Positions 1 to 64,000 of a DNA stretch of 64,000 bases are shown here, in pieces. The notes under the pieces are model-generated. The model did no database searches. It was not told where the DNA came from and was given only the letters and a program-made list of their open reading frames with translations. Each line of letters opens with the position of its first letter. Positions within the stretch are counted from its first letter, which is position 1. Source of the DNA: Cohaesibacter gelatinilyticus (GTDB lineage Bacteria; Pseudomonadota; Alphaproteobacteria; Rhizobiales; Cohaesibacteraceae). The DNA is taken from assembly GCF_900215605.1 (NCBI RefSeq), contig NZ_OBEL01000002.1, positions 496,001-560,000 of the forward strand. The letters are read 5' to 3'. The position numbers and the translations under genes were made by a program.

Positions 1-524
1 AAACAGCCAACAAGATCGGCGAGGTGGTCGAGATGATCTCCACCATCGCAGAGCAGACCAATCTGCTCGCCCTGAACGCAACCATTGAATCAGCACGCGC
101 CGGAGAAGCCGGCAAGGGCTTTGCCGTGGTCGCCGGAGAAGTCAAGGATCTGGCAGGCCAAACCGCCAAGGCAACCGACGAGATTGCGCAGCAAATCACC
201 GGCATTCAAAACGCCACCCAGCAAGCGACCCTTTCCATGGAACAGGTCAGCCATGTGATCCAGCAGGTGGATGAAATCTCCTCGGCCATTGCAGCGGCCA
301 TGGAAGAGCAAAATGCAGCCACCCATGAAATTGCCGACAGCATTCATCAGGCAGCAGAGGGCACGCAAGTGGTGAATGACAATGTCAGGGCGGTCTCGGA
401 CGCATCCCAGGAAGCAGGCGCCGCGTCAGCCCAGGTCCAATCAGCTGCGGGCGAACTCGCCCAACAGGCCTCCATCCTGAAAGACGAAGTCGGCAAATTC
501 ATTCAACAGGTCAGAGCAAGCTGA
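1..524 (+). CDS. Methyl-accepting chemotaxis protein, C-terminal part (5' end outside window)
   Basis: This is the cytoplasmic signalling domain of a chemoreceptor that contacts CheA and CheW. The open frame runs in from the left edge (first full codon at 3), so the sensor and membrane parts are missing. The hairpin-tip signature is visible as [19 protein letters not shown], followed by [15 protein letters not shown]. The rest is a Gln/Ala-rich heptad pattern typical of the long antiparallel coiled coil, ending in FIQQVRAS with no CheR-binding pentapeptide. A GTG at 24 lies inside the conserved domain and is not a real start. The family call is secure; the ligand cannot be told. Confidence 0.96.
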
Positions 525-672
525 TATCGATTAGGTCCCACCCAGCGGATAGATCATGTTATGACTATCTGCCGGGTGGCCATACCTGTCTGTTGAATGA
601 AAACCATATGGCCACGTTTTCCTTTGAACCCGGAACGCACAATCTTACTATCCACTTGTCACAAAGAAAAAG

Positions 673-1608
673 ATGCTGAGCCCTTCAACGATCAAACGAT
701 TATCCTCTGTGGACCCTCTCTCGGATTATCAATCCAGCAAGAACGAGCTGCTCGGCAGCAAGTCCATCACCATTGAGCAGCAGAAAACGGATAGCTGGTC
801 CCTGTCTCACAGCATTGAAGACGGTATCGAGCGGGTCGTGGTCAAACCATCCATACCATCCAAACGTCCGGCTCTGGTCATGCAACATGGCATGTGGCAT
901 AGCGCTTCCTGCTGGCGGGATTGGCAAATTTGGCTTGCCGAATGTGGCTGGGAAAGTCATGCCCATTCGCTGCCCGGCCATGGCCGTTCTCCAGAGCAAA
1001 GGACCGTACCAGAGTGCTCATTGGCCTATTATCTTCGTTTTCTGGCAGATGAGATCCAGCGCCATGACACGCCACCAATCCTGATGGGTCACAGCATGGG
1101 TGGCGCACTGACCCAATGGTATCTGAAATATGTCGGCCCACTCCCGGCCATGGTGCTGGTCGCATCCTGGACGTCTCATGACATCCTCAAGGACAGCCTT
1201 TGGAATGCCATGAAGATTGATCCGTTGGGCACATGTCTCTCACCCTTTCTCGGCTGGCGCTTTCAGTTTCGAAATGATCAGGCCGTTCGCAAATGGTTCT
1301 TCACCAAGGGCAATGATGAGGCTGCACAAAAGCTGAGACCCGAGCTTGGCCCGGAATCCGAGATCGTCTTGATGCAACATCGCGCCCCTATCTGGACACC
1401 CCCAGCCGCAGGACAAATGCCCATGCTCTGGCTTGGCGCAGAAGAGGACGCCATCATCCCCGACGCAGCATCTCGCCGCGCGGCCAACCATTATGGCGCC
1501 GACTATCTATCCATTCCCGATGCTGGCCATGATCTGATGCTGGAACGAAATGCCAAGCAAAGCGCCCTACAGATCGACGCATGGCTAAAGGAAGCGCTCG
1601 ATCTGTAG
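673..1608 (+). CDS. Alpha/beta hydrolase
   Basis: This is a 311-residue cytoplasmic hydrolase of the alpha/beta fold. The nucleophile elbow GHSMGG places the catalytic Ser at about residue 141. The oxyanion region is QHGMWHSASCW near residue 72. The acid is likely in GAEEDAIIP (about 259) and the His in DAGHDLML (about 288). Length and motif spacing fit lysophospholipase- or carboxylesterase-like members. There is no signal peptide. It stands alone between a chemoreceptor and a convergent membrane-protein gene, so context does not suggest a substrate. A purine-rich stretch precedes the ATG. Confidence 0.85.
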   Translation: MLSPSTIKRLSSVDPLSDYQSSKNELLGSKSITIEQQKTDSWSLSHSIEDGIERVVVKPSIPSKRPALVMQHGMWHSASCWRDWQIWLAECGWESHAHSLPGHGRSPEQRTVPECSLAYYLRFLADEIQRHDTPPILMGHSMGGALTQWYLKYVGPLPAMVLVASWTSHDILKDSLWNAMKIDPLGTCLSPFLGWRFQFRNDQAVRKWFFTKGNDEAAQKLRPELGPESEIVLMQHRAPIWTPPAAGQMPMLWLGAEEDAIIPDAASRRAANHYGADYLSIPDAGHDLMLERNAKQSALQIDAWLKEALDL

Positions 1609-1665
1609 CCTCACCCCCTCACTGACCTCAGCCCAAGAGAGGCCGTCCGCCTTCATAACCAGTCA

Positions 1666-3585
1666 TCAATTGCAGTCTCGCTCAGAGACTGCGCGTTTTT
1701 TCTCCAATCGGCGCAACCAGTCATCAAGATCTTCCCGATGCGCATTGGCTTGCTCAATTTTGCCCCAAATCATGTCGGGGTCGCCGCCCAACCGTATATG
1801 GGTGTCCATAAGCTGTCGTAGCAAACTACGATCTCCTAATGGCACTTTTCCATCAAGGATCATCTGCTCCAGCTCCGGCAAAAACTGCGTGGCTGCCTCT
1901 CCAGCCTTGCAAAGCCCACGAAGCGCTCGCCAATAGCGATCCCAATCTACATCGTCTTCACTATTGATCACTCCCGTTTGAATGATGGCCCGAAACTGCT
2001 CAATCAACAGCGTGCGCCCCGGCTCTCCAAACTCAGGAAGCCTATGCAAAAACCCTCGCATTTTCGCACGCATTTCAGGATCGGATAGCCATCTTTCAAT
2101 CACATCAAAATTTGGTTGAAGAGCATAATCAGGAGAACGGCTGAGAAACCAGTGAGCAGAACTGAGCGATGTTCCCTCTTCTTCAAACGCCATATTGATT
2201 CTCCGCTCATTCCAGTTGTCCAAACGCTCAAACACATGCTGGACCATGAGAGCGAGCCGCTCTTCATCTCCACTCTTTGCCAGCATCCTTTTGATATCAT
2301 CCAGACCGGCAGGCAACGGGAAATGTGGGCTGGCAAGAATAGCCAACATGTGCTCAATCCGCTTCTCATCAAAGCCTTCAGGTGCACCTCGAACTCTTGT
2401 ATTGAGTTTCAGATTAATCATCGACCATTCAGCAATTGATGGCTTTCGATTTTCCGAAAGGATCTGATCAATCTGACGGTTCATGATGTCATAAGGTGTC
2501 TCGCCGGTCGCAGGCAGGGAAAATTGCAGGACTTCATCCAGAAAACGCGACCAAACCTTGTCATTCAGCCTGCCATGGCCTTCCCCAAGCAGTTCGGAAC
2601 CACGCAACCAGCCAGCGCTCTCCTTACGGCCCCGCTCCATCGCACCAGGTGAGATGAACAATATAGGGAACATTTTTTCATAGGATCCGCCTGTCCAGCG
2701 ATAGATCTCCTTCAGCTTGCGACCGTTTTCATCAGGTTGGTGCACGCGAATATGTGACCATCGAGCACCCAAAAAATCGAGACTGAAGCGGCTGCCTTCT
2801 GCAGAAGAATACCCCTTACCTTTGGAGACGATCAGATCCGCATCTTCCAGATCCACCTCATCCGTCTTCACCAGACACTGCCCCAAGCTGGCTCGCAACC
2901 TCAACTCTTCAATCAGCTTGACGGTTTGCCCTTTGCTATCCTTGCCTAATTTTGGAGACGCGACAAAGTTGCGTTGCAAATTCTTTGGTAAAACACAGTT
3001 TTCCTGCTCAACCAGTCGATATTGCGCACCATCCTGATAAGACAAGACATCACCCAGAAGATCATCATCTGACGCCTCGATCATCAAAACCCGCTCAGCT
3101 GCCCCGCTCAAAAGCGCATAAACACAAAAACCATTGCATTCGGTCGGATCATAACGACTTTTACGCAGAGCAATCGTCTTCACCTTAACCGGGTGGGTGA
3201 TGTCATCATGGTCACCCGCAATCAATTGACGGGCTTTTTCTTCGATCTTTGGATTGCTGACATAGGGCGGAATGGCCAACAGACCAATCCCCACACCCAA
3301 ACTGAGAGAAATGCTGATCCATCTCTTGTCGGTGCGCTGGCTGAAAAGCTTATGCAAAGCCCAGAGCAAAAACAGATAGAGCAGAAGGGTTGGTGCCAAA
3401 AGCAGAAACAGACCAACCGGTGTCCCTACAATGGTCAAAACCAATGCCCATGCAAAGCCCGGCATTATAAAGGTAATAATGGTAGAGATTACCAAGGCCA
3501 CGACAAATATCTTGAACCATGGGCGGGATTTCTTTCCTCGCCCACGCCCCTCAGAAGGCGTGAGTGGCATTCCACTTTCACTCAT
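1666..3585 (-). CDS. Hypothetical membrane protein with large soluble domain
   Basis: I do not recognise this family. The N-terminus (about residues 22-85) has two or three hydrophobic segments after a basic stretch (GRGRGKKSRPWFK), so the protein is anchored in the inner membrane. The remaining roughly 550 residues are soluble. They include Cys-containing segments (DPTECNGFCVY) and a helical C-terminal half that resembles an armadillo-like stack, although no repeat is clear enough to name. An ATG at 3585 is chosen over a GTG five codons upstream. It is convergent with the hydrolase gene and separated by about 200 bp from rtcR, which lies upstream in the same direction. No function is proposed. 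Confidence 0.7.
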   Translation of the reverse strand: MSESGMPLTPSEGRGRGKKSRPWFKIFVVALVISTIITFIMPGFAWALVLTIVGTPVGLFLLLAPTLLLYLFLLWALHKLFSQRTDKRWISISLSLGVGIGLLAIPPYVSNPKIEEKARQLIAGDHDDITHPVKVKTIALRKSRYDPTECNGFCVYALLSGAAERVLMIEASDDDLLGDVLSYQDGAQYRLVEQENCVLPKNLQRNFVASPKLGKDSKGQTVKLIEELRLRASLGQCLVKTDEVDLEDADLIVSKGKGYSSAEGSRFSLDFLGARWSHIRVHQPDENGRKLKEIYRWTGGSYEKMFPILFISPGAMERGRKESAGWLRGSELLGEGHGRLNDKVWSRFLDEVLQFSLPATGETPYDIMNRQIDQILSENRKPSIAEWSMINLKLNTRVRGAPEGFDEKRIEHMLAILASPHFPLPAGLDDIKRMLAKSGDEERLALMVQHVFERLDNWNERRINMAFEEEGTSLSSAHWFLSRSPDYALQPNFDVIERWLSDPEMRAKMRGFLHRLPEFGEPGRTLLIEQFRAIIQTGVINSEDDVDWDRYWRALRGLCKAGEAATQFLPELEQMILDGKVPLGDRSLLRQLMDTHIRLGGDPDMIWGKIEQANAHREDLDDWLRRLEKKRAVSERDCN

Positions 3586-3786
3586 GACTGTCTCAATCAC
3601 ATATCTGAAACTGACAAGGGCGGAAAGCGAACCTCCTATCCCTTGTTTTCTTGCCAGTCAGACTGCACTGCAAGTGTGAATCAAACACTGCAATCAGCAC
3701 TTGAAGCAAATACGCCAACAACCAAATGAAATCATCCTAACCAAATGGTTTCTACTTCCCCTGTTTCATCTTCGATCAGATGAATA

Positions 3787-5379
3787 TCACCCCTCGCTGA
3801 TCTCAGCCCAGGACAGGCCGAATTTCTCCAGATATTTGCGCAAGCGGTCCGCATCATTTTTGCTTTTGCGGCTCTCACGAGAGGCGGCAAAGAGGCTGCG
3901 GCCTGCGGCGCTGAGGCTGGGGCTTTGCTGGCAGGTGCGAATGACATAGGCAAGCTGCACCCGGTCGAACGGGTCCAGCAGCTTCGCCTCCTCCCCCAGA
4001 ACAGAACTCAAAAGCTCTGCATCCGGATCTTGCCTGGCACTTTCCCAATGAGCTTGCAGGGTCTCGATCTCCTGCTCGACAGCGGCCAGCGTGATGCGGG
4101 CGCGCGGGGCCAGCGTGCAAAGCCGCTGCATGGAGGCCCCAAGATCGCGAAAATTGCCCGGCCACAGCGTGGCAGGCGATGTGGCAAAGCGCAAGTAACG
4201 GGCATAGGCATCGGCATTGAAGCCAAAGCGGGTGCCAAGCAAGGTCTCGCAGCGGTTCAACTCATATTCGATATTGGGTTCGATATCCTCTCGTCGCTCG
4301 GCCAGAGATGGCAGTGCAAAGGTCCATAAATTCAGCCGCGCATAAAGATCAGGGCGGAATTTACCCTTGGCCACCAGCGCCCCCAAATTCTGGTTGGTGC
4401 CAGCGATCAGCTGAAAGCGGCTGGTGATTTCATGGTCCGAGCCAACGGGCAGAAAGCGCCCGGTCTCGACCGCATGCAAGATCATCGCCTGCTCATCCAG
4501 TCCCAGCTCGTCAATCTCGTCCAGAAACAGAACTCCGCCATCCGCCTCACGCAACAGGCCACGCCGGTCGGAATTGCCCGTGCCCACCGCCCCGCGGCGA
4601 TGACCAAACAGGCTGGACATGGCCCGCTCGCCCTTCAGCGTGGCACAATTGACATGCACCATACGGCCCTTGACACGGCGACGCTGCAATTTCAGCTCAT
4701 AAATCTTTTGTGCCAGTTCGCTCTTGCCCGTGCCTGTCGCCCCCATCAGCAACAGAGGCGCATCCGATTGGCTCGCCACCAGCTCTATACGCTCTATCAG
4801 GCTATTAAAGGCGGCATTGCGGGTTTCGATACCCGATTTCAAAAGCGCATTATATTCCTGCGCAATCAGATCAAAGCGCTGCTGCAAGGCATCATAGCGC
4901 CGCAAGTCCAAATCAACGATGGAATAGGAGCCGTAATCCGGATCCCCCTGTTGTAGCGGTGGCGATGTCTGCACCAGCTTGGCGGGCACATGGCGGGATT
5001 CGGCCAGCAGGAACCAGCAGATCTGGGCCACATGGGTGCCGGTGGTCAGATGCAGATAATAATCCTCGCGCTCTTCATCAAAGCCATAGCCATTGGCAAA
5101 GTCGAACAGCGCGCCATAGACCTCCTGAAAATCCCATGGGTCATTGAGATCCACCTCTTGCAGCAGAACCTCCGTCGCCGGGCTGGCCCCTTCGATATTC
5201 TCTTTCACCTTATAGGCCAAACGAGAGAATTTACGATCATGAAGCAGCTCCAGCCGATGCACCGGAAAATGCCCATGCTGCGTCACCGCCACCGATGGCC
5301 GCCATCGCCGCTTCTTCCCTGCATCCAGCTGGGTGCCCAGGAAGCCGATCACAACATTCTTTTTCAAAGACCCCTGCAT
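3787..5379 (-). CDS. rtcR: RtcR, sigma-54-dependent activator of the RNA-repair operon
   Basis: RtcR is the activator of rtcBA and rsr-type RNA-repair operons. Residues 1 to about 180 form the CARF-like sensor region (VVIGFLGTQLDAGK near the start, then HLTTGTHVAQICWFLLAES). In this family that region is thought to sense RNA ends or fragments. The AAA+ domain follows, with Walker A GATGTGKS at 213-220 and Walker B VLFLDEIDELG. The C-terminal HTH lies around SLSAAGRSLF and DADRLRKYLEKFGL. The ATG at 5379 is chosen because family members begin just before VVIGF; an in-frame start 28 codons upstream adds unrelated residues. The GAFTGA loop that touches sigma-54 reads GAVGTG (263-268), which is unusual. 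The gene is divergent from the sigma-54 promoter at 5698. Confidence 0.95.
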   Translation of the reverse strand: MQGSLKKNVVIGFLGTQLDAGKKRRWRPSVAVTQHGHFPVHRLELLHDRKFSRLAYKVKENIEGASPATEVLLQEVDLNDPWDFQEVYGALFDFANGYGFDEEREDYYLHLTTGTHVAQICWFLLAESRHVPAKLVQTSPPLQQGDPDYGSYSIVDLDLRRYDALQQRFDLIAQEYNALLKSGIETRNAAFNSLIERIELVASQSDAPLLLMGATGTGKSELAQKIYELKLQRRRVKGRMVHVNCATLKGERAMSSLFGHRRGAVGTGNSDRRGLLREADGGVLFLDEIDELGLDEQAMILHAVETGRFLPVGSDHEITSRFQLIAGTNQNLGALVAKGKFRPDLYARLNLWTFALPSLAERREDIEPNIEYELNRCETLLGTRFGFNADAYARYLRFATSPATLWPGNFRDLGASMQRLCTLAPRARITLAAVEQEIETLQAHWESARQDPDAELLSSVLGEEAKLLDPFDRVQLAYVIRTCQQSPSLSAAGRSLFAASRESRKSKNDADRLRKYLEKFGLSWAEISEG

Positions 5380-5436
5380 GATGGTCCTTTTGCCCTCTGA
5401 CTTTGTCAATGTTCGCTTCCGGTTCTCGTCCTTTGA

Positions 5437-5479
5437 GCGAATTCTTGTCCGAAAAGTCTGCAACTTTTCGGAAACGCGC
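5437..5479. repeat. Short palindromic repeat, CCGAAAAGT type
   Basis: A perfect 9-bp stem (CCGAAAAGT/ACTTTTCGG, loop CTGCA) lies inside a longer imperfect palindrome upstream of rtcR. A related element occurs at 57811-57858. Such palindromes are common between genes in Rhizobiales. It would sit in the rtcR leader RNA. Confidence 0.6.
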
Positions 5480-5585
5480 TTAAGCCCTGCCTATGTTCCG
5501 ATCCTCAGCTTCACATTTCCGCGTCAGATCACAAAAACCCTCATAATGCAGAGGCCTTTTTCATGAAATTCACTCAAACGATATG

Positions 5586-5620
5586 AATTTATAAAAGACG
5601 ATATATTTTTATCATAAATT
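5586..5620. promoter_or_regulatory. Candidate upstream activator site for RtcR
   Basis: An AT-rich inverted repeat (AATTTAT...ATAAATT) lies about 80-110 bp upstream of the sigma-54 promoter. That is the usual position for an enhancer bound by a sigma-54 activator. The assignment rests on position and symmetry only. Confidence 0.3.
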
Positions 5621-5697
5621 TTGCCACCTCTTTTTGCATTTTTACTTATACATCAAACAAATCAATATCTTAGTAATTTTTCACTTTTCTATTTTTC

Positions 5698-5713
5698 GGG
5701 CACGCTTCCTGCA
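5698..5713 (+). promoter_or_regulatory. Sigma-54 (RpoN) promoter of the RNA-repair operon
   Basis: The sequence GGGCACG-CTTC-CTGCA matches the -24/-12 consensus TGGCACG-N4-TTGC. It has the invariant GG (5699-5700), exactly 10 bases, then the invariant GC (5711-5712). It faces the 86-residue gene, rsr, the RNAs and rtcB, and lies divergent from rtcR, the expected activator. Transcription should start about 12 bases downstream. Confidence 0.85.
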
Positions 5714-5756
5714 GCATTCTTAGTTCATCGAAATTGAGCATAACCAAATAATTTTC

Positions 5757-6246
5757 CTCTCACGGCAATTCGACGCATCCGCGTCGGCCTGCGAGGGCAC
5801 GTTCAAGTTGGCAGGAGACACATTATGGCAGTTCTTTTCAGATGGCTGGATCACTCAGAAAACTACTCCATTTGCCTGGATGACGCCGAATTTGACAGCG
5901 TTGCTCCTGCATTCGATGTACTGAGGGAAAAAACCGGTGTGTACATAGACCCATACGGATACAGCAGATTAAGTCCTGATCATGCCGCTATTGTTCTGGC
6001 AAATTTCAAGGCAGACACTCCTTTGTCAGAAATGCTGAAAACCTGCATCTCCGAAGATAAATGGATCTTCGTGGAAGGGGATTAGGCACATTCAAGGAAA
6101 GAGTTTCGCGTAGTAGGACCTATTGCCTCATCAATCCCACAAGGAAAAAGAACCCAGAAAAGGAAATCCTTCCTTTTCTGACGGCCGATAGGCAAGCGCG
6201 AAGCGCCCCTCGGAGGCCCAAGCGAAGCTTGGATTAGCCGTGAGAG
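5757..6246. repeat. Palindromic repeat A, copy 1, split around an ORF
   Basis: The left arm (5757 to about 5790, beginning CTCTCACGG) and right arm (about 6142 to 6246, ending TAGCCGTGAGAG) match the two ends of the roughly 230-bp element at 8298, 8728 and 10406. Here the middle is replaced by about 350 bp holding the 86-codon gene. The left arm includes the gene's leader, and the right arm runs up to the leader of rsr. An alternative reading is two separate partial copies. Confidence 0.7.
5825..6085 (+). CDS. Hypothetical 86-residue protein, first gene of the sigma-54 operon
   Basis: The family is not recognised. This is a small, acidic, soluble-looking protein (starts MAVLFRWLDHSEN, ends DKWIFVEGD) with no signal peptide or membrane segment. 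The start is well supported: AGGAG lies about 8 bases before the ATG. It is the first reading frame after the sigma-54 promoter and so should be induced together with rsr, the Y-type RNAs and rtcB. It is enclosed by the two arms of repeat A. A role in RNA repair or stress is inferred from position only. Confidence 0.65.
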   Translation: MAVLFRWLDHSENYSICLDDAEFDSVAPAFDVLREKTGVYIDPYGYSRLSPDHAAIVLANFKADTPLSEMLKTCISEDKWIFVEGD

Positions 6247-6266
6247 AAAGAGAAAGGGTCAAACCG

Positions 6267-7832
6267 ATGGCACATAAATCTTTGTTCGCGTCATTCAAAG
6301 GACGCTTCTCAAACAAGACCGTCAGCCACAATCTGGCTGGAGGCCGGGCCTATGAATATGACGACCGGCACAAGCTGGCACAATTGGCCGTAACCGGCAC
6401 GATTGGTGATCTGCATTATCAGAATGCCGAGCAGGAATTGCAGGCAGTGCTGACAGCTGCAAGCAAGGTCAGCGATGACTTTCTGGCAAAGACAGCCATC
6501 TATGCCCGCCAAAACGGCAAGATGAAAGACATGCCCGCTTTGCTGCTGGCCGTGCTGGCATCTCGCGATCCGGTTCTGCTCTCTCGCGCCTTTGGCGAGG
6601 TGGTGACCAACGGCAAAATGCTGCGCAATTTCGTGCAGATCATGCGCTCTGGCCAGACCGGGCGAAAGTCTCTTGGCACACGGCCAAAGGCTTTGGTGCA
6701 GGCATGGCTGAACAGCGCCAGCGATTATCAGCTGCTGCAGGCGAGCGTTGGCCAGTCTCCATCTCTGGCTGATGTGATCAAGATGGTGCATCCAAAGCCA
6801 CGCAATGCAGAGCGTGAAGCCCTGTATCGCTGGCTGATCGGCAAACCATGTGCAGCAGAAAATCTGCCAGAACAGGTGCGTGATTATGTAGCCTATAAGG
6901 AAGATCCAAAAGGCCGCATGGTGCCCGATGTTCCCTTTCAGATGCTGACCAGCTTGCCGCTGTCAGCAAAGGATTGGGCCACAATCGCCCGGCGCGGAAG
7001 CTGGAACATGATCCGCATGAACCTGAACACCTTCTTGCGCCATGGTGCCTTTGAAGATGAGCAGGTGGTTGCAGATGTCGCAAGGATAGTGAGTGATGAA
7101 ACACGCGTGAGAAAAGCCAATGCCTTTCCTTACCAGTTGATGACGACCTATCAGGCGCTGTCCATGCAAATGCCTCGGCAAATCCGCGAGGCCTTGCATG
7201 ACGCCATGGAGATTGCGGTTTCCAATGTGCCTGCCTTTGACGGCAAAGTCGTGGTCTGTCCCGATGTCTCGGGCTCCATGACCTGGCCCGTCACCGGCAC
7301 ACGCGGCACGGCAACCACGTCCACGCGCTTTGTCGATATCGCGGCCTTGGTGAGCGCAGCGGTCTTGCGCCAGAACAAATCGGCAGAAATCTTGCCGTTT
7401 GAGTTCGATGTGCGAGAGGTTTCATTGGAACCACGGGATAGCATCCTGACCAATGCACGAAGGCTGGCCGAGCTGGCCGGAGGAGGCACAAACTGCTCTG
7501 CACCATTGGCTTGGCTGAACAAAAGGCAGAAGGCACCGGATCTGGTCATCATGGTCTCGGACAACCAGTCCTGGGTCGACCAGAGCTGGGGATCGAACAA
7601 CAAGACAAACATGATGGCCGAATGGGAGAAGCTCAAGAAGCGGAACCCGAAGGCGAAACTGGTCTGCATCGACATTGCCCCTTACGGGACAAGCCAGGCC
7701 AAATCCCGCCCGGACGTCTTGAATATAGGGGGCTTCTCTGATGCCGTCTTCGAACAGATCGCTGCTTTTGCAGAGGACAGATCAAGCGCCGAATATGTGG
7801 TCGGCGAAATTGAAAGGATAGAATTGCGTTAG
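6267..7832 (+). CDS. rsr: Rsr, Ro60-like TROVE-domain RNA-binding protein
   Basis: This is the bacterial orthologue of the Ro60 autoantigen. It is a ring of helical repeats (TROVE domain, about residues 1-310) that binds misfolded RNA ends in its hole and Y RNAs on its outer face. The C-terminal von Willebrand A domain has a MIDAS motif DVSGSM at 333-338. The length (521 residues) fits the family. The ATG at 6267 (MAHKSLFASF) is preferred over an in-frame GTG at 6240 that lies inside repeat A; AAAGGG precedes it. The stop is only 17 bases before the first Y-type RNA. rtcB follows, so Ro60, its RNAs and the ligase share one RtcR/sigma-54 transcript. Confidence 0.95.
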   Translation: MAHKSLFASFKGRFSNKTVSHNLAGGRAYEYDDRHKLAQLAVTGTIGDLHYQNAEQELQAVLTAASKVSDDFLAKTAIYARQNGKMKDMPALLLAVLASRDPVLLSRAFGEVVTNGKMLRNFVQIMRSGQTGRKSLGTRPKALVQAWLNSASDYQLLQASVGQSPSLADVIKMVHPKPRNAEREALYRWLIGKPCAAENLPEQVRDYVAYKEDPKGRMVPDVPFQMLTSLPLSAKDWATIARRGSWNMIRMNLNTFLRHGAFEDEQVVADVARIVSDETRVRKANAFPYQLMTTYQALSMQMPRQIREALHDAMEIAVSNVPAFDGKVVVCPDVSGSMTWPVTGTRGTATTSTRFVDIAALVSAAVLRQNKSAEILPFEFDVREVSLEPRDSILTNARRLAELAGGGTNCSAPLAWLNKRQKAPDLVIMVSDNQSWVDQSWGSNNKTNMMAEWEKLKKRNPKAKLVCIDIAPYGTSQAKSRPDVLNIGGFSDAVFEQIAAFAEDRSSAEYVVGEIERIELR

Positions 7833-7849
7833 ACTAAGCAAGAAAGTAA

Positions 7850-8011
7850 GCAGGCGAATGCTGAAGGAATTACATTGCCGCCACCAAACCGGATGTTCAG
7901 TGGGTTCAACTCCCCTCTAGGCGTGCGTTCAAAAGTCTGGGCGAGCTTTGCTCCAACAGGCTTCGGCCCGAACGGGACATCCAAAACCATTCCTTCTCTC
8001 TTGTCGCCTGC
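7850..8011 (+). ncRNA. Y-type RNA 1 (Ro60-associated)
   Basis: The outer stem is GCAGGCGA (7850-7857) with TCGCCTGC (8004-8011), a perfect 8 bp. Conserved ATGCT follows, then the inner stem GAAGGAAT (7863-7870) with ATTCCTTC (7989-7996), also 8 bp, then conserved TACA. The 3' side carries the conserved CTTG before the outer stem. The interior has a weak T-arm-like segment (GGGTTCAACTCCC) and a GAGC/GCTC hairpin. The stem sequences differ from those of RNAs 2-4 while pairing is kept, so this is a structured RNA. It starts 17 bases after rsr. Confidence 0.85.
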
Positions 8012-8033
8012 CCTTCCTTGCCAAATCTGACAC

Positions 8034-8130
8034 AGGGCGAATGCCGATGAGACTACATCGTGGACCAGGAAAGCGGAGATCAATGATCGTGGCGCGCCTG
8101 GCTTGTGTCTCATCAACACCTTGTCGCCTG
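8034..8130 (+). ncRNA. Y-type RNA 2 (short form)
   Basis: It has the same plan as RNA 1. The outer stem is GGGCGA (8035-8040) with TCGCCT (8124-8129, one G-U), followed by ATGCC. The inner stem is GATGAGAC (8046-8053) with GTCTCATC (8107-8114), a perfect 8 bp, followed by TACATCG. The 3' internal loop ends in CCTTG. The interior is a simple branched hairpin (CCAGG/CCTGG and GATC/GATC) with no tRNA-like arm, so this copy may be a minimal Ro60-binding RNA. Confidence 0.85.
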
Positions 8131-8151
8131 ATTTGAACGTTTGAAATTGGT

Positions 8152-8288
8152 TAGGGCGAATGCCTGCAGAACTACATCGATTGTTAACCGCCAGGTCGCG
8201 GGTTCGAATCCCGCCGCTGCAGCCACTTATGATGCAGCGTAGCTCAGAGGTAGAGCAGGAAACGTTTTGCAACAAACTTGTCGCCTTA
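8152..8288 (+). ncRNA. Y-type RNA 3 with a circularly permuted tRNA mimic
   Basis: The outer stem is TAGGGCGA (8152-8159) with TCGCCTTA (8281-8288). ATGCC follows, then the inner stem TGCAGAAC (8165-8172) with GTTTTGCA (8264-8271, one G-U), then TACATCG. Inside comes the 3' half of a tRNA: T-stem GCGGG/CCCGC around TTCGAAT (8203-8209), acceptor strand CGCTGCA (8215-8221), then G-CCA. A 7-base loop follows. Next is the 5' half: acceptor strand TGCAGCG (8233-8239), TA, and D-arm GCTC-AGAGGTA-GAGC (8242-8256). The Ro60-binding stem therefore takes the place of the anticodon arm, as in the YrlA-type RNAs of enterobacteria. A T-run follows the outer stem. Confidence 0.92.
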
Positions 8289-8297
8289 GCTCTTTTT

Positions 8298-8527
8298 CTC
8301 TCACGGCTACTCGACGCTTGCGCGTCGGCCTCCGAGGGGGCGCAGTCAAGCTGCGGTCGCTTATCAGCTCCCGGCGAAAACCCATGTTTTCGCCGAATTC
8401 TTTTCCCTCGAAAGATTGGCAAGGGAAAAGGATCCGCAAAAGGAAATCCTTCCTTTTGCGACGGCCGATAGGCAAGCGCGAAGCGCCCCTCGGAGGCCCG
8501 AGCGGAAGCGAGGAATAGCCGTGAGAG
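8298..8527. repeat. Palindromic repeat A, copy 2
   Basis: A 230-bp element with inverted ends CTCTCACGGCTA and TAGCCGTGAGAG. Inside are further hairpins, such as CGGCGAAAAC/GTTTTCGCCG. It begins within 10 bases of the end of Y-type RNA 3 and ends about 30 bases before RNA 4, inside the same transcript. Short frames through it on both strands are not genes. Confidence 0.85.
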
Positions 8528-8558
8528 AAAACACCGAGAGAAAACAAAAAATAACCCA

Positions 8559-8709
8559 ATTGGGGATGCCGACAGGATTACAGGTAAACGCATTCTGATG
8601 AGGCCTCTTGTCAGAAGGGATCACATGAAGATGTGATCCGTGCCAGTTCAAATCTGGCCCGGAGAAATCCGGTGGCGGAATTTTCATCTTGTCATCCGTT
8701 TGCCCCAAT
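8559..8709 (+). ncRNA. Y-type RNA 4 with T-arm and GAAA-capped stem
   Basis: The outer stem is ATTGGGG (8559-8565) with CCCCAAT (8703-8709), fully changed from the other copies yet still perfectly paired. Conserved ATGCC follows, then the inner stem GACAGGAT (8571-8578) with ATCTTGTC (8686-8693, one G-U), then TACA. The interior has a 9-bp hairpin (GGATCACAT/ATGTGATCC) and a perfect T-arm GCCAG-TTCAAAT-CTGGC (8642-8658). A CCGGA-GAAA-TCCGG stem directly follows (8659-8672), which looks like an acceptor stem closed by a tetraloop. No D-arm is evident. Confidence 0.85.
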
Positions 8710-8727
8710 GGAAGTCTGGCTTCTAAC

Positions 8728-8956
8728 CTCTCACGGCCATTTGACGCTTCCGCGTCGGCCTGCGAGGGTGCGCAGTCAAGCTGCGGTCGCTTATCAGCTC
8801 CCGGCGAAAACCTATGTTTCCGCCGAATTCTTTTCTCTTGAGAAATCAGCGAGGAAAAAGAATCCAGAAGAGGAAATCCTTCCTTTTCTGACGGCCGATA
8901 GGCAAGCGCGAAGCGCCCCTCGGAGGCCCATGCGAAGCTTGGAATAGCCGTGAGAG
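8728..8956. repeat. Palindromic repeat A, copy 3
   Basis: A 229-bp element in the same orientation as copy 2 and highly similar to it across its length. It is bounded by CTCTCACGGC and TAGCCGTGAGAG. It fills the gap between Y-type RNA 4 and rtcB, ending about 36 bases before the rtcB start. Confidence 0.85.
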
Positions 8957-8992
8957 AAAAGCCAGACTTCCGACCGATGTGAGGAAAGTAAC

Positions 8993-10393
8993 GTGAGCGA
9001 ATTTGAAACCAATACATTGACCAGTGAAGTCTTGAAAGAATGGGGCCATAAGCCCGGGAAAGCCTTTGGCGCTGCGCTTCGTGATGGGCAGACAGCCTTG
9101 GAAGAAGGGCTGGATTTGGCCGCCGTGCGCGAAAAGCTAGCGCCTTATATTCCGCCTCCTCAGCTGGAGTTGGCACCAACCGGTGCCAAGCCGTTTCATG
9201 CCAATATTGAAGCGGACGGCGAGGACGAGAAAGCCAATCTGGAATCCGTGATGCATCATATGCGCGAGCTGATGCGCACCCCGACAGTGGAAACCGGAGC
9301 CATCATGCCCGATGCCTGCCCGGCTGGCCCTTTGGGCACCATTCCAGTGGGCGGTGTGGTGGCAGCGCGCAATGCCATTCACCCCGGCATGCATAGCGCT
9401 GATATCTGCTGCTCGGTGATGATCACCATGGTCAAGGATGCCGACCCGAAAGCGGTGCTGGATGCCGCCCAGAGCGTGACCCATTTCGGCCCCGGTGGCC
9501 GCGCCAATGGCAAGCGCTTCACCATGTCCCAGAAGCTGATGGATCAGTTCCGCGAGAACAAATTCCTCAGCAATCCAAAGATCCTGCGTGCCGCGCAGGA
9601 ACATCTGGGAACACAGGGCGACGGCAACCATTTCCTGTTTGTAGGCACATCGCGGGCCACAGGCCAGACGGCCATCGTCACCCATCATGGCTCTCGCGGG
9701 CCGGGCGCGCAGCTTTACAAGATCGGCATGATCCTGGCCGAGAAGGTCCGCAAGCGCCTGTCGCCGCAGACCTTGAAGCAAAATGCCTGGATCCCGGCGG
9801 ATAGCGAGGATGGAAAAGCCTATTGGGAAGCCTTGCAGCTCATTCGCAAATGGACCAAGGCCAACCATAACGCCATCCATCAGGCCACTGTTGAGGCAGC
9901 AAAAGCCGATAGCGAACAGCGCTATTGGAACGAGCATAATTTCGTCTTCGAACGGGATGGTCTTTTCTATCATGGAAAAGGCGCCACCCCGGCCTGGGAT
10001 GACTATGCAAGTGACGCCACCGGCCTGACGCTCATCCCGCTGAACATGGCAGAGCCTGTTCTGGTGGTACGCGGAAAAGACGCCGACCACGCCCTTGGCT
10101 TCTCGCCACATGGGGCGGGGCGGAACTATTCCCGCACCGAGCATAAGCGCCGCAATGCAGGCAAAACGCCAGAAGAGATCTTGGCGGCGGAGACAGCCGG
10201 ATTGGATATCCGCTTCTTTGAAAACAAGATCGACATCTCGGAACTGCCTTCCAGCTACAAGAAGGCAGACGCAGTGGTCGCCCAGATCGAGAAATTCGGC
10301 CTCGCCGAAATCGAAGATTACATCGACCCCTATGGCTGCATCATGGCTGGCGAGATGGAACCCTTCTGGAAGCGAAAGAAGAAAGGAAGATAG
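8993..10393 (+). CDS. rtcB: RtcB, RNA-splicing 3'-phosphate/5'-OH RNA ligase
   Basis: RtcB joins RNA 2',3'-cyclic phosphate or 3'-phosphate ends to 5'-OH ends using GTP and Mn2+. Metal-site residues are visible: Asp137 and Cys140 in SADICC, His213 in GDGNHF, and His231/232 in HHGSRG. His373 in PHGAGRNYSR is the expected GMP-accepting His. The 466-residue length is longer than E. coli RtcB. The start is GTG, with GAGGAAAG 5-8 bases upstream. It is the last gene of the RtcR-controlled unit. No rtcA (RNA cyclase) follows; a repeat A copy and an oppositely oriented AraC gene come next. Confidence 0.96.
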   Translation: MSEFETNTLTSEVLKEWGHKPGKAFGAALRDGQTALEEGLDLAAVREKLAPYIPPPQLELAPTGAKPFHANIEADGEDEKANLESVMHHMRELMRTPTVETGAIMPDACPAGPLGTIPVGGVVAARNAIHPGMHSADICCSVMITMVKDADPKAVLDAAQSVTHFGPGGRANGKRFTMSQKLMDQFRENKFLSNPKILRAAQEHLGTQGDGNHFLFVGTSRATGQTAIVTHHGSRGPGAQLYKIGMILAEKVRKRLSPQTLKQNAWIPADSEDGKAYWEALQLIRKWTKANHNAIHQATVEAAKADSEQRYWNEHNFVFERDGLFYHGKGATPAWDDYASDATGLTLIPLNMAEPVLVVRGKDADHALGFSPHGAGRNYSRTEHKRRNAGKTPEEILAAETAGLDIRFFENKIDISELPSSYKKADAVVAQIEKFGLAEIEDYIDPYGCIMAGEMEPFWKRKKKGR

Positions 10394-10405
10394 GGGTATT
10401 TTTCT

Positions 10406-10635
10406 CCCTCACGGCTATTCCAAGCTTCGCTTGGGCCTACGGGGGTGCGCTTTGCGCTTGCCTATCGGCCGTCGCAAAAGGAAGGATTTCCTTTTGCGGA
10501 TTCTTTTTCCTAGCCAACCTCTCAAGGGAAAAGAATTCGACGGAAGCATCGCGCTTCCGTCGGGAGCTGATAAGCGACCGCAGCTTGACTGCGCCCCCTC
10601 GGAGGCCCGGCCAAAGGCCGGATTAGCCGTGAGAG
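10406..10635. repeat. Palindromic repeat A, copy 4 (inverted)
   Basis: A 230-bp element in the opposite orientation to copies 2 and 3: its left half matches the reverse complement of their right half. It lies between the convergent rtcB and AraC genes and could form a strong hairpin at the end of both transcripts. Confidence 0.85.
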
Positions 10636-10639
10636 ATAA

Positions 10640-11539
10640 CTAAGCTCTCAAGCGCTTCTGATGCGACGGAGAAACACCGAATTGGCGTTTATATTCGCGG
10701 CTGAACTGGGCGGGGCTGTTATAGCCGACGGAATAGCTGGCCTCCAGCGCGCTCATACCGTTCAGGATATTGTCGTGGGCTTTTTTAAGCTTCACCAGCT
10801 TGATATATTGCAAGGGTGAGAGCTGAATGATGTCCTTGAATTTCTTATGCAGGCCAGAGGCACTCATGCGGGCTTCTTCAGAGAGCTGATCAACACTGAT
10901 CATCTGGTCCAGATTGTCATGGATATAGGCGATGGCTTTGGAGACCAGGGCAAAGTCGCCCTTCTGTCTCAGGTGATAGCGCAAATCCCAATCTGGATAG
11001 TCTGTCAGGAAGCGATAGTAAATCTCATCAAGGATCGCATCACCAATCACCAGCGCGTCCTTTTTATTGTCCAGACAGGAGATCAACCGCGTGAAGGTTT
11101 CCATTAGATTGTCGCTCAAATCCCCAGCCAGCAAGGCGGAGATATCCAGATCGCCCGATCGCTTGGGCTCACCTTCGATCAAGCGATCCAGCTTCAGCAT
11201 CATCTTGGAGAGGCGAACCGGATCTAGCACCAGCCCGCCACCCAGCAAAGGCGCTTCCTCGCTGGCCTCGATCACTTCGCAGATCACGGGCAAGGGAAGG
11301 AAAATTCCGCAGGCGGTTCCGGTCTTGAAATCGGCCACTTGCTCGCCCAGCATCAGCTTCTTGTGTCCCTGCACACAAAAGACCATCATGGGCTGATACA
11401 GCTCCTGGGCCGCGCTATGCGTCTGCGATCCACGAAACAGAACAAAGCCATCCAGATCCGTGAAATGCAATCCGTCTTCTGTGACATGGCGCTCGATCAA
11501 AGATTTGAAATTGAAAAGTTTTTCGCAATCCGAACGCAT
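10640..11539 (-). CDS. AraC-family transcriptional regulator
   Basis: A 299-residue regulator. Residues from about 20 to 180 match the cupin-like AraC N-terminal type that begins with a GFVLFRGSQ-like strand. Two C-terminal helix-turn-helix units follow: SVDQLSEEARMSASGLHKKF, then ALEASYSVGYNSPAQFSREY ending FGVSPSHQK. AGAGGT precedes the ATG. It is convergent with rtcB and has no co-directional target next to it. Nothing indicates the inducer. Confidence 0.9.
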   Translation of the reverse strand: MRSDCEKLFNFKSLIERHVTEDGLHFTDLDGFVLFRGSQTHSAAQELYQPMMVFCVQGHKKLMLGEQVADFKTGTACGIFLPLPVICEVIEASEEAPLLGGGLVLDPVRLSKMMLKLDRLIEGEPKRSGDLDISALLAGDLSDNLMETFTRLISCLDNKKDALVIGDAILDEIYYRFLTDYPDWDLRYHLRQKGDFALVSKAIAYIHDNLDQMISVDQLSEEARMSASGLHKKFKDIIQLSPLQYIKLVKLKKAHDNILNGMSALEASYSVGYNSPAQFSREYKRQFGVSPSHQKRLRA

Positions 11540-11910
11540 TCCGCACCTCTAATTGAAGGCAGTCACCTTATCATGAGCTTTGCCACAATCATCCGAGCAG
11601 ATCCCGATTTGGAGAAATGTGCAAGCACTTTGTAGCTTTGTGTATTCATCTGCTTAAAATCCCTTTCTACCTTCCCCAAACAGTCAAAACCTTGATTCCA
11701 GCCGCCTTGACCCGCCTTCCCAAGGCTTGCACGTGAGGCAACATGGATATCAAGAAAACCTATTCCGGGGGGGACGGGAATTGACTGCCCTGCCAGTGGC
11801 CAATTCCCAATAAGCACTGCTCGCGATCAAAGTATCGCCAGCAGTGCTTAAAGGACTATTGTTTGGAAACCAATAAGGCCGAGCTTCACACCAATAGCGT
11901 TCGGCCAATA
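11540..11910. other. Intergenic stretch without a gene
   Basis: I see no credible reading frame between the AraC gene and the next small gene. It holds two inverted repeats: GGGAATTG/CAATTCCC around 11777-11809, and the long hairpin at 11811-11850. Confidence 0.6.
11811..11850. terminator. Perfect long hairpin, possible terminator
   Basis: TAAGCACTGCT and AGCAGTGCTTA pair perfectly. Inside them GCGAT/ATCGC continues the stem past one mismatch. It lies about 60 bases downstream of the small minus-strand gene at 11911. It lacks a clear T-run, so termination is uncertain. Confidence 0.45.
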
Positions 11911-12126
11911 TTACTCTCCGTGAGCGTTCCGCCAGATCACCAGAAAAATTACGGCCAACAGAAGAAAGACGACGGTTACGGCAAAAATATAAGCGAAATT
12001 AATAAATTCCTTCAAAGAACCATCAGGGACCAATCTGAATTCTTTGCCATTTATTTTTATCGTTGTTTTGTTCTTCCAGAAGAAAAACATTAACAACATC
12101 AATACAATAATTAGAAAAAAGTCCAT
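11911..12126 (-). CDS. Small hypothetical membrane protein (71 aa)
   Basis: It has two strongly hydrophobic segments (FFLIIVLMLLMFFFW near the start, FAVTVVFLLLAVIFLVIW near the end) around a short soluble loop (KINGKEFRLVPDG). The ATG at 12126 has GGGAG 9 bases upstream and is preferred over an in-frame start 19 codons earlier. It lies in a run of small unknown minus-strand genes. No function can be given. Confidence 0.55.
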   Translation of the reverse strand: MDFFLIIVLMLLMFFFWKNKTTIKINGKEFRLVPDGSLKEFINFAYIFAVTVVFLLLAVIFLVIWRNAHGE

Positions 12127-12218
12127 AAACTGAACTCCCAGAATGTGCAACTCACGTGGAAACGAAAGAAAAAGGGAAGGCACTGAGGCAGCCTGTCATA
12201 TATGAGCCAATACGAATG

Positions 12219-12428
12219 TCACTTTCTCCTAGGAAAATAAAAAACGATAATCACGATTGTTACAGCAGCCCAAAACTTGAAAAGAATAGCAGGGCCAAAA
12301 TGGGAGAAGGTGAGCAAGGGGAATATGATCGCAGAGATCATAATGAGATAATATTCAGCGTCCGATGCATTCTTCATATATCTGGATATTTTGCTCAAAA
12401 TGTCATCAAACATAGAGAACTTTGACAT
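12219..12428 (-). CDS. Small hypothetical membrane protein (about 70 aa)
   Basis: This predicted protein has a soluble N-terminus (MSKFSMFDDILSKIS) and two hydrophobic segments (about residues 27-42 and 48-64), ending in a basic YFPRRK tail. It resembles its neighbour in size and layout and reads in the same direction. AT-rich codon use sets this stretch apart from the flanking genes. No family is recognised. Confidence 0.5.
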   Translation of the reverse strand: MSKFSMFDDILSKISRYMKNASDAEYYLIMISAIIFPLLTFSHFGPAILFKFWAAVTIVIIVFYFPRRK

Positions 12429-12457
12429 CACTAACGAGCCCCACGATTTGCTGCAGC

Positions 12458-13096
12458 CTAATCGACAACAGAAAATTGAATTTTAGATCCATCAGGTAAA
12501 TTATTAATCTGATTGGCTAAATTTGCTCTGGACCGCATAGCTTCCACCGCATTGCCGAGATACAAGTTTTCCAATGCAAACTCTCCTCCTGCAACGAATG
12601 GCATTTTGGGCAGCAAGCGCTGGCCGGACAGCAAAGCTCCGTTACGCTGTTGCCATTGATTAGCAAGCGGATAGCCCGTCAACAGGTCATAATCATCAAG
12701 GATGGCCTGTGACCAGCCTTCAATATCATCGGCCAAATACTCGAACTCCGCCGTTTCAGGATCAAAGCTACATATCTTGTCGTCTTTAATACAAAACTGA
12801 TTGCCGAATATGTCCTCGCCAAAGAACACACATCGCCCTAGCAATACTTCATATTCACCGCGCCACAAGCTTTCGCTATTCCATTCGTCTAGACCAATCT
12901 CGTAGCAGGTGGAATGGGAAGGAAAAACATGCAGAGCCGCTTCAAACGCATAGAACCCATTTCGCTTGGACAGCATCGCCACTAGCTCCTCCGCCAGCGA
13001 ACCGGCTTGATCATATAAACCTTTGCTCAAGAAAGGCGCGGCTGAACTCATCGGATCACTAGAGTTCGACAAAAGTGTTTCCAAAGTTTGTGCCAT
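12458..13096 (-). CDS. SUKH/SMI1-like hypothetical protein, possible immunity protein
   Basis: A 212-residue soluble protein. The segment KRNGFYAFEAALHVFPS, followed by a WRGEYEVLLGRCVFFGEDIFGNQFC stretch split across strands, resembles SMI1/KNR4 (SUKH) proteins that often act as immunity proteins against polymorphic toxins. That match is from memory and moderate. No toxin gene lies next to it, and its neighbours are small unknown proteins. It ends FSVVD. Confidence 0.55.
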   Translation of the reverse strand: MAQTLETLLSNSSDPMSSAAPFLSKGLYDQAGSLAEELVAMLSKRNGFYAFEAALHVFPSHSTCYEIGLDEWNSESLWRGEYEVLLGRCVFFGEDIFGNQFCIKDDKICSFDPETAEFEYLADDIEGWSQAILDDYDLLTGYPLANQWQQRNGALLSGQRLLPKMPFVAGGEFALENLYLGNAVEAMRSRANLANQINNLPDGSKIQFSVVD

Positions 13097-13260
13097 CTTA
13101 CAGACGCCCTTCCTCAGAGTTCAGATCCATGTCAAATATGAATGGCGTTTCATCACAATCCTGCAAACAACCAGTCTGTGGCATCAAATATCTGAACCCA
13201 TAATATCCCGGCATGGAAAGCAGACACTTCAACCTCTCGCAAGAACCAAAGCCTCCAGCA

Positions 13261-13617
13261 TTATTCTTCAACATGAGGTCCGAGGTTTGTTATATGAAAG
13301 TCATCACACCAGATTTCATAGCTTCTGGTGTGGCTCACCTTTTGCTGAAAATCCTCCCATTGAACAAGCAAGAACAACGGCGAACGATCACCTCTAACGA
13401 CCAGAATTTCAGAAGAATTCGCCTCGAGGATGACATGATTGACGGCCAGATCATCTCTCAAGATCTTCCTCACATTCTGCGCTTCAATTCGGCACTTTGT
13501 GTTAACACCATCGATGAAGACATCAACGGCCTCTAACGTAATTCGTTTTCCATCAAGGCTGGACTCAAAACGAGTGACTTCAGCCTCGTGAAATTCATGA
13601 TATTCCGTCTCACTCAC
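13261..13617 (-). CDS. Hypothetical protein (118 aa)
   Basis: An acidic soluble protein with a GTG start only 13 bases after the stop of the upstream secreted-protein gene, so the two may be cotranscribed. It has no signal peptide or membrane segment, and the family is not recognised. It sits between the TonB-receptor operon and the small unknown genes at 11.9-13.1 kb. Confidence 0.5.
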   Translation of the reverse strand: MSETEYHEFHEAEVTRFESSLDGKRITLEAVDVFIDGVNTKCRIEAQNVRKILRDDLAVNHVILEANSSEILVVRGDRSPLFLLVQWEDFQQKVSHTRSYEIWCDDFHITNLGPHVEE

Positions 13618-13630
13618 GACTTTGCATCCC

Positions 13631-14221
13631 CTACTTCATCAACGCGACATCCACCTCGTTGGCCGCGCTCATCCATTGACGGGGAGAGAAGCGAGCAAGC
13701 GGGGCTTGCAGGCGGGTTGTGACGATGCATCTGCCGACAAAGTAGCTCGATTCCATCACAAGACTACGCTTGTTCTTGTAAGTTGAGATGAATACGAAAT
13801 GAGCGTGATCGGCAGCAATTTCCTTGTCGATCAACTGCTTGTTCGGATTATCATTTTTCGAGAAGAGGCCATCAAAGGTTTTGATCAGCAGCTGCATATT
13901 GGCCAAACTCAGTTTGCCCTGCAACTTGGACATGGTTTTCGAATATTCCGCCTCGAAGATAACTTCGCGAGATTTGTCCATCCAGTTTTGCAGCTTGTAA
14001 AGATCAAGCTCGGTCGCATGCTTATTGATATAGGCTGCATAATCCGGGCGTGGCTGAACCATACTGGCCAATGGGCCTTTCAATGTCATACCGATGGGCG
14101 TGTTGCAATTCTTGGGCGTTACATCAACAGGATCATCTTGTGCCAAGGCCGGTGCACCGAGGCAAAGCATGGTACCAAGCGTCATGGCCCTCCATGCAGT
14201 CTTCATCTTGGGCATATTCAT
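13631..14221 (-). CDS. Secreted hypothetical protein, last gene of TonB receptor/peroxidase set
   Basis: It has a clear signal peptide (basic MNMPKMKTAWR, hydrophobic core, cleavage near APALAQ-DD). The mature protein is about 165 residues with two Cys, in PKNCNT and VGRCIV, which could form a disulfide. The family is not recognised. It follows the diheme peroxidase gene in the same direction with about 135 bp between. That suggests a periplasmic partner of the receptor/peroxidase system, as an inference from position. Confidence 0.6.
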   Translation of the reverse strand: MNMPKMKTAWRAMTLGTMLCLGAPALAQDDPVDVTPKNCNTPIGMTLKGPLASMVQPRPDYAAYINKHATELDLYKLQNWMDKSREVIFEAEYSKTMSKLQGKLSLANMQLLIKTFDGLFSKNDNPNKQLIDKEIAADHAHFVFISTYKNKRSLVMESSYFVGRCIVTTRLQAPLARFSPRQWMSAANEVDVALMK

Positions 14222-14356
14222 GGCAGATATCCTTTTGCTGCACCATTGATCAACCGATCACACAATGCGGCGCACACCACACGAAATCAATTTTTGATTG
14301 CAAAAACAAAATTCGCTCTTAATAAATAGAAAATACGTTTGCCCAGCTCCCCATCT

Positions 14357-15451
14357 TCAAAGAACTTTCAAAAACGCCACCAGTGCCTCACGCTCGCTTT
14401 TTGACAGGTTCAGTTTGCCAATCAGGTCTGAACGTCTTGGAAAGAGGGCGTCTGCCGCCATGCCTTTGGGTCGGCGTTCAACACCTCCGCCGCCATTGTA
14501 AAAATTCACGACCCCGCGCAAAGTGGGCAGGATGCCATTATGCATATAAGGCGCAGTTTTGCTGACATGGCGAAGGCTTGGCGTGCGAAACCGCCCCAGA
14601 TCATCATCCATTCCGGTCACCAGATATCGCCCTCGATCTTCAAGCTTGCGACCGAAAAATGTCAGGCCGAGATTGTGAAATTTCTCATCGCTCAAAAGCG
14701 GGCCGGAATGGCAATTCATGCAGCGGGCCTTGGTGCGAAACAGATGCAAGCCATGGATTTGCTGGTCGGAGAGCAATTTATGCTTGCCTTTCAGAAAGCG
14801 CTCGAACCGGCTTGAGCGCTCCAGTTGGCGTTGAAAATCTGCCAATGCCGCAACCACCTGATCCAGATCGACACCCTCCTTGCCAAAAGCTGCCTCAAAC
14901 AAGCTCGGATAGGTCTCATGCGCATTCAACCGAGCCAGCATCTCATCCAGATCAGTCGCCATTTCCACCGGGTTGGTCAGTGGGCCAATCGCCTGACTTT
15001 CCAGACTGTCTGCGCGACCATCCCAAAACAGATGCTTGCGATAACCTGATGTGATCACCGATGGCGCATTGCGATTGCCCATCTGGCGCTTGTCGCCGAA
15101 GGACCACCGCAATCCATCCCCCCACCCCAGTTCACGATTGTGACAGGACTGACAGGCAATTTGCCCGCTGCCTGACAGGATTGGATCTTCGAACAAACGC
15201 TTGCCTAACATAATGCGTTTTGCGCCCATGCTGCCTTTGGGTGGCCGTGGAAGGCGTTTCAAAACCCCGAGGGGCAGAGGATTCACGCCGTCTGCCACCT
15301 TTGCCTTCGGCCAGTCAGAGACAGGGCCTTGATAAAGACGACGAAGCTCGGTCAGATCAAGCGTGTCAGATTTGGCGGCTGAGATCTCAGCTGCCAAGGA
15401 TACAAGACTGATCATCAGACTTGATAGAAAATATCTCGACACAAAAAGCAT
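14357..15451 (-). CDS. Diheme cytochrome c peroxidase (CcpA/MauG superfamily)
   Basis: A periplasmic diheme c-type cytochrome. Two heme-attachment motifs are visible: CQSCH (Cys100, Cys103, His104) and CMNCH (Cys244, Cys247, His248). The N-terminus from the ATG at 15451 is a signal peptide (MLFVSRYFLSSLM...AAEISA). The spacing and the FRTPSLRHVSKTAPYMHNG block fit bacterial peroxidase/MauG enzymes. It lies about 95 bp after the TonB receptor gene in the same direction. Such pairings occur in some metal-uptake clusters, where the cytochrome modifies or reduces a partner. Whether this one is a true peroxidase is open. Confidence 0.9.
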   Translation of the reverse strand: MLFVSRYFLSSLMISLVSLAAEISAAKSDTLDLTELRRLYQGPVSDWPKAKVADGVNPLPLGVLKRLPRPPKGSMGAKRIMLGKRLFEDPILSGSGQIACQSCHNRELGWGDGLRWSFGDKRQMGNRNAPSVITSGYRKHLFWDGRADSLESQAIGPLTNPVEMATDLDEMLARLNAHETYPSLFEAAFGKEGVDLDQVVAALADFQRQLERSSRFERFLKGKHKLLSDQQIHGLHLFRTKARCMNCHSGPLLSDEKFHNLGLTFFGRKLEDRGRYLVTGMDDDLGRFRTPSLRHVSKTAPYMHNGILPTLRGVVNFYNGGGGVERRPKGMAADALFPRRSDLIGKLNLSKSEREALVAFLKVL

Positions 15452-15546
15452 AAGCCAGGTCCGATACCTATGTGAGTTGGATTGAAACGACAAAGCAGGC
15501 CCCACTCATCAGAACGGAACCCGCTGATATCTCCTATGAGTTCAGC

Positions 15547-18171
15547 TTAGAAGCTGGCTTTCAGTCCGAGCCAGGCGGTTCTGCCCTGCTTGAAGGGATA
15601 GCTGTTGCTGGCGGTGGAATTACCCTTGGTGGAGAACAGATTGTCGACCTTGAAATCCAGGACGGCACCCAAGTCCCCCTTCTTGTAAAGCTCATAAGAC
15701 CCACCGACATCAACGGTCACAACCGCGCCAAGGGTTTTGTCGTCATACACATCATGAGAGACAACCGCACCGAACTGGTTGGTTTGCGAGCTGTTTTTCC
15801 TGGTGTCATAAACGCCCTCATAGGCAAGGGAGAAGTTGGCGTTGGACCACAATTTCAACCGCTCATCAAAGAAGGAGCCATGGAAGGCAACCGATCCTCG
15901 CACTGGAATATCCAGATTGCCGGTCACCACATCAAATTCGCGTATGGAATATGAACGCCCCTTGTACCAGACGAATTTATCCGTCGGCTTGGCAGAAAAA
16001 TAGCCATTGGTCGAGCGATACTGCTCGGACCAGGTCAGCGCCGTCTTGATGCCAAAGCTGTTCATTTGGAAGAGATTCAAGTCCTTCCATTCCTTGGCAT
16101 ATTCGACAGTGGCCGAGCGATATTGGCTCGATGCATCATTGCCAAGCTTATAAAGCTTGGAGGTGGAATCCTGAGTTTTGGAATATTGATCCTGTCCCTG
16201 TCTCTCCAGCAAGCTCAGGCGGAATGTCCCATCCAGAAGCGGATCCTTGATTTCCACCCCACCGGTCAATTCATCGGTAAAAGGCGTTTTCAAATTCGCA
16301 TCCTTGAACTGCGTGCGGGTATAGGTGCCCGCTGCAGTCCAGCCTCCGGCCGCATGGGCGTTGCTCACTACCCCACCATTCACAGCACGGGTATAGGCCA
16401 GCACGTCCGGGCGCTGATCAGCCATGGCATAAGCCAGCATGGAATTGGAATGATAGCGGTTCACGCCAGCACTCAGGGTCACCCGATCATCAAACAGGGC
16501 CAGCTTGGCTTTCAGACGCGGATCCAGATCGATATTCTTGGAATAATCATTGTAATTGACGCGAAAACCGGGGGTCAGGGTAAAGTCACCCGTCTTGATT
16601 TCAAACTCGCCCCAAATATCGGACTGGAACAGATTGACCTGGGCCTTGTATGCCCTCAGATAGGTTTTACGGCTGGTGAACTGGTCATTGTCAAAGCAAA
16701 GCGGATCATTGGGATCGGCGCAGGTGAAATTACCACCACTTTGATCACGAGATCTAAGGCCTGCATCGTTAAATTTGGTGCTGGTGAAAAAATTCACATC
16801 ATCGGGACGATGACGATCAGCAGTGATGAAGCGCACAGATGCCCCACCACGTACTTTGATATTGCCCACTTCAGCACCGGCCTTGAACTTGGCTTCGGCT
16901 TTTTTCTCGCTCTGCAGCAAATCACCCATGCCACCCCAACTGCAAGACAATTGATCTTCCCCTGCCACATCCTGACATTTGTCGGACAGGCTCGGGCTCA
17001 GATAAGAATGACCGTTATAGGTCTTCTTGATATAGGACGTGACCATGGTCGACGACTTCTCATCGCGGCCTTTTTCGGATGTATTGTAAGCCGCGTGCAT
17101 GGTCAGGTTCACATTGTTGAACAGGCCGACCTGCTCGAATGTTCTGTCAAAATCAACCTTGGATGAGGTGCCATTGCCAACCAGCGTCAACCCGTCATGA
17201 AGCGTGCGGTAGGATTCCCAATCATTGTTGTAGAAATCATGCATATGCTGGAAGGTGAGCTGACCCCAATCCTTTTCCAGAACCGCCTTTGCCAGAAGCG
17301 ATGTATGATTGGTCTTCAGATTGACCTGATCGGGCTTATATTGCGGATCCCGCTGACGCGAGGTGCTGGCAAAACGGTTGGACACCGAGAACATGACCGC
17401 CAGATCAGGACTGATCGGACCGCTTACAGAAGCCGCAGCGTTATATTTCTTGAAATCGATGGGCTTGCGGTTCAGCGGGTTCGTACCGTCTGGCGTCGCA
17501 ACGATAAACTGTGCCATATCGCTGTTATTGCCCGAAAATTCGACAGATCCCCCCCATTTTTCACGCTTGGGGGCACGGGTCTGGAACTCGACCACCCCAC
17601 CTTGAAACCCCCCATATTCGGCAGAAACATTGGAATCCTGCACTTCCATTTTCTCAACAACGGCCGCAGGCACATAAATGGTCTGCGGATGCAGGCTATA
17701 GAGGCTGTCAAAGGCCGGATAGAAGCGATCAGTCAGCGTACTGGTCGACTGTTCCGTACCAGAACCCACCGCATTGATACCGACCCCATCAAGCACGAAA
17801 TTGTTTGAATTGAAATCCCCGCCAGAAATCGAGAATTGCTGCGGACGCAAATCGACCACACTTTCCGGGGTCATGCCGGCCTTGGTATTGGTATGATCTG
17901 CATATTGCACATTGGGCAGGGCTTTCAGCACAGCATTGGCATCACCCGTCGCCCCGCCCAAAATCTTCAGTGCCTCCTCATTCAGCACCGTTTTGCCGAT
18001 ATCTCCTTCCCCCCCGAAAACGCCGTCAAAGCCTTCTCCATTCTCTCCAATCACGATAATGGGGCGCAAGGTTGTTGCATCACTTGCCACGTCTTGCGCC
18101 CATGCTGGCACCCCCAAGATGGTAGAGCCCAGTAGCAGCGCCGACAGACGCGCCAATGCTGATTGTTTCAT
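15547..18171 (-). CDS. TonB-dependent outer-membrane receptor
   Basis: This is an 874-residue TonB-dependent transporter with a signal peptide (MKQSALARLSALLLGSTILG...AWAQ). The plug domain lies in the first roughly 200 residues (VLKALPNVQYADHT, FVLDGVGIN, VEKMEVQDSNVSAEYGGFQGGVVEF). A long beta-barrel follows and ends in the terminal Phe of LGLKASF. A TGA-N9-TCA iron box lies about 75 bp before the start, so iron control by RirA is likely. The diheme peroxidase and secreted-protein genes follow. The substrate is unknown; a ferric chelate or other metal complex is the best guess. Confidence 0.93.
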   Translation of the reverse strand: MKQSALARLSALLLGSTILGVPAWAQDVASDATTLRPIIVIGENGEGFDGVFGGEGDIGKTVLNEEALKILGGATGDANAVLKALPNVQYADHTNTKAGMTPESVVDLRPQQFSISGGDFNSNNFVLDGVGINAVGSGTEQSTSTLTDRFYPAFDSLYSLHPQTIYVPAAVVEKMEVQDSNVSAEYGGFQGGVVEFQTRAPKREKWGGSVEFSGNNSDMAQFIVATPDGTNPLNRKPIDFKKYNAAASVSGPISPDLAVMFSVSNRFASTSRQRDPQYKPDQVNLKTNHTSLLAKAVLEKDWGQLTFQHMHDFYNNDWESYRTLHDGLTLVGNGTSSKVDFDRTFEQVGLFNNVNLTMHAAYNTSEKGRDEKSSTMVTSYIKKTYNGHSYLSPSLSDKCQDVAGEDQLSCSWGGMGDLLQSEKKAEAKFKAGAEVGNIKVRGGASVRFITADRHRPDDVNFFTSTKFNDAGLRSRDQSGGNFTCADPNDPLCFDNDQFTSRKTYLRAYKAQVNLFQSDIWGEFEIKTGDFTLTPGFRVNYNDYSKNIDLDPRLKAKLALFDDRVTLSAGVNRYHSNSMLAYAMADQRPDVLAYTRAVNGGVVSNAHAAGGWTAAGTYTRTQFKDANLKTPFTDELTGGVEIKDPLLDGTFRLSLLERQGQDQYSKTQDSTSKLYKLGNDASSQYRSATVEYAKEWKDLNLFQMNSFGIKTALTWSEQYRSTNGYFSAKPTDKFVWYKGRSYSIREFDVVTGNLDIPVRGSVAFHGSFFDERLKLWSNANFSLAYEGVYDTRKNSSQTNQFGAVVSHDVYDDKTLGAVVTVDVGGSYELYKKGDLGAVLDFKVDNLFSTKGNSTASNSYPFKQGRTAWLGLKASF

Positions 18172-18243
18172 GCCTCAAATCCCGTTTTATCTTGTTATTT
18201 GTACGGGCGTATTTAAAACATGAGTCTTTAATGGCACAATATT

Positions 18244-18266
18244 AATATGAATATATTACTCATATT
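18244..18266. promoter_or_regulatory. Iron-responsive (IRO/RirA) box
   Basis: AATATGA and TCATATT flank a 9-base spacer, giving exactly TGA (18248-18250), N9, TCA (18260-18262). This is the operator motif of RirA, the iron regulator of Rhizobiales. It lies about 75 bp upstream of the TonB receptor start. Confidence 0.65.
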
Positions 18267-18410
18267 TTAGAAATGGATTTGGATAAATGTGAACAAATCC
18301 ACGACTACCTCCATTCCCACCCCACCCTCATTTGCCAAAACCGCAACAGATGCAGCACCTGCGCAATGTTAGGGTGATGACTGGTTCCAACAGCGAACGA
18401 GTCGAAATCT

Positions 18411-19970
18411 GTGTCTTCTCCATCACCCGATCAAACATCAGACCAACCAGCATACAACGCATCTGGCAAAACATCTGGCAACACCCCAGAGCACGAGCCG
18501 GAAAATGGTTCTGAAAACACAGCCGAAGAAGAGCTGATCGAGCAGGCAGCGGCGTGCGAGTTTGACCCGCAGCTCTGGGCGGACTTTGCCTGGGACTGGG
18601 GCCTTGGGCCGCTGGCGGACAAGCGCGTGCGCGGCTGGCAGCGCGATGTGAACCTGCGCATCAAACAGCATCTGGCCGACCCCACCACCCGCTATCAGCC
18701 GCTACAAATCGCCATTGCGTCTGGCCATGGCATCGGCAAATCGGCGCAGATGGGCATGCTCGCCAATTGGGCCATGTCCTGCTATTCCAATGCCAAGGTG
18801 GTGGTCACGGCCAATACCGGCGACCAGCTGACCACCAAGACCAGCCCTGAAATCACCAAATGGTTCAAATCATCGATCACCGCCCACTGGTTCGAATATG
18901 CCTCGCTGTCCATCAAATCCAAGGACAAGAGCAACAAGGACAATTGGCGGCTGGATTTCAACACATGGTCCGAGAACAACACAGAGGCCTTTGCCGGACT
19001 GCATAACGAGGGCAACATCATCCTGCTCTTGATGGATGAGGCCTCGAACATCCCTGATGTCATCTGGGAGGTGGCCGAAGGCGCGCTGACCGACGAGAAG
19101 ACCGTCATCATCTGGGTGGCCTTTGGCAACCCCACGCGCAATATCGGCCGCTTTCGCGAATGCTTTCGCAAATATCGCAAATTCTGGCACACCCGCCAGA
19201 TCGACAGCCGCAATGTCGAAGGCACAAACAAGACGTTCCTTAAACAACTCATCCAGAAATATGGCGAAGACAGCGACATCGCCAAGGTAAGGGTCAGAGG
19301 CATGTTCCCATCCAGCGCCAGCCATCAATATATCTCGACCGATCTGGTGGACGCCGCCGCCAAGGTGCATCTGCGCACCGACCAATATGACTTTGCGCCA
19401 AAGATCATCGGCGTCGACCCGGCCTGGACCGGTGAGGACGAATTCGTCATCTATTTCCGTCAGGGGCTCTATTCCAAACTGCTGGCCACCTTTGAGAAAA
19501 ACGACAATGACGTGATCATGGCCCAGCATATCCTGCGCTATGAGAAAGAGCTGGGGGTCGATGCCGTCTTCATCGATGGCGGCCATGGCACGGGGCTCTA
19601 TTCCATCGGCCAGACATGGAACCGCGACTGGCGGCTGATCTGGTTTTCCGGGGAAAGCTCCGACCCCGGCTGTTTGAACAAGCGCATGGAAATCTGGCAG
19701 GCGGGCCGCCAATGGCTGATGGATGGCGGCGCCATAGACCCAAAAGACGAGGTGCTCTATCAGGACCTGATCGGACCAGAGCTGAAACCCCGCACCGATG
19801 GCAAGCTGCAGCTGGAAGCAAAGGACGAGATGAAAAAACGCGGCATCCCCTCACCCAACCGGGCCGATGCGCTCTTCCTCACCTTCGCCCAACCGGTCAT
19901 GCCCAAGGCCAAACGCCTGGGCACCGACGAGCAAACCTGCGACGATGGCAAACATAATCCTTATGGTTAG
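18411..19970 (+). CDS. Phage terminase large subunit (orphan, prophage remnant)
   Basis: This is the ATPase/nuclease that packages phage DNA. Walker A is GHGIGKS (105-111) and Walker B is ILLLMDEAS (Asp209, Glu210). The C-terminal RNase H-like nuclease shows Asp336 in GVDPAW and Asp389 in FIDGG. The length (519) is close to complete. No portal, capsid or small-terminase gene is near, and a chromosomal TonB gene and repeat B flank it, so it is a solitary remnant. The start is GTG without a clear ribosome site, and the frame is open only 10 codons further up. Its regular high-GC codon use contrasts with nearby AT-rich genes. Confidence 0.85.
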   Translation: MSSPSPDQTSDQPAYNASGKTSGNTPEHEPENGSENTAEEELIEQAAACEFDPQLWADFAWDWGLGPLADKRVRGWQRDVNLRIKQHLADPTTRYQPLQIAIASGHGIGKSAQMGMLANWAMSCYSNAKVVVTANTGDQLTTKTSPEITKWFKSSITAHWFEYASLSIKSKDKSNKDNWRLDFNTWSENNTEAFAGLHNEGNIILLLMDEASNIPDVIWEVAEGALTDEKTVIIWVAFGNPTRNIGRFRECFRKYRKFWHTRQIDSRNVEGTNKTFLKQLIQKYGEDSDIAKVRVRGMFPSSASHQYISTDLVDAAAKVHLRTDQYDFAPKIIGVDPAWTGEDEFVIYFRQGLYSKLLATFEKNDNDVIMAQHILRYEKELGVDAVFIDGGHGTGLYSIGQTWNRDWRLIWFSGESSDPGCLNKRMEIWQAGRQWLMDGGAIDPKDEVLYQDLIGPELKPRTDGKLQLEAKDEMKKRGIPSPNRADALFLTFAQPVMPKAKRLGTDEQTCDDGKHNPYG

Positions 19971-20107
19971 AAGTCCTGGGCCAAGTCCTGGGCCAAGCCC
20001 TCTCCCCCTCCCAAACCGCCCACGAGGGTACCATGACGGGTGGTTGGGAGGGGGAGAGGACTGGACATGCTGCTTAAAAGTCTCATCAAGAGACTTTTAA
20101 ATCGAGC
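19971..20107. repeat. Palindromic repeat B, copy 1
   Basis: The element has a large inverted repeat (CCCTCTCCCCCTCCCAA with TTGGGAGGGGGAGAGG) and then a second hairpin (AAAAGTCTC/GAGACTTTT). An AGTCCTGGGCCA unit is repeated at its left edge. Related copies lie at 34398 and 46750. Here it follows the terminase gene. Confidence 0.8.
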
Positions 20108-20132
20108 ACAAATGAGTGATTAGAAGTTCAAC

Positions 20133-20414
20133 CTACAGCCAGTTTTCAGGCTTCCGCCCGCCATAGACCACGGCCACAATAAACACCCCATAGGACTTTG
20201 GCTCATAAATGGCGATGTAGCTCCCCTCAATGAGAAGGCGAGCAGTCTGGCTCAGCTCAGGCCGTGGGGCCCCCATCTTGGGCTGGCCTGCAGCAAGTTC
20301 GAACTTGTCGAAGAGGCGATAAACAAGCGCATCTGCTGCTGGCTCGTTATCTTGCGCAATGTCGCGCCAAATGTCGCGAATGTCTTGCTCTGCACGAGGG
20401 CTCAGGCCGTAGCC
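20133..20414 (-). pseudogene. parE: ParE toxin, cut off from its start codon
   Basis: An open frame of 93 codons begins right after an in-frame TAA. It reads GYGLSPRAEQDIRDIW and then ends YGGRKPENWL, an almost complete ParE/RelE-fold toxin of gyrase-inhibitor type. No start codon precedes the conserved part; the first Met is in PKMGAPRP. The parD antitoxin gene lies about 265 bp upstream, where normally the two genes touch. The gap is filled by a 249-bp TA-flanked element. Removing it with one TA joins a GTG overlapping the parD stop to this frame, giving VSEYLRPYGLSPRAEQ. The toxin is therefore very probably disabled. Confidence 0.8.
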
Positions 20415-20660
20415 TTATAAATGCGGTGAATTTGGTAGAGGCAAGTTTTTCTGCTCACAAGGAGGAAGAGCGAAGACAATGTGGTTCATTTTCAAGTTCT
20501 TACGACGTGGTGAGCAGAAAAAATCGCCCTATCCTTCGGACGACAAAATGGTCAAGACCTGGCGTCGGCAAAGAGCTTGAATGGGCAACAAGCCCATCCT
20601 TAACTCTTTTTCTAGCCATATCAGACCATTTTGACGCCAAATCCAGCTCATTTATGAGGC
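20412..20660. mobile_element. MITE-like element (249 bp) with TA target duplication, inside parE
   Basis: The ends are inverted repeats of about 24 bp with 20 matches (GCCTTATAAATG... and GCCTCATAAATG...). Each is bordered by TA (20410-20411 and 20661-20662), the target duplication typical of IS630/mariner-type elements. Internal inverted repeats (TTTTTCTGCTCAC/GTGAGCAGAAAAA) are also present. It has no transposase. Confidence 0.75.
20479..20580 (+). CDS. Possible 33-residue peptide within the MITE-like element
   Basis: The frame starts MWFIFKFLRRGEQKK and is basic. AAGGAGG lies upstream of the ATG, though about 13 bases away, which is long. Part of the frame overlaps the element's internal inverted repeat, so it may have no coding role. 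Confidence 0.2.
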   Translation: MWFIFKFLRRGEQKKSPYPSDDKMVKTWRRQRA

Positions 20661-20679
20661 TACGGCCTCAAATATTCAC

Positions 20680-20937
20680 TCACCGGCTTTTGGCTTCCGC
20701 CTTCAAGTCTGCCAGCAAGGTATCGGCATCGACAGTACGGCCTTCACCTCTAGCCATGCCATCCTCATAGGCTTGTTTCAGACGCGTCATTTCGATTTTG
20801 CGCAGCTCTTGTCGTTGCTCCCACAAGCGCAATGCATCACGCACCACTTCGCTGTTGGACGCGTAAGAGCCGGATTCAACGGCATCATGCAAACGCGCCA
20901 CCTGCTGCGGAGACAAGGAGACACTAAGGGTTTTCAT
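20680..20937 (-). CDS. parD: ParD-type antitoxin
   Basis: An 85-residue ribbon-helix-helix antitoxin. The N-terminal strand and helices KTLSVSLSPQQVARLHDAVESG and NSEVVRDALRLWEQRQ are split here only by SYAS. The C-terminal toxin-binding part is Glu/Lys/Ala-rich. It would bind its own promoter and neutralise ParE. The Met at 20937 fits the family start; another Met lies five codons upstream. Its toxin partner at 20133 has lost its start to an inserted element, so the antitoxin is effectively orphaned. Confidence 0.85.
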   Translation of the reverse strand: MKTLSVSLSPQQVARLHDAVESGSYASNSEVVRDALRLWEQRQELRKIEMTRLKQAYEDGMARGEGRTVDADTLLADLKAEAKSR

Positions 20938-21111
20938 AGGTTCTGTTTTCATATCTATAATATGGCATTCCTAACAAGAACTAACAAGAACTAACAAGAA
21001 CTAACAAGATCTAATAAGATCCTCTTACCCGCCCCACCACTCGCCACACTCAAAAGCTGTGCTATGCTGGCTTCATTACTGTTACGTCATTTTGCTTGGG
21101 AGGGATCGGAC

Positions 21112-22011
21112 ATGAGAAAGAACATAACTTGGCCCTACACTTTGCTGGGCAGCCTGCTGGCCATTTTGGCTCTCAGTTCCTTCCCCGCCTCTGCCGATAT
21201 GGCAAAAGTCGATGAGGTCATCCGGTTCGAGTTACCCCGCGCACCGCTGACGCCCATGCAACAAAAACAATTGCCACAAGGGGCGCAAAATCTGGATCCG
21301 GGCAGTTTTGAAGGCCGATACAGACATCCCGGCGGCAACGACAAAAAGCCTGCCCTTGTGGTGATCAGAACCTGCCACGACGCCAGCTATTATGATGCCT
21401 GGCTCGACCGTCTGAATGACTGGGGCTTTGCGACGCTCACCTTCTCTCGCTGCCAACCACCGAGCTTTGAACCGGACGACGCCACCATCCCCGCTTTTGA
21501 CTGGAAAAGAGGGTCCCTTGCCGCCATTGGCGCGCTGAATTTTCTGGCAAAAAAGCCGGAGATCGACGCCAAAAAGATCGGCATCCTGTCCTGGTCACGC
21601 CTTGGCATGATCCCGCTTTCCATTTTAAATTATGAAGGCTTCGCCCAATTCTTCCCGCATAAATTCTCGGCCGGTGTGGCGCTCTATCCCTTCTGTTCCT
21701 TCGCCCGCGGCCCCCATGGCGGGCCAATCCTGATCATCGCTGGGGCAAAGGATAGCTGGATCGACAACACAGTCTGCAAACGCGTGGAGCGGGTCTCCCG
21801 TCAGGATGACTTCCCCGTCTCCCTCATCATGCTGGAGAATGCTACCCATGGCTTCGACATCCCGCAATTCGGCTCCCCCAAACAGGTGACCAGATCCCAA
21901 ATAAACCCCGACGGCTTCGCCGCCAGCGGCGGCATCCTCGGCCATGACAAAGCATCCGAGGCCCGCGCCATCAAAGAAGTCAAAGCCTTCCTGAACAAGC
22001 ATCTGCGGTGA
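21112..22011 (+). CDS. Secreted alpha/beta hydrolase, dienelactone hydrolase-like
   Basis: The signal peptide is visible (MRKNITWPYTLLGSLLAILAL...PASA), so the enzyme is likely periplasmic. The fold features are VVIRTCHDASYYDAWLDRL near residue 83 and a nucleophile-elbow region ILSWSRLGM around 164. An acid candidate is GAKDSWID and the His is in THGFD. The elbow lacks the usual final Gly-x-Ser-x-Gly spacing, so the catalytic Ser needs care. GGGAGG lies 9 bases before the ATG at 21112. It is monocistronic, and the substrate is unknown. Confidence 0.75.
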   Translation: MRKNITWPYTLLGSLLAILALSSFPASADMAKVDEVIRFELPRAPLTPMQQKQLPQGAQNLDPGSFEGRYRHPGGNDKKPALVVIRTCHDASYYDAWLDRLNDWGFATLTFSRCQPPSFEPDDATIPAFDWKRGSLAAIGALNFLAKKPEIDAKKIGILSWSRLGMIPLSILNYEGFAQFFPHKFSAGVALYPFCSFARGPHGGPILIIAGAKDSWIDNTVCKRVERVSRQDDFPVSLIMLENATHGFDIPQFGSPKQVTRSQINPDGFAASGGILGHDKASEARAIKEVKAFLNKHLR

Positions 22012-22116
22012 TGGGGAGCTTGGTTTGTGTGGGAGGGGTGATCTGAGCGCTTGATAAACCCAAAGACGCAGCTTTGCGCCCTGGTGCCACGGGTTGCGGC
22101 GTGATAGAGCTCGCTT

Positions 22117-23037
22117 ATGGCATTTGGCGTATTCATTCACCGATCAGACTCTATCTATGACGACAGCCCGGCTGAGCGCTATCAGTTTCCGGCTAACTAT
22201 CTGAGCCGGGCGCAGAAGTTCATTGATGACTGGATTGTCTATTACGAGCCAAGCAAGGTGAAAAATACCCGTGGCTATTTCGCCATTGCCAAGGTCGAGA
22301 AGATCATCCCCGACCCCACAGCCCAAAACATGTATCTCGCCCTCATCGAGCCGGGCAGCTATATGGACTTCGTCAATCCGGTCTCCTTCAAAGATGAGGA
22401 TGGCCTTGTCGAGCGCGGTCTCTTGAATGAGCAAGGCAAGATTTCCGGCCGTGCCCAGTCCGCCGTGCGCCCCGTCTCACCAAAAGATTTTGGCCGCATC
22501 ATAGAACGGGGCTTTGACGAACAAGAGCTGGATCTCCCCCGCTTCGACGAACAGCAAGAAGATCAGCCTGGTTCACTCGAACTTCCGGGCATGGCAGAAG
22601 GCCAAACGCCTTTCATTTTCGACCAGCCTCGCACAATCGAAGAGCAGACGATAAAGCGCAAGGTGCGGGACCGGTTGTTCCGCTCGGTCGTCGTCAAAGC
22701 CTATGACAAGAGATGCGCCATCACCGGCCTGCAGCTGATCAATGGCGGCGGCAGAGCCGAGGTCGAAGCCGCCCATATCAAACCGGTCAAAGACAATGGC
22801 CCGGATATCATCAGCAATGGCATCGCCCTCTCCGGCACCGTGCACTGGATGTTCGACCGTGGCCTCATCGGGCTGAGAGATGATTACGAGATCCTCATCT
22901 CACGCCATGTGAACGACCCATCCAGCATCCAAAGCCTGATCAACAAAACCGGCAAAGCCATCGTCCCACCCCGCCAATCCGACCGCCCCCACCCCACATT
23001 CCTTGCATGGCATAGAGACAATTGTTTTAAGGCTTGA
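22117..23037 (+). CDS. HNH endonuclease with N-terminal PUA/EVE-like domain
   Basis: A 306-residue putative DNase. The C-terminal HNH region is plain: RCAITGLQLINGGGRAEVEAAHIKPV, split as RCAITG and AEVEAAHI, then NGIALSGTVHWMFDRGLIGL. These supply the Cys/His metal residues and the catalytic His in AAHI. The N-terminal half (FGVFIHRSD, YFAIAKVEKIIPD) looks like a small beta-barrel of the PUA/EVE kind that reads modified bases. Such fusions are candidate modification-dependent (type IV) restriction enzymes. That role is inferred; no methylase is nearby. Confidence 0.75.
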   Translation: MAFGVFIHRSDSIYDDSPAERYQFPANYLSRAQKFIDDWIVYYEPSKVKNTRGYFAIAKVEKIIPDPTAQNMYLALIEPGSYMDFVNPVSFKDEDGLVERGLLNEQGKISGRAQSAVRPVSPKDFGRIIERGFDEQELDLPRFDEQQEDQPGSLELPGMAEGQTPFIFDQPRTIEEQTIKRKVRDRLFRSVVVKAYDKRCAITGLQLINGGGRAEVEAAHIKPVKDNGPDIISNGIALSGTVHWMFDRGLIGLRDDYEILISRHVNDPSSIQSLINKTGKAIVPPRQSDRPHPTFLAWHRDNCFKA

Positions 23038-23185
23038 TTGATCACAGGACGGCTTCATCTACCTAAACAAATATATTTAAAATCGTAATATCAATATATA
23101 CAACCAAATTAAAATCAATGCATAATTGACTTCAAAGAGTATATTTAAGTCTCACTTGCACCTGCTTTTGGGACATGAAGACGCC

Positions 23186-24412
23186 ATGCCTTTAAACCTC
23201 AAGAAAACGCTCCTGATTGCAGCGCTATCACTATTCACCAACTATTCGTTTGCCGCTGAACGAGATTGTCCCACACATGCAAATGATTGGGTTTGTGTAG
23301 ATCAGGAATTCGACGGAAGCACCTACAATGGTCCAATGAAGTTTCATTGGTCCAATACCACATTTGGTGCAGGGTCGGCGTTCAATTGGATTGCTGCACA
23401 GGGAAAGATAACTGCAAACACTCCTAGTGAATTCGAAACATTTTTGGCAAATCTAAAACGATCAGATGCACCATTCAGAAAAGGAACAGAAGTTCACCTG
23501 AATTCTATGGGTGGCAATGTACTTGCAGGGCTACAGCTTGGCGCAATAATTAGGAAGCACGATTTAAACACAAGAATTGGCCAAACCAAATCTTGGAATT
23601 ACTCATTTTCCAAAACCGATCTCCAAAAAGACATCGTTCAAAGCAGTTTTAAGCCTGGAGTATGTGCAAGCTCATGTGCCTATGCTTTCCTAGGGGGAGT
23701 GAACAGAAGCTTCACCCCAAATGACAAGTTACTGGTTCATCAATTTTATAATAGAGAAGCGGTTCTTAATCCGGACCTGAAAACGAACCCAGCAGCTGAA
23801 AGCGCAGAAACTCAATTACTAGCTGGCTACGTAGCTCAATATGTGTATGCCATGATCGACGACATAAGAGTCTTTGCTCTCGCATCTGCAACAGATTCCT
23901 CCGATGCTTCATCCAAACTTCTACAAATAGATGAAAAATTGGCTAGAAAGATCAATGTAATTCGTGAAAAAACCAGGTCGAACTTTATTATTCGCCACGC
24001 AAATACAACAAGTGGCTTGGTGTATTTAGATGCAAGAACTGATGACGGAATCGATATTTCAATCACTTGCACATCGAGCTCACTGACCTTTCACTATAAC
24101 GGATTAGAGAACTCCTTTTCAGAGCCCCTAAAACCCACTCGTTTAGCAGCATCCGTCGACGGATCATCAGAAGCATTTGATTTTAAGGGTGGTTTTCCCG
24201 CCAAACTCCGATTCCCCAATCCTTCAAAATCTCCCGGATACGCGACACTAACTATTTATATAAAGAGAAACCAGTGGCCATATATACGGAAACTAGCATT
24301 TGACTCTTGGGTCTTTGGCAGAGTGTATAGCAGCACTTTCGAAGCCCTAATGCCTGCATTAAACGAGCGCGAAATAGAGCTTTCAAAAATTCTACGAAAG
24401 TCGTGCAGTTAA
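23186..24412 (+). CDS. Secreted ClpP/crotonase-like periplasmic protein
   Basis: The signal peptide is MPLNLKKTLLIAALSLFTNYSF-AAE. The central part resembles predicted periplasmic proteins of the ClpP-like fold (COG3904 type). It has LNSMGGNVLAGLQLGAIIRKH, read as LNSMGGN then LGAIIRK, and a CASSCAYAFLGG block carrying the putative nucleophile Ser. A His follows in LLVHQFY. AT-rich composition distinguishes it from its neighbours and hints at transfer. The C-terminal 130 residues are unfamiliar. The ATG at 23186 is chosen because the signal peptide begins there. Confidence 0.6.
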   Translation: MPLNLKKTLLIAALSLFTNYSFAAERDCPTHANDWVCVDQEFDGSTYNGPMKFHWSNTTFGAGSAFNWIAAQGKITANTPSEFETFLANLKRSDAPFRKGTEVHLNSMGGNVLAGLQLGAIIRKHDLNTRIGQTKSWNYSFSKTDLQKDIVQSSFKPGVCASSCAYAFLGGVNRSFTPNDKLLVHQFYNREAVLNPDLKTNPAAESAETQLLAGYVAQYVYAMIDDIRVFALASATDSSDASSKLLQIDEKLARKINVIREKTRSNFIIRHANTTSGLVYLDARTDDGIDISITCTSSSLTFHYNGLENSFSEPLKPTRLAASVDGSSEAFDFKGGFPAKLRFPNPSKSPGYATLTIYIKRNQWPYIRKLAFDSWVFGRVYSSTFEALMPALNEREIELSKILRKSCS

Positions 24413-24477
24413 ATGTAATCAACAAAACATTAGCATCTCTGACGCATTGACAACCGTAGATTGATATGATCAAAATA

Positions 24478-24506
24478 GCACAGGCCCTCTATGCAGGCCT
24501 GTGTGC
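24478..24506. terminator. Hairpin after secreted-protein gene
   Basis: ACAGGCC and GGCCTGT pair with a 9-base loop about 65 bases after the stop at 24412. There is no T-run, so it is only a possible terminator. Confidence 0.35.
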
Positions 24507-24622
24507 CCGCCATGCGAAGCTAAGCAGCATTATTTATTGTAAACTCAATGAACAGACTTCATGCCAATGGTAGGGTCTGGTTAGCAGTGGGCGCCTAGTC
24601 GGATCCGATCAGGACATGGATC

Positions 24623-25783
24623 ATGACAAAGAATTATCATTTAAAAAAACTTAGTAAGCTCGCCAAGAGCTACGCTCGCGCAAACGAGATAGCACATCAT
24701 AAAGCAATTGATTTAATAGCAGCCGTGCTTGGCTTTCCACATTGGAACGCTCTCATCGGAGAAAGCAAAAAGGGATGGCAACCAAGCGATGATGACATTT
24801 TGGCTGCTGAAGCTTTTGTAAAGAATACAGTTCCAATTCGCCATGCAGAACAGGACGATGCAGATACGATTTTTGGTAACCTCTTCAGCGCCGAGGAAGT
24901 CATCACTGGAAGCATAAAAGGCGAGACCTACCAGCTCCTTGACAGTTTAGGTGACATACATATTTACGGAGAAGGATGGCACATATGTGTACCTGAAAAT
25001 CCCAACTCTGCTCCAATAATCGAGATTGATCAGGACATGAAGCACTCAAGCGCTATGAATGATCCTGAAATTGTCGGAGAAGCACTTGAGATTGGTAAGG
25101 AACATCACTCCTCTATTCGATCAAAAATAGCCACCGACTGGCCTCGCCGTTCAACCATGCCGGATGCAAAGGGTAACGTTCGCCATCCTATTTTTACGGG
25201 TCCCGAAGGAACAAGCATCGAGGCCAATATCTGGTATTGCCTACATTGCGATGGAGAGATAACGGGGCCTCAGATTGCCCAAAATCTCTGGCACTGCCCA
25301 GGATGTGGAGCCTCACCAATAGACATCCACAAAAAGCCCTTCTGGCTGAATGAAAAGAGAGAACAGGTCAAACCTATTGATGCATCAAACAGAGAAACAC
25401 TGGAACCGATTGTTCGTTACGTGCAGATGAAGCCCAGACTTGATCTGAATAGTGAAAAGATCACTCTGCTAATCCGAACCGCTCTAATTGAGGATGCAAC
25501 CAACACAAAGGAACGATTAGGAGCTCAACTGGCAGAAATCACAGTTGACGATGAGAATGACGTCCGGCTCGCATTTGATATGCATTTCTGGCCTGAAGGT
25601 AAAGAAGCAGAGACAGCATTGGCAGTCGCAAAACTCTTGGGTATTGAGGTTTTCGAAGAGATGCGATTTTCCCCACCAGTCTTCGCTTGGCCTGATCTCA
25701 GCGAACATGCATCTGGCACAGTTGAATATACCCAAATGCTGCTCGATGCTTATGCACAATATGCGCCCAAAGAGAAAGACTAA
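24623..25783 (+). CDS. Hypothetical protein with zinc ribbon
   Basis: This is a 386-residue soluble protein. The N-terminus (LKKLSKLAKSYARANEIAHH, then LGFPHWNALIG) is a helical module seen at the start of many unknown proteins. A CxxC pair appears twice (CLHC about residue 210, CPGC about 228), forming a likely zinc ribbon. The rest is unfamiliar. It stands alone and AT-rich between the secreted protein and a convergent exporter gene. No function is assigned. Confidence 0.55.
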   Translation: MTKNYHLKKLSKLAKSYARANEIAHHKAIDLIAAVLGFPHWNALIGESKKGWQPSDDDILAAEAFVKNTVPIRHAEQDDADTIFGNLFSAEEVITGSIKGETYQLLDSLGDIHIYGEGWHICVPENPNSAPIIEIDQDMKHSSAMNDPEIVGEALEIGKEHHSSIRSKIATDWPRRSTMPDAKGNVRHPIFTGPEGTSIEANIWYCLHCDGEITGPQIAQNLWHCPGCGASPIDIHKKPFWLNEKREQVKPIDASNRETLEPIVRYVQMKPRLDLNSEKITLLIRTALIEDATNTKERLGAQLAEITVDDENDVRLAFDMHFWPEGKEAETALAVAKLLGIEVFEEMRFSPPVFAWPDLSEHASGTVEYTQMLLDAYAQYAPKEKD

Positions 25784-25799
25784 TTGCGCATAACCAATA

Positions 25800-25836
25800 G
25801 TGAGGAGCTTCAGAGAGAGTTCTCTAGCTCCTCGCA
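25800..25836. terminator. Hairpin between convergent genes
   Basis: GAGGAGCT and AGCTCCTC pair around an inner AGAGAG/CTCT stem, between the stop codons of two convergent genes. It lacks a strong T-run. Confidence 0.45.
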
Positions 25837-25857
25837 CCATAAGCCATAAGCCATCCC

Positions 25858-26763
25858 TTACCCAAACACCACCAGACAGAGAATGCTGATGGTGATCAGG
25901 GCTATGCCGGTGATCTCCTTGCGGGTGATGACCTCGCGAAAGAACAGCGCCGAAGCTACAAGCGAGAAGATCACCTCGATCTGGCCGACGGCAAAGACAT
26001 AGGCGGCATTTTGCAACGTGAAAGCGGTGAACCAGCACAGCGATCCCGCCATGCCGGTGATGCCCATCCAGACTGCCGTCTTTCGCGCCGCAACCACCCG
26101 CAAGATCTCGCCCGGCTCGCGCAGCTTCAGCCACACCATCATGCCCAGCGTCTGGCCGATGGTCACCAGCATCAAGGACATGCTGGAGCGATAGAGCGGA
26201 TCGGCATTGAGGATTTCCAGCGTCGCCCCGCGATAACCAACGGCGGAAAAAGCAAAGAAGATGCCGGACAGGATGCCCAGACCACTGCCCGCATTGACAA
26301 TGCCAGACAGGAAAGAGCCATGCACATTGCCCGGCTTTTGCGACAGGGCTAATACCCCAAGCAGGCCAAGAAAGATGGCAATGAAACCGGTCAGCGAGAT
26401 GGTGTCACCCAGAATGATCAACCCGACAAAAGCGGTCAGCAGAACCTCGGTCTTCTTGAAGGTAATGCCCACGGCAAAATTGCGCTGCTGAAACAAAGCC
26501 ACGACGCACCATGTCGCCAAAATCTGCGACAGCCCACCGATAATGGCATAGAGCCAGAACATACCGCTCAAGTCCGGCACGCCATGGCCCTTGATCAGCG
26601 CATAGCCAATGGCCAGGGTGCAGATGAAAGGCACCGAATAAAAGAAGCGCGAAAAGGTCGAACCACCGGTCGATAGCGTCCCCATGCTCAACTGCTTTTG
26701 CAACATGAAGCGAAGCGTCTGAAACGCCGCCGCCGCAACGGCAATGAAGACCCAACTTTCCAT
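25858..26763 (-). CDS. DMT-superfamily (EamA) transporter
   Basis: A 301-residue inner-membrane protein with about ten hydrophobic segments and an internal duplication. The two EamA halves meet near residue 150; the second half carries NAAYVFAVGQIEVIFSLVASALFF, read as NAAYVFAVGQ and IFSLVASALFF. Members export amino acids, metabolites or drugs. A short basic loop follows each half. It is monocistronic and convergent with the zinc-ribbon gene. The substrate is unknown. Confidence 0.88.
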   Translation of the reverse strand: MESWVFIAVAAAAFQTLRFMLQKQLSMGTLSTGGSTFSRFFYSVPFICTLAIGYALIKGHGVPDLSGMFWLYAIIGGLSQILATWCVVALFQQRNFAVGITFKKTEVLLTAFVGLIILGDTISLTGFIAIFLGLLGVLALSQKPGNVHGSFLSGIVNAGSGLGILSGIFFAFSAVGYRGATLEILNADPLYRSSMSLMLVTIGQTLGMMVWLKLREPGEILRVVAARKTAVWMGITGMAGSLCWFTAFTLQNAAYVFAVGQIEVIFSLVASALFFREVITRKEITGIALITISILCLVVFG

Positions 26764-26944
26764 CAGGGATACCCAATCTCAATTCTTGAAGGCAGATGGC
26801 AAGACCCGCCACCCAAAGACATGCAATCATAGTCATTGCGAGAAGAAAGCAAAGGGCAAAAGAAAGTTTGTACGGCAGCTGACATCCTCTGGTAAACTGC
26901 GTGTATCACGAAGAATTTCAACATTTGATTGAATAGGAGTGATC

Positions 26945-28150
26945 ATGCCATTTTATCCATCCATTCGAAAAATGCCTTTGGACATGAAAGCACGCACGCT
27001 TGGCGGACTGGCCCGGCTGCGTGAGCAACTTGATGAAGAAATTCCAAACCGCAAAGTCACCGAGACTCTCTTGCTTGGCACCTGGAATATCCGAAATTTT
27101 GACGATGATCGTTTCAACAATGGTCACCGCACCACAGAAGACTTCTTTTATATTGCCGAAATCATATCCCGTTTTGACATCATCGCAGTGCAGGAGCTTT
27201 GCGAAGATATTGCACCACTCGATAAAGTGATGAAACTGCTGGGCCGGAACTATCGCTATATTGTTTCCGATGTCACGGAGGGTCGCCCGGGCAACAAGGA
27301 GCGCCTGGCCTTCATCTATGATGAAGACAAGGTCAGCTTTCGAGGAATGACCGGTGAGCTGGTCCTTCCGGACAAGATGCAAATCATTGATGGCGAAGGG
27401 GACAAGGAAAAGCGCCGCCAATTCTCTCGCACCCCCTTCATGGCCGCCTTTCAAAGCGGTTGGTTCAAGTTCATTCTCACGACCGTGCATATCTATTTCG
27501 GGGAAAATTCGGGCCCGAAATACGAACGCCGCGTGAAGGAAATCCGAACTGTTGCGAAATTCCTGTCCAAGCGGGCAGATCGGGACGTGAACAAAAAAGA
27601 GCTCGGCAGTCATATCCTTGTGGGGGATTTCAATATCAAACGCGAGGGAAGCCCCGGCGACGAAGCCCTGGAAGAAGAAGGCTTCACGATCTTTCGAAAT
27701 CGAGAGGGGACCAATAAGGATCAGAACAGATTTTATGATCAGATTTCCTTCAAATCAAAGGAAAATCAGGTCCAGCTCGCCACCGATGGCAGCCACGGGG
27801 TCTTGCAGTTTTTTGACAGCATTTACCGGGCAACTGATTTTGACAGCTACCGCACCGAATTGCTGAAATCGGTACGCGTAAAAATAAAGGATTTCAAACG
27901 CGAAAAGAAATCTGCCGAGGCGCGAAAAGCCCGTGCAAGAACTGAAGAAACCAAGTCAAAAGCAGAAGAGAAAATTCAAAAGAAACTCGATGAGATTGCA
28001 GAATGGACACAGCTTCTAACCAATGATGACAAACTCAAGAAATACTATCTGTCAACATGGCGCACATTCCGGGCAAGCGATCATCTGCCACTTTGGGTCG
28101 AGCTGAAAATTGATTTCTCCGACGAATATCTCAAAAATCTGACGGATTAG
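26945..28150 (+). CDS. Endonuclease/exonuclease/phosphatase-family protein
   Basis: A roughly 400-residue metal-dependent phosphodiesterase of the DNase I/EEP fold. Motifs in order are LLGTWNIRNFDD (metal Asn), IAVQELCED (metal Glu), LVGDFNIKREG (Asp and Asn), and the C-terminal SDHLPLWVEL (Asp-His). A Lys/Glu-rich helical insert (about 315-370) precedes the last motif and is unusual. AGGAG lies 5 bases before the ATG at 26945. There is no signal peptide, so it is likely cytosolic. Nuclease or phospholipase-like activity cannot be told apart. Confidence 0.8.
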   Translation: MPFYPSIRKMPLDMKARTLGGLARLREQLDEEIPNRKVTETLLLGTWNIRNFDDDRFNNGHRTTEDFFYIAEIISRFDIIAVQELCEDIAPLDKVMKLLGRNYRYIVSDVTEGRPGNKERLAFIYDEDKVSFRGMTGELVLPDKMQIIDGEGDKEKRRQFSRTPFMAAFQSGWFKFILTTVHIYFGENSGPKYERRVKEIRTVAKFLSKRADRDVNKKELGSHILVGDFNIKREGSPGDEALEEEGFTIFRNREGTNKDQNRFYDQISFKSKENQVQLATDGSHGVLQFFDSIYRATDFDSYRTELLKSVRVKIKDFKREKKSAEARKARARTEETKSKAEEKIQKKLDEIAEWTQLLTNDDKLKKYYLSTWRTFRASDHLPLWVELKIDFSDEYLKNLTD

Positions 28151-28220
28151 AACATGGACTCATAAAGCACTTCTCACAATTGTTGAATCGCGAGAGGTTC
28201 TTCAACTCTATGATTTGAAA

Positions 28221-28258
28221 CGTGTTCCCGAGAAATGCTTCAATTTTTCGGGAACACG
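28221..28258. terminator. Hairpin terminator between convergent genes
   Basis: CGTGTTCCCGA and TCGGGAACACG pair perfectly over 11 bp, with an AT-rich loop. It lies between the EEP gene and the GST gene, which converge. Confidence 0.55.
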
Positions 28259-28304
28259 CTGTAGCAAAGATCTCTTCCCAAGTGCCCGCTTCGATGCATC
28301 GCCC

Positions 28305-28988
28305 TTACAAACCCGCCTCACCGCCCGGACGATCCATCATGAGACCAGACAGATGCGATTGTCGCTTTAAAAGAAACGCCCAGAGAAGCTCCGGATAATC
28401 AGCTGAGACCGCAGACTGAACGGAGGGTCGTGCCGTCAGCGCAGCGCGCCAGGACTGCACCTTCGGCTTATCTGTCAAAATTCCGAAATCACCAATCTGG
28501 TCGAACACATCGAAATATCGAAAGACCGGCCCAAAGACCGCATCAACCAGGCTGAATGCACTTCCCTCAAAATATGGCCCCTCCCCCAATTGCGTCTCAA
28601 GTTGAGAGAATTTCGCCCGTAAGGTCTCGACCTTGGCCTCGAACACATCCTTGTCCTTGGTGCCATAAAAGCCAGCAATGTCATTGAGGACGGACGAGCC
28701 AAACTCGATCCATCCCCGATGCTGCGCACGCAATAGCGGATCTGATGGGTGCAGCGGATGGGGCTGCGTCTCTTCCAGATATTCCAGGATTGCCGATGAT
28801 TCAAAGATCGACTGGTCATTGTCGGTCAAAACCGGTGTCTTGCCCAAGGGAGAGATGGCAAGAAACCAATCGGGCTTGTTCGCCAGATCGATATCTGTGC
28901 GCTCAAAGGCCACCCCTTTCTCGGTCATGGAGATGGAAGCCCGTTGAACATAGGGGCAAAGCGCGTGGCTTGTAAGATGAAGGGTCAT
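28305..28988 (-). CDS. Glutathione S-transferase family protein
   Basis: A 227-residue GST-like protein. The thioredoxin-fold N-terminal domain has HALCPYVQRASISM (catalytic-site Cys in CPYVQ) and the cis-Pro/binding region GKTPVL followed by ESSAILEYLEE. The helical C-terminal domain follows. The CPYV active-site Cys suggests an Omega-like or thiol-transferase role rather than a Ser/Tyr GST. The start at 28988 fits the fold; the longer frame is not needed. It is divergent from a MarR gene across two matching palindromes, so the MarR protein probably represses both. Confidence 0.9.
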   Translation of the reverse strand: MTLHLTSHALCPYVQRASISMTEKGVAFERTDIDLANKPDWFLAISPLGKTPVLTDNDQSIFESSAILEYLEETQPHPLHPSDPLLRAQHRGWIEFGSSVLNDIAGFYGTKDKDVFEAKVETLRAKFSQLETQLGEGPYFEGSAFSLVDAVFGPVFRYFDVFDQIGDFGILTDKPKVQSWRAALTARPSVQSAVSADYPELLWAFLLKRQSHLSGLMMDRPGGEAGL

Positions 28989-29005
28989 TTTGAATTCCTT
29001 ATGTC

Positions 29006-29066
29006 GATGCAACTGCATCTACATTGATCAATTTTCTCTCCTTGTCAAGGTTGATGCAGCTGCATC
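29006..29066. promoter_or_regulatory. Twin MarR operators between GST and marR genes
   Basis: Two near-identical palindromes GATGCAACTGCATC (29006-29019) and GATGCAGCTGCATC (29053-29066) lie in the divergent promoter region, one near each gene. TTGACA (minus) and TTGTCA (plus) lie between or beside them. Confidence 0.7.
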
Positions 29067-29085
29067 GATATGCATAATGTGAGCC

Positions 29086-29532
29086 ATGACCTATCCAAAA
29101 CCTGAAACAATCGCTGTCTGGACCTCCCTGGTATCTGCCAACAAGATATTGCTGGACGACATCGAAGATGCCCTGAAAAGTGAGGGACTCCCGACGCTTC
29201 ACTGGTATGATCTGCTTCTGGAAATCGAAAAGGCAGGCGAAGATGGCATCCGCCCGTTCGAGCTGCGAAAGCGCCTTCTGCTGCCGCAATATGGCGTGTC
29301 GAGACTTTTGGAAAGAATGGCAAAGGCAGGCCTGATCAACCGACAGGATGTCGAAGATGACGGTCGCGGACACATCATCACGCTCACACAAAAAGGACAG
29401 GAAACGAGAAAGGCCATGTGGCCTGTCTATGCCGGTGTGCTGGCCCAATCCATCGAGCAGCGCTTTACAGAATCGGAGACTGCCGAATTTGCACACCTTC
29501 TGAAAAAGCTCACCCCTCTTGGAAATATATGA
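29086..29532 (+). CDS. MarR-family transcriptional regulator
   Basis: A 148-residue winged-helix regulator. Recognition features are IRPFELRKRLLLPQYGVSRLL, split here as RPFELRKRLLLPQ and YGVSRLLERM, then the wing RQDVEDDGRGHIITLTQKG. It probably represses itself and the divergent GST gene through the paired GATGCA-TGCATC sites. A DUF1330 gene follows after about 50 bp. The signal is unknown, likely an electrophile or phenolic compound. Confidence 0.92.
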   Translation: MTYPKPETIAVWTSLVSANKILLDDIEDALKSEGLPTLHWYDLLLEIEKAGEDGIRPFELRKRLLLPQYGVSRLLERMAKAGLINRQDVEDDGRGHIITLTQKGQETRKAMWPVYAGVLAQSIEQRFTESETAEFAHLLKKLTPLGNI

Positions 29533-29585
29533 GCCCCACGCGAGAAAACGGGAAAGCTCTCAAACCAGATCACGGAGAGATCAAG

Positions 29586-29954
29586 ATGGCTGGATATGTC
29601 TTGCATCATTATAACATTCTGGATGTCACCAGAATTGACGAACTGGGCCCATTGACCTTGCCCATCGCAAAAAAATACGGTGCGGAAATCATGATTGCCA
29701 GCCCGGCCAAGGCACTGAAAGGAAAGACGGACCATTCGCACATGGTCGTCTATAAACTCAAAAGCTTTGATGCCGCCCTGGCCTTCTACCATTCCCCCGA
29801 ATTGGCTGAGCTGGCCGAGTTTCGAGACCAGGTCATCAAGGGCTTTTCAATGGTCCTGCCCGGCCATGAAGAAACCGAGGCAGTTGTCACATCAGGATAT
29901 TTCCTACCCTCCCAAACAAATGAGGAAAAACAAGAAATTACGTATCGAAAATAG
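29586..29954 (+). CDS. DUF1330-family small protein
   Basis: A 122-residue protein of the dimeric alpha-beta-barrel type. It starts MAGYVLHHYNILD and has the HMVVYKLKSFDAALAFYHSPE strand-helix, read as MVVYKLKSFDAALAFYHS. GGAGA lies about 10 bases before the ATG. It follows marR by about 50 bp and probably belongs to the same regulated unit with the divergent GST. DUF1330 proteins have no firm biochemical role. Confidence 0.8.
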   Translation: MAGYVLHHYNILDVTRIDELGPLTLPIAKKYGAEIMIASPAKALKGKTDHSHMVVYKLKSFDAALAFYHSPELAELAEFRDQVIKGFSMVLPGHEETEAVVTSGYFLPSQTNEEKQEITYRK

Positions 29955-30052
29955 ATCTTTATCACCGGATAGTATCGTAAAGCATCATATTTGAATCACT
30001 ATTTGGAATTTACTTTAAGTTTCAAAATTGATACATTAAATAAGATTTACAA

Positions 30053-30080
30053 TTTAATGCATTGAAAATGAGGCATTAAA
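30053..30080. promoter_or_regulatory. hipB operator
   Basis: TTTAATGC (30053-30060) and GCATTAAA (30073-30080) form a perfect 8-bp inverted repeat with a 12-base spacer. It touches the hipB start codon, a typical autorepression site. Confidence 0.6.
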
Positions 30081-30415
30081 TGCCATCAAAAAAACCAATC
30101 AGCCTATTGGCCGAGGAGCTGGGCGAGCGCCTTTCCAGCTATCGCCTCTCTCGAAATCTTCGCCAGAAAGATGTGGCCGACCGCAGTGGCATCTCTCGCG
30201 GGGCAATTGCCCGCATTGAAGCGGGCAAAGGCGGCACAATCGACAGTCTCCTGAGGATCATGCAGGCACTCGATGTCGAGGATCGCATCGAGATGCTGCT
30301 ACCGGACGCCAGTCTCAGCCCACTGGACCCACGAAGCGAAATTGGCCCGCGTCAGCGCGCCAGAACTGGCTCGACCGAAAAGCCCGCAAAGGAACCATGG
30401 AGCTGGGGTGAGTAA
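30080..30415 (+). CDS. hipB: HipB-type antitoxin (XRE family)
   Basis: A 111-residue DNA-binding antitoxin. The helix-turn-helix lies at about residues 12-65 (RLSRNLRQKDVADRSGISRG, then AIARIEAGKGGTIDSLL). The C-terminal tail is Pro/Arg-rich and ends WSWGE. Its stop overlaps the hipA start by one base (TAATG), so translation is coupled. It should bind the inverted repeat over its own start codon and hold HipA inactive. Confidence 0.88.
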   Translation: MPSKKPISLLAEELGERLSSYRLSRNLRQKDVADRSGISRGAIARIEAGKGGTIDSLLRIMQALDVEDRIEMLLPDASLSPLDPRSEIGPRQRARTGSTEKPAKEPWSWGE

Positions 30416-31737
30416 TGGCAACACGCGCAGATATATATCTTTGGGGCCGCCGGGTCGGGGCGGTCCTGTGGGACGAGCGCCGCTCGATTGGCACATTCGA
30501 ATATGAACCATCTTTCCTGAATTCACATATCGAGATCGCCCCCTTGACGCTCCCCTTGCGTTCTGGTCCGTTCGATTTTCCATCCCTTCCCTTTGGCACC
30601 TTCCATGGTTTACCGGGATTGCTGGCAGACAGTCTTCCTGACCGCTTCGGAAACACATTGATCAACCGTTGGCTTGCCGAGCTGGGGCGCCCGGCAAACA
30701 GCATGGATCCGGTCGAGCGCCTTCTCTATACCGGGCGCCGTGGCATGGGCGCGCTGGAGTTCGAACCCGCGACAGGACTGCGCCGCGAGGAAGGTGCACC
30801 AGTAGACATTGCCCCATTGGTGGAACTGGCAAACCGTGTGCTGAATGAGCGCAAGGAACTGTCAGGCGTCATGACCGGCAAGAACCAGCAAGAGGCCCTT
30901 GCCGAGATTCTTCGGGTCGGAACGTCTGCCGGTGGCGCGCGCGCCAAGGCAGTCCTCGCCTGGAACGAAGAGACCGGGGACTTCCATTCCGGCCAGCTCA
31001 AGGCTGGCCCGGGATATACCCAATGGCTTTTCAAGTTTGACGGCGTCGCGAAAAGCGGCGACCATGGCCTTGCGGACCCTCAAGGCTTCGGACGGCTCGA
31101 ATTTGCCTGTTATCGCCTCGCCACCGAGGCCGGCGTCAAGATGATGCGCTCTCGCCTCCATCATGAAGGTGGCCGCGCACATTTCATGACCCAGCGATTT
31201 GATCGGGAAGGCTCTAAAGACACGGGACAGAGTGAGAAACTGCACATGCTTTCGCTTGGAGCACTGCGCCATTTCGACTTCAATCTGCCAAGAGGCTATT
31301 CCTATGAACAATCGCTGGAAACAATCCGGCAGCTCGGACTGGGACGAGACACGCTGGAAGAAATGGTGCGCCGCGCTTTCACCAACGTGGTCATCCGCAA
31401 TCAGGATGACCATGTCAAGAATATCGCCTTCCTGATGGACAAGGCCGGGACATGGAGGCTCGCACCAGCTTATGACGTCGTCTATGCCCACAATCCGGCA
31501 GGAGATTGGACAAATGCTCACCAGATGACAATCAACGGAAAATCCGACGATTTCACACTCGACGATTTGCTCCAGCTCGGCAAAATGGCGGATTTGAAAC
31601 CTCGCCAAACCGAAGAGATCTTGAGAGACGTTGAAGCCGCTGCAAGCCGATGGAATGAATTCTCGGAAGAGGCAGATATTCCCGCCAGCCTCGCAAAGGG
31701 TGCCCGGGCTGGTTTCCGGTTCTTCCTGAGTGCCTGA
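30415..31737 (+). CDS. hipA: HipA-type Ser/Thr kinase toxin
   Basis: A 440-residue type II toxin kinase. HipA in E. coli phosphorylates glutamyl-tRNA synthetase and induces dormancy. Visible parts include the N-terminal lobe (FHGLPGLLADSLPDRFG), the glycine-rich VGTSAGGARAK loop, the kinase catalytic loop VIRNQDDHVKN, and the metal-binding Asp in LAPAYDVVYAHN. The length is usual for the family. No frameshift or missing catalytic residue is seen, so the pair appears intact. Confidence 0.92.
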   Translation: MATRADIYLWGRRVGAVLWDERRSIGTFEYEPSFLNSHIEIAPLTLPLRSGPFDFPSLPFGTFHGLPGLLADSLPDRFGNTLINRWLAELGRPANSMDPVERLLYTGRRGMGALEFEPATGLRREEGAPVDIAPLVELANRVLNERKELSGVMTGKNQQEALAEILRVGTSAGGARAKAVLAWNEETGDFHSGQLKAGPGYTQWLFKFDGVAKSGDHGLADPQGFGRLEFACYRLATEAGVKMMRSRLHHEGGRAHFMTQRFDREGSKDTGQSEKLHMLSLGALRHFDFNLPRGYSYEQSLETIRQLGLGRDTLEEMVRRAFTNVVIRNQDDHVKNIAFLMDKAGTWRLAPAYDVVYAHNPAGDWTNAHQMTINGKSDDFTLDDLLQLGKMADLKPRQTEEILRDVEAAASRWNEFSEEADIPASLAKGARAGFRFFLSA

Positions 31738-31847
31738 TTTCCAAATAAGCATCGAAGATGTGCTGGAGCATCATGTTGAAGGCCATCACCGCCACAATTT
31801 CTGCGACGCCATGCATGGCTCGGCTTTTACCGAGTAGGTCAGGGCCT

Positions 31848-31884
31848 AAAACAAAAAACGCCCCGCCGACTGCATGGCGGGGCG
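31848..31884 (-). terminator. Rho-independent terminator of the cupin/monooxygenase operon
   Basis: CGCCCCGCC (31859-31867) pairs with GGCGGGGCG (31876-31884). On the minus strand the hairpin is followed by a T-rich run. It lies about 40 bases after the last gene of the minus-strand operon. Confidence 0.85.
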
Positions 31885-31921
31885 CCGTCCTGGGAGGACT
31901 ATTTATAGTTTACGTGTGTCT

Positions 31922-32362
31922 CTATTCATTCGCCTCCGGCGGCAGGAAATCGACGTCATGCTCGGCAGAAATTCTCACCACGGCCTCAACGTCGGTCAGC
32001 TCATGCAGCTCGTCGAACAGCTCTTTCAGCTTCCCCGCTGGCGAGACCCAGAAGAGCGCTTTTGCCGGTTTGTCAGACTTGTTGAAATAGCCATGGGGGA
32101 CGCCCTTGGGCATGCGCACAAGATCGCCCGCCTTGGCCTTGGTCCAGACGCCATCCAGTTTCAGATCCAGCACACCTTCCTGCACAAGGATGAACTCGTC
32201 CTGGGTCGGATGAATGTGAACCGGCACAAACTGACCAGGCTCGGAATTGGTCTCAAAGGCAAAGGTCGTTTCGCACCATGCCTTGGTGTAGTAAGTCTGG
32301 CCAAGGATATTCAGCTTTGTTCCTTCGCCCTCTTTGGTGATGCCACCTTCTAATTCTGGCAT
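31922..32362 (-). CDS. Cupin-domain protein (third gene of operon)
   Basis: A 146-residue single-cupin protein. Cupin motif 1 is PVHIHPTQDEFILVQEG with metal-ligand His/Glu, and motif 2 is GDLVRMPKGVPHGYFN. GGAGG stands before the ATG at 32362; the long upstream extension of the frame runs into the neighbouring gene and is not real. It is closely related to the cupin at 33887 (shared HIHPTQDE, GDLVRMP, HEVDFLPP), so the two are paralogues on either side of a monooxygenase gene. Substrate and metal are unknown. Confidence 0.85.
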   Translation of the reverse strand: MPELEGGITKEGEGTKLNILGQTYYTKAWCETTFAFETNSEPGQFVPVHIHPTQDEFILVQEGVLDLKLDGVWTKAKAGDLVRMPKGVPHGYFNKSDKPAKALFWVSPAGKLKELFDELHELTDVEAVVRISAEHDVDFLPPEANE

Positions 32363-32387
32363 TGTCTTTCCTCCCTTAAAAATTATC

Positions 32388-33875
32388 TCATCCTGCCTGA
32401 TATTGCGGACAGGACGCCAAAAAGTCCCCATAGGCCTTATGATCCGGATATCCAAATTGCTCAGCCAGTGGATTGGATCGTTTCGTTTTGCCAGCGCCCA
32501 TATCTGTAAGCAGCTCATCGAAATGCTTGAAATGGAACGGCGCAGAACATAGGCCACCATAGATCTGCGCGGCGGGGCGCTCATGGCGCTTCCAATGCAG
32601 CATCATCTCGATATTGTCATTCATCGCAGCTGCATCGGGCTGATTGGCCAATTGCCCATCCGCATAGCGCACCAGCCAGTTTGCAATTAGTTCGGCAGAC
32701 AGCACGGTGCAGAAGGAGGAATTGAAGCCAACAAAACCCATGTCCGGCAGATCAGGATTGACCGACAGTCGGTAGGCGCGATATTGCCCATCGCTTTCAA
32801 TCAGCTTGTCCTTGAATTCCTGCGGCAGATAAGGCACGCCGAGCTTCCACCCAACCGCAAGGATCGAGACATCCGCCTCCACCTTTTCTCCGCCCGTCAT
32901 ATGGATGGTCTTGCCATCATAGTGATCATAGGTGCCTTCGATATTCTTGATCGTGCCTGCCTTCAGCCCCTCATAAAGCCCAGGGGTGACAATCGGAACG
33001 GAACAGGACACATCTCTCTCAATGGGAATTTTCGGCACCATCCCAAATTTCTTCATGCCGAGCTGAACCTTCAGCAAGGTCTCCAGACCCCGAAAATTCA
33101 ACCAGACAAGCGGCTTGAAGATCGCCCCCAGAAGCTTCTGAAAAGCTGTTCGCCCCCACGCATTGAACTGCTGTTCCTGCGCGCGGATATAGAGCAGATG
33201 CTTGAAGTTGATCCCGCCGATGAAATAGGGCACCCGCCAGACCGGCTCCAGATAGACCCAATGCACCGATTTGGCCCCTTCATTGACGGCATTCACGGCA
33301 ATATCCGTTGCGGATTTTGAGCCGCCCAGCACCACAACTCTCTTTCCTTCTACTGCGGACGGATCGACATATTCGGACGAATGCATCACCTCGCCACCCG
33401 CCGCTTCAAAGCCGTCCTGACCGGGATGACTGATGATATTCTTGTCCGAGAATTGCCCGGTTCCGACGACAACAAAGTCGAAATCCTCGGTCCAGCACTG
33501 ACTGCCCGCTTCCAATGTCAGTGTCCAGCCGGGCTGGTTGTCGGCACGGCGATCCATGGACAAGACATTGGTATTGAGCTGAAACAACCGAGGCAGATCA
33601 TGCTTCTTGGCGTAAGAGTGCAGATAGGCATGCACTTGCGGCCCCTTGGGCCATTCAGGATAATCATCCGGCATCGGATGATCGGTATAGCAATAGAGAT
33701 CCTTGGGCGATTGCGTCTGAACGTCCGGATAGGAACGGCTGAGCTCCCAAACGCCTCCGAAATCATGGCTGCGCTCAAACCCGACGACACGGTGCCCCCG
33801 CTCGTCGAAAGCCTTGGCAGCGGCAAGGCCGGAGACCCCGCCACCGATGACAGCCACCTTTTTGCGCTTAATCAT
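32388..33875 (-). CDS. FAD-dependent monooxygenase (FMO/Baeyer-Villiger type)
   Basis: A 495-residue flavoprotein. The N-terminal FAD-binding GxGxxG is VAVIGGGVSGLAAAKAF. The second dinucleotide (NADPH) site is VVVLGGSKSATDIAVNA. The segment FERSHDFGGVW is typical of flavin-containing monooxygenases. No strict FxGxxxHxxxW fingerprint is seen; HPGQDGFEAAGGEVMHSSEY lies near that position. The last Gln-Ala-Gly is at the very end. It sits between two related cupin genes in one operon, divergent from an AraC regulator. It probably oxygenates a small ketone or amine as part of a catabolic step. Confidence 0.88.
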   Translation of the reverse strand: MIKRKKVAVIGGGVSGLAAAKAFDERGHRVVGFERSHDFGGVWELSRSYPDVQTQSPKDLYCYTDHPMPDDYPEWPKGPQVHAYLHSYAKKHDLPRLFQLNTNVLSMDRRADNQPGWTLTLEAGSQCWTEDFDFVVVGTGQFSDKNIISHPGQDGFEAAGGEVMHSSEYVDPSAVEGKRVVVLGGSKSATDIAVNAVNEGAKSVHWVYLEPVWRVPYFIGGINFKHLLYIRAQEQQFNAWGRTAFQKLLGAIFKPLVWLNFRGLETLLKVQLGMKKFGMVPKIPIERDVSCSVPIVTPGLYEGLKAGTIKNIEGTYDHYDGKTIHMTGGEKVEADVSILAVGWKLGVPYLPQEFKDKLIESDGQYRAYRLSVNPDLPDMGFVGFNSSFCTVLSAELIANWLVRYADGQLANQPDAAAMNDNIEMMLHWKRHERPAAQIYGGLCSAPFHFKHFDELLTDMGAGKTKRSNPLAEQFGYPDHKAYGDFLASCPQYQAG

Positions 33876-33886
33876 GCTGGCCCCTT

Positions 33887-34345
33887 TTATTCTGCGTCCG
33901 GTGCAGGTGGCAGGAAATCCACTTCATGCATCGCAGACAAACGGACCAGTTCTTCAGGATCCGTCACGCCATCCAGCGCGCCAAACAGATCAAAGAGCTT
34001 GCGGGACGGGGCCACGCCAAAGACACAGGTCGCATCAGCGCCAGAGCGGTTGAAAATGCCATGAGACTTGCCCATTGGCATGCGCACCAGATCGCCCGGC
34101 CCGGCCTTATGGACCGTGACATTGCCTTCGTCATGGCCGAACTCGATCTCGAGATTGCCGCTCAGAACGTTGATCCATTCATCCTGTGTGGGGTGAATAT
34201 GCGGCGGCACAAAGGTGGTGTCGGGGATATGGGCATGCCAGACAAAAGCATTGGGGCTGTGAAGCTTCGGCGTATAGGTATGCCCCACCACATTCCAGGC
34301 CTTCTCTCCAATATGGCCATCGCTCGGCGTAATTCCCTTGTCCAT
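33887..34345 (-). CDS. Cupin-domain protein (first gene of operon)
   Basis: A 152-residue cupin protein, paralogous to the one at 31922. Motif 1 is PPHIHPTQDEWINVLSG and motif 2 is GDLVRMPMGKSHGIFN. The ATG at 34345 is preceded by GAGGAGAG. The gene begins the minus-strand operon cupin-monooxygenase-cupin, only 11 bases before the monooxygenase gene. The regulator gene and repeat B lie upstream. Confidence 0.85.
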   Translation of the reverse strand: MDKGITPSDGHIGEKAWNVVGHTYTPKLHSPNAFVWHAHIPDTTFVPPHIHPTQDEWINVLSGNLEIEFGHDEGNVTVHKAGPGDLVRMPMGKSHGIFNRSGADATCVFGVAPSRKLFDLFGALDGVTDPEELVRLSAMHEVDFLPPAPDAE

Positions 34346-34397
34346 GTAACTCTCCTCTCTATGGTCTTTTTTTTTCTCTTCAGAGCGCTCTGTCAGA

Positions 34398-34478
34398 CGC
34401 ATCACCAGCCCTCTCCCCCTCCCAACCACCCGTTATCGTGCCATCAAAGGTGGTTGGGAGGGGGAGAGAGCTTGGCTC
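34398..34478. repeat. Palindromic repeat B, copy 2 (inverted, short)
   Basis: An inverted repeat CCCTCTCCCCCTCCCAACCACC / GGTGGTTGGGAGGGGGAGAG in shortened form, in the opposite orientation to the copies at 19971 and 46750. It lacks the AAAAGTCTC hairpin. It lies in the promoter region between the cupin operon and the AraC gene. Confidence 0.75.
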
Positions 34479-34602
34479 GGAACTGCCAGACCCTGAAGCT
34501 TGAAGACAGTCTGAGGGCAAATGCCCGGAAATCTTTATCCAGATTGCGAGTCAAAAAGCTTTAAGCTTGAAATATATTTCTTTTGCTATACGTTTTTTCC
34601 CT

Positions 34603-35571
34603 ATGGTGAGCCGTGACACATTGCTAAAAGGGCACAATGTCTTGCAGACGCGCGAGCTGGATGAAGCACGCGCAGCAGTCGCCGAGCGCTATTGCGATCA
34701 TCAATTGACCATGCTGTCGGGGCGCGATGCCAAGGTGGTCTATAACCATGTGCGCGGAGAGCATATCTCGCTCAATGTGCTGGAATATGGGGCAGAGGTC
34801 GCCATCAATCCCGGCGAATTGCAAAATTTCTATCTGCTGCAACTGCCCCTGTCAGGGGGCGCAAAAATCATCCATCGTGGTGAGGAAGTCCATGCCAGCC
34901 CGCAGAGCGGTACGCTCCTCAACCCGGACCGCCCAACGGACATGATCTGGCAGCGCGATTGTCGCAAACTGATGGTGCAGATCGATCGGGCTTTTCTGAA
35001 ACAGGTAGCCTATGAGGAAATCGGTGGCACCCTGCCGGGGCCAGTACGCTTTGACCCGAAGGTGGATCTGAAAGGCCAATCCGGGCGACGATTGCTTGCC
35101 CTGTCCGTGACCGCCGCGCGCGCCATTGAAGCGGGTGATATTCTCTCCACCTCGCAGGATCTGAACTTGCTGGCGCTGGAGCGGCAATTGGCCGTGACAA
35201 TGCTGGAAACCCAGCGTAGCAATATCTCTCATCTCTTGAAAGAGCGGACCGATGTGAGCTCCACACATCTGCGCCGTGCGGTCGAATTCATTCGCGCAAA
35301 TTATTATGACACGATCACGCTGGAAGACATCGCACAGGCAGCACAAGTGCATCACCGCACCTTGCAAACTGCGTTTCGAGAGCAGCTGCAGATGTCGCCA
35401 ATGCTGTTCCTGCGCAATGTCCGTCTCGACAATGCACGCTTCCACCTCCTGCAACGGCATAACCGGGCCAGCGTCTCCGAGATTGCCTATGATTGCGGCT
35501 ACAGCCATCTCGGCCGCTTCTCCCGCGACTTCCGCGACCGCTTCGGACATGCCCCCAGCCAAACCCGCTGA
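34603..35571 (+). CDS. AraC-family transcriptional regulator
   Basis: A 322-residue regulator. The N-terminal ligand domain is of the AraC-binding-like kind (GAEVAINPGELQNFYLLQLPL, read as AINPGELQNFYLLQLPL, then LLNPDRPTDMIWQRDC). The C-terminal double HTH has ITLEDIAQAAQVHHRTLQTAF and VSEIAYDCGYSHLGRFSRDF, ending FGHAPSQTR. The ATG at 34603 is preferred over an upstream TTG. It is divergent from the cupin/monooxygenase operon and so probably controls it. Confidence 0.9.
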   Translation: MVSRDTLLKGHNVLQTRELDEARAAVAERYCDHQLTMLSGRDAKVVYNHVRGEHISLNVLEYGAEVAINPGELQNFYLLQLPLSGGAKIIHRGEEVHASPQSGTLLNPDRPTDMIWQRDCRKLMVQIDRAFLKQVAYEEIGGTLPGPVRFDPKVDLKGQSGRRLLALSVTAARAIEAGDILSTSQDLNLLALERQLAVTMLETQRSNISHLLKERTDVSSTHLRRAVEFIRANYYDTITLEDIAQAAQVHHRTLQTAFREQLQMSPMLFLRNVRLDNARFHLLQRHNRASVSEIAYDCGYSHLGRFSRDFRDRFGHAPSQTR

Positions 35572-36110
35572 CCTCCCTCGACAGCCAAATTCTCGAAGTG
35601 TCATGTATGGCTCGGTCTTTGCGCAGTGCACAAGACTCAGATACCACTAATCTCAAACTGGTGCGCAATCTGCGCCCTATAAGGAGCTTACTTCATGTCC
35701 CAGACCACCACGTCCACGGGGCGAACCGGATACCAATACCTCTGCTGATACCCAATGCCTTTGCTTGCCTGAACAAAGAAACTTTATACTTGGAATCAAT
35801 CAGCTCGATGCGCTCAGCAGATCGGTTTTGCTAAGCGACCCGCCTAAAAAAATCATTCTCAAGTGTCAGCTCCCCGATTTTGACATGAAAAGCTTCAACG
35901 TCAACTGGTTCCGGCTCAGGAGCTGCAGTAACTATCTCAAAAATATCACCAGTACCTTCAAGCAGGTGGTTCCACCATTAATTGATCTGGTTGGGGTGGA
36001 GCAGGTTCATCCCTAGATAGGTTTCAGGCCGTGACATAATTTAACCGGGCGAGTTGAAAATGGAGGCAAGCCCCCCACATTCAACGAGTATGAAATATCG
36101 GAGGTGGGAC
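35572..36110. other. Intergenic stretch without a clear gene
   Basis: There is no convincing reading frame between the AraC gene and the serine hydrolase. One short TTG-started frame (about 83 codons, ending near 36016) has no ribosome site and no recognised product. Confidence 0.5.
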
Positions 36111-37208
36111 ATGACAGCAAAATCTATTTTAGTGGGGGGATTTTTTGGGGGGCTTGCTGTGGCCCTTGCAATCACCATGTTACCTCGAGTTTGGAACCCT
36201 GATACGGATTATGGCCAAGACCTACCAAAGAAGAGTATTTTAGCCGCCCAAACCATCCAAAATATCGACCACCAATTCGGAGGTGCAACCACAAAAGGAA
36301 TGGCCTTCATGGTCGTAAAAGATGGCCAGGTACTCTATGAGCGCGGAGAAACTGACCGGTTGATGAATGGCCATTCAACACGCAAAGCATTTCTTAGTTT
36401 GCTATACGGCATTGCTGTTGAGCAGGGCCTGATTGATCTCGATAAATCCTTGGCTGACTTGGCTATTGATGAAGCCACTCCACTAACGGATCAGGAAAAA
36501 ACCGCAACCATCCGGGATTTGCTTATGGCGCGGTCTGGAATCTATTTGCCAGCCGAAGGTGAGCATGATGAACAGTTAACGCACCGCCCGAAACGAGAGC
36601 AGCACAAACCAGGGGAATATTTTTTCTACAACAATTTTGACTTCAATGCCTTGGGAACGATTTTCATACAGGAAACGGGGCAATCTATTGGGCACTTCAT
36701 GACCGAAAACCTAGCCAAACCCTTGGGAATGCAAGATTTTAATGCAAATAACATCGTTATGGGCGATCCTTGGTTTATGCCAACAAATGGATCCTTGCAT
36801 GACATGTATTACATGTATCTGAGCGCCCGTGATTTTGCCAAAATTGGTGCGATGGTCGCAAATAAAGGTGCATGGAATAACAGGCAGATTGTCCCGCGCA
36901 GCTGGATCGACATCAGTACCGCGCCGTTGAGCGATCTTTCTCTTAGCTCGGTTCCCTATAAACGATATACCGCGTCTGGCTATGTCTGGATGATTGATGA
37001 AGATAAGAAAACCATTTGGACCGATGGCTATGGTGGTCACTTTATGTTGATCGATATGGAACGCAATCTGACAATAATCGAACGTAATTTCACAGGTAAT
37101 TCTCTTCTTAGTACCGGAATATGGTTGATGAACCCAAACCGTTTAGGCCCTGGAGCGGAAAAGGTCCTTGCTACGCATAATATTCTTGTTAAGGCTCTGG
37201 ATCAGTAG
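36111..37208 (+). CDS. Serine hydrolase of the beta-lactamase (class C/PBP-like) family
   Basis: A 365-residue protein with an N-terminal membrane anchor or signal (SILVGGFFGGLAVALAITML). The active-site SxxK is STRK (Ser89, Lys92). The YxN motif is YNN at 173, in FFYNNFDFN. The third box is near DGYGGHF. Such proteins include esterases and D-aminopeptidases as well as beta-lactamases. GGAGG lies about 7 bases before the ATG at 36111, so the longer TTG-started frame is not used. Monocistronic; the substrate is not known. Confidence 0.85.
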   Translation: MTAKSILVGGFFGGLAVALAITMLPRVWNPDTDYGQDLPKKSILAAQTIQNIDHQFGGATTKGMAFMVVKDGQVLYERGETDRLMNGHSTRKAFLSLLYGIAVEQGLIDLDKSLADLAIDEATPLTDQEKTATIRDLLMARSGIYLPAEGEHDEQLTHRPKREQHKPGEYFFYNNFDFNALGTIFIQETGQSIGHFMTENLAKPLGMQDFNANNIVMGDPWFMPTNGSLHDMYYMYLSARDFAKIGAMVANKGAWNNRQIVPRSWIDISTAPLSDLSLSSVPYKRYTASGYVWMIDEDKKTIWTDGYGGHFMLIDMERNLTIIERNFTGNSLLSTGIWLMNPNRLGPGAEKVLATHNILVKALDQ

Positions 37209-37532
37209 TCGATTTGCCAATGCAAATAGCCAGAACCCCTAAATATAATATCTATAAGTGCAGAACAATATGCATGATCGAATGTTGTCACAAAAGCGTC
37301 TCCGCTTTGTTCCTTGCGTCAAAGCAACTAACGATTGAATATGTTCATTCGATGTAGTGATCCCTCGACGAAATTACAACGATCAGGTGCCAACAGACTT
37401 CATTCAGGAAACCATGTGTGGTTCACCCCTTTTGGAGTGAACCAAAACAAAAAGCCCAGCCGTGCTGCTCAGCAGTCGTCACCGTCGCAACTTGAACACA
37501 TCGCTGCAGGATGGTCTAACACGCGCATGTAT
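37209..37532. other. Intergenic stretch with one hairpin
   Basis: No gene is seen. TGGTTCAC (37419-37426) and GTGAACCA (37437-37444) form a perfect 8-bp hairpin with a 10-base loop. The stretch ends at the duplicated sequence beginning at 37533. Confidence 0.5.
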
Positions 37533-37639
37533 GAAACCGGAGTGTGAAACTTGGAAGCCGACTTTCTGATTGTTCTGTTCGTCCCGCCGCTCATCGCTCT
37601 GGTCTGCAGTTTTTATGCAAAAAGCCGCGCAGCCTTCTA
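37533..37639 (+). pseudogene. Truncated duplicate of the 5' end of the membrane-protein gene at 39105
   Basis: About 106 bases match 39087-39192 with only a few changes, including the ribosome site and TTG start. The frame reads EADFLIVLFVPPLIALVCSF (19 of these 20 residues equal the intact copy) and stops at a TAG after RAAF. The Fic gene lies between the two copies. Confidence 0.85.
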
Positions 37640-37682
37640 GTTTTTTCTTCCTCGCAATGAAATATACCTTAAATCAGTTCCT

Positions 37683-38825
37683 TTATCGATCAGCCGCAAA
37701 TAGATGGATATAGTCACTAAAGGCGAACAGGCGATTGCGGTGCTGGCCGGTTATCTCAACCAGGATGCCGTGTTTTGCCAAATCTGCGATGAGCGAAGAG
37801 GCCGTGTTCGCGCTGCCCCCAATCAGCGCTGTTACAGCCTTCACATCCACAACGGGTTGCTGATAGAGATATCGCACCAGATTTTGTGCATTTTCCTGAC
37901 GTCGTGTGCTGAAACGAGGAAGAACCTCACGCTCGATCCTTTCTTTCAAAGCGAGGATATCCTTGAAGACGCTGATCGAAGAGCGGGCCGTTTCCTGTAC
38001 ACCATGCAAGAAAAATATCAGCCATTGCCGCATATGATTGCCTTGCCGAACCGCCATCAGATGATCCACGTAGGCTGTTTTGTTCTTCTCGAAATAGTCG
38101 GATAGATAGAGGGCAGGCTTCTGAAGCAGACCTTCGGATGCGAGATAAAGAGAAATCATCAAGCGACCCAACCGGCCATTGCCATCCAGAAAGGGATGAA
38201 TGGTCTCAAACTGGTAATGCGCAATAGCAATCTTGATCAAAGGAGGAACAACAATATCAGGATTGTTGAGAAATCGCTCCATGTCGCCCATCAGATCTGC
38301 AACATGGTCATGGTGAGGCGGAACGAAGATCGCATTTTTAAGGCTGACCCCAATCCAGTTCTGGCTTTTGCGGAACTCGCCTGGCATCTTGTGCGTTCCT
38401 CTTACGCCCTGAAGCAAGACAGCATGGGTTTCTCGCAAGAGACGATTGGATAGTGGAAGCCTTTCCAACCCCTCAATAGCATAATTGATAGCCTGAATAT
38501 AATTCTGCACCTCTCCCCAATCATCGCGAGCCTCGGGACTAAGATCTTCCGCTCCCTTGAAGGCGTCCTCAATATTGGTTTGCGTTCCTTCGATACGGCT
38601 GGATTGCATGGCTTCCTTCGCGACATACATTTTGACGAAGAAGTCGATATCCGGGATAAGTTGAGCAAAGGCATTCAACTCTCCCAAAGCACGGTCCGAC
38701 TGCCCAAGAAGCTGAACAATCTCAGGATCAGATATGATCCAATTGTGATGGATAGGTTCTGGCAGAAAACTCTTATAGTCTCGCTGCGCTTCCAGGCGAC
38801 CTGATTTGAAATGAGAGAGATCCAT
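37683..38825 (-). CDS. Fic-domain protein, class II (first copy)
   Basis: A 380-residue Fic protein, expected to AMPylate (or otherwise modify) target proteins. The catalytic motif is HPFLDGNGRLGR with His210. The N-terminal inhibitory helix SSRIEG near residue 75 matches (S/T)xxxE(G/N), so it is a self-inhibited class II enzyme. A C-terminal winged-helix-like part (AVTALIGGSANTASSLIADL) suggests DNA binding. It is flanked by a 106-bp duplicated sequence (37533 and 39087), as if the cassette came in by recombination. Repeats lie at its promoter. Confidence 0.9.
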   Translation of the reverse strand: MDLSHFKSGRLEAQRDYKSFLPEPIHHNWIISDPEIVQLLGQSDRALGELNAFAQLIPDIDFFVKMYVAKEAMQSSRIEGTQTNIEDAFKGAEDLSPEARDDWGEVQNYIQAINYAIEGLERLPLSNRLLRETHAVLLQGVRGTHKMPGEFRKSQNWIGVSLKNAIFVPPHHDHVADLMGDMERFLNNPDIVVPPLIKIAIAHYQFETIHPFLDGNGRLGRLMISLYLASEGLLQKPALYLSDYFEKNKTAYVDHLMAVRQGNHMRQWLIFFLHGVQETARSSISVFKDILALKERIEREVLPRFSTRRQENAQNLVRYLYQQPVVDVKAVTALIGGSANTASSLIADLAKHGILVEITGQHRNRLFAFSDYIHLFAADR

Positions 38826-38936
38826 ATGTCAGAATCCACTGCGTTTTCTGAAGTATTACTATTTTTATGTCAGAATCAGATCAATATGCAATATTTATAT
38901 CAAAAACTTCTAATTTTTTTGACATAAGAGATGTCA
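38826..38936. promoter_or_regulatory. Repeats and palindrome upstream of first fic gene
   Basis: ATGTCAGAATC occurs twice, 40 bases apart (38826 and 38866). A palindrome TGACAT-AAGAG-ATGTCA lies at 38920-38936. The common half-site ATGTCA suggests autoregulation by the Fic protein's own HTH domain. Confidence 0.45.
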
Positions 38937-39086
38937 TATCTCAGAAACATACCCGAGTTTCATTCCAGACTGCGTTCCTCAAAATTGCTTCAGACATCAT
39001 GCAAGCGTCTTTGGATAGAGAGAGACCATGAGGCATTGTGCCATGACTTGGACACATCATTGGCGAATGATCCAGAACGCAAACAC

Positions 39087-39192
39087 GAAACCGGAGTGTG
39101 AAACTTGGAAGCCGACTTTCTGACTATTCTGTTCGTCCCGCCGCTCATCGCTCTGGTCTGCAGTTTTTATGCAAAGAACCGCGCAGCCTTCT
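39087..39192. repeat. Direct duplicate of 37533-37639
   Basis: This is the intact-gene copy of a 106-bp direct repeat flanking the first fic gene, 1.55 kb apart. It covers the ribosome site and first 29 codons of the gene at 39105. Confidence 0.85.
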
Positions 39193-39470
39193 GGATCTTG
39201 CGGACAGGATCCATCTGGTATCTGGTCACCGCGCTGATCCTGCTCATGGTCGAGAATGATTGCAGCAGCAATTATTTCTCTTACAGAAATTGCCAGACGA
39301 TCCCGGACAGCGTGATTGAAATTTATAGCGCCTTCTACATTCTCAACCTCCTATCCTACGCCTTCATAGCCCCGGCCCTTGCGCTCATCGCGCTGGGCCT
39401 GGAGATCTATCACCGGCGCAAACAAGCGAGCGATGACACCCCGGCAAGCGAGACAGAGCCAGTCAGTTAA
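39105..39470 (+). CDS. Small hypothetical inner-membrane protein
   Basis: A 121-residue protein with three or four hydrophobic segments (about 5-22, 29-47 and 70-98). It has two Cys in the middle loop (ENDCSSNYFSYRNCQ), perhaps a periplasmic disulfide. The C-terminal tail is charged. It starts with TTG, with GGAGTG upstream. A truncated duplicate of its 5' end lies before the fic gene. Function is unknown. Confidence 0.6.
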   Translation: MEADFLTILFVPPLIALVCSFYAKNRAAFWILRTGSIWYLVTALILLMVENDCSSNYFSYRNCQTIPDSVIEIYSAFYILNLLSYAFIAPALALIALGLEIYHRRKQASDDTPASETEPVS

Positions 39471-39713
39471 GCGTCTGGCTGGTCAGGCTCAGTCACTTCA
39501 AGTGTCCTGACCAATATCCGCACTCGCGCCCGCAGTCGGGGCGTCGAGACCGCCGCCTATATCGAAGAAATGTTCGCCATCGGCCACGACGACGCCAACC
39601 GCGCCGTCTTCGCCCAGCATGGCCCGGACGAGCCAAACACCGTCGGCATAGCCCTACGCGCCGATAAAAAGATCGTCGACAAAATCACCAAAGGCGCCAA
39701 GATGCATGGGTAG
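39471..39713 (+). pseudogene. Gene fragment, product not recognised
   Basis: A high-GC frame of about 70-80 codons, without a start codon, directly follows the stop of the preceding gene in the same frame. It reads RTRARSRGVETAAYIEEMFA and later PDEPNTVGIALRADKKIVDK before a TAG at 39711. The codon use looks like real coding sequence, so this is probably the tail of a lost gene. I cannot name the family. Confidence 0.4.
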
Positions 39714-39822
39714 GTATAGATGGCCTAACATCCAAGGCATACCTCAAATTAACTGGGAACTGCATATTAAGGCATATACAAGCAAAAATTATCTCAGATA
39801 GAATTGAGATTGTGAGGAAAAA

Positions 39823-40362
39823 ATGTGCCTGAGTGTTTACCTTGGATCTCACAGAGCTCTTGAAACAATGGATGTTCCGGACGGATCACTGGGTATCGAG
39901 CAAGCGATCTGGACCCCACCACCCTTGAAGACGTTTCCTTTTATTTATTATCTTGGCGAAAAAGCAACAGGAGCCCTTTTGGGGTGCTCTTGTTTGCTGG
40001 CGCAAAGCGTGACTTGGAACGAGAGAGGACCAAGTATCCATATGGACAATTCGCTAGACCACAATAATCTTTGTCCCTTTGCAACTCTCCGATCCTACGT
40101 TCTATCTGCATTGCAGAGTAACAAACAGGTGGCCTTGGTATGCGACGATTCTGGTGGAATAGAGCAAACATGTGAAAGTGATGACTACGATCACTCCATT
40201 ATTAGCATCGACATGATTTCATCTGAAAGTTACTTATTTGCCGACCCAATTGGCTCATTTCCATGGCGCGTTTTTTACATAGCTGTGCCCGGAAACCAGG
40301 TCCGAAACCCGAACGTCAAAACACCCACATTGAGCAATAGAAAACGCTTCTATAGCTCATAA
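39823..40362 (+). CDS. Hypothetical protein (179 aa)
   Basis: The family is not recognised. It starts MCLSVYLGSHRALE and holds several Cys (MC, CSC, LCPF, VCDD, QTCE), so metal binding is possible. It has no signal peptide. It lies directly before the second fic gene, about 40 bp away, across that gene's operator. It may be a separate transcription unit. Composition is more AT-rich than the housekeeping genes. Confidence 0.55.
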   Translation: MCLSVYLGSHRALETMDVPDGSLGIEQAIWTPPPLKTFPFIYYLGEKATGALLGCSCLLAQSVTWNERGPSIHMDNSLDHNNLCPFATLRSYVLSALQSNKQVALVCDDSGGIEQTCESDDYDHSIISIDMISSESYLFADPIGSFPWRVFYIAVPGNQVRNPNVKTPTLSNRKRFYSS

Positions 40363-40405
40363 ATATGCTATAAAATGAGTTATAGAAAAGGATCCTATAA
40401 CTCAT
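40350..40405. promoter_or_regulatory. Operator of second fic gene
   Basis: ATGAGTTATAG (40375-40385) and CTATAACTCAT (40395-40405) form a perfect 11-bp inverted repeat that overlaps the fic start codon. A third related half-site, CTATAGCTCAT, lies at 40350-40360. The arrangement suggests autorepression. Confidence 0.65.
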
Positions 40406-41504
40406 GACGTGGAATTGGCAAAAATCAGATTGGCCTCACTTTCGCTGGGACAAAGCCGCTCTTGAAGAGTTGGAGGCGCGGTTTTTGCACCAGTCGGGCA
40501 TATTGCTTGGCACGCTCAAACATATGAACGATGAGCAAAAGCAAGGCCTGACGATCGAACTCATTTCGACCGAAGCCATGAAAACATCCGAGATTGAGGG
40601 AGAACTCCTTAACAGAGAGTCTGTTCAATCGTCTATTCGACGCAATTTTGGCCTGGCTCCTACACAGACCAAAACAAGCCCAGCCGAGCAAGGCATTGCC
40701 GATATGATGATCGATCTCTATCAGAATTTCGATCATGCCTTATCCCATGAAGCTCTGCATGCATGGCACAAGATGCTGACGATGGGGCGACGCGATCTGC
40801 GCGATATTGGCACCTATCGTACCCAAGAAGAGCCGATGCAGGTTGTTTCAAGTTCCTTGCATGAGCCTGAAGTCCATTTTGAAGCGCCCCCTTCTGCACA
40901 GATGAATGCAGAAATGGATCAGTTTATCGACTGGTTTAATCATAGCAATAAACTGCCCGCCCTAACGCGCTGCGGCCTTGCTCATTTATATTTTGTCTGC
41001 ATTCATCCTTATGAGGATGGCAATGGCCGTATTGGGAGGGCGATTGCAGAAAAGGCGCTTTCGCAAACTCTCAAGCAGCCGACATTGCTTGCACTCTCAC
41101 AAACCATTCAAAAGAACCGCAAAGCCTATTATCGCCACCTTGAAATCAATAACAAGGAACTGACAGTCACGGACTGGCTGGTTTATTTCGCGCAAACAAT
41201 TCTTGAGGCACAAGAAACCTCACAAACCTTGATCGAGTTTTTGCTGGCAAAAACACGCCTCTATGATCGGCTACGCGATCAGCTGAACCCAAGGCAAGCC
41301 AAAGCCATTGCCCGCATGTTCCGTGAAGGCCCAGATGGCTTCACGGGCGGTTTGAGCGCCGAGAACTACATCACCATTACCGACACAACACGGGCAACAG
41401 CAACGCGTGATTTAAAGGATCTGGTCGAGAAAGGTGCGCTGAAACGCACCGGAGAGCTCAGATATACACGCTATTGGCTGAACATAGAGGAAGGCTCTCG
41501 GTAA
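40404..41504 (+). CDS. Fic-domain protein with DUF4172-type N-terminus, class II (second copy)
   Basis: A 366-residue Fic protein. The N-terminus (WNWQKSDWPHFRWDKAALEE) is the DUF4172 type. The inhibitory motif TSEIEG is at about 63-68, and the catalytic motif HPYEDGNGRIGR has His201. The C-terminal part (ITITDTTRATATRDLKDLVE) is a winged helix. A perfect palindrome covers its start codon, fitting self-regulation. It is only distantly similar to the first Fic protein and not a recent duplicate. Confidence 0.92.
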   Translation: MTWNWQKSDWPHFRWDKAALEELEARFLHQSGILLGTLKHMNDEQKQGLTIELISTEAMKTSEIEGELLNRESVQSSIRRNFGLAPTQTKTSPAEQGIADMMIDLYQNFDHALSHEALHAWHKMLTMGRRDLRDIGTYRTQEEPMQVVSSSLHEPEVHFEAPPSAQMNAEMDQFIDWFNHSNKLPALTRCGLAHLYFVCIHPYEDGNGRIGRAIAEKALSQTLKQPTLLALSQTIQKNRKAYYRHLEINNKELTVTDWLVYFAQTILEAQETSQTLIEFLLAKTRLYDRLRDQLNPRQAKAIARMFREGPDGFTGGLSAENYITITDTTRATATRDLKDLVEKGALKRTGELRYTRYWLNIEEGSR

Positions 41505-41613
41505 AGATCGTTTACATTCAGACCCTCTGCAAAACTCGCTCGGCCCATCACTTCCGCCTTCCAAATCCTGCCCCAATGGCGCATTATCAATGGCTTAACA
41601 GCATAGGATATTG

Positions 41614-43935
41614 ATGATGAATACAGCCGTGGATGCGTCCATTCCTTCTTCGATTGCCGGTGATATTGGCTGTCAGCCAAAGCAGGTGATTGCGGCGATT
41701 GAGCTGATTGATAATGGCGACACCATTCCTTTCATTGCGCGGTATCGAAAGGAAGTGACCGGCGGCCTGGATGATGTGCAGCTGCGCAAGCTTGATGAAC
41801 GGCTGACCTATTTGCGCGACTTTGCCAAGCGCCGCGAAAGCGTGCAAAAAGCGATTGCAGAGCAAGGCAAGCTGACCGACGATATTCTGGAGCGCCTGCG
41901 CAAAGCCACCACCAAGGCAGAGCTGGAAGACATTCACGCACCTTTCCGCAAGAAGCTGAAAACCCGTGCCCAGAAAGCCATCGATAACGGCCTGCTGCCT
42001 TTGGCCGATGCCATTCTGGCACAATCCAATCGCGACCCGGAAGGACTGGCACAATCCTATCTGAGCGCAGCTGTGGCCGACGTGAAAGCCGCGCTGACCG
42101 GCGTGCGCGATATCCTGTCCGAGCGCTTTTCCTTACACCCCGACACCGCCGCCAAACTGCGCCCCGTTGCCAAGCGTACCGCCATGCTGAAATCAAAAGT
42201 CGCGAAAGGCAAGGAATCAGAAGGGCAAAAGTTCGCCGACTATTTCGACCATAGCGAGAGCTGGGCCAAAGCCCCCGGCCACCGCGTGCTGGCCATGCTG
42301 CGCGGCGAGGAAGCGGGCTTCCTGTCCTTTGGCATTGATATCGAAGAGGACGCTGCCCTCTTTGCCAAAAACACCATCAGTAATGACAACAGAGTGCCAA
42401 GAGGCAACGGCTTTTTGGAACAGGTGGTCGACTGGACCTGGAAAAACAAATTCTCCAAGCGGCTGGTCTCGGAAATGACAGCCGAAGTCCGCGAGCGGGC
42501 CGAGAAGGAAGCCATCGAGGTCTTTGTCACCAATCTGAAGGCGCTTCTGATGGCTGCCCCCGCCGGCATGAAAACCACCATGGGCCTCGACCCCGGCATT
42601 CGCACCGGCGTGAAGGTGGCAATTGTCGATGCAACAGGCAAGCTTTTGGCCACCAGCACGGTCTATCCCTTCCCTCCACGCAAGGATGTGCAAGGCACCA
42701 TGGCCGAGCTGGGCGCACTGATCAGACGCCACAATGTGGAACTGGTCGCCATCGGCAATGGCACCGGCTCGCGCGAGACCGATGCCCTGATGGGAGATCT
42801 GCTGAAAGAGCTGGCTGGCAACAAACCGACCAAAGTGGTGGTCAGCGAGGCGGGCGCGTCCGTCTATTCGGCGTCCGAATTCGCCTCCCGCGAATTCCCC
42901 AACCTCGATGTGTCCTTGCGCGGTGCGGTCTCCATTGCCCGCCGCCTGCAAGATCCACTGGCCGAGCTGGTTAAGATCGACCCCAAGGCCATTGGCGTTG
43001 GCCAATATCAGCATGATGTGGACCAGTCCCGTCTGGCCAAGGCGCTGGCCGGTGCCGTGGAAGATGTGGTGAATTCGGTCGGCGTCGATGTGAACACCGC
43101 CTCCCCTGCGCTGCTGTCTTATGTGGCAGGCGTCGGCCCGGCTTTGGCCGAATCCATCGTCAATTATCGCGATGCCAATGGCGTCTTCAACAAGCGCACG
43201 CAGCTGAAGTCAGTGCCAAAGCTTGGGCCCCGCGCCTTCTCGCAATGTGCTGGCTTTTTGCGCATCAATGGCGGCGCGGAACCACTAGATGCCTCTGCCG
43301 TGCATCCGGAAGCCTATAAGGTCGCCAAGCAGATTGTCGCCGATTGCGGCCGCGATTTGCGTGACATCATGGGCGATGCCAACAGCCTGCAAGGGGTTGC
43401 TCCCGAGCGCTTCGTGACCGATACATTCGGCATCCCCACCATCAAGGATATTCTGGACGAGCTGCGAAAGCCCGGCCGTGATCCACGCCCGGAATTCAAG
43501 ACGGCCAGCTTCAAGGAAGGCGTCAACGAAATCTCGGACCTGCTGCCCGGCATGCGACTGGAAGGCACGGTCACCAATGTCGCCGCCTTCGGTGCCTTTG
43601 TCGATATCGGCGTGCATCAGGATGGTCTGGTGCATATCTCGCAACTGGCCGACAAGTTCGTCGATGATCCGTCAAAGATTGTCAAAGCTGGTCAGGTGGT
43701 CCGCGTTGTGGTTCTCTCCGTCGATGAAAAAGCCAAACGCATTGGCCTGTCCATGAAATCCAACCCTGAAATTGGCGAGCAATCCCGCGGTGGCAGAGGC
43801 GGGCCCAGAGGTGATCACAGAGGTGGGCCCAGAAACGCACCAAGAGGCGATCACAAGCCTTCGCACCGCCCAAAGGAAAAGCCCAAAGGCATGAGCCAAT
43901 TGGGCGAAGCCCTGGCCAGGAAATATCGCAAATAG
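41614..43935 (+). CDS. tex: Tex, S1-domain transcription accessory / RNA-binding protein
   Basis: A 773-residue protein of the Tex/Spt6 family. In order it has the N-terminal helical region, the YqgF-like RNase H fold (TTMGLDPGIRTGVKVAIVDA read as MGLDPGIRTGVKVAIVD), helix-hairpin-helix units (VGVDVNTASPALLSYVAGVG), and a C-terminal S1 domain (GMRLEGTVTNVAAFGAFVDI). The tail is Gly/Arg-rich (SRGGRGGPRGDHRGGPRN), a likely RNA-binding extension. Two adjacent ATGs and an upstream TTG make the exact start uncertain by two codons. It is a housekeeping gene of the core genome. Confidence 0.95.
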   Translation: MMNTAVDASIPSSIAGDIGCQPKQVIAAIELIDNGDTIPFIARYRKEVTGGLDDVQLRKLDERLTYLRDFAKRRESVQKAIAEQGKLTDDILERLRKATTKAELEDIHAPFRKKLKTRAQKAIDNGLLPLADAILAQSNRDPEGLAQSYLSAAVADVKAALTGVRDILSERFSLHPDTAAKLRPVAKRTAMLKSKVAKGKESEGQKFADYFDHSESWAKAPGHRVLAMLRGEEAGFLSFGIDIEEDAALFAKNTISNDNRVPRGNGFLEQVVDWTWKNKFSKRLVSEMTAEVRERAEKEAIEVFVTNLKALLMAAPAGMKTTMGLDPGIRTGVKVAIVDATGKLLATSTVYPFPPRKDVQGTMAELGALIRRHNVELVAIGNGTGSRETDALMGDLLKELAGNKPTKVVVSEAGASVYSASEFASREFPNLDVSLRGAVSIARRLQDPLAELVKIDPKAIGVGQYQHDVDQSRLAKALAGAVEDVVNSVGVDVNTASPALLSYVAGVGPALAESIVNYRDANGVFNKRTQLKSVPKLGPRAFSQCAGFLRINGGAEPLDASAVHPEAYKVAKQIVADCGRDLRDIMGDANSLQGVAPERFVTDTFGIPTIKDILDELRKPGRDPRPEFKTASFKEGVNEISDLLPGMRLEGTVTNVAAFGAFVDIGVHQDGLVHISQLADKFVDDPSKIVKAGQVVRVVVLSVDEKAKRIGLSMKSNPEIGEQSRGGRGGPRGDHRGGPRNAPRGDHKPSHRPKEKPKGMSQLGEALARKYRK

Positions 43936-43950
43936 GGCAGATGAAATAGA

Positions 43951-43990
43951 GCGCGTCCTGCAAACCGTTTCAAGTTTTTGCAGGGCGCGC
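43951..43990. terminator. Bidirectional hairpin terminator
   Basis: GCGC..CTGCAAA pairs with TTTGCAGG..GCGC between convergent tex and MBL-fold genes. Both arms have short T or A runs in the loop. Confidence 0.55.
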
Positions 43991-44000
43991 AGTTGCATCC

Positions 44001-44912
44001 TCACTCAAGCAAAAGGGTGGAACCACTCGATAGCACATCCAATGGCAACGCGCCGTGTTCATTTTTCGCCATCAGCTTTGCAATGGGTTCAAGATACAAA
44101 TCATAGGTCGTGTGATGAATGGCCAGGACTTGCGCGGGTTTGATGGCCGCAGCGAAAGGCAACAGGTCCTCCGCCTCCATGCTGATCTTTCCCAATGGCC
44201 CAGTTGTGCCAACCCCGCCCATATGGGCAACCATCAGATCCGGAATACCCATGGCAGAGGTCGCTTCAACCACCTGTTTGGTCCCAAAGCTATCGCCTGT
44301 CCAATAGAGGGAGCGTGACCAATCCCCTTGTGAGAAGGTGATCCAATAGCCATTGCCCTTGCCCAGAATTTTTGCGATTTCCGGATTTTCCGAATGGAAG
44401 GCTGGCAGAGCCGTGATCTCGACCTTGCCATTGCCAACGACAAAGCTCCGCACCTCGCCCCAATCCATCGGATCAAGCGCAGTAAAGCCCATGTCGTTGA
44501 TCTTCTTCACATCAAAGGGCGGCAGGATGAAGGGTACATCCTTTGACAATTCCCGCGCAGCCCTCTGATCGAAATGATCCTCATGTGCATGACTGAGAAT
44601 GACATGATCCGGCACTTTCAGTTTGGCACGTCGCAATGGTGTTCTGCGCCCATGCGGTTTGACATTGGGCCCCTTTGCAAGATCAAACATCTCATTGGGG
44701 TCGCCCATGACAAAGGCTTCTTCCCCTTCGCCAAAACACGGGTCGGTCAGGAAGGTAAGGCCATTGAATTCGAGTTGCATGGTTGAGGCACCATGCCAGG
44801 TCACTTTGATCAGGGGAGTGGAAGAGGAAGCTGCCCCTGCCTTGGCAGAGCCAACACTGCCCCCCAGAACAATGGCACCCCCGGCACTTTTGAGAAATGA
44901 TCGACGATCCAT
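44001..44912 (-). CDS. MBL-fold metallohydrolase with Tat signal
   Basis: A 303-residue beta-lactamase-fold enzyme of the UlaG/RomA-like kind. The Tat signal is DRRSFLKSAGGAIVLGGSVG (twin Arg and FLK). The metal motif is SHAHEDHFD (HxHxDH) with further His in AFHSEN, and the C-terminal IHHTTYD. The ATG at 44912 has AAAGG 7 bases before it; upstream in-frame Mets lack a site. It is exported folded to the periplasm. A divergent LysR gene may control it. The substrate is unknown. Confidence 0.88.
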   Translation of the reverse strand: MDRRSFLKSAGGAIVLGGSVGSAKAGAASSSTPLIKVTWHGASTMQLEFNGLTFLTDPCFGEGEEAFVMGDPNEMFDLAKGPNVKPHGRRTPLRRAKLKVPDHVILSHAHEDHFDQRAARELSKDVPFILPPFDVKKINDMGFTALDPMDWGEVRSFVVGNGKVEITALPAFHSENPEIAKILGKGNGYWITFSQGDWSRSLYWTGDSFGTKQVVEATSAMGIPDLMVAHMGGVGTTGPLGKISMEAEDLLPFAAAIKPAQVLAIHHTTYDLYLEPIAKLMAKNEHGALPLDVLSSGSTLLLE

Positions 44913-45022
44913 CCGACTGCCTTTCATGGTTGAGTTAAACACTTGCTTGACAGATGTAGCAGTCAGCTTTAAGCGAATAAATCAGCCAATATTGAATTCA
45001 GTAGCCAATAAAGCTGGATAAT

Positions 45023-45913
45023 ATGAATCTGTTACAGATCGAAACCTTCCTCGAAGTGGCCAAAGCTGGCAGCTTCGCCGCCGCCAGCAGGCGCATGTCG
45101 CTGCCATCCTCCACCGTAAGCGCACGCATAAAGGCCTTGGAGGATCGGCTTGGTGTCACGCTCTTTCGCAGAACGACCCGCAAGGTGGCGCTGACCAGCG
45201 ACGGGCAGCATCATTTCGAGATCTACAACGAAGCATTCGAACTCATCTCCAGTTTGGAAGCACGCTCTGTGCGCTCAGAAGACTTGACCGGACACATAAG
45301 ACTGACAGTTCCAGTCGATTTCTCCATGCCGCGCCTGGCACGCATGCTGGGCAACTTCTCAAACCTTCACCCATCGTTGAAGCTCGACATCATCGTCACT
45401 GACGCGGTTCTGGATTTTGTGGATCACAATATCGATATCGCCCTGCGCGGCCGCGCACCGGGAACCGACAGTCTCATTTGCCGCCAATTGGGTCAGGAGA
45501 AACTCGGCTTTTTCGCAAGCCCCGACTATATCGCCAAACGGGGCGCAAAGCTGATGGAGGCAAATTTCGAAGGGTGCACGCTATTTGACCCATTCTTGCA
45601 GGCGCACAAATGCGGTGATCTGACAAAGAAAAGCGTGCCTTCCTTGCTTCAAACAGAAAGCAAGGAGCTGAGCAAGGCGATGGCGGTTCAATCGCAAGGG
45701 ATTGCTCTTCTTGCACAATCCCTTTGTGAAAATGAGGTGCAATCTGGTGAACTTGTCGAGCTGCCCTGCGAAGGAACCCTGCCCGACCTGCCGTTATATC
45801 TGGTGATGCCAAGCAAGCGACTTGTTCCCCAGCGGGTCAGGGCTCTGATAGACCATCTGGTAAAGCAAAACCGCATCGAGCCACATGATCCTGCCAAGGA
45901 AGCAATGGAGTGA
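45023..45913 (+). CDS. LysR-family transcriptional regulator
   Basis: A 296-residue LysR regulator. The N-terminal winged HTH is LQIETFLEVAKAGSFAAASR and then LPSSTVSARIKALEDRLGV, LFRRTTRKVALTSDG. The effector domain has LRLTVPVDFS-like strands (HIRLTVPVDFSMPRLARMLG). It is divergent from the Tat-exported MBL gene, which is its likely target. The inducer is not evident. Confidence 0.92.
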   Translation: MNLLQIETFLEVAKAGSFAAASRRMSLPSSTVSARIKALEDRLGVTLFRRTTRKVALTSDGQHHFEIYNEAFELISSLEARSVRSEDLTGHIRLTVPVDFSMPRLARMLGNFSNLHPSLKLDIIVTDAVLDFVDHNIDIALRGRAPGTDSLICRQLGQEKLGFFASPDYIAKRGAKLMEANFEGCTLFDPFLQAHKCGDLTKKSVPSLLQTESKELSKAMAVQSQGIALLAQSLCENEVQSGELVELPCEGTLPDLPLYLVMPSKRLVPQRVRALIDHLVKQNRIEPHDPAKEAME

Positions 45914-45990
45914 GGCGACAAAAGGATTCATAAGAACCTGCATCTTCTTTCCAAGGCGCAGGCTCTTTTCATTCTATCAGGGTCAATCCT

Positions 45991-46602
45991 CTATTCGCCG
46001 CCCTCACCAATGGCCAGAAAAGCCTGATGGGTCTCGATATAGGCCGGGCGCTCGCGAAGGCGCCCGATATAGGCGGCGACCTTGGGAGAGGGTTCGAACA
46101 GTTTGAAGGTCATGGAGAAATCCAAAAGCCCGCCATAGACCACGTCAGCAGCGCTGAACTGATCACCCAAAATCCAGCCATTCTCCGGTGTCATGGCTTC
46201 GATACTATCCATCACACGAGCCATATCGCCCCACCCGGCTGTGCTTGGCTTTGGGTGTTCAAACCCGGCAGCGGCCAAGGTAAAGGCTGGCTCGACCGTG
46301 CTGCCCGCAAAGAAGAGCGCGCGATAATAAGGCCCACGCAGGGGAGACCCTGCCTCCGGTGCCAAGCCTTTTTCCGGATATTTATCCGCCAGATAGGCGC
46401 AGATCGCAGGCAGCTCTGTCACCACCGTCTCACCATCCACCAGCACCGGCACCTTGCCCATGGGGTTGAGCCTGCGAAAGCCCGCCTCTTCATTCTCACC
46501 TGCATCAAAATCGATGATGACCTGCTCACAGGGGACATCCAGCTCCTTCAACATCCAGTTGGTGGTGATGCCTCTGCTCATGGGATGGAAATAATGCTTC
46601 AT
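45991..46602 (-). CDS. Glutathione S-transferase
   Basis: A 203-residue GST. The N-terminal domain has HPMSRGITTNWMLKELDVP (possible catalytic Ser in MSRG), then the GSH-binding segment NPMGKVPVLVDG and ETVVTELPAICAYLADKY. The helical C-terminal domain includes YGGLLDFSMTFKLF. The ATG at 46602 has AGGA 10 bases upstream. It is convergent with the LysR gene. Likely detoxification; the substrate is unknown. Confidence 0.9.
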   Translation of the reverse strand: MKHYFHPMSRGITTNWMLKELDVPCEQVIIDFDAGENEEAGFRRLNPMGKVPVLVDGETVVTELPAICAYLADKYPEKGLAPEAGSPLRGPYYRALFFAGSTVEPAFTLAAAGFEHPKPSTAGWGDMARVMDSIEAMTPENGWILGDQFSAADVVYGGLLDFSMTFKLFEPSPKVAAYIGRLRERPAYIETHQAFLAIGEGGE

Positions 46603-46749
46603 GATCAAAAATCCTTTGTGCCAATTCTCGTTGATCCTATCACAAGCCCGTCACAGGCTCTTCTGACCCGCAGCTATATTGATAAATATGCCATTATTTG
46701 GCACATTAAAATGCATAATCAAAAATCATCTGAACATGAGAGCCTGATT

Positions 46750-46876
46750 TAAAAGTCCTGGCCTAGCCCTCTCCCCCTCCCAAACCGCCCACAAGGGTAC
46801 CATATCGGGTGGTTGGGAGGGGGAGAGGGCTGGTGATGCGGCCTAAAAGTCTCGATGAGAGACTTTTAAATCGGGC
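46750..46876. repeat. Palindromic repeat B, copy 3
   Basis: Full-length copy closely matching 19971-20107. It has the CCCTCTCCCCCTCCCAA inverted repeat and the AAAAGTCTC/GAGACTTTT hairpin, in the same orientation. It lies in the promoter region of the WYL-regulator gene. Confidence 0.85.
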
Positions 46877-46905
46877 ACTGACATCGAAATGGCAAAAGGA
46901 TCACG

Positions 46906-47637
46906 ATGCAGACATCGTTTGATAAACGAATGGAGAGACGTACCCGCCTGCTCGGTCTGCTACGATCAGAAGAGCATTGGACGAGTACGGACTTGCGTGA
47001 GCAATTGGGCATCAGCCAGCGCACCCTGATGCGCGAGCTTTCTGATCTGCGCGATGCCGGTTACCCAATAGACTCTGACCGGGGACGCGGCGGCGGCATC
47101 CGCCTCAATGGCCGCTGGGGGATCGAGCGGCTGAACCTCAGCCATCAGGAAGTGGTGGAACTGATCCTGGCACTGGCGGTGATGGAAAATCTGCAATCCC
47201 CCTTGCTCACCGGCAATCTGAAAGCCATCCGCCAGAAGCTGTTTCAAGCCTTCCCGCAAGAGCAACGCAGCAAGGTCAATGAGTTGCGCAAACGCATCCT
47301 GATCGGCGACAAAGCCTCAAAGAATGTCGCCTCTTTCTACAAGACACCCGATGCACCCCTGTCGGAGACCATCGCCTCCGCCTTTCTGCAACAGCAATGT
47401 CTGGAAATCGATTATCTGTCAGAGGCCTACAAACGCACCACCCGCGTGATCGAGCCGCACTATATCCTCCTCAACTGGCCCGCCTGGTACATCATCGCCT
47501 GGGACCATCTACGAACCACCACCCGAACCTTCCGAATAGACCGCATCAAAAGAACCTCCCCGAGGGAAGAGAGTTTCGCACTACGACCCAAAACCCAGTT
47601 TCAGGACATCTTCGCCGACTATTTCGAAGCGATTTAG
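46906..47637 (+). CDS. WYL-domain transcriptional regulator (DeoR/YafY type)
   Basis: A 243-residue regulator. The N-terminal HTH is MERRTRLLGLLRSEEHWTST, then LREQLGISQRTLMRELSDL. The C-terminal WYL-like segment is HYILLNWPAWYIIAWDHLRT, then TFRIDRIKRT, ending FADYFEAI. AGGA lies 6 bases before the ATG. Degenerate copies of its C-terminal end are found at 56113, 57425 and 60978, so related genes once stood there. Target and ligand are unknown. Confidence 0.9.
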   Translation: MQTSFDKRMERRTRLLGLLRSEEHWTSTDLREQLGISQRTLMRELSDLRDAGYPIDSDRGRGGGIRLNGRWGIERLNLSHQEVVELILALAVMENLQSPLLTGNLKAIRQKLFQAFPQEQRSKVNELRKRILIGDKASKNVASFYKTPDAPLSETIASAFLQQQCLEIDYLSEAYKRTTRVIEPHYILLNWPAWYIIAWDHLRTTTRTFRIDRIKRTSPREESFALRPKTQFQDIFADYFEAI

Positions 47638-47681
47638 GGTAGGACACAATCAATTAAGGGAATTAGCGTCTGTTAGAGTAA

Positions 47682-48248
47682 TCAACCCCATTCCTTGGCC
47701 ATGGTGCGATAATATTCTCGGACAATATTCTCATCAAACCACTTTGCCTGTGTTACCAAATCAAAATCTGCAATATCGCCATATTCATCAAAATCAGCAG
47801 GGGAGAGTTGGTCAATGAAATTCAGGGTGCTTATCAGAAATTTCTTACCTTCATTCAATACTGGAGAACTTGGTTGATATGCTTCAATATATGGCAAGAT
47901 TGCATCGGCACTGATCTCTCGTTCTAACCATGTTTTTATGCCGGAAGCTGGCTCATACAACATCTCCAATGTCATACCATTGATGAACGCAAGACATCCT
48001 CGCTCGATTAAGTTTTTATATGCAACGGATTCAGCCGTTTCTTTGTCATATCCAATAGATAGAAACTTCCAATAGTCTTGCTTGTAGACGTTACAAGGCA
48101 TCAAAACATGGACTGGCTCCCCTACATTTTCATCAAAATACAAAAGGAGATCACGGCGTATAAGATGTAAATCCAAATACGAAACCCGAACCTTGTTTCC
48201 GCTCAAATCAATTATATAAAAATCACTGTCACTCATTTCAAAATCCAA
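47682..48248 (-). CDS. Hypothetical protein (188 aa)
   Basis: A soluble, acidic protein (MDFEMSDSDFYIIDLSGNKV, ends YYRTMAKEWG). No family is recognised. Its AT-rich composition stands out against the GC-richer WYL gene before it. It is convergent with that gene. The start could also be the Met five codons inside (MSDSDFYI). Confidence 0.55.
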   Translation of the reverse strand: MDFEMSDSDFYIIDLSGNKVRVSYLDLHLIRRDLLLYFDENVGEPVHVLMPCNVYKQDYWKFLSIGYDKETAESVAYKNLIERGCLAFINGMTLEMLYEPASGIKTWLEREISADAILPYIEAYQPSSPVLNEGKKFLISTLNFIDQLSPADFDEYGDIADFDLVTQAKWFDENIVREYYRTMAKEWG

Positions 48249-48420
48249 TATTTCACAGAGCTGTCGTAGCCGAGAATGCGATCAAACTTTTAATACCACC
48301 AATCCCGAAGGTTTGTTGCAAAAAGGGAAATATGCCATCCGATACCCCCCAATTGCCTGCAATCTATGGGATGGATATATTTTGGGCCATGGTCTCATGA
48401 ACGAGCAGGAGCAGAGAGCA

Positions 48421-48796
48421 ATGACGAACCCGGTCTTTTATTTTGAGATCCCGGTCATCGATATGGATCGCGCTGTTGCTTTCTATGAGAGCGTGTTTGG
48501 GTTCAACCTCAAACGAAAGGTCGTTGATGGATATGAGATGGCCCTCTTTCCCCGTGCAGATGGCAAAGCCGGTGCCAGCCAGCGGGGCCTTGGCGAAGGG
48601 CGATGCTTATACGCCGTCTCATGCCGGATGCATCATCTATTTTGACGTAGAGGATATCGACGAAACACTGGCCCAAGCAAAGAACGCGGGAGCGGCCATT
48701 CTTTACCCCAAAAAAGACATTGGCGAAGGCGGTTGGGTGGCCGAGATCGAAGACAGTGAAGGCAACCGCATAGCGCTGAATGCCTTCAAGGCTTAA
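48421..48796 (+). pseudogene. VOC/glyoxalase-family protein, frameshifted
   Basis: The first frame reads MTNPVFYFEIPVIDMDRAVA and on to FPRADGKAGAS. The second frame then carries SGALAKGDAYTP, GCIIYFDVEDIDETLAQAK and EDSEGNRIALNAF. Together they make a full VOC domain of about 124 residues. The break is at GCCAGCCAGCGG (about 48570-48585), where a 4-base CCAG unit is doubled. Removing one unit restores the frame. This may be a true pseudogene or a sequencing error. Confidence 0.8.
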
Positions 48797-48940
48797 TCCA
48801 TGCCCCCATACTGCGACGAGGAATTGAGGCTTCCAATTTAAACTCCGTTGAACAATATGTGTATTTAAGAAGTTTGGGGTTGATTGAACGGCTCGTTGCA
48901 GCCTCTAATTGGAGCGGTCACTATCAATCAGATCGCAACC

Positions 48941-49315
48941 ATGGTGCGAACGGGCTCGGCTTTGAAAAAAATCATCAGTACATTTCTGACGGTTGTTCTG
49001 CTGTTTGTCGTCTTCGCACGGCCTCCGGGCATCATGCTGAGCAATGATGCCGACGGTCTGACCTTCGAGATTTGTACCGCCTACGGCATTCAGCTCATCA
49101 CGCTTCCGTCTGAAGATGGAGAGCCTGTCGAGCCAGTTGATACGGCTTGTGCATTCTTTGCTGCTCAGAGCGCAGCCGTGCTGGACGCTGTACCCTCTCT
49201 CCAGGAGAAAAAACTCAATTGGCAATTCTGGGCGCATTTCCCTCAGCATGAAATCGCAATCAAACGGCGCGCCCAAAACTCCAATCTGACCAGAGGGCCT
49301 CCTTTGTCGAGTTGA
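48941..49315 (+). CDS. DUF2946-like membrane-anchored protein
   Basis: A 124-residue protein with an N-terminal hydrophobic segment (IISTFLTVVLLFVVFARPPG) and the pattern MLSNDADGLTFEICTAYGIQ, followed by a second hydrophobic stretch near CAFFAAQSAAVL. This fits DUF2946 proteins, small membrane proteins often found near metal genes. It sits about 40 bp before the ABC importer genes in the same direction, so it may belong to that operon. The start among several Met is uncertain. Confidence 0.6.
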   Translation: MVRTGSALKKIISTFLTVVLLFVVFARPPGIMLSNDADGLTFEICTAYGIQLITLPSEDGEPVEPVDTACAFFAAQSAAVLDAVPSLQEKKLNWQFWAHFPQHEIAIKRRAQNSNLTRGPPLSS

Positions 49316-49356
49316 ACTCACACTTTACAATTCAACTCACTTTGAGGCTCATCACG

Positions 49357-50898
49357 ATGACCAAATACCAGTTTGCGGCCCGCGCGACCGCAGCAGTGCT
49401 TTGTGCGCTGCCCCTTTTCGCTGTTCCTGCCATTGCAGAAACCCATCTGACCATTGCAGTCAAGTCAGACCGTTACAGCATTGCAGACAACAAGTTCACC
49501 TTCACCACCAACCGCCCCGCAGGTCAGATTGCCGAAACGGCGGTCATGCCGGATGCCAACTTCAATCCGTCTCCGCTTCTGTTCAAGGATTGGGCCTTCA
49601 AAGACGGCACCTACACGGTTACCTTGCAGGATGGTGTGACATTCTCCGACGGCAGTGCGTTCAATGCTGACAATGCCATTGCATCGCTCAAGCTTTACGA
49701 CAAGAACAAATCGGATTTCCTGCAGCTCGATCAGGACAGCTTCAAGAAGCTGGGCGATTATCAGATTTCGTTCCGTTCCGAGGTGGGCTCAGCCCTTGTC
49801 ATTGAAAACATGACCCATCGTGGCACATCTCTATTCCTGCCAACTGAGACCATGGCCAAGAACCCAATCGGTACAGGGCCTTATCTGCTCGAAAGCTATG
49901 AGCCGAAGAAGCAGATCACGGTCAAGCGCAATCCCGATTATTGGGGCAAAGCGCCAAAGATCGACAAGATCACCTATCGCTTCATCAGCGATGAGAATGC
50001 GCGCCTTCTGGCACTTCAAAATGGTGAGGTTGATATCATCGGCGAAGTGACCCCGCAGATGATGCTTTCCATGCCGCAGGATGGCTCTGTGGTTCTGCAT
50101 GAAAGCCGCCCGATCCGCTATGCAGCGCTGATGTTCAACATGCTGGATAAGGCTCCTTATAATATCACCAGCGACATCAAGGTTCGCCAGGCTCTTGCCT
50201 GGGCCATTGATCGTGACACCCTGGCCAAGGTTCTTTATGGCGGCAAAGGCAAACCTGCCAAGACGATCCTGCCTGGCTGGATGTTCGATCTGGGTGATGA
50301 TCACGCGGATGGTTTCGGGTTTGATCTGAAAAAGGCTAATGTCCTTCTGGATGAAGCGGGTTGGAAAAAGGGCTCGGACGGCATCCGCGAGAAAGATGGG
50401 CGTAAAATGAAGTTGCGTCTGGTCGCGGCTTATCCAAACGTCTCCACTGTGAAGCCAATGCCGGAAATGCTCGACCAGATGTTTGCGGCCGTAGGCGCTG
50501 AGATCGAAATCATCGAAGTGGATGATAGTGGCGTCTATTACGACAGCTATTTCGATCATGGCCAGGCGGACATGTATCTGGAATATGCGTCCAATAACAA
50601 TACGGACCCGACCTATCTGCTCAACAATGTCTTCACCACCCATAGCCCGTGGGGATATGACACCACGGCACCTGGTGGCAATGTCGACGAACTGGCAAAG
50701 AAATCCCGGGTGGCAGCCACACGTGAAGAAGCGATCGATCTGGTGCGTCAGGCTTACAAGGCCATCGTGGATGAGCATACGTCAACCGTGCCCATTCTTT
50801 TGGTTCCAAACTTCACACTGTCCCGTCCGGGTGTGAAGGTTCCCATGTCCGAATATGCCGATTGGATCGGTTATGGCGATGTGATCCTTGAGAAATAA
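49357..50898 (+). CDS. ABC transporter substrate-binding protein (nickel/peptide family)
   Basis: A 513-residue SBP_bac_5-family binding protein. The signal peptide is MTKYQFAARATAAVLCALPLF...AIA. The family block is GTGPYLLESYEPKKQITVKR followed by NPDYWG, and VRQALAWAIDRDTLAKVLYG. It delivers a small peptide, nickel or metal-chelate complex to the permease encoded next. GAGG precedes the ATG at 49357. It is the first of a tight SBP-permease-permease-ATPase-ATPase set. The nearby DUF2946-like and ArsR-type genes favour a metal substrate, as inference. Confidence 0.92.
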   Translation: MTKYQFAARATAAVLCALPLFAVPAIAETHLTIAVKSDRYSIADNKFTFTTNRPAGQIAETAVMPDANFNPSPLLFKDWAFKDGTYTVTLQDGVTFSDGSAFNADNAIASLKLYDKNKSDFLQLDQDSFKKLGDYQISFRSEVGSALVIENMTHRGTSLFLPTETMAKNPIGTGPYLLESYEPKKQITVKRNPDYWGKAPKIDKITYRFISDENARLLALQNGEVDIIGEVTPQMMLSMPQDGSVVLHESRPIRYAALMFNMLDKAPYNITSDIKVRQALAWAIDRDTLAKVLYGGKGKPAKTILPGWMFDLGDDHADGFGFDLKKANVLLDEAGWKKGSDGIREKDGRKMKLRLVAAYPNVSTVKPMPEMLDQMFAAVGAEIEIIEVDDSGVYYDSYFDHGQADMYLEYASNNNTDPTYLLNNVFTTHSPWGYDTTAPGGNVDELAKKSRVAATREEAIDLVRQAYKAIVDEHTSTVPILLVPNFTLSRPGVKVPMSEYADWIGYGDVILEK

Positions 50899-50936
50899 GA
50901 GCGAGGGGGCGGCCGCAAGGTCGCCTTGCCTTTGTT

Positions 50937-51875
50937 ATGTTCAGATTTTTTCTCAACCGATTTGGCGCGACATTGCCAACACTGCTGGGCATGTCTTTTG
51001 TCGCTTTTGCAATTGTCACACTGGCTCCGGGTGATCCGGTCCAGATGGAATTGCGCGCCATGGGCGTTGTGCCCAAGCCGGAAGACATTGCTGCCATCAA
51101 GGCGGAATATGGCTTGGACAAGCCGTTTTTGGCGCGTTACATCCACTGGCTCTGGCGGGCTGTGCAACTGGATTTTGGCACATCCATTGCGACCGGGCGC
51201 AGCGTGATCGAGGAAATCGGCCTCTATTTGCCTGCCACCTTGATGCTGGCAATCTCGTCGCTTGTCGGGTCCATTGTCATTTCGCTTTTCCTTGGTGCTC
51301 TTGCCATCATGGGGAACCGTCTCACGGCGTCGCTTTTGCGCGCCATCACCATATTGCTGGTCTCCATTCCTTCCTTCTGGCTTGCCCTGATTTTGATCCA
51401 TGTTTTCATTCTCAATCTTGGCTGGTCTCGGCTGGTCGGTGAAGGGGACCTGAGTGATCTGATCCTGCCGGCCTTGACGCTCAGTCTTGGTGCTGGTGCG
51501 TCCCTTGGCAGGCTGGTCTATGAACGGGTGAGAGCTGAAGCATGTGAGGATTATGTCCGCCTTGCAATTGCCAAGGGGATCAGTCCTCTGGGCATCCTGA
51601 TCAGTCATATCGCTCCCCGTATCATAGGGCCGCTCGTCACCGTCTGGGCCACGACACTTGGCTGGATGCTGGGCGGCGCGGTGATTGTTGAAAGCATCTT
51701 TGGTTGGCCCGGCCTCGGGCAGCTCATATTGCAAGCCATTGGCCAGCGAGACTATCCGGTCATTCAGGGCTATCTGGTTCTGATGGGACTGGTCTTTGTC
51801 ACCACGTCCCTTATCGCCGATCTCGTGGTGGTTGTTGCCGATCCCCAATTGCGACGGAGGCTGCATCGTGACTGA
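50937..51875 (+). CDS. ABC transporter permease, first subunit (DppB/NikB type)
   Basis: A 312-residue inner-membrane permease with about six hydrophobic segments. It starts MFRFFLNRFGATLPTLLGMS. The typical EAA loop is ACEDYVRLAIAKGISPLGIL, where the ATPases dock. The length and LAPGDPVQ motif fit the first permease of dipeptide/nickel importers. Its stop overlaps the GTG start of the second permease, showing translational coupling. Confidence 0.93.
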   Translation: MFRFFLNRFGATLPTLLGMSFVAFAIVTLAPGDPVQMELRAMGVVPKPEDIAAIKAEYGLDKPFLARYIHWLWRAVQLDFGTSIATGRSVIEEIGLYLPATLMLAISSLVGSIVISLFLGALAIMGNRLTASLLRAITILLVSIPSFWLALILIHVFILNLGWSRLVGEGDLSDLILPALTLSLGAGASLGRLVYERVRAEACEDYVRLAIAKGISPLGILISHIAPRIIGPLVTVWATTLGWMLGGAVIVESIFGWPGLGQLILQAIGQRDYPVIQGYLVLMGLVFVTTSLIADLVVVVADPQLRRRLHRD

Positions 51876-52746
51876 GAGCATGTATGACCATCCTCTAAAA
51901 AGGCGTCGGCTTCTGTCGTGGTTCGCGTTCTCGTCGGGCCAGACAAGCTTCCTGTTGGGCGTGCTCATGCTCACCAGCATCTGTCTTTTGGCCATTGTGC
52001 CGAGCCTGCTCAGCCTTCCAAAGCCAGAGGCCATGGATTTGCTTGCGCGCCTGTCACCACCGTCGAAGGCCCATCTCTTTGGAACAGATCATTTGGGGCG
52101 TGATCAGCTGGCCCGGCTTCTTGCTGCAATTCCGATCAGCCTTGGCGCAGCAGCCCAAACCATGGGCATCATTCTGGCTATTGCCTTGCCTTGGGGGCTC
52201 ATCGCTGGTCTTGGCAGTCCGCGTCTTGATATGGTCATGATGCGCCTCTCAGACATCATCATGGCTTTCCCAACGCTGGTGCTGGCGCTTGCTGTTATCG
52301 GGTTCATGGGAGCATCACTGGAAGCTTCCATTCTTGGAGTGGCTGCAGCCTGGTGGCCCAGCAATGCGCGCTTGATACGGGCTTTGGTGTTGTCTGCCAA
52401 AGAACGTGATTTTGTCCGCGCTGCCCATATGGCGGGCGCATCGCGGTCCCGGCTGGTTTTTCGTCATATCCTGCCGCAAATCTTACCGCCTCTGGCCGTG
52501 ATGATCTCGTTGGAAACGGCTTCTGTCCTCTTGGCGCTGTCCTCGCTCAGTTTTCTGGGCATCGGAGCACAGCCGCCAACCCCGGAATGGGGGGCGATGC
52601 TGAATGAGGCGCGTCCGTTCTTTGCGCAGGCACCTCACATGCTGCTTGCACCCGGCATTGCTGTTGTCATGACTGTGCTGGCTTTCAATCTGGTTGGTGA
52701 AGGATTGCGGGACCTATTGGACAAAAGGGAGCCGTTCCAATGGTAA
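51868..52746 (+). CDS. ABC transporter permease, second subunit (DppC/NikC type)
   Basis: A 292-residue permease. An N-terminal hydrophobic segment (FLLGVLMLTSICLLAIVPSL) is followed by HLFGTDHLGRDQLARLLAAI, a hallmark of DppC-like subunits, and the coupling loop KERDFVRAAHMAGASRSRLV. The GTG at 51868 overlaps the previous stop as GTGACTGA; an ATG lies four codons later. It forms the channel with the first permease. Confidence 0.92.
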   Translation: MTESMYDHPLKRRRLLSWFAFSSGQTSFLLGVLMLTSICLLAIVPSLLSLPKPEAMDLLARLSPPSKAHLFGTDHLGRDQLARLLAAIPISLGAAAQTMGIILAIALPWGLIAGLGSPRLDMVMMRLSDIIMAFPTLVLALAVIGFMGASLEASILGVAAAWWPSNARLIRALVLSAKERDFVRAAHMAGASRSRLVFRHILPQILPPLAVMISLETASVLLALSSLSFLGIGAQPPTPEWGAMLNEARPFFAQAPHMLLAPGIAVVMTVLAFNLVGEGLRDLLDKREPFQW

Positions 52747-53504
52747 ATGTTCTCTCAGTCTCCGGGCTCAAGGTCACATGCGCAGATGACAGAACCCTTC
52801 TCAACCATATCGCCCTTGATGTGACAAAGGGTGAGCGCATCGGTCTGGTTGGCACCAGCGGTTCGGGTAAGTCGCTGACAGCAGCTGCGCTTTGCGGATT
52901 GCTGCGGCCCCCGCTTGCGGCTTGCGTCGATCACTTGGACTTAGATGGATCTGAAATGCGCCGTGCGAGCAGTCGTGACTGGCGCCGCCTTCGCGGCAAA
53001 AAGATCTTTCAGATCTTCCAAAGTCCAGCCTCGGCTTTGACTCCGGGTCGCCGGATTGGACCGCAACTGAAAGAATGCTGCAAACAGGTTGGCGCGCCCA
53101 TTGAGACCGCGAATTTGGCACTGGAGCGGGTCAAGCTCTCCCATGATGTCATGGGTCAGTTTCCCTATCAGCTCTCAGGGGGCATGAAGCAACGGGTTCT
53201 GATCGCCATGGCGCTCATCTTGCGCCCGACCATTCTGATCGCTGATGAGCCGACAACCGGACTGGATATCTTGACCGAGGCGGACATTCTGGCGGCACTG
53301 AGCGAGATGCTGGATGAGACCGGATCGGCACTGATCTTCATCAGCCATGATTTGCGGGCCGTGTCTCAAGTTGCCAATCGTGTATTGGTCATGGAAGCCG
53401 GGACCATCGTGGAGGATTGCCCTGTGGCAGAGTTGAACCAATCTGCGGCCCCTGCTGCCCGTCAACTTGCAGAGGCAGCCAAAGCGCTGGAAGCAACATG
53501 CTAG
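52740..53504 (+). CDS. ABC transporter ATP-binding protein (DppD/NikD type)
   Basis: A 254-residue ATPase. Walker A is GTSGSGKS, the signature LSGGMKQRV, and Walker B ILIADEPTTGLD, followed by FISHDLRAV. The ATG overlaps the preceding permease stop (ATGGTAA). The usual C-terminal peptide-transporter extension with a Fe-S cluster or Cys-rich tail is not obvious. It pairs with the next ATPase. Confidence 0.94.
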   Translation: MVNVLSVSGLKVTCADDRTLLNHIALDVTKGERIGLVGTSGSGKSLTAAALCGLLRPPLAACVDHLDLDGSEMRRASSRDWRRLRGKKIFQIFQSPASALTPGRRIGPQLKECCKQVGAPIETANLALERVKLSHDVMGQFPYQLSGGMKQRVLIAMALILRPTILIADEPTTGLDILTEADILAALSEMLDETGSALIFISHDLRAVSQVANRVLVMEAGTIVEDCPVAELNQSAAPAARQLAEAAKALEATC

Positions 53505-54187
53505 AGGTGAGAAATCTGACCAAGGCCTATCATGGTCGCCATATCTTCAAAGATGTTCGTCTGTCCATCAAACAGGGGGAAGTGGTCGGCCTCATCGGCC
53601 GGTCGGGGATTGGAAAATCCACCTTGGCGCGTTGTCTGGTTGGATTGGAGCAGCCCGACGAGGGTGTCTTCGCGCTCGATGGCGAAACCTTTGAAACCGG
53701 AACAGCCAATGCACGGAAAAATATTCAATATCTCTGGCAAGATGCCAGCCAGTCTCTCAGTCCATATTTGACAGCCCATGCCGCCCTCATGGAAACCTTG
53801 AACGGTTTTTCCATCGGTGCCAAAGAAGAGCGTTTCCAAAAGGCAAGAGGGCTGCTTTCTGATCTTGGCATTTCACCGGACATGCAAGCGCGTCGCCCCC
53901 ATGCGCTTTCTGGCGGACAATGTCAGCGTGTTGCCCTTGCTCGTGCCTTGGCTGCGGAACCCAAGCTTCTTATTCTGGATGAACCGCTTTCGGCACTGGA
54001 TCTTATCACGCAAAACAGGACGGTGGAGCTATTGAAACGGCTGCATGTCGAACGCAATCTGACCATGCTGATCGTAAGCCATGATCTGGCCCCGCTTCAA
54101 AAAATGTCGAACCGCATCCTGCTTTTGCAACAAGAGGGTATAGTAGAGCGGGAAGCGGTCCAGCAGTTCCTAGGCCGCGTTGAATGA
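53498..54187 (+). CDS. ABC transporter ATP-binding protein (DppF/NikE type)
   Basis: A 229-residue ATPase. Walker A is GRSGIGKS, the signature LSGGQCQRV, and Walker B LLILDEPLSALD, then LIVSHDLAPL. The ATG at 53498 overlaps the previous stop (ATGCTAG). It is the last gene of the importer; the next genes are a convergent DUF6428-like gene and an ArsR gene. Confidence 0.94.
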   Translation: MLEVRNLTKAYHGRHIFKDVRLSIKQGEVVGLIGRSGIGKSTLARCLVGLEQPDEGVFALDGETFETGTANARKNIQYLWQDASQSLSPYLTAHAALMETLNGFSIGAKEERFQKARGLLSDLGISPDMQARRPHALSGGQCQRVALARALAAEPKLLILDEPLSALDLITQNRTVELLKRLHVERNLTMLIVSHDLAPLQKMSNRILLLQQEGIVEREAVQQFLGRVE

Positions 54188-54234
54188 ATGTCCATAAAGG
54201 CTCAAAGCAGTTTTTCTCCAATCAAGGGACGCTC

Positions 54235-54894
54235 CTAACTGCAACAGCCTTTGGAAGAAGACTGCGAACTCTCCATCGAAGGCTCTGTAGCTTTGCTGTT
54301 GCAACCACAGCCCGCTTCGCCAGCAGCCTTTGCATCGGCATCCTTTGCGCAGCACGCGTCGACACCGTTCGGTGCTGGCCCACCGCAACAGCCTTGTTCG
54401 GGAACTTGTGCTTCGAAATCATTCTCATCCTTGGAAAGCTGCGACTGTGGAGCGCAGCAGGATACCGTCTCTTCGGTTTGCTTCCCTCTCATTGCGGGTT
54501 TGCATTGCGCTTGAATGGTTCGCAATTTTAGCAAGGCAGCATCATCGACGAATTCCGGCGCCATCGGCTCAAATATCTGCAGTCCCCTATTGCCGTGAGA
54601 AAATTCGATCCGAAGCGGGCTGTCTTCAAGGCCTTTGATAGAACGAACGCTTTGTTCAAGTATGCTTGCAAACTTCCCGACGGGCATATGATCTCTGCCT
54701 TGACCATCAAGAAGTTGAAGGATGGTTTCTGTCCATGAATCTCTTTGCGCCCCACAATCGATGCTGTTGAAACTCGCCAGTTTCAGTTCAGTCACGTGGT
54801 ACCCTTTGCCGATCGGGCCGTCTGTGGTTGAGCATACAAGTGGTGCGTCTGCTGGCAGGGTACTTATCATGTTGATCAGATCACGAAGTGTCAT
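54235..54894 (-). CDS. DUF6428-like protein with long Cys-rich tail
   Basis: A 219-residue protein. The N-terminal part (MTLRDLINMISTLPADAPLV, KGYHVTELKLASFNSIDCGA) matches the DUF6428 family, usually coded beside ArsR regulators. The C-terminal roughly 70 residues are unusually rich in Cys (SCCAPQS, QGCCGGPAPN, DACCAKDAD, AGCGCNSK, KGCCS), a probable metal-binding tail. It is divergent from an ArsR gene across two identical-type palindromes. A role in metal or metalloid handling is inferred. Confidence 0.7.
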   Translation of the reverse strand: MTLRDLINMISTLPADAPLVCSTTDGPIGKGYHVTELKLASFNSIDCGAQRDSWTETILQLLDGQGRDHMPVGKFASILEQSVRSIKGLEDSPLRIEFSHGNRGLQIFEPMAPEFVDDAALLKLRTIQAQCKPAMRGKQTEETVSCCAPQSQLSKDENDFEAQVPEQGCCGGPAPNGVDACCAKDADAKAAGEAGCGCNSKATEPSMESSQSSSKGCCS

Positions 54895-54909
54895 TGATTG
54901 GCCCTTACA

Positions 54910-54970
54910 TTTCAAGATATGTTGAAATATAAATAGTACAAAGGAAAAGTCATTTCAAGAGGTGTTGAAA
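54910..54970. promoter_or_regulatory. Twin ArsR operators
   Basis: Two palindromes of the form TTTCAA-N6-TTGAAA lie at 54910-54927 and 54953-54970, in the divergent promoter region of the DUF6428-like and ArsR genes. The second ends just before the ArsR start. Confidence 0.75.
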
Positions 54971-54971
54971 T

Positions 54972-55301
54972 ATGAATGAAGAGAGTACACTTGCGGCCTT
55001 TGCATCTCTTTCCAATGCTACACGTCTGCGCATACTCCGCGAGTTAGTGGCTGCGGGCCCTGAAGGTCTATGTGCCGGAGAAATTGCAAACGCCGTTGGG
55101 GCGAGCCCATCGCGTGCATCATTCCATCTTTCGAACATGTCGAAGACTGAATTGATCACATCCAGCCGATCAGCCCGAGAAATTACATATCGTGCAGATT
55201 ACAAAGCGATTGGTGCGCTGATCAGCTTTTTCATGGACGATTGTTGTGGAGGAGACGAAACTATTCGTGCCTGTTGCGTCGGTAAGAAAAACTGCTGCTA
55301 A
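54972..55301 (+). CDS. ArsR-family metal-responsive repressor with Cys-rich tail
   Basis: A 109-residue winged-helix repressor. The HTH is LSNATRLRILRELVAAGPEG and then GASPSRASFHLSNMSKTELI. The C-terminus holds three Cys pairs (DDCC, ACCVG, KKNCC), a likely metal or metalloid sensor site. It probably represses itself and the divergent DUF6428-like gene through the twin operators. Arsenite, nickel or another soft metal could be sensed. Confidence 0.9.
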   Translation: MNEESTLAAFASLSNATRLRILRELVAAGPEGLCAGEIANAVGASPSRASFHLSNMSKTELITSSRSAREITYRADYKAIGALISFFMDDCCGGDETIRACCVGKKNCC

Positions 55302-55343
55302 TCACAAAATCAGGATGAAGCAGTCAGGCAGCATTTCCTCGCA

Positions 55344-55519
55344 TGCCAGATCGCCACCAGCCCTGGCAGAACGAAGGGAAAGATGGCCAGGATCCAAACC
55401 GGACCAATCGGATAAAGACCAAAAACGCGACCAGACTGGTGACAACGGCCGTCATGCCTGTGCCGATCATCTTTACGTCCTTTTCCTCGGATACTGTTGT
55501 TCACCATAAAGTTGTGACC
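55344..55519 (-). pseudogene. MFS transporter fragment, related to the gene at 62918
   Basis: The bases at 55344-55383 resemble the 3' end of the MFS gene (62950-62989). Those at 55384-55519 resemble its inner part (from about 63227), with about 240 bp missing between. The frame reads GPVWILAIFPFVLPGLVAIW. It is a deleted, degraded copy of a related transporter gene. Confidence 0.7.
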
Positions 55520-55556
55520 TACACTCAGGTTGCAGAAGCAGAGGTGAGTTGGAGCA

Positions 55557-56114
55557 ATGAAATCAGACTTTGCATGGATCGACAAATGGGCAGATTACCT
55601 AAATGGCAAATCCGTACTTGAGCTCGGCTGCGGACCGGGAATTGATACACGTAGAATTATTGAGCATGCGAGTTCCGTAATTGCCTGCGATCTGTCACCT
55701 CCACCCGAAATAGAGGGTGCCAAAGAGGTTTTGGTTCTAGACCACAGCAAGAAACTGCCTTTCGAAACAGGTACATTCGATGTGGTGGTTGCCAGCTTGT
55801 GTCTGCACTATTTCAGCTGGAGCATGACACAGGATATTGTCTCTGAGATATCACGGATACTGACACCTGAAGGGTTCATGGTGGTCAGAGTGAACTCTAA
55901 AAAAGATGACAATTTCGGAGCGACAGGCAACACGGAAATTCAACCCAATTTCTATATGGTGAAGGGACAGCAGAAACGCTTCTTCGACATAGCTGATGTT
56001 GAATTACTTTTTGGCTCAAACTGGAAGCTCACTGCGATCGAAGAAAAGTCAATTGATCGCTACGAACTTGCAAAGGAAATCTTGGAATTTGGCGCACAGA
56101 AGATTGCAGGCTAG
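55557..56114 (+). CDS. Class I SAM-dependent methyltransferase
   Basis: A 185-residue methyltransferase. The SAM-binding motif is SVLELGCGPGIDTRRI, followed by acidic motif II near IACDLSPPPE, then FDVVVASLCLHYFSW. The length fits small-molecule methyltransferases of the UbiE/TehB-like group. It lies just after an MFS fragment and ends at a short WYL remnant. The substrate is unknown. Confidence 0.88.
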   Translation: MKSDFAWIDKWADYLNGKSVLELGCGPGIDTRRIIEHASSVIACDLSPPPEIEGAKEVLVLDHSKKLPFETGTFDVVVASLCLHYFSWSMTQDIVSEISRILTPEGFMVVRVNSKKDDNFGATGNTEIQPNFYMVKGQQKRFFDIADVELLFGSNWKLTAIEEKSIDRYELAKEILEFGAQKIAG

Positions 56115-56157
56115 ATCCGGTTCAGGACATCGTAGCAGACTATTTCGAAGCTATTTA
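56113..56157 (+). pseudogene. WYL-regulator 3' remnant (short)
   Basis: The frame DPVQDIVADYFEAI followed by TAA matches the end of the intact WYL protein (FQDIFADYFEAI). Only the last 14 codons remain, directly joined to the methyltransferase stop. Confidence 0.7.
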
Positions 56158-56423
56158 AAGGTGAGATCGAGAGCCAGCTTTGCGGACCTTGCAGACTTTC
56201 ATTGCACCGCAATATTGCCTAACCATTTTGACACGGCGGCCATTCAACAGAGAGTTCTCACAGAAGTGGCGTCGGCATCTTTGCCAAAAAAATTAGCCTA
56301 GAATGACTATCGACTCCTCCTCAAATGCGCGTTGGTTGCCTGTCTTTGCCATGATGTTTGAATTCAGAACCACCAACGCGCAACTAAGGTCTTCACGATA
56401 CCCCTTGTAAAGGGTCATGTCGT
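56158..56423. other. Intergenic stretch with inverted repeat
   Basis: No gene is seen. TGCGCGTTGGT (56326-56336) and ACCAACGCGCA (56372-56382) form a perfect 11-bp inverted repeat with a 35-base loop. Confidence 0.5.
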
Positions 56424-56648
56424 CTAATGGGCCACGTAAACCGCTTTATAGCGGCCATCGGAGCTGCGTAGCATTTTGACAAACCGGCAACGATCTGGAT
56501 GTTTTGCTCGGCTTTTGCAGAGTGCCATGCCTTTGGCAAGGGACTCGGCCTCATTCACTGAAACAACCCAATAGTTCTGGGCAAATGCCGGGGCACTGGT
56601 CAGAGCCATAGATGCGGTAACAAACAGGAACAGCACAGTTTTCTTCAT
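56424..56648 (-). CDS. Small secreted hypothetical protein (74 aa)
   Basis: A signal peptide is clear (MKKTVLFLFVTASMALTSAP-AFAQ). The mature protein is about 50 residues with two Cys (ALCKSRA, DRCRFV) and is basic. AGAGGT lies before the ATG at 56648. No family is recognised. It has no obvious partner among its neighbours. Confidence 0.7.
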   Translation of the reverse strand: MKKTVLFLFVTASMALTSAPAFAQNYWVVSVNEAESLAKGMALCKSRAKHPDRCRFVKMLRSSDGRYKAVYVAH

Positions 56649-56980
56649 GGAAATACCTCTCAAAAAAAGACATCAAGTAATTCTTTGGAACTGCCAGTTT
56701 CCAATTAGAAAGCAATGCGTCTGGATGGCCTGGCAAGACACTGACGATGGTAGGCACGAAGCGCTGACCGTTACATAAAAAAATCTCTGTGACAATGGAG
56801 TTTTCCGTTGCTGAAATGTAGCAATACGAAAAATTCCTCAATAACGACCTGATGTTAGCCGGCTTGGGTCAGCTACTCTGCGAACAATCCCCGCTTTCAA
56901 TTGGTCTTTGATTGCGGCACTATGACCTCTCACTTCTTGTTTGCGTTGCATCCGCTCGAACCCATTTTCCAGGAACCACC

Positions 56981-57190
56981 GTGCTTCAGATATTGTGTAA
57001 TTTGGTCCTACCAGGCGTCGGTACATTGATGATGAAAAAGCCAATAACCGGCATTCTTCAGTTGCTGGTTATGCTCGTGGCATTTGTCCTCACAGTCACG
57101 GTTTTCCTAACTTTTTTCGGTCTCCTGATCTGGTTTATCGACGTGGTTTGGGCACTTGTCGTTGGTGTTCTTTGGTATCGGGACAGATAG
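56981..57190 (+). CDS. Small hypothetical membrane protein (69 aa)
   Basis: A GTG start with AGGA six bases upstream gives VLQILCNLVLPGVGTLMMKK, then two hydrophobic segments (GILQLLVMLVAFVLTVTVFL and a second ending WALVVGVLWY). The LPGVGTLM-kink pattern resembles TM2-type small membrane proteins. Alternative starts are ATGs at 57029 and 57032. Function is unknown. Confidence 0.55.
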   Translation: MLQILCNLVLPGVGTLMMKKPITGILQLLVMLVAFVLTVTVFLTFFGLLIWFIDVVWALVVGVLWYRDR

Positions 57191-57424
57191 AAGCTAGGCA
57201 GTTAAATGCAGAGCATTCCCATGATACAGCACTCTAGGTTGGGGTAATGAAAATGTGCGTTGCACTTGTAATTCATGCAGTCAACACCGAATACACACAT
57301 GTGCCAAGTCATGAACGAATAGCAGCTTTCGATAAACGCCTGCAACGTGCAGATTGCGAACGGAAAACCTCTCTTGGCCGATTTTCGCCAAAAATCGCTT
57401 TTTTACTCGCAGGAGACGAACAGG

Positions 57425-57626
57425 GAGCACACCGCACTATATCTCCTTCAACTGGTCCGCTGCTGCATCACCGCCTGTAACAGTCTACAAGCCGACACCC
57501 GCACCTTCCCAATAGACCGCATCAAGAGAACCCTCCCTACGGATGAGAGTTTCTCATTGCGGCCCAAGACCTGGTTTCAAGACCCGATTTCAAGACATCG
57601 CCGCGGACCAACTCAAAGCGATTTAG
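57425..57626 (+). pseudogene. WYL-regulator remnant, copy 2
   Basis: The stretch resembles the C-terminal coding part of the WYL gene at 46906 (CACTATATC...AACTGG, then TFPIDRIKRT, then RPKTWFQD), but frames are broken. It is nearly identical to 60978-61170. The two were probably copied from one another. Confidence 0.75.
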
Positions 57627-57720
57627 AGCAAGACGGGATGTCAGTTTTGCAGACCCTTGCAGCCTTTCGTTTGTAAATATTGAATATCTGCTCTTGCCGA
57701 TCAAATTTCTTCAAAATAAC

Positions 57721-57750
57721 AAAGCGCCCGTGATCTCCACGGGCGCTTTT
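57721..57750 (-). terminator. Strong Rho-independent terminator
   Basis: AAAGCGCCCGTG and CACGGGCGCTTT pair perfectly over 12 bp with a 5-base loop. T/A runs lie on both sides. It probably ends the minus-strand unit starting at the VOC/SnoaL genes. Confidence 0.85.
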
Positions 57751-57760
57751 GGACTCTAGA

Positions 57761-57858
57761 GCATCTTGAATGAATACCTGGTCATTCAAGATGCCCAAGT
57801 CATTGTTTCCAAGCATATTCTTGTCCGAAAACCGCACACACTTTTCGGGAATATGCTC
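57761..57858. repeat. Two palindromes, second of CCGAAAA type
   Basis: GCATCTTGAATGA (57761-57773) pairs with TCATTCAAGATGC (57782-57794). Next, AGCATATTC...CCGAAAA and TTTTCGGG..GAATATGCT form a second palindrome (57811-57858) related to the repeat at 5437. Confidence 0.7.
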
Positions 57859-57868
57859 TAGAAGGCTG

Positions 57869-58219
57869 TCATCGGGCCAGTTCGTAGCGCGTCATCAACA
57901 TGGAAGATGGGTCGATCATGCTCATGAACCTTTCGGCTGCACGTGCAGAAGCAAAGCTATCCATGGATGCTTGCGCGGCATCGGCACTTTCCCAGCTGAC
58001 CACGACTGCCCATTTGCCGCCTGAGAAAGCCGCTTGGCGCGAGATGAAACCGGGCTGTTTGGAAACATGTTCCTCTTCGATGGCCTTATCGACCGGCTTA
58101 AACTCTTGAACAGTGACCCCTTCTGCAAGCTTCATAGTCACAATCTCAATGACACCAGCATCTTGCGCCATAGCTGTGCCCCCTACAAACATCATAAGGG
58201 TGAATAATAGTGTTCTCAT
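57869..58219 (-). CDS. Secreted antibiotic-biosynthesis-monooxygenase-like (ABM) protein
   Basis: A 116-residue protein with a signal peptide (MRTLLFTLMMFVGGTAMA-QD). The mature part has an ABM-like alpha-beta layout (VIEIVTMKLAEGVTVQEFKP, then KQPGFISRQAAFSGGKWAVV, VSWESADAAQASM). Such dimeric domains include heme-degrading and quinone-modifying enzymes, but many are of unknown role. It follows the SnoaL-like gene by 13 bases in the same operon. Confidence 0.75.
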   Translation of the reverse strand: MRTLLFTLMMFVGGTAMAQDAGVIEIVTMKLAEGVTVQEFKPVDKAIEEEHVSKQPGFISRQAAFSGGKWAVVVSWESADAAQASMDSFASARAAERFMSMIDPSSMLMTRYELAR

Positions 58220-58232
58220 ATCAAATACCCGC

Positions 58233-59003
58233 TTAAAACTTGCCGTTATCGTGAGCCATTTCCGCTGGAATGTCCGCGATCACATCCCAGTGCTCAACGA
58301 TCTTGCCATCAGCCACCCGGAAGAGATCATAGAAGGCAGTCGGTTTGCCACCGAATGTTCCCTCGGATGCTGTAAAGACCATGTTGCCTTCCGCTACAAC
58401 GATATGAACATCATTGTAGATCATCTGAATGCCCTGTTCGGCCATTGCTTTCAAAGCGGCGCCCAAACCGCCCAAACCATCAGCGATTTGGCTATTGTGC
58501 TGGATATATGTCTCGGTCGACAGGAAATCTGTGATCCGGTCCACATCTCCACCCTTCAAAATGGTTTCCACGAAGTCAGTCACAAGTGCTTTGTTTTCAG
58601 CAGTTCTGTCCAGATCAGCAACCTCGGTTGGACCATCTGTCTGTGTGTGGCCAGAAGGATTCGGAGGTGTGAGTGGTGTAAGGTTATCCCAATGTTCAGC
58701 AACCTTGCCATCCTCAACACGGAATATATCAAAGCCGACCAGTGTGTCTGCACCGAACGCCTGCGCATTGTTGTAAGTAGTATGCAGGACGACCATGTCA
58801 CCCTCAGTGATCACTCGATGGATATCGACTTTGATACCACTGTCTTTCAGGCCAGGGATAAATCCCAGGATAGGAGCTGCACCTGTTGGGACTGCAGGAT
58901 TATGCTGGATATAATCTTTGGCAAGCAGTTGCTCTGCCGCTTCGGGATCGAAGTGGATGAAGATTGCGGTTACAGCTTGCAAAACGATTTCTTTGATTGA
59001 CAT
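58233..59003 (-). CDS. Double SnoaL-like (NTF2-fold) protein
   Basis: A 256-residue protein made of two NTF2/SnoaL-like domains (about 1-120 and 130-256). Each carries the pattern YIQHNP or YIQHNS, a mid DMVVLHTTY- or NMVFTASEG-like strand, and FDIFRVEDGKVAEHWD / YDLFRVADGKIVEHWD near the end. This is an internal duplication. It lies between the VOC and ABM genes on the minus strand. Substrate is unknown; such proteins are often small-molecule isomerases or hydrolases. Confidence 0.85.
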   Translation of the reverse strand: MSIKEIVLQAVTAIFIHFDPEAAEQLLAKDYIQHNPAVPTGAAPILGFIPGLKDSGIKVDIHRVITEGDMVVLHTTYNNAQAFGADTLVGFDIFRVEDGKVAEHWDNLTPLTPPNPSGHTQTDGPTEVADLDRTAENKALVTDFVETILKGGDVDRITDFLSTETYIQHNSQIADGLGGLGAALKAMAEQGIQMIYNDVHIVVAEGNMVFTASEGTFGGKPTAFYDLFRVADGKIVEHWDVIADIPAEMAHDNGKF

Positions 59004-59040
59004 CTATTATCTCCTTATGTCGGTTTGGTTTTGGAAATTT

Positions 59041-59835
59041 TCATGCGGCCCGCGATTGTGCTGCAATGATTTTGAATTCAGTGCCCCACGGGTCGGTGAT
59101 GATGTTCGAAGGAAGAACATTTGGTTCAGCCAACAGTTCGATACTGGCTAATCCGGTAGTTCCGGCAGGCCGACGCCCAACGCCCTGTGACTGCCATTCG
59201 TTGACCGCCAGATGATGGTGATATCCACCTGATCCAAACCAGCGGGCTGAGGGAAGTTGGAATGTTTGCACCATTCCTATCTTCTGGGTGATGAAGTTCG
59301 CCGCTTCGGTGACATCACCAACACGCAGATGGACGTGGCCGATAACTGTATCTTTTGGCACACCCGTCCAGTTGCCAAACTTTTGTGTCAATGACTTCAA
59401 GTCCAAAGGGCGGGTGGTCATATGAACGGCATTGCCACTACGGGCCCATTCATCGCGCGGCAAGTCTCGGTAAATCTCGATGCCGTTGCCCTCTGGGTCA
59501 TTGAGGTAAAGTGCCTCGCTGACACCATGGTGCGATGCACCTTCAAGTCTAACCCCACGCTCTGACGCATGGACCAACCATGAGCCGAGGTCTTGCCTTG
59601 TTGGCAGCAAAAATGCTGTGTGAAACAACCCGGCCTCATTCGGGGAGGGCATCGCATTTTTGTCTTGGCGCAACTCAAACAACGGGATGTTCTCTGCACC
59701 GAGAAGCGCAGATTCACCGTCACGCTTGATCAGACCAAGACCAATAACGTCTTCATAGAATTTCGCTGTTTTGTCCAGATCACGGACAGTCAATGCGACC
59801 TGTCCAATTGTAATGGGGGCGTCCGAAGTTGCCAT
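59041..59835 (-). CDS. VOC-family extradiol dioxygenase-like protein
   Basis: A 264-residue protein with two VOC modules. The first has IGQVALTVRDLDKTAKFYED and the second has GHVHLRVGDVTEAANFITQK, with a DPEGNGIEIYRD block in the middle. The layout matches CatE-like extradiol dioxygenases. Metal ligands would be His in HVHLRV, His in GGYHHHLAVN and Glu in FKII region or earlier GIEIY. It is divergent from a LysR gene and is the first gene of a VOC-SnoaL-ABM unit. Confidence 0.88.
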   Translation of the reverse strand: MATSDAPITIGQVALTVRDLDKTAKFYEDVIGLGLIKRDGESALLGAENIPLFELRQDKNAMPSPNEAGLFHTAFLLPTRQDLGSWLVHASERGVRLEGASHHGVSEALYLNDPEGNGIEIYRDLPRDEWARSGNAVHMTTRPLDLKSLTQKFGNWTGVPKDTVIGHVHLRVGDVTEAANFITQKIGMVQTFQLPSARWFGSGGYHHHLAVNEWQSQGVGRRPAGTTGLASIELLAEPNVLPSNIITDPWGTEFKIIAAQSRAA

Positions 59836-59939
59836 GTTCGTGTCTCCAATGCGCTAACTTGCACCAAACATAGCGATTGATATTTAGTCACGAAATGGCG
59901 ATAAATAGGAATATATATCGCCAATCAGGAGATAATTAC

Positions 59940-60833
59940 TTGGATCGTATTGATGGAATGCAGAGTTTCGTAGCAGTGGTGGAAACCGGATCATTTGTTG
60001 CCGCCGGGCAGCGCTTGGGCATTTCGAACAAGCTCGTGAGCAAACGCGTTGCCCAACTCGAAAATCAACTCGGCATGTCGCTACTGCATCGAACAACCCG
60101 TTCTATGTCGCTGACCCACGAAGGTGAACGTTATCTTGAAGGGGCGCGTCGCGTGCTGGTTGAATTGGAACAGTTGGAGACTGAGTTTGATGTCTCAGAC
60201 GGGCTAAAAGGTACCATGCGAATAGCCGCACCACTGACCTATGGCGATACAGCTGTAGCCAGCGCCGCTAGTCGTTTTGTCGAGCTGAATCCCAATGTAA
60301 CGGTCGAACTGGAATTATCCGACACCTATGTCGATCTCGCAAAGGGTGGGTTCGATATTGCAATCAGGATCGGTAACCTCAGCGATTCCAGTCTGATTGT
60401 TCGCAAACTTGGCGAAACCGATATGAAAGTTGTTGCTACGCCATCCTATCTCGAAAAACATGGTTTACCTTCACATCCAACCGAATTGACTGACCACATT
60501 TGCATCCGAGACGCCAATAATCCTGACCCAAACCGTTGGCCTTTCCTGATTGAAGGGCAAACCGTACAGGTTCCTGTATCCGGTCCATTTATTGCTAACA
60601 GTCCGCCCGCTTGCCTGGTACCAACACGAGCGGGCTTGGGGATATTCATATGTCCAAGTGTTTTTCTGGGCGATGATATTGAAAAGGGTCGGCTGGTCGA
60701 ACTCTTTCCGTCCTTTCAGTCGCGCACATTGCCAATTCAAAGCGTCCAGCTCCCGTCAGCGTTCCGAAAACCTCGCGTGAGAGCTTTCATCAATTTCATG
60801 CGAGATGAGATAAAGGCACAATCGTCTTCATGA
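59940..60833 (+). CDS. LysR-family transcriptional regulator
   Basis: A 297-residue LysR regulator. The HTH is GMQSFVAVVETGSFVAAGQR and LGISNKLVSKRVAQLENQLG, then LHRTTRSMSLTHEG. A TTG at 59940 with AGGAG 7 bases upstream is the best start, since the family begins just before MQSF; an ATG 15 codons upstream (59895) is the alternative. It is divergent from the VOC-SnoaL-ABM operon and likely controls it, possibly in response to an aromatic or quinone compound. Confidence 0.92.
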   Translation: MDRIDGMQSFVAVVETGSFVAAGQRLGISNKLVSKRVAQLENQLGMSLLHRTTRSMSLTHEGERYLEGARRVLVELEQLETEFDVSDGLKGTMRIAAPLTYGDTAVASAASRFVELNPNVTVELELSDTYVDLAKGGFDIAIRIGNLSDSSLIVRKLGETDMKVVATPSYLEKHGLPSHPTELTDHICIRDANNPDPNRWPFLIEGQTVQVPVSGPFIANSPPACLVPTRAGLGIFICPSVFLGDDIEKGRLVELFPSFQSRTLPIQSVQLPSAFRKPRVRAFINFMRDEIKAQSSS

Positions 60834-60977
60834 AAACCACTTTCACTCAAAATCAGATCAGTTTCTGAAAAGCTGCCGTTCGTCGCACCGTATTCAATTT
60901 ACCGTTTGGGCTCGAAGCGGACATGCAGCATGTCCTCCCATGCCAGCTCAGAATGCAAGGGAAGCGGGAGACAAACA

Positions 60978-61170
60978 GGGATCACATCGCACTATATCTC
61001 CTTCAACTGGTCCGCTGCTGCATCACCGCCTGTAACAGTCTACAAGCCGACTTCCGCACCTTCCCAATAGACCGCATCAAGAGAACCTGCCCCACGGATA
61101 AGAGCTTCCCACCACAGCCCAAGACCCGGTTTCAAGACATCGCCGCGGACTGACACGAGGCGATTGAAAT
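60978..61170 (+). pseudogene. WYL-regulator remnant, copy 3
   Basis: A second near-identical copy of the fragment at 57425-57626 (CACTATATCTCCTTCAACTGG then TFPIDRIKRT, then PKTRFQDIAAD). Frames are broken and there is no HTH part. Confidence 0.75.
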
Positions 61171-61240
61171 CGTACGGTCACGGTTGATTTGATGAATAAG
61201 ATGACGTATTTTAAGTGCACTGCACCCAATTGAGGAAAGA

Positions 61241-61267
61241 ATGATGAACAACCAACTCGCTCTCTGA
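61241..61267 (+). CDS. Candidate leader peptide (MMNNQLAL)
   Basis: An 8-codon frame with GAGGAAAG just upstream ends 37 bases before the ABC-F start. Its last codons lie within the 5' arm of the hairpin at 61253. Short leaders of this kind regulate many antibiotic-resistance ABC-F genes by ribosome stalling. Confidence 0.4.
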   Translation: MMNNQLAL

Positions 61268-61300
61268 ACCCTTCAGATACATTCTTGCGAGTTGAGTTTT
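61253..61300 (+). promoter_or_regulatory. Attenuator-like hairpin before ABC-F gene
   Basis: CAACTCGC (61253-61260) pairs with GCGAGTTG (61287-61294). An inner stem CTGAA/TTCAG is also possible, and AGTTTT follows. The 3' arm covers the only GAG-type ribosome site before the ABC-F start, so it could block translation unless a ribosome stalls on the leader. Confidence 0.4.
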
Positions 61301-61304
61301 ATTC

Positions 61305-62882
61305 ATGCCTTCTATCACACTTTCTGACGTCCGCTGGGCAGCTCCAGATGGCACCGTGCTATTTTCCAGACTTGATCTTTCACTCAGCCGCGAACATGTC
61401 GGCCTTGTAGGCCGCAATGGAGCCGGGAAAACCACCCTTTTACGCTTGTTGGCCGGAGAGATAGCACCGTCTTCCGGATGCATTTCCCGTAACGCAAAGG
61501 TGGGATATCTGCCCCAGACACTCGGTATTCCGGAAAATGACAATATTGCAGACCTGTTCGGTGTGCGAGATCAGATTACAAGCTTGCGAAAGATGGAAGC
61601 TGGTGAAGCCACAGCAAGTGATTTTGCAGGAGCAGATTGGATGCTGGAGGGCAGGATGGCAGCATCTCTCGCCCGTGTCGGGCTGGATGATATCGCACCA
61701 GATTGCCAATTGGCATCTCTATCTGGTGGACAAAGAACGCGGGCGGCGCTTGCTGCCTTGTTCTTTTGCGACCCGGATATTCTATTCCTGGATGAACCAA
61801 CCAATCATTTGGACAAACAAGGCCGCACTCTGGTTATTGAGGCTTTGCGAGCTTGGCCACATGGCCTCATGGTAGCAAGCCATGACCGGTTTCTTTTGAA
61901 CGACATGGATATGATCACCGAATTGTCAGGGCTCGGTCTACGGTGCTACGGCGGCAACTATGCCGCATATCGCCACCAAAAGAATGTGGAGCTTGCTGCC
62001 GCACGGCATGATCATGTTCAGGCAGAGCAACAAGTTGCCCAGAGCAAACGTCGCGCTCAAAAAGCTGCCGAACGTAAAGCACGCACGAACAGACAAGGGC
62101 GAATTCTTCGCGCCTCAGGCAGCCAATCAAAAATGCTGATGGATGTCGCCAAACAACGCAGCGAGAATTCAGGCAGCGCAAACGCCCATCTGCGTCAAAA
62201 CCGGTGTGCAGAAGCAAACAGAGCGCTGGAAAAAGCACGAGAGAAAATCGAAATCCTCGAACCTCTAAGCATACACATAGCTTCTACCGGCCTAACAGCA
62301 GATCGATCTGTACTCGATATGGAAGATCTGAATTTCGGCTTCGAACCAGACCGGCCTGTTCTGCAATCCGTTTCACTGGAGATTAGAGGACCTGAAAGAA
62401 TTGCCATTGAAGGGAACAATGGCACCGGAAAATCCACTTTGCTGTCTTGTATCATGGGGGATTTGACACCCCTCTCAGGCACCCTGTTCCTCCATGTATC
62501 CATGGCCCTGCTTGATCAGGATATGCAACTTCTCAATCCAGACCAGACAATTCTGCAAAACATCACACGTCTGGATCCAGAAGCAACGCAGAATGAATGT
62601 CAGGCCACTCTTGCCCGCTTCGGCTTCCGCGCAAAGGCGGCAAGTCGCCTGGTCGGAACGCTGAGCGGGGGCCAACAGATGCGCGTTGGCCTCGCCTGCA
62701 CACTCGGGCGCAAAACACCGCCACAATTGCTATTGCTGGATGAACCAAGCAATCATCTGGACATAGAGACAACCGAGCTGTTGGAAGCCGCATTATCCGA
62801 TTATGATGGAGCACTCATACTGGTCAGCCATGACCCGGTTTTCATCAGAAATATCGGAATAGACCGCTCTCTGGTTCTTTGA
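61305..62882 (+). CDS. ABC-F family ATPase (ribosome-associated)
   Basis: A 525-residue protein with two ABC cassettes and no membrane part. Cassette 1 has Walker A GRNGAGKT, signature LSGGQRTR, and Walker B ILFLDEPTNHLD. Cassette 2 has GNNGTGKS, LSGGQQMR, and LLLLDEPSNHLD. A charged linker (KRRAQKAAERKARTNRQG) lies between. ABC-F proteins bind the ribosomal E site and act as translation factors or antibiotic-protection proteins. Length and short linker resemble resistance-type members. A small leader frame and hairpin precede it. Confidence 0.93.
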   Translation: MPSITLSDVRWAAPDGTVLFSRLDLSLSREHVGLVGRNGAGKTTLLRLLAGEIAPSSGCISRNAKVGYLPQTLGIPENDNIADLFGVRDQITSLRKMEAGEATASDFAGADWMLEGRMAASLARVGLDDIAPDCQLASLSGGQRTRAALAALFFCDPDILFLDEPTNHLDKQGRTLVIEALRAWPHGLMVASHDRFLLNDMDMITELSGLGLRCYGGNYAAYRHQKNVELAAARHDHVQAEQQVAQSKRRAQKAAERKARTNRQGRILRASGSQSKMLMDVAKQRSENSGSANAHLRQNRCAEANRALEKAREKIEILEPLSIHIASTGLTADRSVLDMEDLNFGFEPDRPVLQSVSLEIRGPERIAIEGNNGTGKSTLLSCIMGDLTPLSGTLFLHVSMALLDQDMQLLNPDQTILQNITRLDPEATQNECQATLARFGFRAKAASRLVGTLSGGQQMRVGLACTLGRKTPPQLLLLDEPSNHLDIETTELLEAALSDYDGALILVSHDPVFIRNIGIDRSLVL

Positions 62883-62917
62883 TCAACCAGCATGGTCTGC
62901 ATACTCAACCCTCACAG

Positions 62918-64000
62918 CTATGATGAGACATGCCCGGGTTTGACAAACTGCCAGGTCGCCAGAAGTCCTAACAGAACAAAGGGAAAGCAGGCCATGAAGA
63001 GGGATCGTGCCAGTTCACCAAGGGCAATAGGCTCCGCGGTCTCTTCAAAGCCAAGCGCATTGCCGACCAGTCCGATATACGCGGCGCCAAATGCATATCC
63101 CACCCGCTGAACCGTCGTGATGGCGGCTGTCACCCGAGGGATCTCCGCTTCCTCCACAAGGCTGGTGGTCCTGCGCAAGATGAAGGTCCAGGACATGCCA
63201 AATCCTGCACCACTCAGTCCCGCAATCATGGCCAGGATCCAAACCGGACCGACCGGATAAAGAAACGAAAAGGCGACCAGACTGGTGGCAACGGCCGTCA
63301 TGCCAATGCCGATCATCTTTGCGTCCTTTTCTTCGGCACTGCTATTCACCACAAAGGCCGTAATCGACCAGCCAAAGGCGGCACAGGCCAGCACATAGCC
63401 AGCAACCAAAGCAGAGACGCCATGCAATCTGGTCAGCAGCAGCGTGCCATAGACCGAATTGGTAACCGTCGCAGAACAAAAACAGGCAAGCATCAGCAAG
63501 GCCGCACCGACCGGTGTGCGCAGATCAAACGGTCGGGCTGGCAGCATGCGAGATGCCCCGGCCCGGGCATCGACTTTCAGGAAAAGTACGGCCAAAGCCA
63601 AACCGGCAAGAATGAAAGCACTGCTTTGAACCGGGCGAACATTGATAGAAGCCATGGCAATGCAAAGGACAGACAGGCTCAGGACAGCCAAGCCCAGCCA
63701 GGGAACAGAGCGCTTCGCCCCCAAAGGCCCGGAAGTCTCTGAAGCCTCTGAAGTCTCGCCAGTCTCGGACATTTGATCAGCTGGGATTTTCTGGCTTCTG
63801 ACAAACAGCGCCAAAGCAATGGCCTGTATGGCAAAGGCGGCAAAACCCCATCTCCAGCTTGCATATTCAACGAACAAACCACCTAAAAGCGGCCCGAGAA
63901 AAGCCGAAGCGCCCCACAGCGTTGATGTCGCTGCCATCACTTTAGGAAGCAGATGAGACGGAAAAAGCACCCGCGCCGCAATGAAGCCAAGCGAGACCAG
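62918..64000 (-). CDS. MFS transporter (N-terminal part outside window)
   Basis: The C-terminal roughly 360 residues of a major facilitator with many hydrophobic segments. The frame stays open to the right edge (LVSLGFIAARVLFPSHLL), so the first helices are missing. Motif-like loops FVRSQKIPADQMSE and FLKVDARAGASRMLP are cytoplasmic. A central run SETGETSEASETSG is a low-complexity linker between the two halves. Likely drug or metabolite efflux. A degraded copy lies at 55344-55519. Confidence 0.9.
   Translation of the reverse strand: MVSLGFIAARVLFPSHLLPKVMAATSTLWGASAFLGPLLGGLFVEYASWRWGFAAFAIQAIALALFVRSQKIPADQMSETGETSEASETSGPLGAKRSVPWLGLAVLSLSVLCIAMASINVRPVQSSAFILAGLALAVLFLKVDARAGASRMLPARPFDLRTPVGAALLMLACFCSATVTNSVYGTLLLTRLHGVSALVAGYVLACAAFGWSITAFVVNSSAEEKDAKMIGIGMTAVATSLVAFSFLYPVGPVWILAMIAGLSGAGFGMSWTFILRRTTSLVEEAEIPRVTAAITTVQRVGYAFGAAYIGLVGNALGFEETAEPIALGELARSLFMACFPFVLLGLLATWQFVKPGHVSS

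Follow-up and report, generated by a model that had tools for sequence, protein, structure and literature searches.

A Y RNA array in the RNA-repair operon of Cohaesibacter gelatinilyticus contains a YrlA and an apparent tRNA-Leu mimic opened in the D-loop

Bacterial Y RNAs, the tRNA mimicry of YrlA, and operons joining rsr, Y RNA, and rtc genes are already known. The closest described RNA is YrlA itself (RF02553; structure 6CU1), in which a circularly permuted tRNA-like body sits above an Rsr-type stem, and which is encoded beside rsr in the rtc operon. Passages of PMC11472068 (see also PMC8394870) describe how a bacterial Y RNA superposes on tRNA with circular permutation, and a passage of PMC8394870 reports that the YrlA tRNA-like domain binds PNPase, a partner studied in other bacteria. 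Activation of RtcR by tRNA fragments is described in PMC7790460. The closest described locus is the Salmonella rsr-yrlBA-rtcBA operon, with divergent rtcR, rsr, two Y RNAs, and rtcB. We analyzed a 64,000-nt stretch of the C. gelatinilyticus genome (hereafter, the window) that has the same order, but carries four Y RNAs rather than two and lacks a detectable rtcA in the operon or genome. Its genes and candidate promoter are as follows, in window coordinates.

3787..5463, - strand: rtcR, a sigma-54 activator with an RtcR N-terminal domain (Pfam RtcR 244.7 bits, Sigma54_activat 147.2 bits)
5698..5713, + strand: candidate sigma-54-like promoter GGGCACGCTTCCTGCA, from sequence and pattern, with a putative function
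6267..7832, + strand: rsr, a Ro60/TROVE homologue (Pfam vWA_Ro60 and TROVE)
8993..10393, + strand: rtcB, RNA ligase (Pfam RtcB 129.8 bits)

Judged by its gene content, the rsr-Y RNA-rtcB locus is probably an RNA-repair operon of the RtcR/sigma-54 kind, having the divergent rtcR and the rtcB of such operons, although not the rtcA. The search for rtcA (PF01137) found none in the 15 contigs of the genome (99.55% complete) despite the presence of rtcB and rtcR; 5 of 14 control genomes, E. coli included, were positive. A profile built from Rsr and nine relatives matched the solved Rsr structure 2NVO (E 1.5e-34). Across 90 rsr loci, rtcR was present in 84 and a downstream rtcB in 73, with some contigs ending early. 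Rsr itself is rare, occurring in 1 of 20 genomes of the family, namely this one, and in 7 of 385 in the class sample, this one included. The sigma-54 pattern matched once in the window. When 80 rtcR-rsr gaps were scanned with either a strict or a looser pattern, 18 matched and 62 did not, and the pattern was absent from the gaps of the close relatives L019, L028, L029, and L030; the control, run with the strict pattern alone, gave 2 matches in 136,518 b of rsr coding sequence. The gap spans ~800 b here and ~175-220 b in five relatives, and an 86-aa ORF with no Pfam match (5825-6085) lies between the sigma-54-like site and rsr. Homologues of Rsr also occur in 172 phage records (H41, H53, and others), for example in Myxococcus phage Mx1 at 48% identity.

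Between rsr and rtcB, four RNAs share a common frame.

7850..8012, + strand: RNA1, a Y RNA with a T-arm and a predicted pseudoknot (strict scan; 30-sequence alignment), outer stem GCAGGCGA/TCGCCTGC, inner stem GAAGGAAT/ATTCCTTC
8034..8130, + strand: RNA2, a Y RNA with inner stem GATGAGAC/GTCTCATC
8149..8291, + strand: RNA3, a canonical YrlA
8557..8711, + strand: RNA4, a Y RNA topped by what reads as a D-loop-opened tRNA-Leu-like mimic (tRNA-Leu model R1)

An earlier sequence-only reading had described these RNAs as having 8-bp inner stems flanked by constant joints, and all four stem pairs that it quoted are present in the sequence. The inner stems consist of eight Watson-Crick pairs in RNA1 and RNA2 and include a single G.U in each of RNA3 and RNA4. 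The ATGCY and TACA joints occur in all four RNAs, but the 3' joint is constant in its last letters only (CTTG, CTTG, CTTG, and TTTG in RNA1 to RNA4). A GGCGA/TCGCC outer stem is common to RNA1-3, and its full replacement by ATTGGGG/CCCCAAT in RNA4 was as claimed. All four RNAs are encoded beside the Ro60/Rsr gene, as is general for bacterial Y RNAs, and have the two-part paired stem with conserved joints, although the 3' joint and outer stem of RNA4 deviate. The missing GGCGA/TCGCC stem makes RNA4 the least certain Rsr binder of the four.

A strict scanner for this frame returned four matches in the 1,181-b rsr-rtcB gap, with none in its antisense and none in one mononucleotide shuffle. Applied to both strands of the 64 kb, it returned the four RNAs (scores 13.5-18.0) and three lower matches (11.6-12.5). 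Minimum free energy z-scores were -1.5, -2.8, -2.8, and -4.2 for RNA1 to RNA4, so that fold energy alone is weak evidence for RNA1 and its support is comparative. The Rfam YrlA model (RF02553), proposed earlier as a check, placed only RNA3 above the gathering threshold (69.9 bits against 69, E 5.7e-14). RNA2 scored 29.5 bits (E 0.0014), RNA1 15.6 bits (E 5.2, whole genome), and RNA4 gave no match to RF02553, which means that this model detects one RNA of the four in the array. ARAGORN found no tRNA in the window.

To place the array in context, we assembled 88 rsr loci: the window, 7 of 9 individually fetched loci, and the best 80 of 567 confirmed stretches from an Rsr alignment scan, with L020 and L021 left out as copies of L063 and L076. 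A single-sequence Rsr scan of genome contigs had found nothing. Taking the best 80 of 567 means that the sample leans towards relatives of the C. gelatinilyticus Rsr. Downstream of rsr, the strict scanner identified 332 Y RNAs in 104,030 b, compared with 0 in antisense, 1 in shuffled sequence, and 7 in 136,518 b of rsr coding sequence, which bears out the proposal of a structured Y RNA family adjoining rsr. It replaced a looser first version that gave 337 matches in 86,713 b, but also 46 in shuffled sequence, 52 in antisense, and 193 in the 136,518 b of rsr coding sequence. The number of Y RNAs per locus was 0 in 2 loci, 1 in 5, 2 in 8, 3 in 19, 4 in 28, 5 in 17, 6 in 6, and 7 in 3 (median 4, range 0-7). 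These counts are lower bounds because the strict scanner misses some RNAs, among them the RNA4-type RNAs of L030, L032, L041, L045, and L066, with that of L031 seen only as a wrong short match. Nor are they independent, since the loci are mutually related and L083/L087, L040/L044, and L084/L085 look like near pairs. Four Y RNAs in a row, which had been thought notable, is therefore the typical size among related loci, at least 54 of 88 having four or more. Of the 86 loci with RNAs, 72 carry one or more in which T-arm and D-arm motifs occur together.

The interiors of the four RNAs do differ, as had been noted: RNA3 and RNA4 represent two tRNA-mimic topologies, a T-arm is joined by a probable pseudoknot in RNA1, and nothing tRNA-like was found in RNA2. 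The tRNA-like part of RNA3 is laid out as follows.

8198..8257, + strand: RNA3 tRNA-like part (sequence, Rfam alignment, fold)
8198-8214: T-arm, GCGGG-TTCGAAT-CCCGC
8215-8221: acceptor 3' strand
8222-8225: G73 and CCA, within the joining loop
8233-8239: acceptor 5' strand
8240-8257: full D-arm TAGCTCAGAGGTAGAGCA

With T-arm, acceptor stem (CGCTGCA/TGCAGCG), and D-arm following one another above the Y stem, RNA3 is a member of the YrlA family and, by this order of parts, a tRNA mimic opened at the anticodon stem, the Y stem replacing the anticodon arm. Other YrlA matches in the genome were rejected. The strongest three outside the window (contig C1) are tandem tRNA arrays in which tRNA-Asp and tRNA-Val were recognized by sight, and ARAGORN lists both among all loci. 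Those at C3 and C1:1801526 overlap neighboring tRNA genes, and one at C6 resembles coding sequence, by sight only. Tandem tRNAs score because the T-arm of one is followed by the D-arm of the next; at L009 8840-9760 (G000:C1), the YrlA model gives 32-36 bits on such tRNAs, a trap for low-threshold searches.

RNA4 departs from the YrlA order, with its D-arm split around the Y stem. Above that stem, its parts run GGTAAACGC, hairpin, hairpin, TGCCAGTTCAAATCTGGC, CCGGA-GAAA-TCCGG, TGGCGGAA.

8583..8591, + strand: 3' half of the D-loop (GG = G18 G19) and D-stem 3' strand CGC (R1 alignment positions 1-9)
8592..8639, + strand: two hairpins, the first (4-nt loop) at the position of the anticodon arm and the second at that of the variable arm (folds of 12 homologues)
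8642..8658, + strand: T-arm GCCAG-TTCAAAT-CTGGC (R1 alignment, covariation)
8659..8672, + strand: acceptor stem CCGGA/TCCGG with a GAAA tetraloop cap and no free CCA end
8673..8682, + strand: U8 G9, D-stem 5' strand GCG, and 5' half of the D-loop (R1 alignment)

The pattern TGGCGGAA-N{1,6}-GGTAGACGC occurs three times in the genome, every time in a tRNA-Leu gene, and RNA4 is accordingly ordered like a tRNA-Leu opened in the D-loop. Genuine tRNA-Leu genes, rotated to this opening (31 collected, 26 aligned; RNA4 not used), served to build the covariance model R1. Over the 64 kb, its sole significant match was RNA4 at 8583-8682 (43.8 bits, E 1.3e-9, model positions 1-87), the next best scoring 8.5 bits (E 3.2). 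Over the whole genome (5.2 Mb), RNA4 ranked fifth of nine matches (E 1.0e-7); of the remaining eight, four overlap tRNA-Leu genes or the places where their motif occurs. At E 1e-3, RNA4 of the window was missed by sequence-only profiles of the unrotated tRNA-Leu genes and of four rotations; the profile of the D-loop rotation matched four places in other loci. By its R1 match, RNA4 has the class-II cloverleaf with a tRNA-Leu D-arm, in rotated form, but not the 7-bp acceptor, CCA end, and 7-nt anticodon loop of a tRNA. The sealed 5-bp acceptor and the 4-nt loop at the anticodon position mark it as a mimic and not a tRNA. What lies above the Y stem can be read as a tRNA-Leu-like fold of class II with its opening in the D-loop. 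RNA4 differs from YrlA in that the Y stem enters through the D-loop rather than replacing the anticodon arm, the body is class II with a variable arm, and the acceptor is GNRA-capped. Permuted tmRNA and red-algal tRNA genes also hold tRNA parts in rotated order, a likeness that RNA4 shares.

Homologues of RNA4 support this fold. Twelve regular-expression matches in 10 loci, together with the window and L029, yielded 12 sequences, from which RNAalifold recovered the outer stem, inner stem, D-stem, T-stem, and acceptor stem without tRNA input. In this alignment, 96.3% of cells were paired, compared with 29-50% when partners were slid by 1-3 positions, and 16 of 25 pairs showed changes on both sides. 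None of 500 shuffles reached the observed value on four of five measures; the fifth, further pair types, was reached by 191 of 500. Changes on both sides occur at four of the five acceptor pairs, every time in a single sequence of the 12. The D-stem CGC/GCG is invariant within these Leu-type homologues and hence shows no covariation there, its support coming from other D-stem types. Folded alone, the stretch between D-stem and T-arm formed two adjacent hairpins in 11 of 12 homologues, with a 3-5 nt loop in the first, anticodon-position hairpin of all 11; that of L019 formed one hairpin with an 8-nt loop. Whole-RNA minimum free energy folds contained the D-stem in 9 of 12 (missing in L019, L041, and L066), the T-stem in 11, and the acceptor hairpin in all 12.

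We then asked how widely RNA4 occurs. A native model, R2, scored RNA4 at 133.4 bits, RNA4 itself being among its training members. At 82 bits or more, R2 identified RNA4 homologues in 14 of the 88 loci (which include the best 80 of 567), those of L045 and L056 lying outside the training set. Only these were counted among 152 R2 matches at E up to 0.01, a total that reflects the shared Y stem. R1 gave 92 matches over the same loci at E up to 1, of which the best 13 (at least 36.6 bits) are RNA4-type and many weaker ones are YrlA-order RNAs or others. Run with stricter filters over 372 alphaproteobacterial genomes, R2 matched seven at E 1e-4. Two matches were strong (133 and 116 bits) and both lie at rsr; among the five weaker (26-36.5 bits), the one in G360 corresponds to a Y RNA at that genome's rsr locus, and the rest looked like tRNA-Leu genes by sight. 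The RNA4 DNA had no match among plasmids. In L030, a further Y RNA-like stretch (6298-6395) with a T-arm-like hairpin, GCCGG-TGCAACT-CCGGC, lies beside the RNA4 homologue.

Opening in the D-loop is not confined to Leu-type bodies. A rule-based scan for a Y 5' motif, GG, D-stem 3' strand, T-arm, acceptor hairpin, and D-stem 5' strand with no local D-arm found 22 such mimics, irrespective of tRNA type, distributed over at least 21 of the 88 loci (again including the best 80 of 567), and none in antisense, shuffled, or rsr coding sequence. The rule omits the similar-looking L045, L056, L070, L079, and L087. Different members have D-stems CGC/GCG, GAGC/GCTC, and GCGC/GCGC, which amounts to change on both sides across the Y stem. 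Their acceptor caps are GCAA in 10, GAAA in 4, and differ in the other 8. One class-I mimic lies in a Rhizobium phaseoli plasmid (L026, 7055-7139). By these alignments and scans, D-loop opening is general across Leu-type and class-I-type bodies. Without the Y motif, the rule gave 128 sense start positions, which are not RNAs and include YrlA, compared with 0 antisense, 1 shuffled, and 3 coding. A first classifier with 31 calls was replaced, several being plainly wrong. We also rejected as a discriminator model R3, based on 21 of 33 class-I tRNA sequences in D-loop-opened form, which matched 206 places; it fails to separate D-loop-opened mimics from YrlA because the T-acceptor-D part is common to both. 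Anticodon-opened mimics in YrlA order with a tRNA-Leu-type D-arm were seen in L042 (5606-5690), L062 (6042-6139), and L046 (5603-5688), so that Leu-type bodies occur in both topologies.

RNA1 represents a third type, combining a T-arm with a probable pseudoknot predicted from aligned homologues.

7875..7923, + strand: helix P1 (within 7875-7882, with 7920-7923), around the T-loop TTCAACT at 7905-7911
7891..7982, + strand: helix P2, GGATGTTC at 7891-7898 with GGACATCC at 7975-7982, 8 bp, crossing P1 to form the predicted pseudoknot

From 34 regular-expression matches we aligned 30 homologues, leaving out one each of L038 and L053 as well as L101, which are of other kinds, and L044, identical in its letters to L040 over this stretch. 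A T-loop TTCRAYT, the closing of P1 on the T-arm, and P2 strands crossing P1 are conserved. When partners were shuffled among these sequences, P1 was reached by 0 and P2 by 18 of 2000 shuffles. P2 is clear in L029 (GGATGGTCT/GGACCATCC) and L052 (CCGGAGACC/GGTCTCCGG); it spans 8 bp in the window and only 3 bp in L019. This unevenness makes the RNA1 pseudoknot likely but less sure than the RNA4 fold. In RNA2, alignment to the YrlA model, folding, and a scan for T- and D-arm motifs found no tRNA-like feature in the interior.

The anatomy, the homology, and the covariation of most helices can be read from the sequences themselves. From them, we consider it probable that this is the Y RNA array of an RtcR/sigma-54 RNA-repair operon whose members share an Rsr-type stem and differ in their tops, RNA3 being YrlA and RNA4 a second kind of mimic. 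Each RNA would present a distinct top on a stem of the Rsr-binding type (outer stem, ATGCY joint, inner stem, TACA joint), to which Rsr is expected to bind. The body contributed by RNA4 would resemble tRNA-Leu in its T-arm, variable arm, and D-stem, while lacking an anticodon loop and having its acceptor sealed by a GNRA loop. As its Y stem enters via the D-loop, this body would hang on the Rsr stem from the elbow side. RNA3 and RNA4 would then both offer a T-arm beside an acceptor helix along with D/T elbow parts, hung from different ends. Such tops may recruit to Rsr proteins that recognize the tRNA elbow and the acceptor/T minihelix, which could be PNPase, as in RYPER, or tRNA-handling enzymes. 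Damaged tRNAs would switch on RtcR, and the array would then supply several Rsr handles during tRNA cutting, and the variety of geometries may allow a single Rsr ring to be tethered in more than one way. With sealed acceptor ends and no anticodon loop, RNA4 should be neither aminoacylated nor able to decode, and would act as a handle or decoy and not as a tRNA.

Other explanations were considered. The full-length match of RNA4 to a rotated tRNA-Leu model, next to a ligase gene, is what would be expected of a permuted pre-tRNA gene whose transcript would yield a working tRNA-Leu after cutting and rejoining, perhaps by RtcB. We regard this as very improbable given a 5-bp, GNRA-closed acceptor without CCA (with GCAA or GAAA caps in 14 of the 22 D-loop-opened mimics), a loop of 3-5 nt at the anticodon position in all 11 two-hairpin homologues (4 nt in RNA4 itself), and tRNA-Leu genes already present in the genome. 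The sealed acceptor ends and the missing anticodon loop suggest that RNA4 is not the precursor of a working tRNA. It is still harder to credit that the four RNAs are processed leftovers or repeat remnants of the rsr-rtcB message with no separate function. Two REP-like repeats do lie within the array, but the 332 frame matches over 88 loci against 0, 1, and 7 in controls, and the conservation of the RNA1 and RNA4 types with covariation across genera, speak against it.

A more serious contender, albeit an unlikely one, is that the tRNA-like tops serve as decoys: during attack they would engage the nucleases that cleave tRNA, sparing uncleaved tRNA while RtcB mends the rest. The diversity of tRNA types among the mimics would fit, and a passage of Hughes et al. 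(PMC7790460) names competitive nuclease inhibition as one possibility for YrlA. However, RNA3 and RNA4 have no anticodon loop, which is the cut site of the nucleases described there, and the Rsr stem would need another reason.

The literature we searched, with the primary papers (Chen 2013/2014, Sim & Wolin 2018, Wang 2018, Sim 2020) outside it, describes bacterial Y RNAs as tRNA mimics of a single topology and mentions no Y RNA that is opened in the D-loop or of tRNA-Leu type. On this basis, opening in the D-loop appears to be a new form. We lean slightly toward a broader reading in which Rsr operons carry kits of mimics, with the Y stem placed at the anticodon arm (YrlA) or in the D-loop (class I and II) plus a pseudoknotted T-arm type, such that one Ro60 ring could hold tRNA-binding machinery in several orientations. 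If true, natural tRNA mimicry would gain a new architecture, a tRNA-Leu mimic that is opened in the D-loop, capped by a GNRA loop, and devoid of an anticodon loop. The recurrence of a second topology in rsr operons suggests that the tRNA elbow and acceptor minihelix, and not a fixed orientation, are presented to partners. Having two topologies offers a direct way to ask what Y RNAs recruit to Ro60 in tRNA damage.

The REP-like repeat mentioned above has the ends CTCTCACGGC...GCCGTGAGAG and was located by BLAST at 5760-5797, 6140-6241, 8301-8522, 8731-8951, and 10411-10607 of the window, the copies being 87-89% alike to 8301-8522. The two inside the array occupy the RNA3-RNA4 and RNA4-rtcB intervals, and the end motifs also occur at 51320 and 54592.
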